Positions 1-47,902 of a stretch of 47,902 bases of DNA are shown here, piece by piece. The DNA comes from Gammaproteobacteria bacterium. GTDB taxonomy: Bacteria; Pseudomonadota; Gammaproteobacteria; SZUA-152. The DNA is taken from positions 1 through 47,902 of the forward strand of contig JAVVEP010000002.1 of NCBI GenBank assembly GCA_032250735.1, given 5' to 3'. Within the stretch, counting starts at the first letter, position 1. Every line of letters begins with the position of its first letter. The position numbers and the translations under genes were made by a program. Below the pieces are notes generated by a model. It was not told where the DNA came from and did not search any database. It saw nothing but the letters and a program-made list of their open reading frames with translations.

Positions 1-265
1 GCCGAGAGGGCTCGGCTCCCACAGGGCTTTGCTCAGCCGTGTAGGGCGCCAATAACCGTAGGGCATTGCGCCGTATGTCCGTGGCTGATAGGTCGGGTTG
101 GTGTGATCGTTGCGAGGAAATCGCCGAGAGGGCTCGGCTCCCACAGGGCTTTGCTCAGTCGTGTAGGGCGCCAATAACCGTAGGGCATTGCGCCGTATGT
201 TCGTGGCCGATGGGTTGGGATGGTGCGATTGTTGAGAGGAAATCGCCGAGAGGGCTCGGCTCCTG
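1..265. repeat. 122-bp tandem repeat with REP-like core
   Basis: Two nearly identical 122-bp units (1-122, 123-244) are followed by a truncated third (from 245). Each begins with the perfect dyad GCCGAG-AGGG-CTCGGC (1-16, 123-138, 245-260). The first two also carry the REP-like core found throughout this window (GGCGCCAATAACCG...GGGCATTGCGCC) at 41-77 and 163-199. The third unit runs into a short GGATACCGGCTTTCGCCG-type sequence near 265-290. Positions 1-318 hold no convincing gene; short ORFs here only read through the repeat. The window starts inside the array, so more copies may lie upstream. Confidence 0.9.
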
Positions 266-318
266 GATACCGGCTTTCGCCGACATGACAGATATAAAAT
301 AAACGAGACAGCAGTGAA

Positions 319-1455
319 ATGAAAAATAAACAAAAAATAATGTGCGTGGTCGGCGCGCGCCCAAACTTCATGAAGATCGCACCGGTCATGGCGGCGCTGA
401 AACAATCCGACTATTTAACCCCCTACCTGGTGCATACCGGCCAGCATTATGACGCAGCGATGAAGCATGCCTTCTTTGATCAACTCGGTATCCCGGAACC
501 CGATATCGATCTGGGCGTGGGCTCTGGCAGTCATGCCGTGCAGACCGCGGAAATCATGCGTCGCTTCGAGGAAGTGCTGGATCAGGAGACCCCGGCGCTG
601 GTGCTGGTAGTGGGTGACGTGAATTCCACCATTGCCTGCGCCCTGGTGGCGAGCAAAAAAGAGGTGCCCGTTGTGCATGTGGAAGCCGGGCTGCGCAGCT
701 ATGACCGAAAGATGCCCGAAGAGATTAACCGGGTGCTGACCGATCAGATATCAGACCTGCTGTTCATCACCGAACGGGATGCCGAAGCCAATTTGCAGCG
801 TGAAGGGATTGATGCCTCGCGTGTCCATTTTGTGGGTAACGTGATGATCGATACTCTGCGCGCGCAACTCGATAAAAAGATTCCGGTGGCAGATACCTTC
901 CTTACCGCCAATGCCAATGATGCCTATCTGTCCGGTGGTTATGGTTTGCTGACCCTGCACCGTCCCTCCAATGTCGATGAGCCCGTTGTGCTGAAACGAC
1001 TGCTCACCACCCTGGCCGAGATCAGCCAACAGCTCCCACTGGTCTTTCCCGTGCATCCGCGTACCCGGGCCAAGATCGAGGAGGCGGGACTGGCGGATAT
1101 CCTGGACCCGCAGCGGGTATTGCTGATGCCGCCCCAGGGCTATCTGGAACTGTTGGGTCTCATGTCCGAGGCACGGCTGGTGTTGACGGACTCGGGCGGT
1201 ATCCAGGAAGAGACCACGGCACTGGGCATTCCCTGTATCACCCTGCGCGAAAACACGGAGCGACCGATTACCGTTGAGCAGGGCACCAACACCGTCGTCG
1301 GCACGGATCCGGCTGCCATCCGCGCCGCCTTTGATGAGGTGATGGCCAGTGGCGGGAAGGCGGGCAGGGTGCCTGAATTATGGGATGGCAAGGCGGCGCA
1401 GCGTATTGTCCACATTCTGGAAGACTGGCTTTCCGAAAAATCACCGACTCACTAA
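319..1455 (+). CDS. wecB: UDP-N-acetylglucosamine 2-epimerase (non-hydrolysing)
   Basis: This cytosolic enzyme interconverts UDP-GlcNAc and UDP-ManNAc and so supplies ManNAc-type precursors for exopolysaccharide. The 378-aa length is normal for the family. Visible family motifs are GARPNFMK (12-19), HTGQHYD (39-45), HVEAGLRS (120-127), PEEINR just after it, and DSGGIQEE (291-298) in the nucleotide-binding C-terminal half. The ATG at 319 is used; an internal ATG at codon 8 is also possible because the conserved region begins right after it and no strong Shine-Dalgarno separates the two. It is the first gene of the XrtA-type operon in this window and lies just after the tandem repeat. A WecB homologue is a usual member of XrtA exopolysaccharide loci. 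Confidence 0.93.
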   Translation: MKNKQKIMCVVGARPNFMKIAPVMAALKQSDYLTPYLVHTGQHYDAAMKHAFFDQLGIPEPDIDLGVGSGSHAVQTAEIMRRFEEVLDQETPALVLVVGDVNSTIACALVASKKEVPVVHVEAGLRSYDRKMPEEINRVLTDQISDLLFITERDAEANLQREGIDASRVHFVGNVMIDTLRAQLDKKIPVADTFLTANANDAYLSGGYGLLTLHRPSNVDEPVVLKRLLTTLAEISQQLPLVFPVHPRTRAKIEEAGLADILDPQRVLLMPPQGYLELLGLMSEARLVLTDSGGIQEETTALGIPCITLRENTERPITVEQGTNTVVGTDPAAIRAAFDEVMASGGKAGRVPELWDGKAAQRIVHILEDWLSEKSPTH

Positions 1456-1487
1456 CGCAGTCTGGACGCACTATTGGTATATCAACA

Positions 1488-2378
1488 ATGAGTACCCCAA
1501 CAATTATCACGCCGATAGCCAATGCAATGACGGTGGACGTGGAAGACTATTTCCAGGTCTCCGCTTTTGAGGGCACGATCGATCGCTCCCAGTGGGATAA
1601 CATCCCCTGTCGCGTTGAGGGCAACATGGATCGCATCCTCGGCTTGTTTGCGGACAAGGGCGTCAAGGCGACATTTTTTACCCTGGGCTGGGTGGCCGAA
1701 CGCTATCCGGAGATGGTGAGGCGCATCGTCAGTGACGGGCATGAGCTGGCCAGCCATGGTTTTACCCATACTCGCGTCACCCAGCAAAGCCAGAAAGTCT
1801 TTCGCGCCGACATCGAAAAAACCAAGCAACTGCTGGAGGATATCGGCGGTGTAGAAGTGAAGGGCTATCGCGCGCCCAGTTATTCCATCGGCGCCGATAA
1901 CCTGTGGGCACTGGATGAACTGTCGGAGGCGGGCTATCACTATAGCTCCAGCATTTATCCAGTGAAGCATGACCTCTACGGCATGCCGGAGGCATCGCGG
2001 TTTGCCTTTCGGCCACGCGGCGAACAGGGCATCCTGGAGATCCCCATTACCACGGTGCGCTTTGGCGAAAAAAACCTGCCCTGTGGCGGCGGCGGATTTT
2101 TTCGCCTCTATCCCTACGCCGTGTCCCGCTGGGCGCTACGGCGCGTCAACCGGGATGAAGGTCAGTCGGGCATGTTCTATTTTCACCCCTGGGAGATTGA
2201 CCCCGATCAGCCCCGGCAGACCGGCATCAGCCTGAAAACACGTATTCGACATTATCTTAACCTTGGACGTATGGAGCAAAGATTGAAAGCCTTGTTGCAC
2301 GATTTTGAATGGGATCGCATGGACCGTATTTTTCTGGACGGCAACACCAAAAACACCCATCCGGGTGACCGGGTATGA
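1488..2378 (+). CDS. XrtA-associated polysaccharide deacetylase (DUF3473 type)
   Basis: A NodB-like carbohydrate esterase (CE4) of the PEP-CTERM-locus subfamily, expected to remove N-acetyl groups from the exopolysaccharide or a precursor. With the ATG at 1488 it has 296 aa and begins just before the subfamily's TVDVEDYFQ motif (about 15-23), which replaces the usual TFDDG and carries the catalytic or metal-binding Asp. A second motif, H85ELASHGFTH94, supplies the metal ligands H90 and H94. The C-terminal part with GGGGFFRLYP and FYFHPWE matches the DUF3473 extension. The reading frame stays open upstream into wecB, but those codons overlap wecB out of phase, so the start after the wecB stop is preferred. 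An internal ATG at 1527 is the alternative. The stop overlaps the next start by 4 bp (ATGA), which implies translational coupling. Confidence 0.9.
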   Translation: MSTPTIITPIANAMTVDVEDYFQVSAFEGTIDRSQWDNIPCRVEGNMDRILGLFADKGVKATFFTLGWVAERYPEMVRRIVSDGHELASHGFTHTRVTQQSQKVFRADIEKTKQLLEDIGGVEVKGYRAPSYSIGADNLWALDELSEAGYHYSSSIYPVKHDLYGMPEASRFAFRPRGEQGILEIPITTVRFGEKNLPCGGGGFFRLYPYAVSRWALRRVNRDEGQSGMFYFHPWEIDPDQPRQTGISLKTRIRHYLNLGRMEQRLKALLHDFEWDRMDRIFLDGNTKNTHPGDRV

Positions 2379-3418
2379 CGCTGAGCACTTCCGCACTGAC
2401 CGTTCGCGAACTCGCCAGCAGCGATAAAACTCGCTGGGATGATTTTGTGCAGGCCTGCCCTGAGGCCACGTTTTTCCATCGTGCCGGTTGGCAGCGGGTG
2501 ATGGAAGAGGTGTTTGGGCATCGCAGCTGGTTTCTCTACGCCGAGCGTGACGGCAACATCGAAGGCGTCTTGCCGCTGGCGCAGATCAACAGCCGCCTGT
2601 TCGGCAATTCGCTTATGTCGCTGCCATTTTGTGTCTACGGCGGTGTGGCCGCCAATTCCGCCGAGGCCATGCAGTGCCTGACGCAGGCTGCGCAGCGCAA
2701 GGCCGAATCCCTGAACGTGGATGCACTGGAGATGCGTAACCAGAAATCGCGTTACCCGGAGTGGCCGCACAAGGATCTCTACGTCACCTTCAGAAAAGGC
2801 ATCGACCCTGATCCCGAGGTCAATATGAATAATATTCCGCGCAAGCAGCGGGCGATGGTGCGCAAGGGCATCCAGGCCGGCCTGCAGGGGACATGGGATG
2901 ACGAGGTCGATCGTTTTTATGACGCCTACTCGCAGAGCGTTCATGCCCTGGGCACGCCGGTCTTCTCCCGCCGGTTATTCACTACCCTGCGCGATGAATT
3001 CGGCGATGACTGTCGTATCCTGACCATCACCAAGGAAGGACGAACCGTGGCCTCGGTGATGAACTTCTATTTTCGCAACGAGGTCTTGCCGTACTACGGC
3101 GGCGGCACCGCCGAGGCCCGCGCGCTGAAGGGCAATGACTTCATGTATTGGGAACTCATGCGTCGCTCAGCGGAGCAGGGTATCGAGATTTTCGATTTCG
3201 GCCGCAGCAAGAACGGCGCGGGCTCCTATAGTTTCAAAAAGAACTGGGGTTTTGAACCCGAGCCGCTGCATTACGAATATCACCTGGTCAAGACGCGAGA
3301 GATACCAGAGGTGAATCCGAACAATCCGAAATACCAGATGTTCATTAAACTCTGGCGCAAGATGCCGCTGGGTATGACCCAGTGGCTCGGCCCGCATATT
3401 GTCAGGAATCTAGGCTAA
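2375..3418 (+). CDS. FemAB-related protein, XrtA/PEP-CTERM system-associated
   Basis: A 347-aa FemAB/GNAT-fold acyltransferase-like protein. FemAB enzymes transfer aminoacyl groups from charged tRNA to peptidoglycan; the XrtA-locus branch has no established substrate and is presumed to modify the polysaccharide or its lipid carrier. Features of the fold include a first GNAT half with FFHRAGWQRVMEE (about 33-45), NNIPRKQRAMVRKGI (about 152-166) as the basic segment typical of this branch, and a C-terminal half with YYGGGTAEARALKGNDFMYWELM and FDFGRSKNGAGSYSFKKNWGF. Length and motif order match the PEP-CTERM subfamily. It overlaps the deacetylase stop by 4 bp and is followed with no gap by the next glycosyltransferase. 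Confidence 0.9.
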   Translation: MTLSTSALTVRELASSDKTRWDDFVQACPEATFFHRAGWQRVMEEVFGHRSWFLYAERDGNIEGVLPLAQINSRLFGNSLMSLPFCVYGGVAANSAEAMQCLTQAAQRKAESLNVDALEMRNQKSRYPEWPHKDLYVTFRKGIDPDPEVNMNNIPRKQRAMVRKGIQAGLQGTWDDEVDRFYDAYSQSVHALGTPVFSRRLFTTLRDEFGDDCRILTITKEGRTVASVMNFYFRNEVLPYYGGGTAEARALKGNDFMYWELMRRSAEQGIEIFDFGRSKNGAGSYSFKKNWGFEPEPLHYEYHLVKTREIPEVNPNNPKYQMFIKLWRKMPLGMTQWLGPHIVRNLG

Positions 3419-4693
3419 ATGGACAAGGCAAAGGAACTGCTATTGCTGGTACACCGGATTCCCTATCCGCCGAACAAGGGCGACAAGATCCGTTCGTTCA
3501 ACCTGCTCAAGCATCTGGCGAAATCCTATCGCGTGCATGTCGGGGCGTTTGTGGATGACGCCCATGACTGGCGCTATCAGCGCGATCTGGAAACCCTGTG
3601 TGGAGAAGTCGGGGGCGAGGTTCGGCTGCTGAATCTGAACCCGACCACGCGCAAGCTGAAAAGCCTCACTGCCCTGGCCACCGGCAGCTCGCTGACGGTT
3701 CCCTATTATGCCAGCCCGGCCATGCAGGGCTGGGTCGACGGCTTGCTGGCCCGCCGGCCGATTGAGCGCGTGGTCGTGTTTTCCTCGCCCATGGCGCAAT
3801 TTGTCTCCGGCCCGGCCTATGCCGCATTGCGGCGGGTGATCGATTTTGTGGATATCGACTCGGACAAATGGGCGCAATATGCCCGCGCCAAGCCCTGGCC
3901 GCTGAGCTGGATCTATGGCCGCGAGGCCCGCACCCTGTTCGCGTTCGAGCGCAAAATCGCCGATGAATTCGATGCCTCGGTGTTCGTCACCGAGGACGAG
4001 TGCGCGCTGTTTCGGCGGCTCGCGCCCGAGGTCCAGGCGCGCGTTAATGTCGCGCACAATGGCGTCGATACGGACTATTTTTCCCCGCAGCGCGATTATC
4101 CCAATCCCTATCCGCCTGCGGCAAAGGTGCTGGTGTTTACCGGCGCGATGGATTACTGGGCCAACGTGGATGCGGTGCGCTGGTTTGCCCGGGAGATCTT
4201 TCCCGGCATCCGCGCCCGCGCCGAGGCGGCGGAATTCTATATTGTCGGTGGCCGTCCCACGACGGAGGTACAGGCGCTGGGAAAACTGCCCGGCGTCACG
4301 GTGACCGGTGCCGTGCAGGATATCCGCCCCTTCATGGCCCACGCCCGGGCGGCGGTGGCGCCCATGCGCATTGCCCGTGGGGTACAGAATAAGGTGCTGG
4401 AGGCCATGGCCATGGCTCGGCCGGTGTTGGCGACGCCGGAGGCGGCCGAGGGCATTGCCGCCCGTGTGGGGCAGGATCTGTGGGTGGAGTCCACGCCCGC
4501 AGGACTGCAACAACAGGCACTACAGTTGCTGACAGGTGAGGCCGTCGAACTCGGTTCCGCCGCCCGGCAGTGCGTATTGCAGGGTTACGGCTGGGCGACC
4601 AATCTACAGCGCTTCAGCGAGCTGCTGGAGAGCACGCCCCCCGAGCTGGAAAACTCACTCAACGATTCGGCTATGCAGGCGGTAACATCATGA
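3419..4693 (+). CDS. XrtA system glycosyltransferase, TIGR03087 (stp1) family
   Basis: A 424-aa GT-B fold sugar transferase of the PEP-CTERM/sugar-transferase 1 family. It is expected to add a sugar from a nucleotide donor to the growing lipid-linked repeat unit on the cytoplasmic face of the membrane. The N-terminus has the family pattern HRIPYPPNKGDKIRSFNLLK (about 11-30), and the middle has DFVDIDSDKW and NGVDTDYFSP. The C-terminal donor domain includes FTGAMDYWANVDAVRWFA, FIVGGRPT-like residues, GxVxDIRPFM and the run ARGVQNKVLEAMAMARPVLATPEAAEG divided over about 320-350. It starts immediately after the FemAB stop (TAA then ATG), and its TGA overlaps the xrtA ATG by 4 bp. Confidence 0.92.
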   Translation: MDKAKELLLLVHRIPYPPNKGDKIRSFNLLKHLAKSYRVHVGAFVDDAHDWRYQRDLETLCGEVGGEVRLLNLNPTTRKLKSLTALATGSSLTVPYYASPAMQGWVDGLLARRPIERVVVFSSPMAQFVSGPAYAALRRVIDFVDIDSDKWAQYARAKPWPLSWIYGREARTLFAFERKIADEFDASVFVTEDECALFRRLAPEVQARVNVAHNGVDTDYFSPQRDYPNPYPPAAKVLVFTGAMDYWANVDAVRWFAREIFPGIRARAEAAEFYIVGGRPTTEVQALGKLPGVTVTGAVQDIRPFMAHARAAVAPMRIARGVQNKVLEAMAMARPVLATPEAAEGIAARVGQDLWVESTPAGLQQQALQLLTGEAVELGSAARQCVLQGYGWATNLQRFSELLESTPPELENSLNDSAMQAVTS

Positions 4694-6270
4694 CGGACGC
4701 GGCAGAGGTCGAAGTAAAAGGTAAAGCCGGTATGCCAGCCGACACAACCAAAGCCCTGAACTGGGCTCCGGGCTGGTATCCGACGGTGCTTATCTTTGGG
4801 GTTTCCCTGCTCGTATTGGGGGCCGTGTTCTGGCCGGTGTATCGCGATATCGTGGTCATCTGGTGGCGGGCCGAAACCTACGCCCACGGCTTTTTGATTC
4901 TGCCCATCGTGGGTTATCTCCTGTGGCTAAAACGCGCCGATCTGGCCCCGCTCGCACCGCGACCGGCACCCCTGGCGGCGCTGTTGATGGTATTGCCGGC
5001 CCTGCTCTGGCTGCTGGCGAATGCCGCCCAGGTCGCCGCAGCCGAACAGCTGGCCGTTGTGCTGATGATACCGATACTGGTGTGGGTGGTTTTTGGCACC
5101 GCCGTGCTGCGCCGCATCCTGTTCCCCCTGGCCTATCTGCTGTTTGCGGTACCGCTGGGGGATTTTCTGGTCGGCCCCCTGCAGGACGTCACCGCCGTGT
5201 TCACGGTCTGGGCCTTACAGCTGACCGGCATCCCCGTTTATCTCGAAGGACGCTTCTTCTATATACCGACCGGCGCGTTTGAAGTGGCCGAGGCCTGTAG
5301 CGGCATACGCTACCTGATCGCCTCCCTGGCCCTCGGCACCCTCTATGCCTACCTGAATTATGTCAGCCTGCAGCGGCGGCTGATCTTTGTCGCGCTGGCG
5401 ATCATCGTGCCCATCATCGCCAACGGCCTGCGCGCCTACGGCATCGTGATGCTGGCGCATCTCAGCGATTACACCATCGCGGTGGGGGTCGATCACCTCA
5501 TCTACGGCTGGCTGTTCTTTGGCGTGGTCATCATGCTGCTGTTCTGGGTGGGCTCGTTCTTCCGCGAGGATCTGGCGCCGCAACCGGACCACGCCGAAAT
5601 CAATACACAGGCCACCACGGCGGTACAGGCGCACGAGGTAAAGCGGTTAGCGTTGTGGGCCGCGCTGACCCTCAGCATCGCGGCGAGCGCCCCCGGATTT
5701 GCCGCCTGGATGGACGCCCGCAGCGCAGCGGCGCCGCTCAGCGCGGTCACCCTGCCGCAGGGGACGGGCGAGTGGGCGGGGCCCTTCGCGACCAGCAGCC
5801 CATGGCGCCCGCATTTCGTGGGCGCGCAGGAACAGCGTGTCGAATACCGCAAACAGGGACAGCGGGTAGAGGTCTACCTGGCCTATTACCCGAGTCAGGA
5901 CAAGGAGGCCGAACTCATTAACTGGCATAACGCGGTGTTTGATTCGGAGCGCTCCCAGCGTCTGGCCGGGGCAGCCGCTCAGGCGCGCCTGCCCAACGCG
6001 GCGAGCTGGCCGGTATTCGAAACACGCCTGCTGACGGGTGACGATTCGCGACTGGTATGGCACTGGTATGAGATCGATGGTGCTGCCACGGTGAGTCGGG
6101 TGTGGGCCAAGGCCTACGCCGCCCGCAGTCGCCTCCTGGGCTCGCGGACCGGCTCGGTGGCCTGGGTGCTATCGACCGAATATTCACTGGGCGCCGAACA
6201 GGGTGCGGCGGTGATGGAAGACTTCCTTGGCAGCATGTTGCCCCAGTTGCGGGAGGCGGTGCAGCAATGA
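4690..6270 (+). CDS. xrtA: Exosortase A fused to EpsI domain
   Basis: An inner-membrane transpeptidase-like enzyme that recognises the C-terminal PEP-CTERM signal of exported proteins, cleaves it and probably attaches the protein to a surface carrier. The ATG at 4690 overlaps the previous stop (ATGA), giving 526 aa; the frame is open further upstream, but those codons fall inside the previous gene. Residues about 30-330 form a multi-span membrane domain with the exosortase triad: C203 in EACSGIR, R248 in ANGLRAYG and H269 in DHLIYGW. Residues about 345-526 form an EpsI (DUF3485) domain with LINWHNAVFD-like and VWHWYEIDG motifs. The fusion is common for XrtA. Its TGA overlaps the next ATG. The likely local substrate is the PEP-CTERM protein at 34164. 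Confidence 0.96.
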   Translation: MTDAAEVEVKGKAGMPADTTKALNWAPGWYPTVLIFGVSLLVLGAVFWPVYRDIVVIWWRAETYAHGFLILPIVGYLLWLKRADLAPLAPRPAPLAALLMVLPALLWLLANAAQVAAAEQLAVVLMIPILVWVVFGTAVLRRILFPLAYLLFAVPLGDFLVGPLQDVTAVFTVWALQLTGIPVYLEGRFFYIPTGAFEVAEACSGIRYLIASLALGTLYAYLNYVSLQRRLIFVALAIIVPIIANGLRAYGIVMLAHLSDYTIAVGVDHLIYGWLFFGVVIMLLFWVGSFFREDLAPQPDHAEINTQATTAVQAHEVKRLALWAALTLSIAASAPGFAAWMDARSAAAPLSAVTLPQGTGEWAGPFATSSPWRPHFVGAQEQRVEYRKQGQRVEVYLAYYPSQDKEAELINWHNAVFDSERSQRLAGAAAQARLPNAASWPVFETRLLTGDDSRLVWHWYEIDGAATVSRVWAKAYAARSRLLGSRTGSVAWVLSTEYSLGAEQGAAVMEDFLGSMLPQLREAVQQ

Positions 6271-7460
6271 GCGGCGCACTGAGTGACACGCGCATCCACC
6301 CGCGCCCGTTGGTGGTGCACGTCATCTATCGACTGGCCGTGGGTGGGCTGGAGAATGGTCTGGTGAACCTCATCAATCGCATGGCACCGGACGGCTATCG
6401 CCATGCCATTGTGTGCATCGATGACTACACCGATTTTCGGCAGCGTATCCAGCGTGACGATGTCGACGTGTACGCCCTGCACAAGCGTCCCGGCACCGAC
6501 CTGGGGGCCCATGTCCGATTCTGGAAACTCATGCGGCGCCTGCGGCCCACGGTCGTGCACACCCGCAACCTGGGCGCGCTGGAATTTCAGTTACCCGCCT
6601 GGCTTGCCGGGGTAGCCCACCGCGTGCAGGGAGAACACGGCAGGGACACCGGCGATCTCCTGGGCACCAAGCGCAAATACCTCCTGTACCGCAAAATGAT
6701 GCGGCCGCTGGTGACGCGCTATGTCGCGCTGTCGCAGGATTTGGCCACCTGGCTGGAGCAATCGGCGGGCGTCGCGGCGGAGAACATCAGCCAGATCTAC
6801 AACGGCGTGGACACCGAGCGCTTTTTCCCAGCAAGGGAACGCCTGCCTTTACCCGTGGAGAATGCGGCCCCGCAGGATGGCGTGGTCATGGGAACCATCG
6901 GCCGCATGCAGCCGGAGAAGGACCAACTGACCCTGGTGCGGGCCTTTATCGGCCTGCTGGATACGGTGGAGCGGGGCAGGGAGCGCCTGCGGCTGGTGCT
7001 GATCGGTGATGGCCCCCTGCGGGAACAGGCCCAAAGTCTGCTGCGCGAGGCCGATGCGGAGCACCTTGCCTGGCTGCCGGGCGCCCGCAATGACGCGCCC
7101 GAAATGATGCAGTCACTGGATATCTTTGTCCTGCCCTCCCTGATCGAGGGCGTCTCCAACACCATTCTCGAGGCCATGGCGACGGGGCTGCCGGTGGTGG
7201 CAACCGCAGTAGGTGGTAATCCGGAACTGGTACAACATGGCGAGACGGGCGTCACGGTGCCGGCTGCGGATGCCGCGGCCATGAGCCGAGCCATCCTCGA
7301 CTACATCAATAGTCCCGAGCTGCGTCAGCGCCACGGCGAGGCCGGACGCCGGCGCGTCGAAAAAATGTTTAGCATGGCCAGCATGGTGAATGGATATAAT
7401 GCGGTGTATGACCGGGTGCGCGGCGTCACGGCACCCGCAACAGAATTTGTGAGCGAATAA
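6267..7460 (+). CDS. XrtA system glycosyltransferase, TIGR03088 (stp2) family
   Basis: A 397-aa GT-B (GT4-like) sugar transferase of the PEP-CTERM/sugar-transferase 2 family. The N-terminal acceptor domain starts VVHVIYRLAVGGLENGLVNL (about 16-35), the family hallmark, followed by VVHTRNLGALEFQ and QGEHGRD. The donor half contains IYNGVDTERFFP, GTIGRMQPEKDQ, LIGDGPLR, and FVLPSLIEGVSNTILEAMA with the conserved E-x7-E pattern. The start at 6267 overlaps the xrtA stop by 4 bp; an upstream in-frame start would run inside xrtA. It is predicted to act in repeat-unit assembly on the cytoplasmic face; donor and acceptor are unknown. The next gene begins 4 bp after its stop. Confidence 0.93.
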   Translation: MSGALSDTRIHPRPLVVHVIYRLAVGGLENGLVNLINRMAPDGYRHAIVCIDDYTDFRQRIQRDDVDVYALHKRPGTDLGAHVRFWKLMRRLRPTVVHTRNLGALEFQLPAWLAGVAHRVQGEHGRDTGDLLGTKRKYLLYRKMMRPLVTRYVALSQDLATWLEQSAGVAAENISQIYNGVDTERFFPARERLPLPVENAAPQDGVVMGTIGRMQPEKDQLTLVRAFIGLLDTVERGRERLRLVLIGDGPLREQAQSLLREADAEHLAWLPGARNDAPEMMQSLDIFVLPSLIEGVSNTILEAMATGLPVVATAVGGNPELVQHGETGVTVPAADAAAMSRAILDYINSPELRQRHGEAGRRRVEKMFSMASMVNGYNAVYDRVRGVTAPATEFVSE

Positions 7461-7464
7461 TAAC

Positions 7465-9369
7465 GTGTGTGGCATTGTCGGAATCTTTAACCTGAACGGA
7501 GAGCGCCCGATCGACCGGGAGCTTCTCCACAAAATGAATGAAACCCAGTTTCATCGCGGCCCGGATGCCGGCGGCTTGCATGTGGAGCCCGGTGTGGGGC
7601 TGGGACATCGCCGCCTGTCCATTATCGACCTGTCCAGCGGCAAGCAGCCCATGGAAAACGAAGACGGCTCCGTGATCGTCACCTTCAACGGCGAGATCTA
7701 CAATTTCCCGGAATTGAGCGACGAACTCAAAGCCGCCGGCCACAGTTTTAAAACTCATTCGGACACAGAGGTCATCGTCCACGCGTGGGAAGAGTGGGGC
7801 GAAGACTGCGTGAAACGCTTCAGAGGCATGTTCGCCTTTGCCGTGTGGGACAGGAATAAAAAGACCTTATTTCTGGCGCGCGATCCCCTGGGCAAAAAGC
7901 CGCTGCATTACACGCTGCTGGATTCGGGGCAGGTGATCTTTGGCTCAGAATTAAAGGCCCTCTACGCGCATCCCGAACTGGAAAAGGTCATCGACCCCTG
8001 CGCGGTTGAAGAATATTTTGCCCTGGGTTACGTGGCCGATCCGCGGACGATCTTTAAGGGCATATGGAAACTGCCACCGGCGCATAGCCTGTTGCTCACT
8101 ATGGGCGCACAGTCACTGCCGGCGCCCAGGGAATATTGGGACATCCCCTTCACGCCGTCAGTTGAGCAATCGGAAAGCCAGACCGTGGAAGAGCTGGTGA
8201 AACGCTTTCGGGAAACGGTCTCCATAAGGATGATGTCGGAAGTCCCCCTGGGGGCGTTTCTTTCCGGCGGCGTGGATTCCAGCGCCGTGGTGGCGATGAT
8301 GTCACAGGTGTCCAAAGAGCCGGTGAACACCTGTTCGATCTCCTTCGACAACCCTAAATTTAACGAAGCCGAATTTGCCAAAAAGGTAGCCGAGCGTTAT
8401 CACACCCGGCATTTTGTGGAAACCGTCGATCCCGATGATTTTAGTCTGGTGGACAAACTCGCCAACATCTATGACGAGCCCTATGCCGACAGCTCCGCCA
8501 TTCCCACCTATCGTGTCTGCGAGCTGGCCAGGAAGCGGGTCACGGTCGCCCTGTCGGGTGACGGGGCAGATGAATATTTTTCCGGCTATCGGCGTCATCG
8601 CTGGCATATGAATGAGGAAAAGGTCAGGAGCTTTCTACCCTACGCCATTCGGGGCCCGCTTTTTGGCCTGCTGGGCAAGGTCTACCCGAAGCTGGACTGG
8701 GCCCCAAAATTTCTACGCGCCAAAACCACCTTCCAGGCGATAGGCAGGGATAGTGTGGCGGCATATCTACACACCGTCTCCATCCTCTCTGACGATATGC
8801 GCAACAAACTGTTCTCCGCCAGCTTCAAGCAGTCGCTGCAGGGATACAACGCGGTGGAAGTATTTCGGCGTCATGCCGACAAGGCCCCCTCCCAGCATCC
8901 GCTGTCGCTTATCCAATACCTGGACCTAAAGACCTATCTGGTGGGTGACATCCACACCAAGGTAGATCGGGCCAGCATGGCCAACTCCCTGGAAGTGCGC
9001 GCGCCACTGCTGGACCACAAATTGATCGAATGGGTCTCCGGCCTGAACCCGGACCTGAAGCTGCATGGGCAAGAAAGCAAATACATCCTCAAAAAGGCAA
9101 TGGAACCCTATCTGCCCAATGATGTGTTGTACCGAAACAAGATGGGTTTTTCGGTACCGCTGGCAGAGTGGTTCAGAGGCCCGTTGAAACAGCGTGTGCA
9201 GGATTCGCTGCTGGGCGAAACCATGCAGCAAAGCGGGATCTTCAATATGGACTACATTAAGCATCTCGTCTCACAGCACCAGTCCGGCTTGAGAGACTAC
9301 AGCGCAGCGATCTGGACATTGTTGATGTTTGATGCGTTTTTACGAAAAATAATGATGGGTGAGAATTGA
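7465..9369 (+). CDS. XrtA/PEP-CTERM system amidotransferase (asparagine synthase family)
   Basis: A 634-aa glutamine-dependent amidotransferase of the asparagine-synthase superfamily (amidotransferase 1, exosortase A system-associated). The start is GTG (7465), followed directly by TGT, so after Met removal Cys2 is the N-terminal nucleophile of the Ntn glutaminase domain (MCGIVGIFN). This fixes the start. The N-terminal domain (about 1-210) also has RGPDAGG and GHRRLSIIDLS. The synthetase domain carries the ATP-PPi loop SGGVDS (267-272), ALSGDGADEYFSGYRRH (about 360-376) and the C-terminal MGFSVPLAEWF. It probably amidates a sugar acid or other carboxyl group of the polysaccharide. It ends the GC-rich operon block; the next gene follows after 173 bp. 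Confidence 0.94.
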   Translation: MCGIVGIFNLNGERPIDRELLHKMNETQFHRGPDAGGLHVEPGVGLGHRRLSIIDLSSGKQPMENEDGSVIVTFNGEIYNFPELSDELKAAGHSFKTHSDTEVIVHAWEEWGEDCVKRFRGMFAFAVWDRNKKTLFLARDPLGKKPLHYTLLDSGQVIFGSELKALYAHPELEKVIDPCAVEEYFALGYVADPRTIFKGIWKLPPAHSLLLTMGAQSLPAPREYWDIPFTPSVEQSESQTVEELVKRFRETVSIRMMSEVPLGAFLSGGVDSSAVVAMMSQVSKEPVNTCSISFDNPKFNEAEFAKKVAERYHTRHFVETVDPDDFSLVDKLANIYDEPYADSSAIPTYRVCELARKRVTVALSGDGADEYFSGYRRHRWHMNEEKVRSFLPYAIRGPLFGLLGKVYPKLDWAPKFLRAKTTFQAIGRDSVAAYLHTVSILSDDMRNKLFSASFKQSLQGYNAVEVFRRHADKAPSQHPLSLIQYLDLKTYLVGDIHTKVDRASMANSLEVRAPLLDHKLIEWVSGLNPDLKLHGQESKYILKKAMEPYLPNDVLYRNKMGFSVPLAEWFRGPLKQRVQDSLLGETMQQSGIFNMDYIKHLVSQHQSGLRDYSAAIWTLLMFDAFLRKIMMGEN

Positions 9370-9542
9370 TGTGTGATCCCGTATTTTTGATTATTCCATT
9401 CCCCATATAACAAACATTTCGCCATTTTGGCGTAAAAAAGAAACCTGGTAGCGCAACTGTTGGTGATGATTTTGGTTTGATGATGTTGCTCTTCATGACT
9501 AAATCAAAAAATTTATACCACTAGTATTAAAAAATAATTGTT
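9370..9542. other. Intergenic break with change in base composition
   Basis: This gap separates the GC-rich first operon block from a visibly more AT-rich block starting at 9543. It holds a small dyad, CGCCA-TTT-TGGCG (about 9420-9432), followed by TAAAAAAG. No T-tract follows the dyad on either strand, so it is not a clear terminator. An AT-rich stretch at about 9500-9540 could contain a promoter for the downstream block, but no confident -35/-10 pair was found. Confidence 0.5.
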
Positions 9543-10760
9543 ATGAAAATATTACACATTTTTGATCATTCTATCCCGCTGCACAGTGGCTACACATTCC
9601 GTTCGCGTGCGATTTTGGAGCACCAACGAAAACTTGGCTGGACGACCGAGCACATTACGAGTCCAAAGCACAATCAGGCAACAAAACCTGATGGCAAAGA
9701 AGAGGAAATTGATGGGTTTCATTTTTATAGGACAGAACCATCGAAGGGATTGTTCTCAAAACTGCCTATTCTGAATCAGTTATCAATCGTATCCGCGCTT
9801 GAGGCGCGGCTTGAAGCCGTTATTAAGGAAATTAAGCCAGATATCTTGCATGCACATTCGCCCGCGTTAAATGGTCGTGCAGCGGTCAACGTCGGAAAAA
9901 AATACGGTATACCCGTTGTCTATGAAATAAGGGCATTTTGGGAAGATGCCGCGGTTGATCACGGGACGACCACGGAAGGGAGTCTGCGTTATCGCCTCAC
10001 GCGAGCCATGGAAACAAAGGTGATAAGAGAGGCCGATGCGGTGACCACGATATGCGAAGGCTTGCGCTCGGATATTGTTGCGCGTGGCGTCCTAGCAGAA
10101 AAGGTTGGCGTTATACCTAATGCGGTTGATATCGAGCGGTTTCCGGTTTGCGATGGAAAAGAGGCACAGCTTGAGAAAAAACATGGTCTGATAGGAAAGA
10201 TCGTCATTGGATTTATTGGATCTTTTTATGCGTATGAGGGGATTCCGCAGCTGATTGAGGCAATTTCTCTCCTGAGTCGCGACCGCGACGATATTGTCCT
10301 TTTGCTGGTAGGTGGTGGCCCACAGGATGCATATGTCAGGCAGCTCATTAAAGATAAACAGCTAGAAGATAAAGTGATACTGCCAGGCCGGATTCCACAT
10401 GAAATCGTCCAGCAATATTACAGCCTGGTCGATATCTTCGCGTACCCCCGCTTGCCAATGAGATTAACCCACCTGGTCACCCCTCTAAAACCCCTGGAGG
10501 CAATGGCGCAAAAAAGGCTGGTTGTTGCCTCTGATGTAGGAGGCCACAAAGAGTTGATCGAAGATGGTAAAACCGGCGTACTGTTTGAGGCAGGAAACCC
10601 AAACGCACTGGCAGATGCGATAACAAAATTAATCGATAGCAGGGATTCATGGGAAGCCATGCATGATGCGGGGCGTGATTTCGTTGAAAATGTGAGAAAT
10701 TGGGAAAATAGTGTCGCAAACTATGAGGCAATATATAAAAGGGTCATTGCATCACAATGA
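9543..10760 (+). CDS. XrtA-associated glycosyltransferase, Daro_2409 (TIGR04063) family
   Basis: A 405-aa GT-B (GT4) glycosyltransferase. The opening MKILHIFDHSIPLHSGYTFR (1-20), with SRAILEHQRKLGW after it, is characteristic of the exosortase A-associated family. It continues with LHAHSPALNGRAA and VYEIRAFWEDAAVDHGTT in the acceptor domain. The donor half has IPNAVDIERFP, GFIGSFYAYEG, LLLVGGGPQ, AYPRLPMRLTHLVTPLKPLEAMA (about 302-324), and VGGHKELIEDG. It probably transfers a sugar to the lipid-linked repeat unit. Base composition is lower in GC than the upstream operon. Its TGA overlaps the next ATG (ATGA). Confidence 0.92.
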   Translation: MKILHIFDHSIPLHSGYTFRSRAILEHQRKLGWTTEHITSPKHNQATKPDGKEEEIDGFHFYRTEPSKGLFSKLPILNQLSIVSALEARLEAVIKEIKPDILHAHSPALNGRAAVNVGKKYGIPVVYEIRAFWEDAAVDHGTTTEGSLRYRLTRAMETKVIREADAVTTICEGLRSDIVARGVLAEKVGVIPNAVDIERFPVCDGKEAQLEKKHGLIGKIVIGFIGSFYAYEGIPQLIEAISLLSRDRDDIVLLLVGGGPQDAYVRQLIKDKQLEDKVILPGRIPHEIVQQYYSLVDIFAYPRLPMRLTHLVTPLKPLEAMAQKRLVVASDVGGHKELIEDGKTGVLFEAGNPNALADAITKLIDSRDSWEAMHDAGRDFVENVRNWENSVANYEAIYKRVIASQ

Positions 10761-11935
10761 TTAAGACCCTGCTTTTCAGCACGTTGTTTCCTAATAGTGT
10801 TCAGCCACAGCACGGTGTGTTTGTTGAAAACCGGCTGCGCCACTTGCTGGAAACGGGAGAGATAACAACCAAAGTTATCGCCCCAGTGCCGTGGTTTCCT
10901 TTCAAGGCGCCAATATTTGGGAAATATGCAACGTTTTCATCGGTGCCTGATGAGGAACAGCGAAATAGCGTTGATGTTTTACATCCTCGTTATCTTTTAC
11001 TGCCAAAGCTTGGCATGAACAATGCGCCGGAGTCGATTTTTCGAGTGGCCTTGCCGCGTGCCAAGGCACTTATAAAATCCGGATTTGATTTTGATTTGAT
11101 TGATGCACATTATTTTTATCCAGATGGTGTTGCGGCTGTGATGCTCGGAGAGGCGCTTGGGAAGCCGGTCATTATTACTGCCAGAGGAACAGATCTCAAC
11201 CTTATTCCTAAATATGAGATCCCACGACAAAAAATCCTCTGGGCTGCCAATAAAGCTGATGCATTGATTACGGTTTGCCAGGCGCTGAAAGATGTCCTGC
11301 TGGAAATGGGAGTGCCAGATAATAAAATTACAGTGCTTAGGAATGGTGTTGATCTGGGAACATTTTCTCCACCACTTAATCGAGAAGAGCTAAGAAATAA
11401 GCTGGATATTAATGGGAAGACGCTATTAAGCGTCGGTCATTTGGTCGAAAGAAAAGGCCACCATCTTATTGTCGAGGCTATGTGCTTATTGCCGGAATAC
11501 AAGTTGTTAATCGCTGGCGATGGTGAGGAGCGATCAAATTTGGTCGCCTTGATCAATAAGCTTAAATTGAATGAACGGGTGACTCTGTTGGGCGCTGTCC
11601 CTCATGAAAGTCTTAAAGAATATTACGGAGCTTCTGATGCGCTTGTGTTGGCATCAAGTCGTGAAGGCTGGGCCAATGTTCTGCTGGAATCAATGGCCTG
11701 TGGAACACCCGTGGTTGCGACCAGAATTTGGGGTACTCCTGAGGTTGTTACGATTCCAGCCTCAGGTGTGCTGGTAGAGGAGAGAACCCCTGATTCTCTT
11801 GCGTGCTCAATAAAAAGCCTATTTTCACGACATGTTAATCGTGATGAAACACGAGGATATGCGGAGCAATTCGGCTGGGAAGATACGACACAAGGTCAAT
11901 TAAAGCTGTTTGAGCAGGTTGTCGGCAATGCGTGA
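10757..11935 (+). CDS. Glycosyltransferase family 4 protein
   Basis: A 392-aa GT-B enzyme of unknown sugar specificity. Visible features are the N-terminal LFSTLFPNSVQPQHGVFVEN (6-25), DLIDAHYFYPDGVAA and ITARGTDLN in the acceptor domain. The donor domain has VLRNGVDLGTFSP, LLSVGHLVERKGHH, LLIAGDGEER and ALVLASSREGWANVLLESMACGTPVVA, split over about 293-320, with the conserved E-x7-E. The pattern resembles teichuronic acid or colanic acid type GT4 enzymes, but the product cannot be named. It overlaps the previous gene by 4 bp and the next by 8 bp, so it belongs to the same transcription unit. Confidence 0.88.
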   Translation: MIKTLLFSTLFPNSVQPQHGVFVENRLRHLLETGEITTKVIAPVPWFPFKAPIFGKYATFSSVPDEEQRNSVDVLHPRYLLLPKLGMNNAPESIFRVALPRAKALIKSGFDFDLIDAHYFYPDGVAAVMLGEALGKPVIITARGTDLNLIPKYEIPRQKILWAANKADALITVCQALKDVLLEMGVPDNKITVLRNGVDLGTFSPPLNREELRNKLDINGKTLLSVGHLVERKGHHLIVEAMCLLPEYKLLIAGDGEERSNLVALINKLKLNERVTLLGAVPHESLKEYYGASDALVLASSREGWANVLLESMACGTPVVATRIWGTPEVVTIPASGVLVEERTPDSLACSIKSLFSRHVNRDETRGYAEQFGWEDTTQGQLKLFEQVVGNA

Positions 11936-13217
11936 CCTTATAATTACATTAGTAATTATCGGTGCTGTGCCATTCATATTGATGCGCCCCTATATTGGCG
12001 TTTATGTTTGGTCCTGGCTGTCCTATATGAACCCGCATCGGTTTTCATGGGGATTTGCCTACAATATGCCATTTTCAGCCATAACGGCTGGCGCCTTAAT
12101 TACTGGGTTTTTGCTAACTAAAGACAAGAATAAATTTATCGTAACACCCATTACAATTGTCTGGATTGCGTTTTTTCTTTGGATCACCTTGTCAACATTT
12201 ACTGCAATTAATGTTGAGGTTTCCATGGTTGAATGGAGGCGGGTAGTGAAAATTCAGTTGATTACCCTATTTACGCTATTGCTGATTACCTCACGGGAAA
12301 GGCTCAACCAGCTCATTTGGGTGATTGTGTTATCAATTGGATTTTTCGGTATCAAGGGAGGCTTATTTGTCGCCGCAACGGGTGGCTCATTCAGAGTTGG
12401 GGGGCCACCTGATTCTTTTGTATCCGGTAATAATGAGATTGCTCTGGCGCTATTAATGGTGTTGCCATTAATGTGGTATCTGAGGACTCAGTCTATTAAT
12501 AAATGGATCAAACATGCATTGCTAGTCTCAATACTGCTGTGTGTTTTGTCGATTATTAGTACCTATTCACGCGGTGCATTTGTGGCATCAGCTGCAGTGA
12601 TGATGATGTTCTGGATGAAAAGCAACAAAAAGTTGCTGATTGGCACAGTGCTGGTAGCGCTAGCTATTACGGTGCTTAGCTTTATGCCCTCACATTATTT
12701 TGAGCGCATAAATACTATCCAGACTTATGAGCAGGATGCGTCGGCAATGGGTCGAATAAATGCATGGCATTTTGCGGTGAACCTTGCTGCTGACCACCCA
12801 CTAACTGGCGGTGGATTTGGTTCTTTTACTAAATTATTGTTTTTGACCTACGCTCCTTCTCCACTCGATTTCCATGACGCGCATAGTATCTATTTTGAGG
12901 TGTTAGGCGAACAGGGTTTTGTTGGACTATTTCTATTTTTAACGCTTTGGGTTTTGTGCTATCGGACCTGTGGGAATATTCGCAAACAGGTTAGAGATAT
13001 AGAAAATATGAAGTGGGCAGAGGCATTGGCCTCAATGGTACAGGTCAGTTTAGTCGCCTATGGTGTTGGTGGTGCCTTCTTAGGGCTGGCCTATTTCGAT
13101 CTCCCGTACCACATTATGGTTATCTGTGTCCTGTGTCAGTTTTTTGTGAATCGGGAACTCGAAAGTCGAGTTAGTAAAGAGCAAGGTGTCGTTAATATAG
13201 AAAGGCCGTTGGTATGA
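11928..13217 (+). CDS. Putative O-glycosylation/O-antigen ligase, exosortase A-associated
   Basis: A polytopic inner-membrane protein of 429 aa with about ten hydrophobic segments (the first at about 4-21, the last at about 395-415). It resembles Wzy/WaaL-type polymerases and ligases. The sequence MRPYIGVYVWSWLSYMNPHR (about 19-38) is the signature of the XrtA-associated branch (TIGR03097). A central loop has FRVGGPPDSFVSGNNEIALA and STYSRGAF, and a periplasmic loop ends with FHDAHSIYFEVLGEQGFVGL (about 316-335), which matches the Wzy_C region. It probably polymerises or transfers lipid-linked glycan. The ATG at 11928 is preferred to a start six codons earlier because the protein then begins with the conserved MRDLI segment; it still overlaps the previous gene by 8 bp. 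Confidence 0.9.
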   Translation: MRDLIITLVIIGAVPFILMRPYIGVYVWSWLSYMNPHRFSWGFAYNMPFSAITAGALITGFLLTKDKNKFIVTPITIVWIAFFLWITLSTFTAINVEVSMVEWRRVVKIQLITLFTLLLITSRERLNQLIWVIVLSIGFFGIKGGLFVAATGGSFRVGGPPDSFVSGNNEIALALLMVLPLMWYLRTQSINKWIKHALLVSILLCVLSIISTYSRGAFVASAAVMMMFWMKSNKKLLIGTVLVALAITVLSFMPSHYFERINTIQTYEQDASAMGRINAWHFAVNLAADHPLTGGGFGSFTKLLFLTYAPSPLDFHDAHSIYFEVLGEQGFVGLFLFLTLWVLCYRTCGNIRKQVRDIENMKWAEALASMVQVSLVAYGVGGAFLGLAYFDLPYHIMVICVLCQFFVNRELESRVSKEQGVVNIERPLV

Positions 13218-14134
13218 GTAATGCAAGGCTGAGTATATTGCTCTACCATCGTGTTCTGGAGCGGGAAGATTCATTGATGCCGTCCGAGCCCTGTGTCAAA
13301 CGATTTGAGCAACAGATGAAGTGGGTCAAACGGTTTTACAATGTGCTGGATCTGGAAGATGCAGTGAAGAGGTTGGTGGATGATAATCTACCTTCGCGTG
13401 CACTGTGCATTACCTTTGATGATGGTTACAGGGACAACTTCCAGAATGCAGCGCCAATTTTGGAAAAGCATGGCCTCACTGCCACCTTTTTCATCGCGAC
13501 GGGGTTTTTAAATGGTGGCATCATGTGGAATGATGTCGTCATTGAGAGTCTACGCAGAACAAGTAAAACCAGGCTTGATCTGACCGATTATGGATTGGGT
13601 TTTATTAACATTCCTGATCAACGCAATGAATGTCTCAATGAAATTCTGAAAGCAATAAAATATTTATCCTTCGATGCGCGCGAGAGATTGGTGGAAGAAT
13701 TACCAACTATTCTCGGCGTACCAAAGCCGGATGGCCTGATGATGAAAGACGAAGAGGTGAGGATTTTGCATCAGAAAGGCATGGGAATAGGTGCCCATAC
13801 GGTTCACCACCCCATACTGAGTAAGATCGATGCGCCACAAGCAAGACAGGAAATAGAAAACGGAAAAGACTATTTAGAAAATATTACCGGTGACAAGATC
13901 AGACTGTTTGCTTATCCCAATGGAAAGCCCGGTCAGGACTATCATGCAGAGCATATTGAAATGATGAAAGAGATCGGCTTTGATGCGGCAGTGAGTACTG
14001 CATGGGGAACGGCATCACAACAATCCGACATCTATCAGCTCCCGCGATTTACACCCTGGGATAATAGCATCCCGAAGTTCCTGCTTCGCCTGGCTAAAAT
14101 GCGTTATAACGGTATGGAAGAGAGAGTGTTGTGA
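13214..14134 (+). CDS. Polysaccharide deacetylase family protein (CE4)
   Basis: A 306-aa NodB-fold deacetylase distinct from the DUF3473-type protein at 1488. The N-terminal ILLYHRVL is followed by the catalytic motif TFDDG (67-71, D69 and D70) and the second motif H195TVHH199, whose two histidines would hold the metal ion. LFAYPNGKPGQDY follows as the next family motif. No signal peptide is evident, so it may act on a cytoplasmic intermediate. It overlaps the ligase-like gene by 4 bp (ATGA). The presence of two deacetylases in one locus suggests removal of acetyl groups from different sugars or at different stages. Confidence 0.9.
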   Translation: MSNARLSILLYHRVLEREDSLMPSEPCVKRFEQQMKWVKRFYNVLDLEDAVKRLVDDNLPSRALCITFDDGYRDNFQNAAPILEKHGLTATFFIATGFLNGGIMWNDVVIESLRRTSKTRLDLTDYGLGFINIPDQRNECLNEILKAIKYLSFDARERLVEELPTILGVPKPDGLMMKDEEVRILHQKGMGIGAHTVHHPILSKIDAPQARQEIENGKDYLENITGDKIRLFAYPNGKPGQDYHAEHIEMMKEIGFDAAVSTAWGTASQQSDIYQLPRFTPWDNSIPKFLLRLAKMRYNGMEERVL

Positions 14135-14171
14135 ACGATAATACAATCTTAGATTCGAATTGGGTATATAG

Positions 14172-16016
14172 ATGACGGGTAATGCTTTTCTTTGCGGCTG
14201 GTGTGCTGCTGGATCGGTAATGCCTGATGTTCAAGCTGCACGCTCAGCAATGCTTTCCTGCTTTTCATCATGGCAAGCAAGCTGGTTTGAAAGTGAGCAT
14301 TTAAATATTGCCGCGCAGGGTGATGTCGCCAGCCTGGCTGGTAAGGTTGATGTTGCAATAATTGGCGCACCTTACTGGAAGAATAGTGACTCAGAAAAGC
14401 AAGCCAATGAGCAAGGGCATGCATTATTTATCACAAAGAAATATCTAGACCATGGAATGAGTTTTTTGGATACCCTGGCTGGTCGTTTCTCGATTGTGAT
14501 ATTTGACCATGCTCGTAAACAATTAGTGCTGTGCATTGATAGGATCGGCCAGCAACATCTTTATTATGCACAGACAGATAACGGTGTGGTATTTGCCTCG
14601 CGTGCTGATGCAGTGGTAAACCATCCCTCGGTGACTAAAAAAATAAGTCACCAGGGTATCTATAATTATTTCTATTTCCATGCCATGCCAAGCCCTGGGA
14701 CTATCTTTGAAGGTGTCAATAAACTTGAAAATGGCCAGTATCTGATTTTCCAAGATGGTAATAAACATAGCCACCGTTACTGGGAGCCAATGTTTTCAGA
14801 GCAGCAGCAAGGAACAATCGAAGCTCTGACAGAGGAAATGCTACCGATCATTGAGCGCGCTGTTTCGCGATCAATACCGAGTAACTCGTCCCCTCATTCA
14901 ACTGGTGCGTTTCTGAGTGGCGGGCTAGATAGCTCGACGGTATCTGGCATTTTATCTAAAGTAACTTGTGGCCAGGCTCGTACCTTCTCGATTGGTTTTG
15001 ACGCGAAAGGTTATGACGAGATGTCATATGCCCGTATCGCCTCACGTCACTTTAAAACCCAGCAGCATGAATATTATGTGACTCCGGAAGATGTCGTGGC
15101 GGAAGTAAAAAATATCGCGAAATATTTGGATGAACCCTTTGGTAACTCCTCGGCATTGCCAGCCTATTTCTGCGCAAGGATGGCCAAAGAACAGGGCGTT
15201 GAGCGGTTGCTGGCGGGTGATGGCGGCGATGAAATATTTGCCGGTAATGAACGCTATGCAAAACAGGGTGTTTTTGAATCGTATACAAAAGTGCCGGCAA
15301 TGTTTCGCAGCTTACTACTGGAGCCATTGTTTTTCCATAATCCCATAACGCAACATATTCCAGGGTTGATGAAAATTCACAGTTACATCCGGCAAGCAAA
15401 AATTCCATTGCCGGATCGTCTGGAAACCTATAATTATTTGCATAGACATGCGGCATCTGAAATATTTTCGGAAGAATTTCTTGATGGCATAGATCATCAG
15501 CAGCCAATAAAAACACTGCGTGATAGTTATCAACAGCCAAATGATGCGACGGCTCTTAATCGCATGTTATGGATGGATTGGAAAAAAACATTGCACGACA
15601 ATGATCTGGTGAAGGTCAATCGTATGTGTGAGCTGGCTGGGGTAGGAGTCGATTATCCTTTACTAGATGACGAATTGATTGATTTTTCATGCCGCATCCC
15701 TTCGAGTATGAAAATAAATAATGGAAAACTCCGTTGGTTTTATAAAGAGGCGGTAAGTGGTTTTCTCCCTCAGGAAATAATCGAGAAAACCAAACAGGGC
15801 TTTGGTTTGCCATTTGGCGTATGGACAAGCGAGCACGCGGGGTTGAGGAGCCTAGCTTATTCATCATTAGAATCGATAAAGAAACGAGGAATCTTTAAAG
15901 TATCATTTATTGAGCAAACAATTCAGATGCACAAAGGTGTTCATGCAAAATTTTACGGAGAACTCGTTTGGATATTAATGATGCTAGAATTTTGGCTTGA
16001 CGAGCATGGGAAGTGA
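14172..16016 (+). CDS. Second asparagine-synthase-family protein with displaced N-terminal Cys
   Basis: A 614-aa protein of the asparagine synthase superfamily. The synthetase half is intact: ATP-PPi loop SGGLDSS (249-255), DEPFGNSSALP, LLAGDGGDEIFAGNERY (about 344-360) and GFGLPFGVW near the C-terminus. The N-terminal glutaminase domain is weak. The expected MCG start is replaced by MTGNAFLCGWC, which puts the equivalent Cys at position 8, and no ATG, GTG or TTG codon immediately precedes it. It may need propeptide cleavage, use ammonia, or lack glutaminase activity. It lies 37 bp after the deacetylase, in the AT-rich part of the locus. It probably forms an amide or similar bond on the polysaccharide; the substrate is unknown. 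Confidence 0.87.
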   Translation: MTGNAFLCGWCAAGSVMPDVQAARSAMLSCFSSWQASWFESEHLNIAAQGDVASLAGKVDVAIIGAPYWKNSDSEKQANEQGHALFITKKYLDHGMSFLDTLAGRFSIVIFDHARKQLVLCIDRIGQQHLYYAQTDNGVVFASRADAVVNHPSVTKKISHQGIYNYFYFHAMPSPGTIFEGVNKLENGQYLIFQDGNKHSHRYWEPMFSEQQQGTIEALTEEMLPIIERAVSRSIPSNSSPHSTGAFLSGGLDSSTVSGILSKVTCGQARTFSIGFDAKGYDEMSYARIASRHFKTQQHEYYVTPEDVVAEVKNIAKYLDEPFGNSSALPAYFCARMAKEQGVERLLAGDGGDEIFAGNERYAKQGVFESYTKVPAMFRSLLLEPLFFHNPITQHIPGLMKIHSYIRQAKIPLPDRLETYNYLHRHAASEIFSEEFLDGIDHQQPIKTLRDSYQQPNDATALNRMLWMDWKKTLHDNDLVKVNRMCELAGVGVDYPLLDDELIDFSCRIPSSMKINNGKLRWFYKEAVSGFLPQEIIEKTKQGFGLPFGVWTSEHAGLRSLAYSSLESIKKRGIFKVSFIEQTIQMHKGVHAKFYGELVWILMMLEFWLDEHGK

Positions 16017-16100
16017 CACTAGTAACAATATGGATTGAAGTCAGCAGACAGAGAGAAGATAGTGAATTACCTGACCTTATATATTTAATGGATTATTGAA

Positions 16101-16805
16101 ATGCTAATTAAATCTATTCATCATATTTTACAGGCTGTCATCTTGGTCGTGTTTATAATTCCAGGCAATGTTTATTCTGCCGATAGCGCTTTGTGTGGGG
16201 ATATCATTGTAACTCCAGCTCGAGATGGCGGTGGTCCCTGGGATTATAGAGATCCGATCAACAGAAGGCCGAGTCAGGACGCAACCAATAAAGGTGGTCG
16301 CCTGCAGTTGGTGGAAGGAGCGCATTTTACAAAGGAGGTAGAGAGCCTTATTAAGGGGAAATCCGGCTGGTTAATCGGCGATATTGACTACACGCTGTTT
16401 CGATTCCCGAATCATCACCGTGCATTACGGGCTATGTCAAAGCTGCAGATAAAGAATGATGGGAAACTACCAGCTAGGCCCGGAGCCCCACCTGAAAAAC
16501 GTTATGCGGAATGTTATTTTGAACGAGCAATAGCTTTCAGGCCCGACGACTATATTGTGCACATGCTGTACGGAATACATTTGCACCTATCGGGTGAATA
16601 CAAAAAAGCAGAAAAACGATATCAATATGCTGAGGTGCATATTAAGGATTCTTCCGAGCTGTTTAATAATATGGGACTGTTGTATTATGAGATGGGCAAT
16701 TACAAGAAGTCCTTAAACTATGCCAAAAAGGCATATTCTCTCGGTTATCCATTGCCTGGATTAAAGAACAAGCTGATTGCTGAAGGCCAGTGGAAAGACA
16801 AATGA
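16101..16805 (+). CDS. Exported tetratricopeptide-repeat protein
   Basis: A 234-aa protein with an N-terminal signal peptide (hydrophobic about 8-26, likely cleavage after VYSA). Next comes a conserved-looking segment with GGPWDYRDP, LVEGAHFTKEVESLIKG and DIDYTLFRFPNHHRAL (about 94-109), then two to three TPR units at about 130-225 (ECYFERAIAFRPDDYIVHM, AEKRYQYAEVHIKDSSELFN, MGNYKKSLNYAKKAYSLGYP). The family recurs next to exosortase A loci with unknown function; TPRs suggest a periplasmic protein-protein contact role, for example in polymer export. The gene lies 84 bp after the amidotransferase-like gene and converges on the next, reversed gene. Confidence 0.8.
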   Translation: MLIKSIHHILQAVILVVFIIPGNVYSADSALCGDIIVTPARDGGGPWDYRDPINRRPSQDATNKGGRLQLVEGAHFTKEVESLIKGKSGWLIGDIDYTLFRFPNHHRALRAMSKLQIKNDGKLPARPGAPPEKRYAECYFERAIAFRPDDYIVHMLYGIHLHLSGEYKKAEKRYQYAEVHIKDSSELFNNMGLLYYEMGNYKKSLNYAKKAYSLGYPLPGLKNKLIAEGQWKDK

Positions 16806-16838
16806 AGTTACGTAAATAGTTATCTGACGCATATGAAT

Positions 16839-17813
16839 TTAATGTGTAATGCTGTTTCTATCGTCTATCTTCAGAAAACATTTAATTCCTGAGAGCATGG
16901 TGTAGATAAGTAAACGGTAGTTACGTGGCGAATATTTTTTAGCCTCTTTGAAGTTCTGTTTTGCGATGCATGAAGATCCTTTCCAGAAATGTAGATAAGC
17001 ATGCCCAAAACATAAACGAAATAGCCGTTCGTTCATTTCTTCGCTGGAGATTGTCTTGCCATTCGGACTGGAAAGGCCGAATTCATTAGTAGCCCGTTGC
17101 AATACCAAAAGCTCATTGTTAGTGGGGCGTGGTACATTTGTTGTACTGTCTGGGTTGGTGCGATACAGAGCGACTGTGCGGGAAAATTTGTATACTTGCG
17201 TTATACGGCTTGCTCTAAGCCAGAAATCGTAATCTTCTCCCGTACGTAAGCTTTCATCAAAACCGCCCAATTTGTCGTAGAGCGAACGTCTGATAACTGC
17301 GGTTATGATGTGAATATAGTTATCAAGTAGTAGCTTGTGATAAATCCAGCCGGACAATTCAGCATCGAAGGATGAATCATTTTCATTTGCAACAAATTGT
17401 TCAGCCGGTGGATAGCATCCATTTTTACTTGCTAACCATCTTGTGAAGGTTCCATAAATAATACCAATATCCTGGTTTTCCTGTAGAAAAGTTACCTGAT
17501 CGGCGAGCTTATTTGGTAGCCATACATCGTCACTGTCGAGGAAGGCAATAAATTCGCCTTTTGACTCTCTTATGCCACGGTTGCGTGCTGCCGCCGGCCC
17601 TTGGTTTGTTTGAAGAATAACTTTTATAGGTTCCCCAAAATGGCGAGCAAGTTCAGTGCTTTGATCAGTAGACCCATCATCGATAACTATTATTTCAATA
17701 TTTGGGTACTTCTGAGCAAGAATACTTTGTATTGATTGCTCAATAAAACTTGCGCAATTATAGGCTGGAACAATGACAGATACTAGCGGCATCATATTTG
17801 TTATGTGATTCAT
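16839..17813 (-). CDS. Glycosyltransferase family 2 protein
   Basis: A 324-aa GT-A enzyme. The N-terminal motif VSVIVPAYNCASFIEQSI (about 10-27), IIVIDDGSTD (about 40-49), NQGPAAARNRGI and the metal-binding FLDSDDVW (about 91-98) define the family. GEDYDFWLRAS (about 192-202) gives the catalytic ED pair. The hydrophilic C-terminal tail lacks obvious membrane spans, so it is probably peripheral. Two further Met codons (7 and 8) just before PLVSVI could also be the start. It is transcribed against the main operon, 35 bp downstream of the pyruvyl transferase, with which it forms a two-gene inverted unit. It is AT-rich compared with the first operon block. Confidence 0.9.
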   Translation of the reverse strand: MNHITNMMPLVSVIVPAYNCASFIEQSIQSILAQKYPNIEIIVIDDGSTDQSTELARHFGEPIKVILQTNQGPAAARNRGIRESKGEFIAFLDSDDVWLPNKLADQVTFLQENQDIGIIYGTFTRWLASKNGCYPPAEQFVANENDSSFDAELSGWIYHKLLLDNYIHIITAVIRRSLYDKLGGFDESLRTGEDYDFWLRASRITQVYKFSRTVALYRTNPDSTTNVPRPTNNELLVLQRATNEFGLSSPNGKTISSEEMNERLFRLCFGHAYLHFWKGSSCIAKQNFKEAKKYSPRNYRLLIYTMLSGIKCFLKIDDRNSITH

Positions 17814-17848
17814 ATTACCAAAAGATGTATGGTTGAAGTTTATGTTTT

Positions 17849-18754
17849 TCAGCCTCTTTCTGACTCCACTAGTTTAAGCTTGGTGTGCAGCTGATCTAAT
17901 AAACAACTTTGGTTGCTAGCATTACTAAGTATCGGGTCAGCAGTCGTACTAATTTTTGAGAGCATAGCCGCTGCCGCCTCTATTTCTTGCTGACGGCTAC
18001 GTTTTTTCCAAGGCTTATCCCATTCGTTTGACCAAATGTGAGCCTTTAATAAATTGCGTTTTACTAAATTTTTGATACGTTCAGTTTTGGTCTTATAATC
18101 TTCGATTTGATATACACTTTTAATTGGTAAAGGTTTGTAACTTACGCCTATAGATTGACACCAATCCAGCCATTTAAATGGTAAAATATGCTGATAACAT
18201 ACAACTGGTACCCAAGGTATTCTGTATGCATCTGCTACGATCGCGCCATGCATCGCTTCTGTAATAAGGAGCTTAGAGTGTTGGATAGTTTTAATGACTT
18301 CTTTCACGTTAAAAGCAGGGTCTATATATGTGATCCCTGCTAATTTGCATATATCTTTCCAGTTGGCTAGCTCAGTACTATCATGATGTGGCATGAATGA
18401 TATAAAAGTTGCATCGGTGATGGCTTCTTTAGGATATATTTCTCGGATAAGTATCGCAGGATCAGTAATAGCGGTACTTTCGCTTAACCCTAATAGTTTT
18501 GCTGAAAGTGGGCCTCGTACGCAGTAAAAATGCCATTTATCGTCTATTGTAGGTAATTCACCATACCCTACCCCAGAACCGAAAACGATCTTTTTGGGGC
18601 TCCATGGAATGCGATGGTTTATTAATGTGCCGATACCAAGAAACAATGTAGAATCATTTCCATCAAAAAAATTTGGAAGTAAATGATTGAATATAATGGG
18701 GTTGAGGTCATCTCCAAAATTACCTTTTGGATGAGTATAGTAATAAAGATTCAT
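17849..18754 (-). CDS. Polysaccharide pyruvyl transferase family protein
   Basis: A 301-aa protein of the CsaB/ExoV-like family, which transfers pyruvate from phosphoenolpyruvate to form a ketal on a sugar. Seen are YYYTHPKGNFGDDLNP (4-19, the typical N-terminal NFGD motif), FLGIGTLINHRIP, VFGSGVGYGE, VRGPLSAKLLGL, ITDPAILI and ITEAMHGAIVADAYRIP (about 165-181), which matches the SxRLHxxIxA region of the family. The C-terminus is longer and Lys-rich. It is the first gene of a (-) pair with the GT2 gene and starts beside the IS3 remnant, which fits later insertion of the pair. Pyruvylation would add negative charge to the polymer. Confidence 0.87.
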   Translation of the reverse strand: MNLYYYTHPKGNFGDDLNPIIFNHLLPNFFDGNDSTLFLGIGTLINHRIPWSPKKIVFGSGVGYGELPTIDDKWHFYCVRGPLSAKLLGLSESTAITDPAILIREIYPKEAITDATFISFMPHHDSTELANWKDICKLAGITYIDPAFNVKEVIKTIQHSKLLITEAMHGAIVADAYRIPWVPVVCYQHILPFKWLDWCQSIGVSYKPLPIKSVYQIEDYKTKTERIKNLVKRNLLKAHIWSNEWDKPWKKRSRQQEIEAAAAMLSKISTTADPILSNASNQSCLLDQLHTKLKLVESERG

Positions 18755-18797
18755 ATTTTGATATTATTAAATTCGGATATTTAGTGCAACGTATATT

Positions 18798-19560
18798 TTG
18801 GTAAAACTATCTGCTGTTCGAGGTCATTTGCGAGAAGATACGCAGCCACTGCGCCACCGGGCAACCCTGACCAGCTACAGCAATGCAGCGGTCCGTCAGG
18901 TATGGGCATGTGATACGTCTATTTGCCCTCACTGGTGTGTGGATGGCTCTACGGACTCTACCTGGTTGAAGACATCTACAGATACTAGACCAACGGTTGG
19001 GGGGGCTACGATCAGGAATGTGATGAACACGCAGACGGGTTGATGCAGAAAACCGACATGGCCGAACGGTGCTGGAGAACACCGCCGGATCTGCACTCGG
19101 ATAACGGTGCACCGATGAAGAAATCGACGCTTCTTACCAAGTTGCATGAACTGGGCATAACACTTTCACAAAGACGATCTCTAGTCACCAACTGCAACCA
19201 GTATTCGGAGTCCTTGCATTGAATGATGAAGCACTGCCCACAGCCGACAGCAGCTCGCACTAGATTTAGCCGATGAGGATGCCAATCTGACATAAAACAT
19301 GTCTTTATCCTGAATCCGTAGCTTAACCGCGAATTCAGGTACATGGCTCAACAATGAGCATCGTCATTGCCGACCTCACGTCGTCACACAGACGCAATGG
19401 TATTGTGGAGAAGACAAAGGAATTCTCGCAAACGTGAGATCGTGTGTCAGGCTGCAATGGTCGCACAACCGGAGCGATGGTCTAGAATAACTTGCAACAA
19501 TTCACCGAACTGTTCGGCCATGCTGTACCCGGAACGAACGGGTATGGAGTGCCAAAAGAC
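18798..19560 (+). pseudogene. Degraded IS3-family transposase (orfB/InsF-like)
   Basis: Short ORFs in shifting frames together read as the catalytic integrase-type transposase of IS3 elements. They give RQVWACDTS (about 18895; functional relatives have QVWSWDIT), LHSDNGAPMKKSTLLTKLHELGIT with NQYSESLH (about 19093-19222; the DNG...E part of the DDE site), WLNNEHRH (about 19342; relatives WYNxEHRHS), VCQAAMVAQPERWS (about 19448) and a final N..P...YPERT (to about 19545). Several stops and frameshifts separate the pieces, so no functional protein can form. No terminal inverted repeats were identified. The remnant fills the 864-bp gap between the pyruvyl transferase and flippase genes and marks an old insertion point in the locus. 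Confidence 0.85.
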
Positions 19561-19618
19561 AGCATGATGAATACGGTTAACACGTAATCTACCTTGAGAA
19601 ATACAGCTATGAGCAAAA

Positions 19619-21118
19619 ATGCCTAACAACACGCGAAAAAGAAACTTACTTCAGCACGCATTTGTATTGCGCTCTGACAAGCTTGGGCAGAAAGTTTTAT
19701 ATGGAGTAAGTTTTACATTTCTTGGTGTTTTCTTAAGGACGGTATTGACCATTGGCTCGACAGCCATGCTGGCTAGACTACTTACGCCAGTTGATTTTGG
19801 CCTTATCGCGATGACAGCAGTAGTAACTGAATTCGCAGTTCTGTTTGGAAATTTTGGCTTTGGTTCGGTCTTAATTCAGCGACGTAGAATAACTAGAATC
19901 CAAATAGATACAGTGTTCTGGGCGTCTATATTGTTAGGTTCAGCAATTACCGTCGCTATCTTTTTAAGTTCATTTGTTGCATCTTCATTTTTTAAAGAAG
20001 AGGTTATTGGTGAGTTGTTGCGTGTCTTATGTTTAATTTTTTTGTTAACAAATATTACCGTTATTCACAACGTAATCTTAACGCGCACAATGGGGTTTCG
20101 TACAATATTTTGGATTGAAATAATTTCAATTTTTATAAGATTAAGCATTGCAGTTTTCTTTGCTTGGGAAGGATATGGTGTTTGGAGCTTTGTTGCTGGT
20201 GCATTTGCTGGAGTAATAAGTAAAATTTTATTTAGTCAGGTATTCGTTCGATATTGGCCTCGCTTACGCTTTAACTTAGTATATTTGCGCACAACGTGGA
20301 AAACTAGCGCCAGTTATTTTGGTGGTGGGTTTCTTTTTTATGCAAATACGACATTTGACTTGCTACTGATCGGTAGGATGTTAGGTGCAGCTGCTTTAGG
20401 TTTTTATCAAAATTCACGTTCGCTTACAGATGAGGTTCGTTATCGTATAGCTGTTCCTTTGCAACGAGTATTATTTCCAGCATTTTCTTCACAGCAAAAT
20501 GAGCTGTTACATTTGCAAAACTCTGTACGAAGAAGTGGTAGGCTTTTGTCGTGCGTAGTGATCCCTATTGGTTTTGGTATTTCTGCGACTTCACAGGAAA
20601 TAGTTCCTATTTTGTATGGTCAGAAATGGCTTGATATGATTCCAATTTTGACGTTTCTAGGAATTAATACGGCTATCCGTGCATGTGCCTCGTTGTCAAT
20701 GCCGATATTTTATTCAATGAATCATGTTTCAATTAATTTTAAATATAATGCTGTAATAACAGCGATAACTTTAATAATGATTATTGCGGCTGTCCCGATG
20801 GGAATTGTCGCTGTTTCTGCTGCCGTTGCTATTTCATCAGTTTTATCGATTGTTGTTTATTGGAAAAGTGTAAAGCTGTTAGATATTTCTTTTGTCAGTT
20901 TTTTGTCTATGTTCTTGCCGCCACTTATAGCATCTATTCTAATGTGGCTGCTGATTTTTCTATTACGGTACATGTTGCGTGATTTTGACATTGCAACAGG
21001 AATAATATTTTCTATTTTAGTAATGGTTGGTGCCTTCATATATTCAGCATTACTTATCCTTTTTTCCCCTAAGATCTATAATGAATTTAAAGATGTTATC
21101 TACAAATTAATACATTAG
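19619..21118 (+). CDS. Lipopolysaccharide/oligosaccharide flippase (MOP family, WzxC-like)
   Basis: A 499-aa integral membrane protein with twelve or more hydrophobic spans. It is expected to flip lipid-linked repeat units across the inner membrane. Family features include the N-terminal GVSFTFLGVFLRTVLTIGST (about 30-49), ARLLTPVDFGLIAMTAVV (about 52-69), LIGRMLGAAALGFYQNSRSL (about 250-269) and VLFPAFSSQQN. The start at 19619 lies within the end of the IS3 remnant region; no clear Shine-Dalgarno is seen, and an ATG-only start is assumed. The gene is strongly AT-rich, like the next two, which suggests that flippase, aminotransferase and acyltransferase-like genes came as a module. Flippase and the ligase-like protein at 11928 make a Wzx/Wzy-type export pathway likely. 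Confidence 0.91.
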   Translation: MPNNTRKRNLLQHAFVLRSDKLGQKVLYGVSFTFLGVFLRTVLTIGSTAMLARLLTPVDFGLIAMTAVVTEFAVLFGNFGFGSVLIQRRRITRIQIDTVFWASILLGSAITVAIFLSSFVASSFFKEEVIGELLRVLCLIFLLTNITVIHNVILTRTMGFRTIFWIEIISIFIRLSIAVFFAWEGYGVWSFVAGAFAGVISKILFSQVFVRYWPRLRFNLVYLRTTWKTSASYFGGGFLFYANTTFDLLLIGRMLGAAALGFYQNSRSLTDEVRYRIAVPLQRVLFPAFSSQQNELLHLQNSVRRSGRLLSCVVIPIGFGISATSQEIVPILYGQKWLDMIPILTFLGINTAIRACASLSMPIFYSMNHVSINFKYNAVITAITLIMIIAAVPMGIVAVSAAVAISSVLSIVVYWKSVKLLDISFVSFLSMFLPPLIASILMWLLIFLLRYMLRDFDIATGIIFSILVMVGAFIYSALLILFSPKIYNEFKDVIYKLIH

Positions 21119-21153
21119 AGTTATGCATTTTATATACAGAAGGGTATTTGGAA

Positions 21154-22368
21154 ATGAGAGGCAGCGCAGATTATGTTTTTAATGAAAATCTTAAATTTAA
21201 TCCACCGTTAGCTAATGCTAAAAACTACCCGTGTTCAAGATTCTCTATTCTTCCAACGATGAGTTTTTCTGCATTTAAGAAAGGGATTAGTAATTTTCCA
21301 TCTATATTTATAAGTAGGAAGCCATTTTATTTACAAGGCCGCTACGCAATAGCTAACGCATTGATAAATTCTGGTGTTGAGCCTGCAGCGGCAATTTTAC
21401 TACCTTCATACCATTGTCGTTCGCTGGTAGAGCCGGCTGTTTTTCTTCGTACAAAAATACTATTTTATCATGTTGATGAAAAATTACGTCCAGATTTGCA
21501 GTCAATTGAAGAGTTGGTTGAAAACTCTTTCATGCCAGTAAAGGTGATCATGATTACGCACTATTTTGGGTTTCCTCAGCCGCTTGACTGGATTGTGGAA
21601 TTTTGCCGTAGGAAAGATATTGTGCTGATTGAAGATTGCGCACATGCTTTTTATGGTTCTGTCAATGGCCAGGCTATTGGGAGTTTTGGCCAGTTTTCTA
21701 TCGCGAGCCCACGTAAATTTTTACCTGTGGCAGATGGTGGGGTATTAGTAGTTAATCACGGTACTGGAGCAGAGTTACCCATTTTGACCAGTCAAAGTGT
21801 AGCTTCCGAACTAAAAGCGGCAGCACGTGCCGGTGTGAGTATCATTGGTAGCCTGAGGAAAAATGGGATAGCCGGTGATGAATTGGTGCATGGCGATGAA
21901 ATATTAAAATCACCAGAGAATGATGAGGTATATGATTCGGATTTGAAATGGTTTGATCCATCAAAAGTGGGTAAAGCTGGACTTCGTGTGTCAGCTCTGA
22001 TCATTAATAATACAAATCATGGCTTTGTTTGCGCGCAGCGAAGGAAAAACTACCAACATTGGCTTGATGCAGTAACGGGCTTAATCGGGTGTCGTCCTTT
22101 GTTTGAGGAGCTGCCAGACAATGTTGTTCCCTACATGTTCCCGCTCATTATTACGAAGGAACCAAAGATAGCCTTCCATATCTTGAAATTAAACGGGGTT
22201 CCTGTGTGGAGGTGGGAGGATATGGCTGTGTCAGATTGCAAGATTGTGAACGACTATAGACAGTCATTGTTGCAGTTACCATGCCATCAAAATATTGCTG
22301 GTAATGATATCGACTGGATGGCGTCGGTGCTACGTTTAGCCCTAACTACGGAATCTCATAAATTATAA
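21154..22368 (+). CDS. DegT/DnrJ/EryC1/StrS-family aminotransferase-like protein
   Basis: A 404-aa fold-type I PLP protein of the sugar aminotransferase family, which usually converts a keto-sugar nucleotide to an amino sugar. E160DCAHAF supplies the PLP-ring aspartate (D161), and K188 in SPRKFLPVADGG is the Schiff-base lysine. Both are present, although the motif differs from the common SFHxxK. The C-terminal half is divergent, so activity on a sugar nucleotide is inferred only. An ATG at 21154 with AGAAGGG about 9 bp upstream is preferred over a TTG two codons earlier, which would sit too close to that site. It lies 35 bp after the flippase stop and 2 bp before the next gene, so the three are probably co-transcribed. 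Confidence 0.85.
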   Translation: MRGSADYVFNENLKFNPPLANAKNYPCSRFSILPTMSFSAFKKGISNFPSIFISRKPFYLQGRYAIANALINSGVEPAAAILLPSYHCRSLVEPAVFLRTKILFYHVDEKLRPDLQSIEELVENSFMPVKVIMITHYFGFPQPLDWIVEFCRRKDIVLIEDCAHAFYGSVNGQAIGSFGQFSIASPRKFLPVADGGVLVVNHGTGAELPILTSQSVASELKAAARAGVSIIGSLRKNGIAGDELVHGDEILKSPENDEVYDSDLKWFDPSKVGKAGLRVSALIINNTNHGFVCAQRRKNYQHWLDAVTGLIGCRPLFEELPDNVVPYMFPLIITKEPKIAFHILKLNGVPVWRWEDMAVSDCKIVNDYRQSLLQLPCHQNIAGNDIDWMASVLRLALTTESHKL

Positions 22369-22370
22369 TT

Positions 22371-24512
22371 ATGACGTGGGTAATCGAAAATCTGGAATTA
22401 TCGTTAAAGGATTATTGTAATGTCTGGGATCGTCTAAATCGTGACATTAATTCGAGCCATCCATTTTATGACTCGCGTTTTATTGACTTGTTACTTAAGC
22501 ACTATGGAGCTGGTGATGAAAAGCTTTGTATACATCTTGATAGATCTGATTCTATTGATGGTTTGTTAATAGTGAAGAATCGAAAGCCTGGTGTGTGGTC
22601 ATTGTTTCTCCCATCGCAGGCGCAAATAGCACCGATTCTGATGAAGAATCCGGAAGATCTGAATCGTTTGTTGCCGTACCTGCCTGGATATGCAATTTTG
22701 TTAGAAATGCTTAATCAGGATCCAGATTATTCATCAGCATTTAATTTAGGCGCTGAATCTCCCGTCTGTATGCAGAAGCACGCCACAACCATTAAAGTTG
22801 ATATTATTGGCGATTTTGATAACTATTGGAAAAGCCGTTCAAAAAATCTCCAGAAAAATATTAAGCGTTATCGAAATAGAATTGAAAGCGAAGGCGGTTG
22901 CCGTATTGAAGTTCACACAGAAAAAAATCAGCTTATGGCTGCCTTGCACCGTTATGGGGCAATCGAGTCTGCTGGTTGGAAAGGTAAGGTAGGTACTGCT
23001 ATCCATGCCGATAATACGCAGGGAATGTTTTATTTATCGCTATTACAAAGCTTCGCGGAAGAGAAGGGTGCGATGGTAATGGAGCTATATATAGACGATA
23101 AATTAGCGGCATCGCGTTTATGTATTAATAACGATTCAATATTGATAATTCTAAAGACAACTTTTGATGAGGAGTATTCTGCATACGCACCAGGAAGGGT
23201 GCTACTTTATTATCTTTTGGAAATGGAATTCCAGGTCAGGCGTGTAAATTCGGTAGAATTTTATACCAATGCTACAGAGGACCAAATTGCATGGTCTACT
23301 GGGCAGCGAAGTATTGAACATATTTCGTTATTTCGTAGCCATTTTTTCCTTTCGCTGTATAAATTTCTACAAAATACACGACAGATTTCGCAAAAGAACA
23401 GTGAGAAAGTTAACGTAGTGAAGGGTGTTTCTGAAACAACGAAGCAGCTTGTGCTTCGCGAGTTTAATGGTTTCGGGCAGCTAACATCAAATTATCAGTC
23501 ACTCATAAATAATTTGGAAAAAAAGAGATTTGATCTCGAACTCGATTGGTTCCAGCTTCTTTCATCTACCGGGCTGCAAGAAAAATATGAGGTATTATTA
23601 GCAGGTGTGGAAAATGCTGATGGTTGCATAGCAGAGGCAGTAATTCCTCTTATGTATCAGCGTGGGAAATTTAAACTGGAAGCGTTGGGGACTTTCTACA
23701 CTTCACAATTTCGTCCTTTTATTAGGTCAACAGAAAATAAGGACCCATTGGTTTTCCTGTTCTCTAAGCTACGTACAGACCCACGACGTTTTTCAGTTAT
23801 GGATATCCATCCATTGCCCTACGATGATGAAATATATGAGGTGATCGTATCGTCTTTGCGTGGCGCAAAGTGGAAAACATTTCGCTACTTCTGTTTTGCA
23901 AATTGGTACTTTCCTGTTGACGGACGTAGCTTTGAAGAGTATTCGCAAACATTGCCTTCAGTGTTGCGAAACACGATTCATAGAAAAGGAAAAAGATTTA
24001 AAGAAAAGTATTCCGGTACATTTGAGTTGTATGCTAATGATGAGCGCTTGGACAAGGCCATCTCTGATTATGAGGTAATCTACCGTTCAAGCTGGAAAGT
24101 GCAGGAACCTTTTCCAGATTTTATTCCGGGTCTTATTCGTTGCTATGCTAAAAAAGGCCAGCTCCGCCTTGCCCTAGCATACGTGAATGGTGAGCCTGCT
24201 GCGGCCCAGATCTGGATTGTTAGTCATGGTAGGGCGGCTATCTATAAGCTGGCTTATGATGAGAAGTATTTCAAGCTTTCTGTTGGGACGATTTTAACGA
24301 ATTTTCTGATGCGACATGTCATCGATGTTGATAGGGTTAAGGAGGTGGATTACCTTAACGGTGATGAAGCCTATAAGCGCGACTGGATGAGTTGCCGGCG
24401 CGAAAAGTGGGGTATTGTTGCCTATAATCCATCCACGATTCGCGGGCTTGTGGGAATCGCGAATGAAAATATAAGGAGAGCGTTAAAATTTATTATAAGA
24501 AGAAATAAATGA
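22371..24512 (+). CDS. Fused double GNAT/FemAB-like acetyltransferase
   Basis: A 713-aa protein with two GNAT (acetyltransf_6/CelD-like) regions in tandem. The first spans about 150-320: a basic SKNLQKNIKRYRNRIESEGG segment, SAGWKGKVGTAI, and a closing FYTNATEDQIAWSTGQRSIE. The second spans about 540-690: LPSVLRNTIHRKGKRFKEKY, YRSSWKVQEPFPDFI, LALAYVNGEPAAAQIWI, and VDYLNGDEAYKRDWMSCRRE. The repeated order of basic helix, SxWK and E/D-Y-x-N...W shows an internal duplication or a fusion of two genes that are usually separate. A linker at about 330-540 is less conserved. It probably acylates a sugar or amino group of the polymer; the donor is unknown. It ends the AT-rich (+) block and converges on the next gene. 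Confidence 0.82.
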   Translation: MTWVIENLELSLKDYCNVWDRLNRDINSSHPFYDSRFIDLLLKHYGAGDEKLCIHLDRSDSIDGLLIVKNRKPGVWSLFLPSQAQIAPILMKNPEDLNRLLPYLPGYAILLEMLNQDPDYSSAFNLGAESPVCMQKHATTIKVDIIGDFDNYWKSRSKNLQKNIKRYRNRIESEGGCRIEVHTEKNQLMAALHRYGAIESAGWKGKVGTAIHADNTQGMFYLSLLQSFAEEKGAMVMELYIDDKLAASRLCINNDSILIILKTTFDEEYSAYAPGRVLLYYLLEMEFQVRRVNSVEFYTNATEDQIAWSTGQRSIEHISLFRSHFFLSLYKFLQNTRQISQKNSEKVNVVKGVSETTKQLVLREFNGFGQLTSNYQSLINNLEKKRFDLELDWFQLLSSTGLQEKYEVLLAGVENADGCIAEAVIPLMYQRGKFKLEALGTFYTSQFRPFIRSTENKDPLVFLFSKLRTDPRRFSVMDIHPLPYDDEIYEVIVSSLRGAKWKTFRYFCFANWYFPVDGRSFEEYSQTLPSVLRNTIHRKGKRFKEKYSGTFELYANDERLDKAISDYEVIYRSSWKVQEPFPDFIPGLIRCYAKKGQLRLALAYVNGEPAAAQIWIVSHGRAAIYKLAYDEKYFKLSVGTILTNFLMRHVIDVDRVKEVDYLNGDEAYKRDWMSCRREKWGIVAYNPSTIRGLVGIANENIRRALKFIIRRNK

Positions 24513-24645
24513 TAGTGTTGGATAAATTGCTATCGTTAAACATATTTTGTGATAACTCATTAGCTTAGCCTGTTGCCTGAAAATAGCATGCAAATGCGAC
24601 CAGAGATTAAATGTTAATTAATGGCCAGGCCTGAACACTAATGCA

Positions 24646-25854
24646 TCATAGCTGATTTTCGGTAGATGAAGGTGTGCCAGGGTTTTCCGGAACATTATTA
24701 ATCGACTGGCTATTAAGCTTGTAAAAATAGACATTTTCGGTGGTGCGGTTTACTAAGATATAAACATTCTTTGAAGGGATGTAGCGAAACCGGCCATTGA
24801 CACCACGCCCCTTGGTGCTGGGTATCACAGTATTGGTTGGTGCTGCATCTACCTTTTCCCAGACCCATGTGGTGGGGTCAAGAGTATAAACAGAACTACT
24901 TTCTGTCCAGCCAACGAATTTTTTGATGGTTGGATCATAGACAAATCCCGATGCGGATGAATTCTCTAATATGCTATCCCCGCTGGTCGTTGGAATATAA
25001 GCGTTCCCATATTTCTGTGTTAGGTCCCAGACCAGTATTTGACGTTGGCCATTATATCCACCCACAGCAACCATTAATCTTCTCTCTGGGTCAATTGCGG
25101 CTGTGGCATTGACTTCTAGATATCTGTTGCCGCTACGCGCGGTCCATTGATCTTTTTTGGGATTGTATTCAAATAATTTTCCGCCGCCATAGGTGCCGTG
25201 CACCCAGATGTGGCCAGTAGCAGCATCTACGGCAGATATCAAACCGGTTGAATTGCTGATCGATGGATGTTGCGTGCCTCTAGTCCACGTCTTTGTTTCG
25301 ATATCAAATATGTCTGTTGCTTCATATGACTGTGAAATAATGTCCCAAGGGCAGTTGCTACCCCAAAAGCCTCCAGTGACACGCGTAAAGCTGTCTGTGT
25401 TGGGTGAGTATTGTATTTGATTATAGGTGTGAGTTATTGCAGGCTGTCCGTCAGGCATATAGTTTTCACAGGTTGGGGTGCTGGCGCTTGGTTCGGTTAT
25501 TCTTTCCCACGCAAGCGTATTTGTATCAAATGCATATAATTCATTGCCACCGTAGTCCTGGTGTCCTCCGCCCCAGACCATAAGCCGGTCTCTCTTGGTG
25601 TCGTATGCTCCACCACTCCAGGCTTGCATGATTGATGTGGGACCTGAGTTTCCTCGTGTTTCTGCTGGAATCGATGCTGGGTAGACCTGTGATAAATTGG
25701 TGTTCGGTACCTCCAACCAATGACCAGGTTGCAAGTCTTCAATTGGGCCTGCACTTACATAGTTGGCAGAGAGTATTAAAAACGAAAAAAGACCTATTTG
25801 AGTTGCTTTTGTTGAGGCGAATAGCGACTGTTTGGTTTTAATATTCATCTTCAT
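24646..25854 (-). CDS. Exported Kelch-type beta-propeller protein
   Basis: A 402-aa protein with a long N-region and a signal peptide (hydrophobic about 20-34, likely cut after VSAG). The rest shows repeated GG...D/N..W blade patterns: SGGAYDTKRDRLMVWGGGHQDYGGNELYAF (split at about 78-107), FDIETKTWTRG, GGKLFEYNPKKDQWTA, YTLDPTTWVWEKVD and a final VNRTTENVYFYKL, consistent with a six- or seven-bladed galactose-oxidase/Kelch propeller. No catalytic residues of galactose oxidase can be assigned. ATG codons at 1 and 3 are both possible. It is the last gene of a three-gene (-) unit, 38 bp after the large lipoprotein. It may bind or process the exopolysaccharide outside the cell; this is inference from context. 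Confidence 0.78.
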   Translation of the reverse strand: MKMNIKTKQSLFASTKATQIGLFSFLILSANYVSAGPIEDLQPGHWLEVPNTNLSQVYPASIPAETRGNSGPTSIMQAWSGGAYDTKRDRLMVWGGGHQDYGGNELYAFDTNTLAWERITEPSASTPTCENYMPDGQPAITHTYNQIQYSPNTDSFTRVTGGFWGSNCPWDIISQSYEATDIFDIETKTWTRGTQHPSISNSTGLISAVDAATGHIWVHGTYGGGKLFEYNPKKDQWTARSGNRYLEVNATAAIDPERRLMVAVGGYNGQRQILVWDLTQKYGNAYIPTTSGDSILENSSASGFVYDPTIKKFVGWTESSSVYTLDPTTWVWEKVDAAPTNTVIPSTKGRGVNGRFRYIPSKNVYILVNRTTENVYFYKLNSQSINNVPENPGTPSSTENQL

Positions 25855-25892
25855 CTTTTTTACTCGACGTGACTATGCGTGTGACTATCGGT

Positions 25893-28109
25893 TTAGTTTC
25901 TTGGGACGATTGCAAAATTTGGATAAGTAGAATAGTCCGGTTTGACGGAACGGCTATCAAATTTCGCCCATGCCGCTTGCCCATTCTGTATGCTTACATT
26001 GGCCGAAACTGCGAGCGCTGGCTGGAGATTTGATGTGTAGCCAGTAGGAAGGTCAGCATACCCTGTCATTTCACCAGTTTGTGTGCCGAGATAATCCGCC
26101 ATTTGTTGGCTGTCACAGCTTAGTGAAGTTATAGCAGGATCATAACGGTTGTTGTATACCTCGGCCCATGATGTATATACGGGACTTGCAGAATCATTTC
26201 GCATATTCAAATTATAAGTTGATGCGAAAATCCAGCAGTATTCTGTATTCAGCATTCGGTTGATGGGAAATTGTGCCTTCCATGCCAGCACTGGTTCTGC
26301 ATCAGAGAACCCAAGCTCAGCCAGATAGCCCATACTCCAGGTAAAAAAATCATCCATCCAGGGGGCTATGCCGCGGCCGCTGGTGTAAATGAAAGTGTAA
26401 CCATTCTGTAAAAAACCGAGTTGATTCGGTGGGGTATTGGTTACATATTTATCGTTGTACCAGTCAAGGTTGTATTGAAGGCGCTCAGCAAAGTAGGATT
26501 TTAACGGATCACTGTCTGGCGTTATATAAGCTGCCTGACCTAACGCTCTCATCGCCCATGCCTGGCCGCGGACTTGACCCCAACCTAATAACCCTTTGCC
26601 GGTTTCACGATAGTTTGGGTTACTTTCGAACATATTATAGTTTGTCCAAAACATGAGTTCTTCAAGATAGTAGTGATCGCCTGTTACCAGGTATGGTAAA
26701 TAGGTTAATGAGGGTTGGTGAGGCGAATCGTGCCTATAAGGTGTTGCGCAGTCTCCGCTGCAAGCCGGGAACGCTTCATATTGTCCGGTAGAGGAATTAT
26801 ATGTATCACTATAGTTTGCAAGTATGGTCATTTTCGGGTGATCGACCAGTGTAACGGGCAAATTACTGGTTTGATCGCGATAATGAATGCTCCAGCTGCC
26901 TGCGCTATCCGCCGTTCCCAGTGTGGTGGCTTTGGCCCGTTTATCCTGGCTCAGTAAATAACGTGTTGTCCAGCGGGGAAGCGGGCCGATATCTGGTGCT
27001 GCGCCTGTACCCGGCATATCCGCTCTGGCAAAACCAATCCCCATGGGTTCGGTTTTACTACCCGTCCAATCCGCCTCCATTGATGCAAGGTCTGACTCAG
27101 GAATGACCAGGTTTCTGTCATAGCTGGGAATGGCATAACTGTCGATCAGGTAATCAACATCATGTTTAACGTGAATGGCAGGTTCATTGCCACACCAGAA
27201 GGTTTTGCGCCAGCGGGCGTGGTGGTAGTGGGTGAGCCCTGTTTTGCTGTAAACGTTGTTGCCGCACAGTGAAACGGTTGCGTCATAGACGAAGTTTTGT
27301 GGGTTGGGGACGTAGGCCCAGTTGTTTTCAATGATCACATCTACGCGAACACTATCAAAGCTTGCATAGGCTCGTATATTAAAGCGTGCGGTGAGGTGGG
27401 GGTGTTCTGTGCCATCTGCCGCTTTGAGCGGGGCGGATACGATCCATTCGGTGACCTCTGGTCCTGAGAGCCAAGTTTGTGATTGGGTGGTGGTCAGCAG
27501 GTCGGCAATGGAAGCGGTATAGGGTGTGCTTGCTACGGTGAGTGAAACCACGCCATCAAAGTTGGTGGCCAGCAAGTCTGCCAGTCTCACGGACTGGGCA
27601 ACGGGAACGGAATCTACAACGACGATTTCGATATCCTGCTGGCTGTTGGCGGCGAGGGTGGGAATGCGTGTGCTGATGATGGCATGCCGAAGCGATCCAT
27701 CGGCGTGTGTGGCCTTTTTGGTGACCTGATTCGGCAGGAGTGATTGCGTGCCGGTGGCCAGTCGTACGGCGAGTAATGAGCCTGCGGGGATCTCGCCCGG
27801 TTTAAATACCTGCCCGAAGGTCACCGGGACGGAGGTCTGTTCGACACCCGAGAGTTCTTCAATCGTTAAACCCACGACCGTGGCGCCGACCTGTGCGGCC
27901 GGTACCGTGCCGCCTGAGTAGGTACCACCGGTGTAGGGATCGGTGGTTGGGGCTGGAGCGGGTGCCGGAGCCGGATCATTATTCGTATTGCCTGATGGTG
28001 CGGGGGTGGCTGCTGGTGTGGTATCCGTTCCACCGCCGCCGCCTCCGCAACCCCACAGTGTGGCGGTCAGTGCGGCAATAATAATGAGTCTGGTTTTATT
28101 CATGGTCAT
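25893..28109 (-). CDS. Large lipoprotein, RIFT-barrel/lyase-like
   Basis: A 738-aa exported protein. The N-terminus has a lipoprotein signal with lipobox LWGC (C21) followed by a glycine run and a Pro/Ala/Thr-rich linker (about 30-62). Residues about 85-330 (PVTFGQVFKPGEIPAGSLLA, KKATHADGSLRHAIISTRIP) resemble the N-terminal RIFT-barrel domain of rhamnogalacturonan-lyase-like (PcRGLX/YetA-type) proteins. The C-terminal half is rich in W, Y and G (HDSPHQPSLTYLPYLVTGDH, RGQAWAMRALGQAAY, GRGIAPWMDDFFTWSMGYLA), like an alpha/alpha toroid of polysaccharide lyases or hydrolases. The enzyme class is inferred from pattern only. It lies between the PKD lipoprotein and the Kelch protein genes on the same strand. 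Confidence 0.7.
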   Translation of the reverse strand: MTMNKTRLIIIAALTATLWGCGGGGGGTDTTPAATPAPSGNTNNDPAPAPAPAPTTDPYTGGTYSGGTVPAAQVGATVVGLTIEELSGVEQTSVPVTFGQVFKPGEIPAGSLLAVRLATGTQSLLPNQVTKKATHADGSLRHAIISTRIPTLAANSQQDIEIVVVDSVPVAQSVRLADLLATNFDGVVSLTVASTPYTASIADLLTTTQSQTWLSGPEVTEWIVSAPLKAADGTEHPHLTARFNIRAYASFDSVRVDVIIENNWAYVPNPQNFVYDATVSLCGNNVYSKTGLTHYHHARWRKTFWCGNEPAIHVKHDVDYLIDSYAIPSYDRNLVIPESDLASMEADWTGSKTEPMGIGFARADMPGTGAAPDIGPLPRWTTRYLLSQDKRAKATTLGTADSAGSWSIHYRDQTSNLPVTLVDHPKMTILANYSDTYNSSTGQYEAFPACSGDCATPYRHDSPHQPSLTYLPYLVTGDHYYLEELMFWTNYNMFESNPNYRETGKGLLGWGQVRGQAWAMRALGQAAYITPDSDPLKSYFAERLQYNLDWYNDKYVTNTPPNQLGFLQNGYTFIYTSGRGIAPWMDDFFTWSMGYLAELGFSDAEPVLAWKAQFPINRMLNTEYCWIFASTYNLNMRNDSASPVYTSWAEVYNNRYDPAITSLSCDSQQMADYLGTQTGEMTGYADLPTGYTSNLQPALAVSANVSIQNGQAAWAKFDSRSVKPDYSTYPNFAIVPRN

Positions 28110-28168
28110 GGCTTTGTGTGCTTCCGTATGTTTTCGGTTTTATCCGCGGAAAATTGAGCGCGAAGAAG

Positions 28169-29140
28169 TTAAGGCAATTGTGTGCAGGTGGCTGTTGAGG
28201 CCGCTGACAGTCCCACGCCGTTATAGGCTTTGACGGTGAAGCACGCCTGGGTGCTGTTGAGGGGTAAGGCATTGAGGATGGCGTCACCGCCCAGCTCGAC
28301 CTCAGGGTTGGCCGGGTTCCAGTCTGTCGCATTGCGCACCAGGATCTTCGCCAGTTCATCGGTGGTGTCCGCAGTGGGGCCCACGTACACGGTGTAGCCT
28401 GCGGGGTCGTCGGTATTGGCGGGCCAGGAAACGGTGATGCTAAAGGCGCTGGCGACGACGGTGGCGGTGACCGCGGTGCTGTCAAGGCTGCCGTCATTGA
28501 CGATCAGCTGTACTTGATAGTCGCCGCCGATGTCTGCGGTGAAGGAGGGGTTTGCAATGTTGGCGTTACTGAAATAGGCCTGACTTCCGGCCGGGCGGCT
28601 GAGGAAACGCCATTGATAAAAGAGGGTGTCATTATTCGGGTCGGTGCTGCCTGCGCCATTTAGTTGTACGACGCTGTTCAATGCGGCTACGGGAACATTG
28701 GCGATATTGGCGGTGGGTGCAATGTTGCCCAGCGCGGCGGTGATAACGCCACTTTGTGTGACTTGATCGAGTCCATCGTCAACCACCAGTTGCACGGTGT
28801 AACTGCCTATGACATCGGGCGTAAAGGTAGCGTCGGGTTGGTCGGCACTGTCCAGTAATGCTGCGCTGCCGGAAGGGGTCGCTGTGATGGTCCAGTTGAA
28901 CTGAAGTGTGTCGCCATCGGGATCGCTCGCGCTGGCGGTTAGGTTTACCGGTGTGCCGACCGCTGCGCTGGAGATAATCGTTGTTGAGACGCTGGGGATG
29001 GTGTTTCCACCTCCGAAATCGATATTGCCGGTATTGCCGCTGCCGTTGGAGGTGCTGCCATCACTACTGGCGCCGCCACCGCCGCCGCAGGCCTGTAATA
29101 GTGTAATGATGAGAATGGTATAAAAACTCTTTAGAATCAT
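28169..29140 (-). CDS. Lipoprotein with two PKD/Ig-like domains and a fibronectin-III-like domain
   Basis: A start at 29140 gives 323 aa and places a short signal peptide directly before lipobox LLQAC (C18), followed by glycines as in the neighbouring lipoprotein. Longer in-frame starts up to 29287 exist but would add about 49 polar residues before the signal. Residues about 47-123 and 139-215 are two related PKD/Ig-like repeats (ASASDPDGDTLQFNW...GSYTVQLVVDDG and GAGSTDPNNDTLFYQWRF...GGDYQVQLIVNDG). The end (about 230-320) is fibronectin-III-like. It is likely an outer-membrane adhesion or carbohydrate-contact protein. It is the first gene of the three-gene (-) unit; the CRP-like boxes lie about 200 bp upstream. 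Confidence 0.8.
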   Translation of the reverse strand: MILKSFYTILIITLLQACGGGGGASSDGSTSNGSGNTGNIDFGGGNTIPSVSTTIISSAAVGTPVNLTASASDPDGDTLQFNWTITATPSGSAALLDSADQPDATFTPDVIGSYTVQLVVDDGLDQVTQSGVITAALGNIAPTANIANVPVAALNSVVQLNGAGSTDPNNDTLFYQWRFLSRPAGSQAYFSNANIANPSFTADIGGDYQVQLIVNDGSLDSTAVTATVVASAFSITVSWPANTDDPAGYTVYVGPTADTTDELAKILVRNATDWNPANPEVELGGDAILNALPLNSTQACFTVKAYNGVGLSAASTATCTQLP

Positions 29141-29341
29141 GCCACTAATGAGTCTTTTATTATTTTTATTATTGTCATTCGTGGCCGTCTGATGGTTAAA
29201 CACGATTTCTGACAGAGTAAACCTATCTCGATTCGGTTTGGTTCCATGAAATTTCATTTTTTTGCTCATAGCGTTGCCGGGGGCCATATCCGATGTTGTT
29301 TATTTGTTGACCAGACTATCGGCCTTCGTTGTTACGACTGA

Positions 29342-29408
29342 AGTGATGCACGTCACAGGAAGTGATGCGCGTCACAGGCCCTTTATGAGCTGTGTGCGCG
29401 CCGTCACA
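29342..29408. promoter_or_regulatory. Three CRP/Vfr-like binding dyads
   Basis: Three 16-bp matches to the CRP pattern TGTGA-N6-TCACA occur: AGTGA-TGCACG-TCACA (29342-29357), AGTGA-TGCGCG-TCACA (29361-29376) and TGTGC-GCGCCG-TCACA (29393-29408). Each has a perfect right half and one mismatch in the left half. The first two are direct repeats 19 bp apart. They sit between the divergent lipoprotein unit (start 29140) and the ACP operon (start 29635), so either or both could be controlled by a CRP-family regulator, possibly in response to cyclic nucleotide. The assignment rests on the pattern only. Confidence 0.55.
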
Positions 29409-29532
29409 GGTTGGCGGTTTATGCGCCGGGGGCATCTAGAAGGTGATTTGAGGGGTTTGTACGGCGGTTTTCTGAGGCGGTTTTGTTAATAGATTTGGAT
29501 GGTGTGATAATACGCGGGTATGGCCTCATGCC

Positions 29533-29558
29533 TGTAGGAGGCCAGCCCCCTGGCCGAT
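29533..29558. repeat. GGCCAG-core palindromic repeat
   Basis: The sequence TGTAGGAGGCCAGCCCCCTG continues into GGCCGAT and contains the inverted repeat GGCCAG-CCCC-CTGGCC. A near-identical copy lies at 40979-41004. The two copies in unrelated gaps mark it as a dispersed REP-type element rather than a gene-specific terminator. Confidence 0.7.
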
Positions 29559-29634
29559 TGTTGGGGTTGGTGGCGTAGTGGGGCAGTAGCGGAATATCAA
29601 TAGCAGTGGGACATCAACAGAGGAAAAGCAGGTA

Positions 29635-29886
29635 ATGACGATGCTCGAAGACGTTAGGGCGATATTAAAAGATTCTTTGCAGCTGGCAGAGCGGGCGGCG
29701 AGTTTGCACGAGGATTCTGGATTGCTGGGTGAATTACCTGAGCTGGATTCTATGGCCGTGGTGACGATTATCACGGCACTGGAGGATCGGTATGGTTTCG
29801 TGGTGGAAGATGACGAGATTTCTGCGGAAACCTTTGAGACATTAGGCTCGCTGGCACGCTTTGTTGAAAACAAGGTCAACGAATAG
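29635..29886 (+). CDS. Acyl carrier protein, XrtA locus
   Basis: An 83-aa acidic four-helix acyl carrier protein. S39 in ELDSMAVVTII is the phosphopantetheine attachment site (DSM variant of DSL). Met1 or Met3 may start it; an AGGT-like site lies just upstream. It would carry an acyl or aminoacyl group as a thioester for the acyl-CoA ligase-like protein at 37100, with the two hydrolases that follow. The hydrolase-2 gene begins 9 bp after its stop. Such an ACP is a regular companion of these families in exosortase A loci, though its cargo is unknown. It is far too divergent from fatty-acid AcpP to be assumed housekeeping. Confidence 0.9.
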   Translation: MTMLEDVRAILKDSLQLAERAASLHEDSGLLGELPELDSMAVVTIITALEDRYGFVVEDDEISAETFETLGSLARFVENKVNE

Positions 29887-29895
29887 TTTGTTTCA

Positions 29896-30750
29896 ATGAA
29901 AGCAGCAGTTCTATCTCCATTTTTCCTGCCGGGTTCGGCGGGTCAACTCTTTTCCCTCTATTTCAGACCGGGTCAGGAAGGGCATCCCGAGCACTTTATT
30001 TTGCTTTTCCCCCCTTTTGCGGAAGAGCTGAATAAGGCCCGAAGGATGCTGTCACTACAGGCGCGCAAGTTTGCCGCAATGGGTTATGGCGTGCTGCTGG
30101 TGGATTATTATGGGACGGGCGATAGCGCGGGCAACTTTGGGGATGCGACCTGGGCGATCTGGCAAGAAGACCTTGGCGCCATCGTCGCCTGGCTTGAGCA
30201 GGCGGGCGCCAAACAGGTTTCTCTGTGGGGGCTGCGGTTAGGCGCCATGGTTGCCATGCACTCGCTTCCACGGTTGCGCGACAGATTGGGGGACAGGCTC
30301 AATCGTATCCTGTTGTGGCAGCCCTCTCTCCGTGGCGATCAGCTGATGACTCAGTTTCTACGTCTGCGACTGGCCGCCGATATGATCGGTGCCGGCAGCA
30401 AAGTCACTGTGCAGGATTTGCGCGACCAGTTGGCTGCGGGTGGCCACGTGGAAGTGGCGGGCTATGAGCTGTCGCCTGGACTGGTCGAGGGGCTGGATAG
30501 CCTCAACATGCTGAATCTGGGGGCCGCCGAATCACCCCCTGTTGAATGGTTTGAGGTGGTTAGTTCAGAAGACCAGCCGCTGAGTCCGGCCAGCCAAAAG
30601 GTGCTGGGTGCATGGCGAGATGCGGGTATGCAGGTGTCGACGCATACGGCCATGGGTGAACCATTTTGGGTGACGCCGGAGATCACGGTGCTGCCTGCAT
30701 TGCTGGAAAAGACCTCAGCGCTTATGCAGAGAGATGATAGTGGGCGTTAA
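29896..30750 (+). CDS. Hydrolase 2, exosortase A system-associated (alpha/beta fold)
   Basis: A 284-aa alpha/beta-hydrolase-fold protein of the TIGR03101 type. Seen are FILLFPPFAEELNKARRM (about 34-51), GYGVLLVDYYGTGDSAG (about 63-80) and W111GLRLGA, the position of the nucleophile elbow. The usual Gly-x-Ser-x-Gly is GLRLG here, so Arg114 stands where Ser is expected and classical esterase activity is doubtful. A final H of a triad could not be placed with confidence. Together with hydrolase 1, the ACP, ligase and decarboxylase it may build or transfer a small acyl or amine-containing group. It overlaps the next gene by 17 bp. Confidence 0.88.
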   Translation: MKAAVLSPFFLPGSAGQLFSLYFRPGQEGHPEHFILLFPPFAEELNKARRMLSLQARKFAAMGYGVLLVDYYGTGDSAGNFGDATWAIWQEDLGAIVAWLEQAGAKQVSLWGLRLGAMVAMHSLPRLRDRLGDRLNRILLWQPSLRGDQLMTQFLRLRLAADMIGAGSKVTVQDLRDQLAAGGHVEVAGYELSPGLVEGLDSLNMLNLGAAESPPVEWFEVVSSEDQPLSPASQKVLGAWRDAGMQVSTHTAMGEPFWVTPEITVLPALLEKTSALMQRDDSGR

Positions 30751-31612
30751 GGAAATTCCCTTTGTGTTTGATTGCCGGGGCGAGTCACTGGTGGGTATTT
30801 TGCATCAGCCACGAGATGTAGCCCGTATAGGTGTGCTGATTGTGGTGGGTGGACCGCAGTATCGAGTGGGCAGTCATCGCCAGTTCTTATTGCTGGCACG
30901 CGCCTTGTCGGCGCAGGGTTTTCCGGTGTTGCGTTTCGATTATCGGGCCATGGGAGACGCGGAGGGTGATGGGGTCGATTTCGCAGACGTTGACACTGAT
31001 ATCGCCGCAGCCATTGATCAGTTTTACAAAAGAATGCCAGAGATGCAGGGTGTTGTTATCTGGGGGTTGTGTGACGCAGCCTCAGCGGCGATTTTTTATG
31101 CCTATAAAGATTCGCGTGTGAAAAGGCTGGTGCTTCTGAATCCCTGGGTGCGTACCGAATCGGGTGAGGCAAAGGCATATCTCAAGCATTATTATCTGGC
31201 CCGTTTGTGCAGTGGCGCTTTCTGGAAGAAACTATTTTCCGGCCAATGGAAAGTGTGGGAATCTGCGCGGTCATTTCTGGGCATGCTTAAAAAAAGCAAA
31301 ATATCCAATTCATCGCTAAGTTCCCGTGATGAAGTATTGAATAGCGATGCGCCATTGCCGGAACGTATGGCTGAAGGTCTGCGGCGTTTTAATGGCGAAG
31401 TGTTGTTTGTTTTGAGCGGCAAGAACGATTACGTGGCCTGTGAGTTTCGCGATATGGTAGCGGTATCGGCTGACTGGCAAGCGTTGCTATCGCGGGACGG
31501 CGTTCAGCTTAAAACGCTGCCAGAGGCAAACCATACTTTTTCATCAGCGCAGTGGCGTGACCAGGTTGGTCTATGGACATTGACCTGGCTGGATGACCTG
31601 TCTACAAAATAA
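30734..31612 (+). CDS. Hydrolase 1, exosortase A system-associated (alpha/beta fold)
   Basis: A 292-aa alpha/beta-hydrolase-like protein of the TIGR03100 type. Features are VVGGPQYRVGSHRQFLLLAR (about 37-56), FPVLRFDYRAMGDAEG (about 63-78), W110GLCDAASAA with Cys113 at the nucleophile-elbow position instead of Ser, and a C-terminal EANHTFSSAQWRD that supplies the likely catalytic His. Cys as nucleophile suggests thioester or acyl-transfer chemistry with the ACP, which is inference. The ATG at 30734 overlaps the hydrolase-2 stop; a GTG two codons later is an alternative. It closes the compact ACP-hydrolase-hydrolase unit. Confidence 0.9.
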   Translation: MIVGVKEIPFVFDCRGESLVGILHQPRDVARIGVLIVVGGPQYRVGSHRQFLLLARALSAQGFPVLRFDYRAMGDAEGDGVDFADVDTDIAAAIDQFYKRMPEMQGVVIWGLCDAASAAIFYAYKDSRVKRLVLLNPWVRTESGEAKAYLKHYYLARLCSGAFWKKLFSGQWKVWESARSFLGMLKKSKISNSSLSSRDEVLNSDAPLPERMAEGLRRFNGEVLFVLSGKNDYVACEFRDMVAVSADWQALLSRDGVQLKTLPEANHTFSSAQWRDQVGLWTLTWLDDLSTK

Positions 31613-31711
31613 AATAGTCTACGCTTTCCTGCAGAGGCTGATATTTTGACTCTCGCTTGTATCATTTGTGACCCTTTGAATCAATGAATGCTGTGGTGTG
31701 GTAATGAGGAC

Positions 31712-31735
31712 CTGCGGTAAGGGGCCGCAGCTTTT
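31712..31735 (+). terminator. Possible hairpin terminator or attenuator
   Basis: CTGCGG (31712-31717) and CCGCAG (31725-31730) pair around a 7-nt loop and are followed by CTTTTA. The short T-tract makes this a weak candidate. It lies between hydrolase 1 and the chosen start of the beta-helix gene at 31758, where it could limit read-through. Confidence 0.35.
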
Positions 31736-31757
31736 ACTGAAGGATTATTGCCCGCAT

Positions 31758-32930
31758 ATGAAAATTAAACTCACTTCTCTACGCCAGTATTTGCTAAGCC
31801 ACTGTTCGGCGCTGGTGCTCTGCGTTGGCTTATTGCCCGCGGCCTACGCCGAAGTTCTTTCGGTGGGGCCGGGGAAGCAGTTTATTTCACCGGCTGTGGC
31901 AGCCACCTTTGCGGTTGATGGCGATATCGTGGAAATTGACGGGAGCGGCATTTATCAGGGTGATGTCGCTATCTGGAAACAGAACAATCTGATCATACGG
32001 GGTATTAACGGACGGCCGCACCTGCAGGCCGCTGGTAAAAGCGCCGGTCAGAAAGGCATTTGGGTTATTAAGGGTAATAATGTCCTGGTCGAAAATGTCG
32101 AATTCTCTGGTGCGAAAGTGCCGGACAAAAATGGCGCCGGGATAAGGCTGGAGGGAACGCATTTAACTATCAGGAACTGTTATTTCCATCACAATGAAAA
32201 TGGCATCCTCTCGGGAAAGGACAAGGAGAGCATTATCCTGATTGAGCATTCTGAATTTCAGGAAAATGGTGCGGGTGATGGCCAAAGTCACAACATCTAC
32301 ATTGGGGCCATCAAAGAGCTTGTCTTACGTTTCAATACGTTCAGAGGGGCAAAGATTGGTCACAATGTCAAAAGCAGGGCCGCCAGAAATATTATCAAGT
32401 ACAACATCATTCGTGATGGCGCTAACGGCACAGCCAGTTATCAGGTTGATCTCTCCAATGGCGGTTACTCTGTTTTGGTCGGCAATTCCATTCAGCAGGG
32501 GCAGTATGCGGAGAATTATTCACTAATCGCCTATGGAATGGAGGGGCTGAAGAACAGTGATAATCGCCTGTATATGGCCAACAACACACTGGTGAACGAT
32601 CGACACAACGGGGTGTTTGTGAAAACCGCCAAAGGCTCCGAGGCATGGTTGTATAACAATCTTTTTGTGGGAAAGGGAAAAATGCTCGAGGGACCGGCAC
32701 AGGCATCCTTTAATCTTGCCACCGAGTCCCCGGGCTTTGTGGCACGCATGCGGGGTGATTATCGACTGACGGCAGACTCGCCATCTATTGATAAAGGCAG
32801 CGCTGAGGTGTTGTCGGGAGAAAATGATTTATTGCCCAGATATCTTCCCTCCAAGGATCTGCCGCTGTTGACACGGGATATTCAGGGAGCACTGGATATC
32901 GGGGCCTATGAATTTCGGGTTTTAGACTAA
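31758..32930 (+). CDS. Exported right-handed parallel beta-helix protein
   Basis: With the ATG at 31758 it has 390 aa and a signal peptide (hydrophobic about 15-30, likely cut after AAYA). An earlier GTG (31698) would add 20 residues that cover the hairpin, so it is not preferred; AAGGA lies 13 bp before 31758. The mature protein starts with VGPGKQFISPAVAATF-like residues and then repeats N/G-rich coils (NNLIIRGINGRPHL, NVLVENVEFSGAKV, LTIRNCYFHHNENGIL), as in pectate-lyase/NosD-type beta-helices, and ends IDKGSAE...DIGAYEF. Proteins of this type accompany XrtA loci and may be polysaccharide lyases or epimerases; no catalytic residues are assigned. The stop codon lies within the duplicated fragment of the decarboxylase gene. 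Confidence 0.85.
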   Translation: MKIKLTSLRQYLLSHCSALVLCVGLLPAAYAEVLSVGPGKQFISPAVAATFAVDGDIVEIDGSGIYQGDVAIWKQNNLIIRGINGRPHLQAAGKSAGQKGIWVIKGNNVLVENVEFSGAKVPDKNGAGIRLEGTHLTIRNCYFHHNENGILSGKDKESIILIEHSEFQENGAGDGQSHNIYIGAIKELVLRFNTFRGAKIGHNVKSRAARNIIKYNIIRDGANGTASYQVDLSNGGYSVLVGNSIQQGQYAENYSLIAYGMEGLKNSDNRLYMANNTLVNDRHNGVFVKTAKGSEAWLYNNLFVGKGKMLEGPAQASFNLATESPGFVARMRGDYRLTADSPSIDKGSAEVLSGENDLLPRYLPSKDLPLLTRDIQGALDIGAYEFRVLD

Positions 32931-33277
32931 TACCTCCACCGCAGCAGGGTGGCTCAAAATGCCCTGCGGGCTTGCACTAAACCCATACGCTCCAGATTGC
33001 AGCAATGTAGGGCGCACAATAACCGCAGGGCATTGCGCCGCATGCCTGGCCATACCTGGCCAGGATCAGCTCAATGACTCGATTAGGAATTCACTCTCCT
33101 GCCATGGCATTGATCGGTTACTTTTTTATGGTGGATGTTGAACCGAATAATCAAGAGGATTGGACTTGGGGCATGTTCCATACGGCGCAATGCCCTTCGG
33201 TTATTGCGCCTTACGCACTGAGTTCGCGCTTACGCCAACACCTCCACCGCTGCAGGGTGGCTCAAAAAGCCCTGTGG
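32929..33277. repeat. Duplicated 3' end of decarboxylase gene plus REP-like segment
   Basis: Positions 32929-33002 match 35703-35776, the 3' end of the decarboxylase gene, over 74 bp with about four differences and no gaps. A REP-like core follows (33007-33044). Then comes a segment (33045-33225) that matches the 320-bp repeat unit at 35381 onward and ends with a reversed REP core (33179-33214). A second partial copy of the decarboxylase end is at about 33226-33277. From 32931 to 33339 no gene is supported; short ORFs only read through the repeats. Confidence 0.88.
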
Positions 33278-33339
33278 CCCTACGAATTCCGCTCTTGAAG
33301 GCTGTTTCCACAAGGCGACAGTGTCGGGTAATTTTACAG

Positions 33340-33882
33340 TCAGGGCAAATGGTCTGACGTTGCTGGGTGGAGTTGTCCCTGTTGGCGACAAAAGTGCGCA
33401 GCATCTTTTTTTGAGCGAGGCACGCCCCCGGTGTCATGAGAGACAACGTTGAGCAGCAATTGTTTTAATAAGCGCTGGCACTGGCGAACACTTAGCTCAA
33501 TGACATAGTGGCGTGCCAGATATGTTTTCAATAACTTGCCACTCCACACATACCGGCCATACCCCAGTCCCAGTTCAGAGGGGGTTCTTAAGATATCGCC
33601 TTGCAGTTGGCTCATCTGGTCGTCTCGTACCTTTCTGGGGCGTCCCGTTTTCTGTTCATCCCATAGACCCACCAAACCGTATTCACAAAAGCAGGAAACC
33701 CAACGCTCCATAGTGCTTGGGTGTTCCCCGAACCATTTAGCGACCTGATAACAACTGCAACCTTGTGCCACCAACTGCATACAATGCAAGCGGTGGAGAT
33801 AGCGAAATTCAGGAGTGGATCTCGCTTCTCCTCTGAGCGCAGATTTCAAAACAGTCGTATCCGTAACTTCCAGTTTACGCAT
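33340..33882 (-). pseudogene. IS630-type transposase N-terminal (helix-turn-helix) ORF, truncated
   Basis: The 180-aa ORF begins MRKLEVTDTTVLKSALRGEA and contains a winged helix-turn-helix region (GCSCYQVAKWFGEHPSTMER, about 60-79), then GLWDEQKTGRPRKV and LARHYVIELSVRQCQRLLKQ (about 122-141), typical of the first domain of IS630/Tc1-type transposases. After that the expected LGFRLRKPRP-type sequence is lost to an unrelated tail, and the catalytic DDE domain is absent. It is probably a remnant rather than a working regulator, though standalone proteins of this kind exist. It lies inside the duplicated-repeat region, next to the PEP-CTERM gene. Confidence 0.75.
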
Positions 33883-34163
33883 AATCCTTAATCCCTTTGG
33901 AGTCGATCAAAATAAACACTACTGCTACCAGCAGTAACCATAGATCATCGCGTCGGACTATCCAGCTTTCTGCAAAACTTTTGTCGTCACTACACAAAGG
34001 CTATGGCTGGCATTAAGTTTGCTAGTATGGCTGGAGGGAGATTCAGGATGTGTAATTGGATCTGTCTGCGTAGTTTCTATTGGCATTAGGACGATGCGCG
34101 TCATTACATGGCATACCCTTGTCATAACTGGAATGAACAAACTTACTTAAGGAGGAGCAGAAA

Positions 34164-34922
34164 ATGTTCTCAAGGACAACAAGATTATTATTTTGGCTTT
34201 TTGCATCATTTGTGCTGGCCCTGCCAGCATTCTCGAGTCCAATAACGGTGCAGTCTGTATTGTTTGATTGTGACGGCGATGTGCTGACCGTTGGGCCTCT
34301 GTATGGTACGTCTGGAAATTGTTCTTCACCGATGCAAAATGGGACAGCCGATGGGTCTGGATCTCTTGTGAACGGCGACTTCACGATACTTGAGTTTGAA
34401 ACCGATCCGTCCGACCCGATAGGAGACGGAATTGATGAATGGACTAGAGGTATCTTTGATTTTCGAAGCGATGCAGCCTATTCAGACTTCAGCAACCTGT
34501 TGGCAGAACCTCACGGAAAAATCTTTGCCGCAACGTTATCTCTCGTACTAACGCCGAGGGACTTTCTCTTCACTACCGACCAATTCAACCTTGAGAACTC
34601 CACGTTCATTGGAAGCCCTCAGATTTCCGATCTATTCAATGATCCGGCAAATCCACTGTTATCGAATAATATTTCGAAGATAGTAACGCTTGATTTGCTC
34701 AATTTTTATTCTCAACAACAACTCGAGAATTACCTCTCTGGCGGAATAGGTGATTTTGTCAATGATGGACGAATTTTACTGACGTATGGCGACGATGCGA
34801 TTGTATCGGGTGCAGCTTTACGGATTACGGCAAACATTCCGGAGCCAGGTACACTTGCCTTATTTTCTCTGGGCTTGCTGTCAGTCTTTGCAGTTCGTCG
34901 CAGAAAACTCAAAAATGGCTAG
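34164..34922 (+). CDS. PEP-CTERM sorting-domain protein
   Basis: A 252-aa exported protein. It has a signal peptide (about 1-24, cut near AFSS) and a C-terminal sorting signal: IPEPGT (225-230), a hydrophobic stretch, and the basic tail RRRKLKNG. These three parts are the recognition signal of exosortase A. The middle region is acidic, with no recognised catalytic domain (DCDGDVLTVGPLYG, EFETDPSDPIGDGIDEW). A strong AAGGAGG ribosome site lies 9 bp before the ATG. It is the only protein with this signal in the window. It is flanked by duplicated repeats and a transposase remnant, consistent with gain by recombination. It is probably anchored to or released with the exopolysaccharide. Confidence 0.92.
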   Translation: MFSRTTRLLFWLFASFVLALPAFSSPITVQSVLFDCDGDVLTVGPLYGTSGNCSSPMQNGTADGSGSLVNGDFTILEFETDPSDPIGDGIDEWTRGIFDFRSDAAYSDFSNLLAEPHGKIFAATLSLVLTPRDFLFTTDQFNLENSTFIGSPQISDLFNDPANPLLSNNISKIVTLDLLNFYSQQQLENYLSGGIGDFVNDGRILLTYGDDAIVSGAALRITANIPEPGTLALFSLGLLSVFAVRRRKLKNG

Positions 34923-35695
34923 TGATTCTTACTCGGAAACCCTCATACAGCCATGAGTGTAGTCATGTAGGGTGGGCACCCGACATCTGGGTTGCCCACA
35001 CAAGTCATCTGTCTATCCAGGACCGTAGGGTACAATAAGCGAAGCGCATTGGGCCGCATGTCTGGCCATACCTGGCCAGGATCATCTCAATGACTCGATT
35101 AGGAATTTACTCCCCTGCCACGGCGTTGACCGGTTACTTTTTTTACGGTGGATGTTGAACCGAACAATCAAGCGGATCAGGCTTGGGGCATATTCCATTC
35201 GGCGCAATGCCCTGCGGTTATTGCGCCCTACGCACCGAGCAATGTAGGCGCAATAATCGCAGGGCATTGTGCCGTATGAAACATCTCCCAAACGCAAAAT
35301 CGTTTCGGTTGTCCGGAAGAAATAACTCACAGCAATGTAGCAATGTAGGGCGCAATAACCGAAGGGCATTGCGCCGCATGCCTGGCCATACCTGGCCAGG
35401 ATCAGCTCAATGACTCGATTAGGAATTCACTCTCCTGCCACGGCGTTGACCGGTTACTTTTTTTACGGTGGATGTTGAACCAAACAATCAAGAGGCTCAG
35501 GCTTGGGGCCTATTTCATTCGGCGCAATGCCCTGCGGTTATTGCGCCCTACGCACCGAGCAATGTAGGCGCAATAATCGCAGGGCATTGTGCCGTATGAA
35601 ACATCTCCCAAACGCAAAATCGTTTCGGTTGTCCGGAAGAAATAACTCACAGCAATGTAGGGCGCAATAACCGCAGGGCATTGCGCCGTATGCGC
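34923..35695. repeat. Two tandem 320-bp units with paired REP-like cores
   Basis: Units 35025-35344 and 35345-35664 are tandem direct copies with an exact 320-bp offset. Each starts with a forward REP core (35025-35060, degenerate; 35345-35380), continues through the CCTGGCCATACCTGGCCAGG palindrome (from about 35061 and 35381), and holds a reversed core (35197-35231; 35517-35551) followed by another forward core (35244-35278; 35564-35598). A further forward core (35657-35692) abuts the decarboxylase stop. At 34960-35010 a GTAGGGTGGGCACCCGACAT-type sequence is also present. No gene is supported here. Confidence 0.92.
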
Positions 35696-36931
35696 TTACA
35701 CCAATACCTCCACCGCAGCAGGATGGCTTAAAAAGCCCTGCGGGCTTGCACTAAACCCATACGCTCCGGATTGCAGTACCACGACCAGGTCATCGATATC
35801 GGCCCTGGGCAGTTCCATCTTGTCCGCCAGTATGTCCAGTGGCGTACAGAGCGGGCCGACAACATTGGCGATTTCGGTGTCGCTGGCGCCCAGTCGGTTG
35901 CCGATCAGTACCGGGTAGTTTTTGCGGATGATCTGGCCGAAATTGCCGGACGCGGCCAGGTGGTGGTGCATGCCGCCATCGGTGATGAGAAATACCTGTT
36001 CCCTTGATATCTTGCGATCCACCACCTTGCAGACGTAGACGCCGGCCTCGCCGATGAGGTAACGCCCCAGCTCAATGATGACCTTTGCCTCGGGCAGTCG
36101 TTTGGCCTTTTCTATCAGCAGTTCGTTCAGCCGGTCACCGATCGGCTGGATGTCCAGTGGCTGTTCGCCGGGAAAATAGGGGATGCCGAAACCGCCGCCG
36201 ATGTTGAGTTTCCTGACCGGCGTGGGCGCGGACTCGGCGAGGCGGTAGGCGAGGGCAAAGGTCTTTTCCTGGGCCTCGATGATGGCCTCCGGTTTGAGGT
36301 TCTGGGAACCGCTGAAGATGTGAAAGCCTTGAAAATCCAGGTCGAGTTCGCCGATGCGCCGCAGCACGTCGGGCACACGCTCCGCGTCGATGCCAAACTG
36401 TTTGGGGCCGCCGCCCATCTTCATGCCGGATGCCTTGAGTTCGAAGTCCGGATTGACGCGTATCGCGACCCTGGGGCGGATGCCCTGTTGTTCTCCCAGG
36501 CGGGCCGCCCTTTCCAGTTCGGTTTCGGATTCAAGATTCAGGGTGACGCCGGCGGCGATCGCGCTGCCGATCTCCCATGCCGATTTTCCGGGGCCGGCGA
36601 AGCTGATGTGGTTGGCGGACATGGTGGTATCCAGGGCTACCGGCAGTTCGCCGCCGGAGGCCAGGTCGAAGCCATCCACCAGCCCGGCCAGGTGTTGCAC
36701 CACGGCGGGCATGGGGTTGGCCTTGATGGCGTAGTGCAGGCGTATTTCGGCGGGCAGGTGGGCGCGCAGGTGGGCGACCCGCTCGGTGATTTTTGCGCGG
36801 TCGTAGGCGTAGAAGGGCGTCTGTCCGACCCGGGCGGCGAGGCGGGTGAGCGGCACGCCGCCGATCATGAGTTCGCCGTTTTCGACCGGAAAGGCCTCCA
36901 GTACCGAGGTCGCGTGGCGGGGTTTACTCAT
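35696..36931 (-). CDS. PLP-dependent decarboxylase, exosortase A system-associated
   Basis: A 411-aa fold-type III PLP enzyme of the ornithine/diaminopimelate decarboxylase superfamily, TIGR03099 type. K70 in HYAIKANPMP binds PLP; HISFAGPGKS, GFHIFSGSQN, LNIGGGFGIPYFPGE and the C-terminal LQSGAYGFSASPQGFLSHP are further family motifs. It probably decarboxylates an amino acid, perhaps held on the ACP or activated by the ligase next to it; the substrate is unknown. The ligase gene lies 168 bp upstream on the same strand. Its 3' end abuts a REP-like core and has been copied to 32929-33002. Confidence 0.92.
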   Translation of the reverse strand: MSKPRHATSVLEAFPVENGELMIGGVPLTRLAARVGQTPFYAYDRAKITERVAHLRAHLPAEIRLHYAIKANPMPAVVQHLAGLVDGFDLASGGELPVALDTTMSANHISFAGPGKSAWEIGSAIAAGVTLNLESETELERAARLGEQQGIRPRVAIRVNPDFELKASGMKMGGGPKQFGIDAERVPDVLRRIGELDLDFQGFHIFSGSQNLKPEAIIEAQEKTFALAYRLAESAPTPVRKLNIGGGFGIPYFPGEQPLDIQPIGDRLNELLIEKAKRLPEAKVIIELGRYLIGEAGVYVCKVVDRKISREQVFLITDGGMHHHLAASGNFGQIIRKNYPVLIGNRLGASDTEIANVVGPLCTPLDILADKMELPRADIDDLVVVLQSGAYGFSASPQGFLSHPAAVEVLV

Positions 36932-36989
36932 GGCAGTGTGTCCTTGTTGTTGTTCGGAGCATTCCGGGAACGTCCTTTGTATTGGGTTG

Positions 36990-37020
36990 TGCGTTCTGTT
37001 TTGCGTTCAATGTTGCGTTC
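36990..37020. promoter_or_regulatory. Three TGCGTTC direct repeats spaced 12 bp
   Basis: TGCGTTC occurs at 36990, 37002 and 37014 with an exact 12-bp period, 59-90 bp upstream of the decarboxylase start. The position fits a regulator-binding array for that gene, but a short repeat expansion is equally possible. No promoter elements could be assigned. Confidence 0.3.
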
Positions 37021-37099
37021 ACTGCTGCTGTAGATGGCGCTTTTCATGGTTATGTTAACCGTGCCTGGCATGGCGTTCTGCACCGGGCCGGCGAAGGCC

Positions 37100-38695
37100 T
37101 TATGGCGTGCCATCCTGAAACAGGTCCTGCAATTCGCTGACCAGTTGCTTGCGATCAATCTTGCCGTTGGGATTGCGCGGCAGGTTCTGCTGCACCTGCA
37201 CCTGGATGGGGACCATGAAGGCGGGCAGGTGTTTCTTGCAGGCGGTGATCAGCGCGTCGGCGTCGACATGTTCGGCGTGCGCGGCCGGAGTGACGACGGC
37301 CACGATCGCCTGGCCCAGGCTGGGATGGGGGATGCCCAGTGCGGCGGCATGACCGACCAGCCCGCTGGCGTAGATTACTTCTTCGACCTCGGTGGGGCTG
37401 ACCCGGTAGCCGGAGGTTTTGATCATGTCGTCCTTGCGCCCGACGAAATAGAGAAAGCCTTCTTCGTCGGTCTGTACGGTGTCGCCTGACCACACGGCGA
37501 TCTCCGTCAGGGGCATGCCCGCCTGCTGGCCGGGCGCGGGGCGGAATCGCTCTGCGGTGCGCTCGGCGTCATTCCAGTAACCCAGTGCGACCAGGGCGCC
37601 GCGATGCACCAGTTCGCCCGGCTCGCCCGGCGCGCAGGGGCTGCCGTCTTCGCGCACCACCATCACCTCGGCATTGGGGATCGCCTTGCCCATGGAGTCG
37701 GGGCGGCGGTCCAGCTCTTCCACCGGCAGATAGGTGGAACGAAAGGCTTCGGTGAGCCCGTACATGAGGATCGGGTGGGTGTTGGGTAGCGCGGCCCGCA
37801 AGGCGCGTAAGGTGGAGCCGGGCATGGCGCCACCGGAATTGGTGAGGTAGCGCAGCGAGGCCTGCGCCTCCTCGGGCCAGGGCAGATGGGCGATCTGCGC
37901 CCACAGGGGCGGTACCGCGGCAAGCCCGGTAATGCCGTGTGTGGCCACCGCGCGGACCACATCGCGCGGCAGCAGGTAGTCCATCAGCACCACGCTGGCG
38001 CCGACACTGAAGGCGGTGGTCAACTGGCTCAGGCCGTAGTCAAAGCTGAAGGGTAGCACCGCCAGCAAGCGGTCCTGCGGGGTGTTTTGCAGATACTGGG
38101 CCACGCTGCGGGCGCCCGCCACCATGTTGCGATGCGACAGCACCACCCCCTTGGGTCGACCGGTGCTGCCCGAGGTGTAGAGGATGGCGGCAAGGTCGGC
38201 GTCGATGCGGGCGGGGAGTCGTCGATGGCTGGCGGACGACACCAGCGCCTCCCAGCTGAAGACCTCGGCGCCGGCGATTTCGGGCAGGCCCTTGGGCGCG
38301 GGGCCGACGATAACCACGTGATTGAGATCGTGACAGTTAGCCAGCGCCTCGCTGAGCAGCAGGGCGCGGTCCGCGGAGGTGATCAGGATGCGGACATTGC
38401 AATCGCGCAGGATGTATTCCACCTGCTCCGGTTTGAGCAGGGGATTGACCGGTACAAACACACCGCCCGCGAGAGAGGCGCCAAAGATGGCGTTGACGGT
38501 CTCCTGCTGTTTGGGCAGGTACACGGCGACGCGCTCGTTGGCGGCCAGCCCGCGCTCGAGCAGGCCCTGGGCGACGGTGTGCAGATTGTCGGCTAAGGTC
38601 TTATAGGTGAGGCGGCTGGTCTTGTGGACGAGCGCCTCGTTGTCCGGCCATTGTCTGGCGCTCTGCAGGATTAAGTCGTAGAGTAATTCGCTCAT
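37100..38695 (-). CDS. Acyl-CoA ligase (AMP-forming), exosortase A system-associated
   Basis: A 531-aa ANL-superfamily enzyme of the TIGR03098 type. It should activate a carboxylic or amino acid as an adenylate and load it on CoA or on the ACP at 29635. The A3 motif YTSGSTGRPKG is at 173-183. The A5-type MYGLTEAFRS, the A7-A8 region with WSGDTV and FVGRKDDMIKTSGYRVSP, and the final NPNGKIDRKQL (A10 Lys) are all present. The frame is open upstream to 38974, but the N-terminal conserved region begins at MSELLYDLIL, so 38695 is used. An ATG seven codons earlier (38716) is an alternative. It is divergent from the protease gene and 168 bp upstream of the decarboxylase gene. Confidence 0.92.
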   Translation of the reverse strand: MSELLYDLILQSARQWPDNEALVHKTSRLTYKTLADNLHTVAQGLLERGLAANERVAVYLPKQQETVNAIFGASLAGGVFVPVNPLLKPEQVEYILRDCNVRILITSADRALLLSEALANCHDLNHVVIVGPAPKGLPEIAGAEVFSWEALVSSASHRRLPARIDADLAAILYTSGSTGRPKGVVLSHRNMVAGARSVAQYLQNTPQDRLLAVLPFSFDYGLSQLTTAFSVGASVVLMDYLLPRDVVRAVATHGITGLAAVPPLWAQIAHLPWPEEAQASLRYLTNSGGAMPGSTLRALRAALPNTHPILMYGLTEAFRSTYLPVEELDRRPDSMGKAIPNAEVMVVREDGSPCAPGEPGELVHRGALVALGYWNDAERTAERFRPAPGQQAGMPLTEIAVWSGDTVQTDEEGFLYFVGRKDDMIKTSGYRVSPTEVEEVIYASGLVGHAAALGIPHPSLGQAIVAVVTPAAHAEHVDADALITACKKHLPAFMVPIQVQVQQNLPRNPNGKIDRKQLVSELQDLFQDGTP

Positions 38696-38776
38696 GCTCT
38701 GTTCACAGGTGATCATTAAGTGCCACAGTTTACTGGGAATTTTCCGCGAAAAGTAGTGACCTGCCCGCTGCGGCCG

Positions 38777-39535
38777 ATGGTCTGGGCCGGTCTGGCGGTG
38801 GTCTTTATGCTGTTCAGCGCACCCGGGGTGTCCGGTCTGCCGGAGACCCTGGCGCTGGTCAAGCCGGGCGTGGTGGCCGTGGGCACGATGCAAAAGACCC
38901 GCCGACCGCCCAGCAAATTTATGGGCACGGGTTTTGTGGTGGGTGACGGGCGCTATGTGATCACCAATGCCCACGTCATCCCTGAGCTATTGGACGGGGA
39001 AGAGCTGGAGCAACTGGCCATTTTTGCCGGCCGCGGCCGGCAGCCGGAAATACGCACGGCAGAGGCGGTGGCCATGGATCCCGAACACGACCTGGCCATC
39101 CTCCGTATCGAGGGCGACCCCTTGCCGGCCCTGCGCCTGGGCGATTCCTCCCGGGTGCGCGAAGGACAGTCCATCGCCTTCACCGGTTTTCCCATTGGCA
39201 CGGTCCTGGGCCTGTTTCCGGTGACCCACCGCGGCATCATCTCCACCATCACGCCCATCGTGCTGCCCTCGCAGTCATCGCGCCAGCTGAGCACCGCGCA
39301 GATCAAACGCCTGAAGGCCCCGTATGACGTCTTTCAACTGGATGCCACGGCCTATCCAGGCAACAGCGGCAGCCCCGTCTATGACCAGAAAACCGGCCAC
39401 GTACTGGGTGTTCTGAACATGGTGTTTGTAAAAGAGACCAAAGAGGCCGTCCTGGAAAAACCCAGCGGCATCTCCTATGCGATTCCGGTTGAGCACGCCA
39501 GGCAGTTGCTTGAGTCCGTTTTAGTGAAGGAATGA
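38777..39535 (+). CDS. Exported trypsin-like serine protease
   Basis: A 252-aa S1-family (DegP/HtrA-like) protease domain without a PDZ domain. The catalytic triad is visible: H66 in VITNAHVIPE, D105 in DPEHDLAILRI and S197 in YPGNSGSPVYD. The ATG at 38777 gives a typical short signal peptide (about 1-20, GVSG). A GTG at 38720 would lengthen the N-terminus by 19 residues and leave only 24 bp to the divergent ligase start, so it is less favoured. It probably acts in the periplasm. The location between the ligase and the repeat region hints at a role in envelope protein processing tied to the XrtA locus, but it may be independent. Confidence 0.87.
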   Translation: MVWAGLAVVFMLFSAPGVSGLPETLALVKPGVVAVGTMQKTRRPPSKFMGTGFVVGDGRYVITNAHVIPELLDGEELEQLAIFAGRGRQPEIRTAEAVAMDPEHDLAILRIEGDPLPALRLGDSSRVREGQSIAFTGFPIGTVLGLFPVTHRGIISTITPIVLPSQSSRQLSTAQIKRLKAPYDVFQLDATAYPGNSGSPVYDQKTGHVLGVLNMVFVKETKEAVLEKPSGISYAIPVEHARQLLESVLVKE

Positions 39536-39542
39536 TGTGGTG

Positions 39543-39624
39543 AGCCGTGTAGGGTGGGCATTGCCCACCATTGCACCAAACTCAACGATGTCTGACAGGT
39601 GGGCAGTGCCCATCCTACACGGCT
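39543..39624. repeat. 82-bp inverted-repeat element, copy 1
   Basis: AGCCGTGTAG...CTACACGGCT ends form a perfect 10-bp terminal inverted repeat, and inner GGGTGGGCATTGCCCACC sequences add further dyads. A second copy is at 39903-39980. It lies 8 bp after the protease stop and could form a strong transcript hairpin, though its repetition argues that it is a dispersed element. Confidence 0.85.
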
Positions 39625-39652
39625 ACGCGGTTGCTTTTTCGGTGACGGCTGA

Positions 39653-40142
39653 CATACGGCGCAATGCCCTTTAGGTTATTGCGCCCTTGATGTTGGGTAC
39701 TGTCATTCTGGCGCGCACCCTTGGGGCATATAGGCCGTATCCAGTTTCTTGATATTCCCTTCCGGAACAATCCAGCGGTAGGGCGCAATAACCGAAGGGC
39801 ATTGCGCCGTATGAAACAACACCCAAAGCCAAATCGTTTTGATTGACCGTGGAAATGCCTCGCGGAACCCTTTTTTGCATCGCCAGAAAAATCCACGGGT
39901 AGGAGTAGGGTGGGCATTGCCCACCATTGCACCAAACTCAACGATGTCTGATAGGTAGGCAGTGCCCACCCTACACGGCTTTTATGTCCGCTTCTATGTC
40001 CGCTTTAATATTAGCCATATTTCAGTAATATCAATAAATTACCTTTAATCAAGGCAATGTTGAGGCCTGTATGAAGTCCGATTTTTTTGTGATTTTTGTT
40101 AAGGGACATACGGCGCAATGCCCTTTGGTTGCTGCGCCCTAC
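39653..40142. repeat. REP-like cores in gap after protease gene
   Basis: The gap 39536-40196 holds three REP-like cores: reversed at 39653-39688, forward at 39778-39813 and reversed (one change, GCTGCGCC) at 40107-40142. All share the GGCGCAAT...ATTGCGCC arms around a short CCGAAGGG-type middle. Two 80-bp inverted-repeat elements lie around them. No gene is supported in the gap; short reverse-strand ORFs only read through the repeats. Confidence 0.85.
39903..39980. repeat. Inverted-repeat element, copy 2
   Basis: This stretch nearly repeats 39543-39624, including the shared CACCAAACTCAACGATGTCT middle. It differs at a few positions, and its left end has lost part of the terminal repeat (GAGTAGGG for GTGTAGGG). 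The strong match over the loop as well as the arms points to duplication of one mobile or repeat unit. Confidence 0.85.
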
Positions 40143-40196
40143 GGGGTGGGTATTGGGTGCTGAGTGGAAAGTTGGCAGATAGTAGTGGACAGATTT

Positions 40197-40529
40197 TTAG
40201 TCGATTTCGATTAAGGTTTCGCCATGCTGTAAAGCTTCGATGATCCGGGGTAAGAGGTGTCCAAACCAGTTAAGTAATGTATTTTTTCGGGTGTTGCCGG
40301 TTCTTATCCACACAATAGTGGGATACGGCTCATTATGAAGGTTACGTCGCTGGGCAAAATCCTCATCTTTCGTATTGATGGTGGCTTTGCTGGATTTGGC
40401 TGTTTCCCAGATATCACTATCCGGAGCATCAAGCAGCCCTATGTCTGCAACATGTTGGGCATCGTGTCCTTGTGATGCCAGCTGGCGGGCGAGGGCTGGG
40501 GGTAGCTGCGCGTCTACCAAAAATCGCAT
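40197..40529 (-). CDS. DUF5615 PIN-like toxin
   Basis: A 110-aa protein with the DUF5615 signature. MRFLVDAQLPPALARQL (1-17) carries the first acidic residue, GHDAQHVADIGL follows, and INTKDEDFAQRR (about 51-62) carries the DxDF motif. In relatives the pattern IVTKDxDF lies at the same place. It is predicted to be a PIN-domain-like nuclease acting as the toxin of a type II toxin-antitoxin pair. Its start overlaps the stop of the upstream DUF433 gene (TGATG), as expected for a coupled pair. Confidence 0.88.
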   Translation of the reverse strand: MRFLVDAQLPPALARQLASQGHDAQHVADIGLLDAPDSDIWETAKSSKATINTKDEDFAQRRNLHNEPYPTIVWIRTGNTRKNTLLNWFGHLLPRIIEALQHGETLIEID

Positions 40530-40753
40530 CAGGCTACATGCAGAGTGGTGTGATCATTCTGGCGGGCGGCAAATTCCAGGACGGCTGTGATGTCTTCGGG
40601 TTCGAGGTAGGGATAATCCTCGATGATCTCCTCGCGTGTGGCGCCGGCGGCGAGCAGGTCAAGAATATCTTTTACTCGTATACGCAGCCCCCTTATGGCA
40701 GGCCGACCGCCACAGTGGTCAGCGGATATGGTGATGCGGTGTAATTCACTCAT
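40529..40753 (-). CDS. DUF433 antitoxin
   Basis: A 74-aa DUF433 protein. HRITISADHCGGRPAIRGLR (about 5-24), with RVKDILDLLAAG and EEIIEDYPYLEPEDITAVLEFAA (about 41-63), matches the small winged-helix-like DNA-binding family that usually precedes DUF5615 genes. It probably binds the toxin and its own promoter. The pair is surrounded by REP-like repeats, as is common for mobile toxin-antitoxin modules. Confidence 0.88.
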   Translation of the reverse strand: MSELHRITISADHCGGRPAIRGLRIRVKDILDLLAAGATREEIIEDYPYLEPEDITAVLEFAARQNDHTTLHVA

Positions 40754-41232
40754 TACAGTATTGCCCGGTTGTTCAGCGTCGGTTTTTATTCTTTACCGGT
40801 GGTGAGATGTTGTCAATATGTTGAGTGTTGGGTTAGGAGGCCTCTGGTCGATGGGTTGAGATGGCACGATTGTTGGTGCTGATGGGTTGAGAGGGTACGA
40901 TTGTTGGTAGAGAATCGCCGAGGGGGCTTGGCTCCTACAGGGCGCAATGCTTTTCGGTTATTACGCCCCACGGCGCTGTGTAGGAGGCCAGGCCCCTGGC
41001 CGATGGGTGCGGATCGTGTCGAGATATCTTACACTCTGCCGTTAGTATGGTTGGCAGTGAGGGTTATAGCGGGGCAGGCTGTTGTTTTCTATGTGAAACT
41101 GAGGTTTTGGCGTGAAATTTGCAAATATTTTCTAAATAAATAGTTCGATAATAAATAGTTCTACAATAATAGGTAGACACGCCGATTCAACGCGGTAGAT
41201 TAAAGCGAATTTAAGTGGCAGGGAAATGAGAT
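40754..41232. repeat. Gap with diverged copies of the window-start repeats
   Basis: Two direct copies of GATGGGTTGAGA-GG-ACGATTGTTGG (40850-40876 and 40881-40907) are followed by a TCGCCGAGGGGGCTTGGCTC segment, then a reversed, diverged REP-like core (40936-40972) and a GGCCAG palindrome (40979-41004). The same order of sequence elements occurs in the 1-265 repeat. No gene is seen; 41100-41232 is AT-rich and is the likely promoter area of the next operon. Confidence 0.8.
41137..41161 (+). promoter_or_regulatory. TAAATAGTTC direct repeat before HPr-rel-A operon
   Basis: TAAATAGTTC occurs at 41137-41146 and 41152-41161 with a 15-bp period, in an AT-rich stretch 72-96 bp before the start at 41233. 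It may be part of a promoter or regulator site. No unambiguous -35/-10 pair was found. Confidence 0.3.
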
Positions 41233-41826
41233 ATGAGTTCGAAAGATTCCAATAAACAGATCGATCCGGTAATCCCGTCCTCCGATGAAACCCCTACAGC
41301 GCAGGCCGATACCGGCAAGCGCCGGCTGCTCAAAGGGCTCATGGCCACTGCGCCGGTGGTCATGGCGGTGTCCAGCAAGCCCGCCCTGGCGAATTTCTGT
41401 ACGGTTTCGGGGTTTTTGTCGGGCAATCTGTCGCATCATGACGCCGGTCAGCGATGCGGGGGGAAAAGCCCGGGTTACTGGAAAAATAACTATGACCGCC
41501 ATTACGACCCCGAGGCGTTTAAACAGGTCAAGTTTAGACAGGAGTTCGGGGTGCTGTGGTATGGCAGCGGGGGCCCATGGGATGCCGATATCAGTTTTCT
41601 CACGATACTGAATTTTGAAGGTAACGAAGATGCCTATAAATTTGGTTTCCACGCGGTCGCGGCCTATCTCAACGCCGTGAATATTTCCGGATACGGCCTG
41701 ACGCCGAATGATGTTGCCGAGATGGTTGCCCAGATTGCCGGTAGCGGTGTGTACACCCATCCCGGAACGGGTAAGACGCTGGACGCACAGGATTTTGTTG
41801 AGTTTATAGAACAGACCTATCATTAA
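41233..41826 (+). CDS. Tat-type exported protein of unknown function, possible HPr-rel-A substrate
   Basis: A 197-aa protein not recognised as any named enzyme. The N-terminus is a 28-residue polar leader, then K29RRLLKG and the hydrophobic stretch LMATAPVVMAVSS ending in ALA (51-53), which matches a twin-arginine signal with likely cleavage after residue 53. The mature part starts NFCTVSGFLSGNLS, has Cys56 and Cys75, and the segment CGGKSPGYWKNN (75-86), then a mostly helical, acidic region. AGGGA lies 8 bp before the ATG. It is 23 bp upstream of the PqqD-like gene on the same strand, so it is probably in the same operon. The long leader before the Tat motif and its position make it a candidate substrate of the cassette; this is inference. 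Confidence 0.75.
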   Translation: MSSKDSNKQIDPVIPSSDETPTAQADTGKRRLLKGLMATAPVVMAVSSKPALANFCTVSGFLSGNLSHHDAGQRCGGKSPGYWKNNYDRHYDPEAFKQVKFRQEFGVLWYGSGGPWDADISFLTILNFEGNEDAYKFGFHAVAAYLNAVNISGYGLTPNDVAEMVAQIAGSGVYTHPGTGKTLDAQDFVEFIEQTYH

Positions 41827-41849
41827 CCTGAATCCGGCGGCTGTTTCTG

Positions 41850-42185
41850 GTGACGAGTGCCAATGAACGCTGGAGTCTGGATTCATCCTCCCGCTATCAT
41901 TTCCGTGAGTGGGAGGATGGCGTCACCGTTTTTCTGGAGGGTGAGAACAGCATTTTTCTCATCAATGAGTTTGCGGCCTACCTGCTGGGGAAATTCCGTC
42001 ACGGGCAACACTCTTTTCAGGAATTGCTGGAGCTGGTGCGTGTTGATTATGCCAGTGACCCGGTCGATACCTCCGTTCATACCCCCGTCAACATCAACAC
42101 CCCCATCGAAACATTAGCCCCGCTATTGGAAAATACCCTGGCCGGTCTCAGCCAGCGCGGTATCCTTATTCGAACCCGCCTGTGA
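41850..42185 (+). CDS. PqqD-family protein, HPr-rel-A system
   Basis: A 111-aa protein with the PqqD fold. The opening WSLDSSSRYHFREWEDGVTV (8-27), the FLINEFAAYLLGKF stretch (about 35-48) and LSQRGILI at the end match the small winged-helix domain that serves as a RiPP recognition element in many peptide-modification systems. The start is a GTG (41850); no ATG lies in frame nearby. Its stop overlaps the GTG of the kinase gene by 4 bp (GTGA). By analogy with PqqD and lasso-peptide B1 proteins it may bind a leader sequence and deliver the substrate to the kinase or nucleotidyltransferase. That function is unproven for this family. Confidence 0.85.
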   Translation: MTSANERWSLDSSSRYHFREWEDGVTVFLEGENSIFLINEFAAYLLGKFRHGQHSFQELLELVRVDYASDPVDTSVHTPVNINTPIETLAPLLENTLAGLSQRGILIRTRL

Positions 42186-43111
42186 AACTGTCTGAGCTAT
42201 CAGCCGCTGAAATTTACTATCGGTTTTCCACTCGGGGCGTCTTTCTCAAGACAGGGCCTCTGATCTTTTCCATTCGCTCGACCCTTCCGCAGGTTGTCGA
42301 CACGGTGCAACGTCTCTACGGTGCCTATACCGTGGCGGACAGCGAGGACTTTGCGGATTTTTATGTGGAGCTGAAACAGCCCGGTGGTCTGCGCAAGTGG
42401 TATCACCCCCAGGTGCTGTTTGATTTTGATGGTCGTATTCCGTTTAAGCCGCTGCCACTGGCGCAGGCCTTTCCCATGCTGGAGTGGGGGATGAACTGGT
42501 GCATCGCCAACCATTGCCATAACTGGCTGATTATCCATTCCGCGGTGGTGGAGAAGAACGGCCAGGGCATTATCCTACCGGCCCCGCCGGGTTCTGGGAA
42601 AAGCACACTGTGTGCGGCCCTGGTGGGCCGGGGCTGGCGTCTGTTGTCGGATGAGCTGGCGCTGATCGATCCGGAGTGCGGCAAACTGATACCTATGCCA
42701 CGACCGGTGGGACTGAAAAATGATTCCATTGAGATTATGCAGGCTTTTCTGCCGAAGGCCCGCTTCGGGCCGGCCTGCAAGGATACCCGCAAGGGTACCG
42801 TTGCCCACATGGCGGCAGCGGACGCCGATTGTGTGAATGCCCAGTGGGTGACGCCCAGCTGGGTCGTCTATCCACAATACGTGGCGGCGAGCGAGGCGGT
42901 GCTACAGCCACACCCCAGGGGCGACAGTCTGGTGCAGCTGGCCTCAAACTCCTTCAATAACCAGCTGTTGGGTCGGCAGGGTTTCGAGACCCTGGCAAAG
43001 CTGATCGACACCACGGCGTCGTTCGATTTTCGCTATTCGCAGTTAGAAGACGCGATCCGCATATTCGAAGACCTTTCCTCTTCTTCGCCTGTTCCCCAGG
43101 CCGTCGGGTGA
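42182..43111 (+). CDS. HprK-related kinase A
   Basis: A 309-aa P-loop protein related to HPr serine kinase/phosphorylase. The N-terminal half (about 1-115) is family-specific, with FDFDGRIPFKP and WGMNWCIANHCHNWLIIHSA. Walker A is PPGSGKST, with GSGKS at 137-141, and a Walker-B-like LLSDELALID (about 154-163) follows, as in HprK. The C-terminal part lacks the phosphorylase-specific loop in any clear form. The start is GTG, overlapping the PqqD stop by 4 bp. Expected activity is ATP-dependent phosphorylation of a protein or peptide; known lasso-peptide kinases of this kind phosphorylate a C-terminal Ser. The substrate here is unknown; no HPr gene is in the window. Confidence 0.9.
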   Translation: MKLSELSAAEIYYRFSTRGVFLKTGPLIFSIRSTLPQVVDTVQRLYGAYTVADSEDFADFYVELKQPGGLRKWYHPQVLFDFDGRIPFKPLPLAQAFPMLEWGMNWCIANHCHNWLIIHSAVVEKNGQGIILPAPPGSGKSTLCAALVGRGWRLLSDELALIDPECGKLIPMPRPVGLKNDSIEIMQAFLPKARFGPACKDTRKGTVAHMAAADADCVNAQWVTPSWVVYPQYVAASEAVLQPHPRGDSLVQLASNSFNNQLLGRQGFETLAKLIDTTASFDFRYSQLEDAIRIFEDLSSSSPVPQAVG

Positions 43112-43114
43112 GCC

Positions 43115-44224
43115 ATGTCGACTAACGCAACTAGTGTCCTGCTACGCGTGTTGCGAGACCCCGCGCAGGCGCAGGCATTTGGTCTGAAGGACTGGGATCT
43201 GTTGCTGCGCCAGGCGCGCCGCGCCGATCTGCTGGCAACCGTGTCCGGCCTGCTGCATGATGCCGGCGCCGATGAGAGCATCCCTGTCGCTGTGCGCCGT
43301 CACTTCACAGCGCATACGATGGTCGTGCAGGCCAACCAGACTGCGATCCGCTGGGAGGTGGCGCAGATCTATCGCGCGCTCGATGGCGTGAGTGCGCCGC
43401 CGATCCTGCTCAAGGGGGCGGCCTATGTGTTCGCCGGGCTGACGGCGGCGCAGGGGCGCATCTTTAACGATATTGATATTCTGGTGCCCAGGGCGGACAT
43501 CGACAGGGTGGAGCAGGCGCTGTTTCTGGCCGGCTGGTCCAGCGGGCATCTCGATGCCTATGACCAGAAATATTATCGTCGCTGGATGCATGAGTTGCCG
43601 CCGTTACAGCATATGCGACGCGGTACCGCGGTGGATGTGCATCACACCATTCTGCCGGTCACCGCCCACCTGAAACCCGATCCGCAAAAGCTGATGGCGG
43701 CGGCCATCACCGTTGCCGTGCGGGAGGATTTTTCGGTGCGGGTGCTGGCGCCGGTGGACCGGGTGCTGCATAGTGCGACCCATCTGTTCCATGAGGGTGA
43801 GTTCGATCATGGGTTGCGCGATCTCTTTGATCTGCACCGCCTGTTGATCGAGGCCTCATCACAGGACGATTTCTGGGAGGCGCTCATGCGGCGGGCGGTG
43901 GAGATGGACCTGGTGCAGCCGCTGTTTTATGCCACGCGCTATACCCATCGACTATTGCACACGCCGATTCCGGCGCATGTCCTGCAGCGATTGCAGGCTC
44001 AGTCGTCCAGCCGCTGGCTGGGTTGGCTGATGGATTTTTGTTATGCGCGGATGCTGGTCTCGGATCATGTCAGCTGCCGGCGGCGCTTCACCGGGCTGGC
44101 CGAGTACCTGCTGTTTGTGCGATCCCACTACCTACGCATGCCGTTGCGCCTGCTGGTGCCGCATCTGTTGCGCAAGGCCCTGCGGCGCGAGCCCGAAAGG
44201 CCGGATGATGAGGCGTTAAACTAG
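43115..44224 (+). CDS. Nucleotidyltransferase family protein (PF14907 type), HPr-rel-A cassette
   Basis: A 369-aa protein with a nucleotidyltransferase-like core. LLKGAAYVFAG (about 98-108) and RIFNDIDILVPR, with D119 and D121 as the metal-binding pair, define the active site. VDVHHTILP (about 175-183) would supply a third acidic residue. The C-terminal half is helical. This family occurs with PqqD-like proteins and HprK-like kinases, including in some lasso-peptide clusters, where it may add a nucleotide or sugar group to phosphate. The ATG at 43115 is 3 bp after the kinase stop, so the three genes are coupled. A hairpin follows its stop at 44231. Confidence 0.87.
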   Translation: MSTNATSVLLRVLRDPAQAQAFGLKDWDLLLRQARRADLLATVSGLLHDAGADESIPVAVRRHFTAHTMVVQANQTAIRWEVAQIYRALDGVSAPPILLKGAAYVFAGLTAAQGRIFNDIDILVPRADIDRVEQALFLAGWSSGHLDAYDQKYYRRWMHELPPLQHMRRGTAVDVHHTILPVTAHLKPDPQKLMAAAITVAVREDFSVRVLAPVDRVLHSATHLFHEGEFDHGLRDLFDLHRLLIEASSQDDFWEALMRRAVEMDLVQPLFYATRYTHRLLHTPIPAHVLQRLQAQSSSRWLGWLMDFCYARMLVSDHVSCRRRFTGLAEYLLFVRSHYLRMPLRLLVPHLLRKALRREPERPDDEALN

Positions 44225-44230
44225 ACCTGC

Positions 44231-44258
44231 CTGCCGGTCATCCCGGCAGCTTCTTCTC
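44231..44258 (+). terminator. Possible terminator after HPr-rel-A operon
   Basis: CTGCCGG (44231-44237) and CCGGCAG (44243-44249) pair perfectly around a 5-nt loop and are followed by CTTCTTCTC. The T-rich but interrupted tail makes it a moderate candidate for the (+) operon. It overlaps the 3' end of the convergent galE gene. Confidence 0.4.
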
Positions 44259-45236
44259 CCACTCCAGTGAGGTCTTGACGATGAAGTCCAGATCGTCGCA
44301 TTTGACCTCCCAGTCGAATTTCTCGTGGATGCGATCCACCCGGGCGATGAGCTGGGGCGGATCACCGGCCCGACGCGGCTCCTCCACGATGTTGAGGGGC
44401 GCGCCGTGAACGCGCGCGACGGCATCCAGCACCTCCCGGACACTGTAGCCGTGGCCATAGCCGCAGTTGAGGGTGGTGGAGTCGCCGCCCTTGCGCAGGT
44501 AGGCCAGGGCCGCCAGATGGGCGCTGGCCAGATCTTCCACGTGGATATAGTCGCGGATGCCGGTGCCGTCCGGGGTGGGGTAGTCGGTGCCGAAGATGCT
44601 GATCTTGTCCCGCTTGCCCAGGGCGGCCTCGCAGGCCACCTTGATCAGGAGGGTGGCGTTTTTGGTGGATTGGCCGATGCGGCCCAGCGGATCGGAACCG
44701 GCGACATTGAAATAGCGCAGGGCGACGTGGCGCAGATCGGTGGCAAAGGAGAGGTCCTTGAGCATCTGCTCGGTCATCAGCTTCGAGCCGCCATAGGCAT
44801 TGATCGGGCGGGTAGGGGTGTCTTCGGTCACCTGTTCGACCTCGGGGATGCCATAGACGGCCGCGGTGGAGGAAAAGATCACGTGTTCCACCCCGGCATC
44901 GGCACAGCAGGCCAGCAGGGTGCGCGAATTACAGGTGTTATTTCCGTAATATTTCAGTGGGTTGGAGACGGATTCCGGCACGATGGTATGGGCCGCAAAG
45001 TGCATCACGGAGCCGATGCTATGCTCTTCCAGTAGGCGCGACACCAGCGCCTCATCGCCGGTGTCGCCGATGATGAGCTCGCCATATAACACGGATTCCT
45101 TGAACCCGGTCGAGAGATTATCGAGCACCACCACGGTTTCGCCGGCCTCGCCAAGCTGACGAACCACGTGACTACCGATATAACCGGCGCCGCCGGTGAC
45201 TAAAATGGCCTTGTTGCTGGGTGTTGGTTGGGACAT
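44238..45236 (-). CDS. galE: UDP-glucose 4-epimerase
   Basis: A 332-aa extended SDR enzyme that interconverts UDP-glucose and UDP-galactose (or the N-acetyl forms). The NAD-binding motif is GGAGYIG (15-21). HFAAHTIVPESV (79-90), SSTAAVYG (122-129), the catalytic Y148GGSK152 pair, and RYFNVAGSDP with DGTGIRDYIHVEDLA are all present. The frame is open upstream to 45380, but the family start at MSQPTPSNKAILVTGG is much more likely, with AAAGGA upstream. It supplies galactose-type donors to the locus. It is divergent from the ATPase gene and convergent with the nucleotidyltransferase gene. Confidence 0.93.
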   Translation of the reverse strand: MSQPTPSNKAILVTGGAGYIGSHVVRQLGEAGETVVVLDNLSTGFKESVLYGELIIGDTGDEALVSRLLEEHSIGSVMHFAAHTIVPESVSNPLKYYGNNTCNSRTLLACCADAGVEHVIFSSTAAVYGIPEVEQVTEDTPTRPINAYGGSKLMTEQMLKDLSFATDLRHVALRYFNVAGSDPLGRIGQSTKNATLLIKVACEAALGKRDKISIFGTDYPTPDGTGIRDYIHVEDLASAHLAALAYLRKGGDSTTLNCGYGHGYSVREVLDAVARVHGAPLNIVEEPRRAGDPPQLIARVDRIHEKFDWEVKCDDLDFIVKTSLEWEKKLPG

Positions 45237-45447
45237 GGGGGTTACGTTATCCTTTAACGGCTTGTGGTTGGTTGTGCGATCGGCCCGCGTGAATGCCGGG
45301 TAGTTTAAGGGCTGGGCCTTTGCGGTGCAAAAGCGTTGTTGCTCCCGCCAATTAGCGCTCGCCAATGGACTACCCTCCATAGTAACCCCGGTTTATTGCA
45401 AGGCGGTGAATACACCGGGTGCGGGTTAAGCTGAGAGTCGCCAAGGT

Positions 45448-45466
45448 GCACTTTTACCAAAAGTGC
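45448..45466. promoter_or_regulatory. Perfect dyad between galE and ATPase gene
   Basis: GCACTTTT-ACC-AAAAGTGC is a perfect 8-bp inverted repeat in the divergent intergenic region (45237-45638). It could be an operator for galE, the ATPase gene or both. It has no run of T after it on either strand, so a terminator is unlikely. The 45381-45638 stretch otherwise holds AT-rich possible promoter sequence near 45480-45520 and no gene. Confidence 0.45.
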
Positions 45467-45638
45467 TATTCTTCCTGAGCTTTTGGCTTTAAAAAGCGGA
45501 ATTCAATGATAAAATACGCCGCAGCATGGCAGCGGTCGGCCGGGGTTTATTGTCGGTAGATCTTTGGCAAAGCACTGAAGAGTACGTGATGCGGGCCGAT
45601 AAATGCCCCGATAACAACAAAAGTGAAGGGAATCTTGC

Positions 45639-47902
45639 GTGTACGAGAATTTTTATCATCTACGATCCAAGCCCTTCCGGTTAAGTCCGGATCCCGGGTT
45701 CTTCTTTGAGAGCCGCGGCCATAAGCGCGCCCTGGCCTATCTCCGCTACGGACTGAATCAGTCCGAGGGTTTTGTAGTCATTACCGGCGCGCCGGGTACC
45801 GGCAAAACTACCCTCGCCCAGATCCTGCTCCAGGAAATGGAGCAGTCCGACATCGTGGTCGCCCATCTGACCACCACCCAGCTCGAAGCCGATGAGATGT
45901 TGCGCATGGTGTCGGCCTCGTTTGGTCTGCGCTATGAAGGCCGGGATAAGGCCGGCCTGCTGAAAACCCTGGAAGCCTTTTTTCTGGCCCGTGCGCGCGA
46001 GCGTAAGCGGGTGTTGCTGGTGGTGGACGAGGCGCAGAACCTGCCGGCCCGCTCCCTGGAAGAGCTGCGCATGCTGTCGAATCTGCAGGTGGGCGATAAG
46101 GCCCTGCTGCAAACCTTCCTGCTCGGCCAGGTGCAGTTTCGGCAGATGCTGGACCACCCCGATCTTGAGCAATTGCGCCAGCGTGTCATTGCCAACTATC
46201 ACCTCAGCGCCCTGGGCGCAGACGAGTGTCAGACCTATATCGAGACCCGCCTGAAACATGTGGGCTGGAATAATGATCCGCAATTTTCGGCGCGAGCCTA
46301 TGAAATAATCTTTGCCTACACCGAGGGTGTGCCGCGACGGATCAATATGCTGTGCGATCGGGCGCTGCTTTTCGGTTGTCTGGAAGAGCGGCATGTGGTC
46401 GATGAGGCGCTGCTGACCGAGGTGACCAACGAATTGCAGGGCGAGGTGTCGGGGCGACCGATTCCGAAACCGGAGCTGTCGGATCTAGAGGATGAACTGC
46501 TTTACCCATCGTCCTCGACAGCCCAGGCGGCGGACATCCCTGATGATGCGCCGGTGGAAGAGACCGCCACGCCAGCAGCCAAAGAGCCTGCATCCATCAA
46601 CCCGTCTGAGGGTGGTGATGTCGCGACGACCAGCACAACGAGTGGCAGTTCCGAGACCCGCCGCAGGGATCGTGCCGTGGGCGATGATGGTTGGACCGAA
46701 TCCGTAGCGCAGGCGCAGCCGGATGTGGCTGAAACCTCGTCTGGCGAGGCTGTCGCCGCGGTTGAGGAAAAGGAACGTTTCAGACTGATCGCCGGTGGAA
46801 AGGCCGACGTGGGCAAGACGGCCGGTGGTAAGAATGCGATTGATACCCAACGCGGTATTGAACGGCCCGCCAACCATCCCTCACCGGCCGTCATGGCTCC
46901 CATTCCCGATGTGCCCGGCGACAGTCAGGAGGTGGTGTTACGCAAGATCCTACGGCTGGTGCTGGCATTTCATCGTTCACCACGCAGTTTTCCCGGGCTT
47001 GATGATCCTCAACAGCCACTGCCGAGCGGCATGCGCGCCATTCTGGAGCTGGCGATTGCGGACGATTCTGTGTTGGCGAATCTACGCCAGATCGCCGTGA
47101 TGGGGATTTCGCCCGCCATGTTACGTGCCGCGGTACGCTTTTTTGTGCGGCGTGTGCTGTTCCTGCCCGGAGGAGATGATTTCCGGGTACTGGGCCTGGC
47201 CCCGGGTGCGGCCCTTTCAGAGGTGGAGATGCACTATGGCCTGCTGATGAAGCTGCTGCGACAGGATAAAAAAGACAATGATGAGGCCGGTGTAACCCGG
47301 GTCGGCGAGGCCTATGAGCGACTGTGTCAGTCAGAGCTGACCTCAGCCAATACCCCGGAGTCTTTGGCGATTGACGACATCGATGAGACGCTGGATCTGG
47401 ATCTGTCACCCAACCTGAACAAAAACGCATTCCCATTGCGTGCGAGCTCGATGGGTAACGAGGCGATTATTGCGGAGGGTGAGAGTACCGGACCGACCAC
47501 GCGGAACCTGTTGCTGATTGCCGGTGCCGTGGTCATCGGTTTTGTGTTGTATTTGACCCAGGTCAAAACCCCGTCGGACCTCTTTCCCACGCCCTCAGTG
47601 GCCAGCAAGGCGCCGGTCGCCGAGCTTCAGCCTATGGAGCAGCCAGTGTTGCAGGCGGAGGAACAGGCCGAGGTGGTGGCGACACTGACAGAACCTGCCG
47701 TTGAACCCGAGGCGGCGGCTGCGGCAGAGATGCAGGCACAGGCGGAAGCCGAGGCGCGTCGCCAGGCGGAGCTGGAACTTGCTCGACAGGTAGAGGCCGA
47801 GGCAGCGGCACAGGCCAGGGTAGAGGCAGAGGCCAAGGCAGAGGCACAGGCCAAGGCAGAGGCACAGGCCAAGGCAGAGGCACAGGCCAAGGCAGAGGCA
47901 CA
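45639..47902 (+). CDS. XrtA/PEP-CTERM system-associated AAA ATPase with long C-terminal extension (partial)
   Basis: The reading frame is open from a GTG at 45639 to the window end, so at least 754 residues; the 3' end is missing. AAGGG lies 9 bp before the GTG. The N-terminal YENFYHLRSKPFRLSPDPGF (2-21), GHKRALAYLRYGL, Walker A GAPGTGKT (50-57) and Walker B LLVVDEAQ (D130, E131) are those of the ExeA/GspA-like ATPase of XrtA loci (TIGR03015), which is about 270 aa. Here it continues with a disordered acidic region (about 275-430), a J-domain-like segment (about 513-570), a membrane span (about 624-643) and an Ala/Glu/Gln/Lys repeat (from about 710). It probably couples ATP use to envelope or polymer export; the extension may cross the membrane and contact the cell wall. 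Confidence 0.88.
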   Translation, partial: MYENFYHLRSKPFRLSPDPGFFFESRGHKRALAYLRYGLNQSEGFVVITGAPGTGKTTLAQILLQEMEQSDIVVAHLTTTQLEADEMLRMVSASFGLRYEGRDKAGLLKTLEAFFLARARERKRVLLVVDEAQNLPARSLEELRMLSNLQVGDKALLQTFLLGQVQFRQMLDHPDLEQLRQRVIANYHLSALGADECQTYIETRLKHVGWNNDPQFSARAYEIIFAYTEGVPRRINMLCDRALLFGCLEERHVVDEALLTEVTNELQGEVSGRPIPKPELSDLEDELLYPSSSTAQAADIPDDAPVEETATPAAKEPASINPSEGGDVATTSTTSGSSETRRRDRAVGDDGWTESVAQAQPDVAETSSGEAVAAVEEKERFRLIAGGKADVGKTAGGKNAIDTQRGIERPANHPSPAVMAPIPDVPGDSQEVVLRKILRLVLAFHRSPRSFPGLDDPQQPLPSGMRAILELAIADDSVLANLRQIAVMGISPAMLRAAVRFFVRRVLFLPGGDDFRVLGLAPGAALSEVEMHYGLLMKLLRQDKKDNDEAGVTRVGEAYERLCQSELTSANTPESLAIDDIDETLDLDLSPNLNKNAFPLRASSMGNEAIIAEGESTGPTTRNLLLIAGAVVIGFVLYLTQVKTPSDLFPTPSVASKAPVAELQPMEQPVLQAEEQAEVVATLTEPAVEPEAAAAAEMQAQAEAEARRQAELELARQVEAEAAAQARVEAEAKAEAQAKAEAQAKAEAQAKAEA
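47841..47902 (+). repeat. 18-bp tandem repeat inside ATPase gene
   Basis: GAGGCACAGGCCAAGGCA is repeated perfectly at 47841, 47859 and 47877 and then cut by the window end. It encodes EAQAKA units and follows looser repeats of the same type from about 47730. The repeat is in frame, so copy-number change would alter protein length without breaking the frame. Confidence 0.9.

Follow-up and report, generated by a model that had tools for sequence, protein, structure and literature searches.

The window analysed here, a stretch of 47,902 nt of contig JAVVEP010000002.1, harbors four open reading frames on the + strand between positions 41233 and 44224. Successive frames are separated by a 23 nt gap, a 4-nt overlap and a 3 nt gap, and the ORF coordinates thus confirm the layout given in a sequence-only reading of this DNA, namely four same-strand genes with very short gaps or overlaps. 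The same reading had assigned the genes to an exported protein, a PqqD-like protein, an HprK-related kinase and a PF14907 nucleotidyltransferase, which is now backed by models, fold or residues for the last three and by a Tat-like N-terminal signal for the first, and had described the last three as a recurrent cassette, which carries the name “HPr-rel-A” cassette. The features are:

41233..41826 (+), EXP, a Tat-type exported protein of 197 aa, type I, the proposed substrate (ORF and linkage of homologues to the cassette)
41233..41391 (+), signal/leader of EXP, residues 1-53 (columns kept in 105 type I proteins)
41398..41457 (+), segment C56-x-x-S59-G-x-x-S63-G-N-x-S67...C75 of EXP (conservation among the 105 type I proteins)
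41470..41817 (+), EXP helical domain spanning residues 80-195, GYWKN ... HAVAAYLNA (AlphaFold2 model)
41850..42185 (+), PqqD-like RRE protein, 111 aa (relatives match TIGR04353; predicted fold)
42182..43111 (+), HprK-related kinase A, 309 aa (TIGR04352, invariant residues, alignment to HprK 1jb1)
43115..44224 (+), PF14907 nucleotidyltransferase, 369 aa (PF14907 match, invariant residues)
4795..5568 (+), match to exosortase A (XrtA; TIGR03109, 351 bits), context in the same window, outside the operon

The kinase scores 371.3 bits against the HprK_rel_A model TIGR04352 (cut-off 200) and the nucleotidyltransferase 195 bits against PF14907 (cut-off 31.2). H119, K140 in the P-loop GSGKST, D157 and E158 are invariant over 34 kinase sequences, and in an alignment to 1jb1 the spacing of H119, K140 and D157 is that of HprK. 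K100-G101, D119-x-D121 and D174 of the nucleotidyltransferase are present in 24 of 24 sequences. The catalytic residues of both enzymes are intact.

For the PqqD-like protein of the window, neither NCBIfam nor Pfam holds a model that it matches at E<=1. In its aligned family of 32 proteins, 31 match TIGR04353, the sole miss being the window's own member, and 12 match PF05402. Its predicted structure (pLDDT 85.7) shows the fold of the lasso B1 RREs TbiB1 (5v1v) and TfuB1 (6jx3), which are the best PDB matches (TM 0.61/0.74, probability 1.00, E 2.1e-3), with NGO1945 (3dee) at rank 4. The earlier description of this protein as RiPP-recognition-like therefore holds on the predicted fold, a PqqD-like winged helix. 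In a PDB search with the PqqD profile, the designed helical repeats 5h7c and 5cwh outranked lasso B1; they were discarded as compositional because they span only the helical half, in short repeated pieces.

Tat signals comprise an S-R-R-x-F-L-K motif, a hydrophobic stretch and a basic residue before the cleavage site. EXP displays K29-R30-R31-L-L-K, then a hydrophobic stretch, then S48-K49-P50-A-L-A53. Among the 105 type I proteins, the two positions of the twin hold arginine in 95% and 98%, and the column of K49 holds arginine in 63%; relatives usually have RR, and the protein of the window has K29-R30 followed by R31. TatC is present. EXP, itself reading KRRLLK, is thus a predicted Tat substrate, with cleavage probably after about A53. 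The 28-residue N-terminal leader proposed earlier was too short, because a signal ending near A53 leaves those residues as the part preceding the basic motif only.

Behind the signal, S63 is kept in 105/105 type I proteins (100%) and S59 in 99%, and the two are candidate acceptor serines by their conservation. AlphaFold2 gives residues 36-54 and 57-66 a pLDDT under 50. In the helical domain, blocks of ten residues score 84-94, apart from the two blocks of residues 101-120 (76 and 69) and the final one (80). A comparison of this domain with PDB folds returned no better than E 1.6 in Foldseek and a top VIA-align score of Z 3.0 across 64 residues, and we claim neither a relative nor a novel fold for it; the Pfam/NCBIfam scan of EXP and 32 relatives gave chance-level matches and no covering family. 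By regular expression, PGYW-like motifs occur in 74/107 and LNA-like motifs in 58/107 type I mature parts, hence the type I mature domain is itself variable. Five other proteins (E<=1e-12), and one weaker match, carry the GYWKN mature domain without leader or cassette.

The linkage between EXP and the cassette is near-obligate in both directions. The co-occurrence check suggested along with the earlier reading was carried out in 369 genomes and spoke clearly in favour of the linkage: all 31 strong homologues of EXP (E<=1e-35) were found beside a cassette; full-length homologues elsewhere are nearly absent, with a single paralogue. Conversely, an exported partner with a twin-arginine leader adjoins the kinase in 166 of the 175 loci read. 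This comprises 42/43 loci from the class draw, where the single miss lies at a contig edge, 79/80 named loci (four of the 80 duplicate loci from the class draw), 9/9 further class loci and 40/47 non-class loci. Six of the 47 (L257, L258, L264, L270, L273, L282) show no recognised partner near the kinase, L282 retaining PqqD, and L104 consists of kinase and nucleotidyltransferase alone.

Across lineages the mature part of the partner is swapped wholesale for non-orthologous ones (long type I, type II, 74-82 residues); a related leader and a serine are retained. The partners are for the most part exported, Tat-signal-bearing proteins clearly longer than 100 residues; the smallest, L069 and L265, have 74 and 82 aa and hardly any mature part. 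No NCBIfam or Pfam model matched the members scanned, beyond stray weak matches. In an alignment of 25 of the 49 type II proteins, the only invariant columns are both arginines and the serine of a C-terminal C-x-x-S, kept in 25/25. The pattern C-x-x-S-[FLIV], which was fixed only after inspection of the type II sequences, lies within the final 30 residues of 45/49 type II proteins, against a mean of 1.0 and a maximum of 6 in shuffles and 0/124 in internal windows. The remaining four (L056, L058, L077, L084) lack the tail as written; L056 is absent from the 25-protein alignment. In nine type II loci (L274-L280, L288, L289) the leader end differs (...SIRPALAQ or near it), and the leader profile gave no score for 2/2 of the divergent proteins tried. 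Short precursor-like peptides of 56-149 residues share the same leader and have Gly-Ser behind the signal in 22/22 cases; many adjoin a related PqqD/kinase/nucleotidyltransferase set in differing gene orders, and six of their loci contain PqqD and nucleotidyltransferase. The position of the candidate serine varies among the partner classes.

As a test for chance “Tat-like” matches, a profile of the leader only was run on the 369 genomes. At E<=1e-3 it returned at least 67 matches in at least 51 genomes, partly non-independent, as members of the matched groups had been used to build it. Among the 54 matches listed at E<=1e-5, 33 are cassette slots, 11 lie beside related kinase loci, nine are orphans and one (L336) resembles a Tat peptide of a formate-dehydrogenase region. 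A related locus occurs elsewhere in the genome for eight of the nine orphans. Part of the 13 matches weaker than 1e-5 was inspected.

The literature searched yielded no described target of the HPr-rel-A cassette. Curated family names exist for it, and the near-obligate partner with its kept serine supplies a specific candidate; this linkage, the related signal and the strictly kept serine make the exported protein the likely target of a little-known kind of protein modification. The interpretation given in the earlier reading is supported in part, by the linkage and by the fold or residue evidence for the three cassette proteins. We consider it probable that these four genes constitute a system for the leader-guided modification of EXP, working as follows. 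The Tat-type signal of EXP would double as a RiPP-like leader, which the PqqD/RRE protein would bind, handing EXP to the HprK-type kinase. The kinase would then phosphorylate S63 or S59 just behind the signal, in the C-x2-3-S-G-x-x-S-G-N motif; in type II partners it would presumably act on the serine within the tail C-x-x-S-[FLI] at the C-terminus. Next, the PF14907 enzyme would attach a nucleotidyl or a sugar moiety to this phosphoserine. According to PMC9266682, PadeK phosphorylates a C-terminal Ser of a lasso precursor and PsmN is credited with hexose addition to phosphoserine; by this precedent, the unit added here may be a sugar instead of a nucleotide. Modification would precede export by Tat, and the modified EXP would probably reside at the surface or in the matrix of exosortase A-bearing cells. 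If so, one signal peptide serves twice, in export and as the leader for a modification, and kinase/nucleotidyltransferase tailoring reaches beyond lasso peptides to exported proteins, with both tied to exosortase A polysaccharide biology. Massilia, Thiobacillus and Noviherbaspirillum are culturable genera for this system.

TorD-type proteins are Tat-specific proofreading chaperones for their clients, and the PqqD protein could serve EXP in the same manner, the kinase and nucleotidyltransferase modifying something else, such as an intermediate (lipid or sugar) in the exosortase A polysaccharide pathway, and EXP being a co-made matrix protein. Such a division of labour agrees with the Tat-like leader in every partner class, with a galE-like gene near 22/118 cassettes and with the distribution of the cassette, which tracks exosortase A genomes (35/41 vs 38/328, Fisher p 1.4e-22). 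We regard it as unlikely: invariant serines outside the signal, up to the type II C-terminus, would be superfluous for chaperoning, L069 and L265 offer scarcely any mature part, and the kinase belongs to the HprK type, which acts on protein serines, and the same kinds of enzyme work on the precursor in lasso clusters. Membership of the cassette in an exosortase gene cluster was considered and is not supported at the operon level; apart from the protease and galE, other window genes are seldom near cassettes (acyl-CoA ligase 10/118, gene 35696-36931 6/118), and the exosortase A link is therefore one of genomes, not of operons. A trypsin-like protease gene (38720-39535) lies near 43/118 cassettes and was rejected as a dedicated part because close, nearly full-length homologues are common in the order (19/24 genomes), mostly without the full kinase (16).

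Kinases of the HprK family can combine kinase and phosphorylase activity, and the phosphorylation of EXP might be regulatory and reversible as in HPr, with the nucleotidyltransferase acting on the kinase or the PqqD protein. The residues kept within each enzyme family and the nucleotidyltransferases that stand on the opposite strand or apart in some loci would suit this explanation. It appears quite improbable given that the nucleotidyltransferase occurs in 79/80 named loci, the miss being a contig end, and that PMC9266682 credits the nucleotidyltransferase-like enzyme of pseudomycoidin with a modification of the precursor's phosphoserine. Least credible, and very improbable in our judgement, is that the exported gene is a conserved neighbour carried in a stable operon: a single gene order prevails among the class loci, and linkage, which alone does not prove interaction, could stem from an old operon instead of an enzyme and its substrate, but full-length homologues off the cassette are almost absent, leader and serine outlast the replaced mature part, and the leader is found again together with a divergent kinase/PqqD/nucleotidyltransferase set whose genes are ordered differently.

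Leader-guided modification of EXP may be one case of something broader. Tentatively, and with somewhat more doubt than trust, we suggest that Tat signals act as RiPP-type leaders in a widespread modification before Tat export, in which an RRE, an HprK-type kinase and a nucleotidyltransferase add a phospho-linked group to a single kept serine of proteins or small peptides. Three or more classes of precursor would take part, marked by SGN behind the signal, by C-x-x-S at the C-terminus and by Gly-Ser behind the signal. The phospho-linked group may be a handle joining the exported protein to extracellular polysaccharide in exosortase A bacteria.

The resemblance to lasso-peptide tailoring sets pointed out previously is borne out, with the same three kinds of enzyme (B1 RRE; the kinases PadeK, ThcoK and PsmK; PsmN), likened by kind, an RRE model that resembles TbiB1 and TfuB1 most, and a probable site at a serine outside the leader. 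In contrast to those sets, neither lasso peptidase (B2) nor cyclase (C) was found among the four genes with Pfam/NCBIfam, and the partners are mostly long exported proteins with Tat signals. The window has two asparagine-synthase-like proteins, which score 278 and 140 bits where the lasso cyclase model has 525; the higher-scoring one is the XrtA amidotransferase TIGR03108, above its cut-off. Similarity to the SynChlorMet cassette is remote: the kinase matches TIGR04249 (ScmC) with 8.6e-9 and 35 bits, far under the cut-off of 125 bits, and TIGR04248 for the PqqD-like ScmD is matched by 1/32 PqqD proteins. With HprK, the kinase has the H-x20-K-x16-D spacing and the P-loop in common, whereas the second Asp of the pair is E158 and the score against TIGR00679 is 24 bits (cut-off 240), with about 54 residues aligned. 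Genes two to four correspond to the HPr-rel-A cassette itself (TIGR04352, TIGR04353 PqqD_rel_X, PF14907), gene two being assigned to it through its relatives and predicted fold, and the models named for that cassette cover neither the exported partner nor its leader and kept serine.

The sequence-only reading had described four forward-strand genes with very short gaps or overlaps at 41233-44224, and the ORF coordinates bear this out:

41233-41826, + strand, gene 1: EXP, the Tat-type exported protein proposed as substrate (ORF)
41850-42185, + strand, gene 2: PqqD-type protein (ORF)
42182-43111, + strand, gene 3: HprK_rel_A kinase (TIGR04352, 371 bits)
43115-44224, + strand, gene 4: NTP_transf_5 nucleotidyltransferase (PF14907, 195 bits)

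Genes 1 and 2 lie 23 nt apart, genes 2 and 3 overlap by 4 nt, and 3 nt separate genes 3 and 4. Gene 2 had no Pfam or NCBIfam match of its own at E<=1, and no family of these collections was found for gene 1 or the 32 EXP-like (type I) proteins of its alignment (best values 0.0099 and 0.0042, one member each). EXP and PF14907 have a single match each in the window's own genome, and TIGR04352 matches the cassette copy and, weakly (24.5 bits), one site elsewhere.

The predicted co-occurrence of the 41233 family with the cassette families was confirmed: with all sets pooled, an exported partner protein was present beside the cassette at 166 of 175 kinase loci distinct by contig. In the window's order, the full HprK_rel_A occurs in 3/24 genomes, and an EXP homologue adjoins it in the same three. 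The class draw contains the kinase above the cut-off of 200 bits in 41/369 genomes. These 41 genomes and two further ones of the order formed a first set of 43 loci, all of which were read; a Tat-leader exported protein fills the slot next to PqqD at 42 of them, and the lone miss (L076) has just 567 nt ahead of the kinase. The 42 partners comprise 33 of type I and 9 with another mature part (type II). A set of named loci consists of the best 80 of at least 589 confirmed stretches from a genome scan and is therefore biased towards near relatives. Among these best 80, an EXP profile match lies in the slot at 78, L115 has a different Tat-type exported protein, and L104 is without EXP and PqqD; four loci duplicate the first set, and without them 75/76 have a partner.

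The phylum draw yielded the kinase above the cut-off in 61/398 genomes, 48 of them outside the class. Loci were read for 47 of these, all but G544, which is divided between two contigs, and for nine new class genomes; partners were present at 40/47 and 9/9, respectively, with the partner of L256 (non-class) on the opposite strand. The leaders at L278, L288, L296 and L096 were missed by the first automated search and recognised on a second look. No partner was found at L257, L258, L264, L270, L273, L282 and, at a contig edge, L286. Near the kinases of the first five, neither a PqqD protein nor an exported partner was found, and four of them have a nucleotidyltransferase match. Malonomonas rubra (L120), a species placed outside Pseudomonadota, likewise has the cassette together with a type I partner, which would suggest horizontal transfer.

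The reverse search used the EXP profile on the 369 class-draw genomes, from which the members of the profile were themselves taken. All 31 matches at E<=1e-35 adjoin an above-cut-off kinase. The next-ranked match is a paralogue (L204, within ORF 5908-7101, - strand) in a genome with a cassette elsewhere; it adjoins a protein whose C-terminal tail, read by eye, is PEP-CTERM-like, and is possibly a second substrate in trans. Five further matches (E 3e-24 to 6e-13) concern the mature domain alone, without the leader, and a sixth, in G270, is weaker. The five are leaderless proteins with a GYWKN...LNA domain:

L205, 4726-6150
L207, 5923-7812
L208, 2307-6290
L209, 1446-2315
L210, 2-622

The kinase and nucleotidyltransferase profiles had no match in these five stretches. 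Lower-ranked matches lie mostly in the leader region, many within short ORFs.

A leader-only profile gave 54 matches at E<=1e-5, of which 33 lie in cassette slots and 11 beside related kinase loci, even though ordinary Tat substrates must be numerous in these genomes. The leader-only matches also uncovered peptides of 56-149 residues with the same signal type, typically S-R-R-x-F-[LIV]-[KR]...AP-[AV]-[IVL]-[LM]-T-L...A, followed by Gly-Ser in 22/22 peptides, two of which are nearly identical. Up to three such peptides occur at one locus:

L195, 5656-5853, 6140-6373 and 6625-6885, - strand: small Tat-leader peptides
L197, 5976-6200: small Tat-leader peptide
L329, 5741-6187: small Tat-leader peptide
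L333, 1964-2233: small Tat-leader peptide
L337, 5545-5712: small Tat-leader peptide

Eight short-peptide loci (L195, L197, L198, L199, L201, L329, L333, L337) have a divergent HprK-like kinase, three of these kinases matching TIGR04352 below threshold (49-85 bits, NCBIfam). A PqqD protein accompanies the kinase at six of the eight (not L198 and L201), as does a PF14907-like enzyme, of which L195 and L199 show just a fragment; for two of the PqqD proteins the nearest NCBIfam models are lasso B1. The leader type is thus found again, in other gene orders, together with enzymes of the same kinds.

In the type I alignment (105 of 107 proteins, two with over-extended starts being omitted), the most constant residues, in EXP numbering, are S63 (100%), S59 (99%), R30 (98%) and C56 (96%), followed by N147 (95%) and the K29 column, which is R in 95%. 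The C56-S67 neighbourhood is mostly of low confidence in the predicted structure of EXP, and residues 80-195 form a predicted helical domain, confident except for 101-120. The non-class partners are of type II in 40/40 cases, and an informal inspection showed no mature sequence common to both types. The 25 type II proteins aligned (of 49) average 17% identity per column; the two arginines and a serine close to the C-terminus are the sole invariant positions, with M1, P51, T55, G151 and C171 nearly so. C-x-x-S-[FLIV] occurs within the last 30 residues of 45/49 type II proteins, whereas 2000 shuffles gave 1.0 on average and 6 at most, and 0/124 internal windows contain it; the count does not represent 49 independent events because the sequences are mutually related. 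The partners of L069 and L265, of just 74 and 82 residues, consist of the leader and about 15-20 residues with this motif. Speaking against a common leader type, nine type II loci have a variant leader ending in ...SIRPALAQ or nearly so; the leader profile gave no score to the two such proteins tried (L278, L288).

The PqqD protein model (pLDDT 85.7) matches RiPP-recognition elements (RREs), best TbiB1 with leader (5v1v; E 2.1e-3, TM 0.61/0.74) and also TfuB1 with leader (6jx3); gonococcal NGO1945 (3dee) ranks fourth, with more RRE proteins beneath. Sequence matches include TfuB1 (4.6e-4) and TbiB1 (8.5e-3), and 9/32 aligned PqqD proteins match NGO1945_C weakly. Invariant kinase residues include H119, G137, G139, K140, T142, D157 and E158 (34 aligned), and HprK (1jb1) aligns with the kinase stretch (HMMER, E 0.0016) such that histidine, P-loop and acidic pair coincide. 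The nucleotidyltransferases (24 aligned, two from divergent-kinase loci) share K100-G101, R115, D119, D121, E133, D174 and H176, of which D-x-D and D174 are presumably the metal-binding set. For lasso kinases, PMC9266682 describes a required His-Lys-Asp-Asp set.

Judging from fold and leader conservation, the RRE protein would bind the leader; the HprK-like enzyme, by its family and the invariant Ser, would then phosphorylate a serine, to which the nucleotidyltransferase-like enzyme may add a nucleotide or sugar. In pseudomycoidin, PsmN is linked with hexose addition onto the phosphoserine (PMC9266682, PMC7533575). The product would finally be exported by Tat, as indicated by the signal and by TatC, which is present in the genome.

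By its gene content, the window is an exosortase A/PEP-CTERM region, with matches to TIGR03019, TIGR03087, TIGR03108, TIGR03101 and TIGR03098. Features outside the four genes include:

4795-5568: XrtA (model match)
34164-34922: PEP-CTERM protein
38720-39535: trypsin-like protease (PF13365), upstream of the four genes
40197-40753, - strand: DUF5615 (PIN-like) and DUF433 gene pair

The protease is found near 43/118 cassettes, yet also in most kinase-less genomes of the order. The DUF pair resembles, in our view, a toxin-antitoxin pair. XrtA is above cut-off in 35/41 cassette genomes vs 38/328 others (Fisher p 1.4e-22, counting each genome as an independent case), and three of the six remaining cassette genomes have a sub-threshold exosortase. 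Since the cassette tracks exosortase A, a surface or matrix role of the modified protein is likely; its attachment to polysaccharide is speculation.

For the three-gene cassette, the literature searched (subscription papers and preprints being outside its scope) gave family names and no paper on a target. Among the partner proteins scanned, 32 of type I and 25 of type II, no Pfam or NCBIfam family model was found, and the NCBIfam scan gave none for the L069 partner or, above cut-off, for three short peptides; stray weak matches include TAT_signal (one type II member) and TIGR02811 (one short peptide). We rate tailoring by an RRE protein, a kinase and a nucleotidyltransferase as known, and its proposed application to Tat-exported proteins as new.
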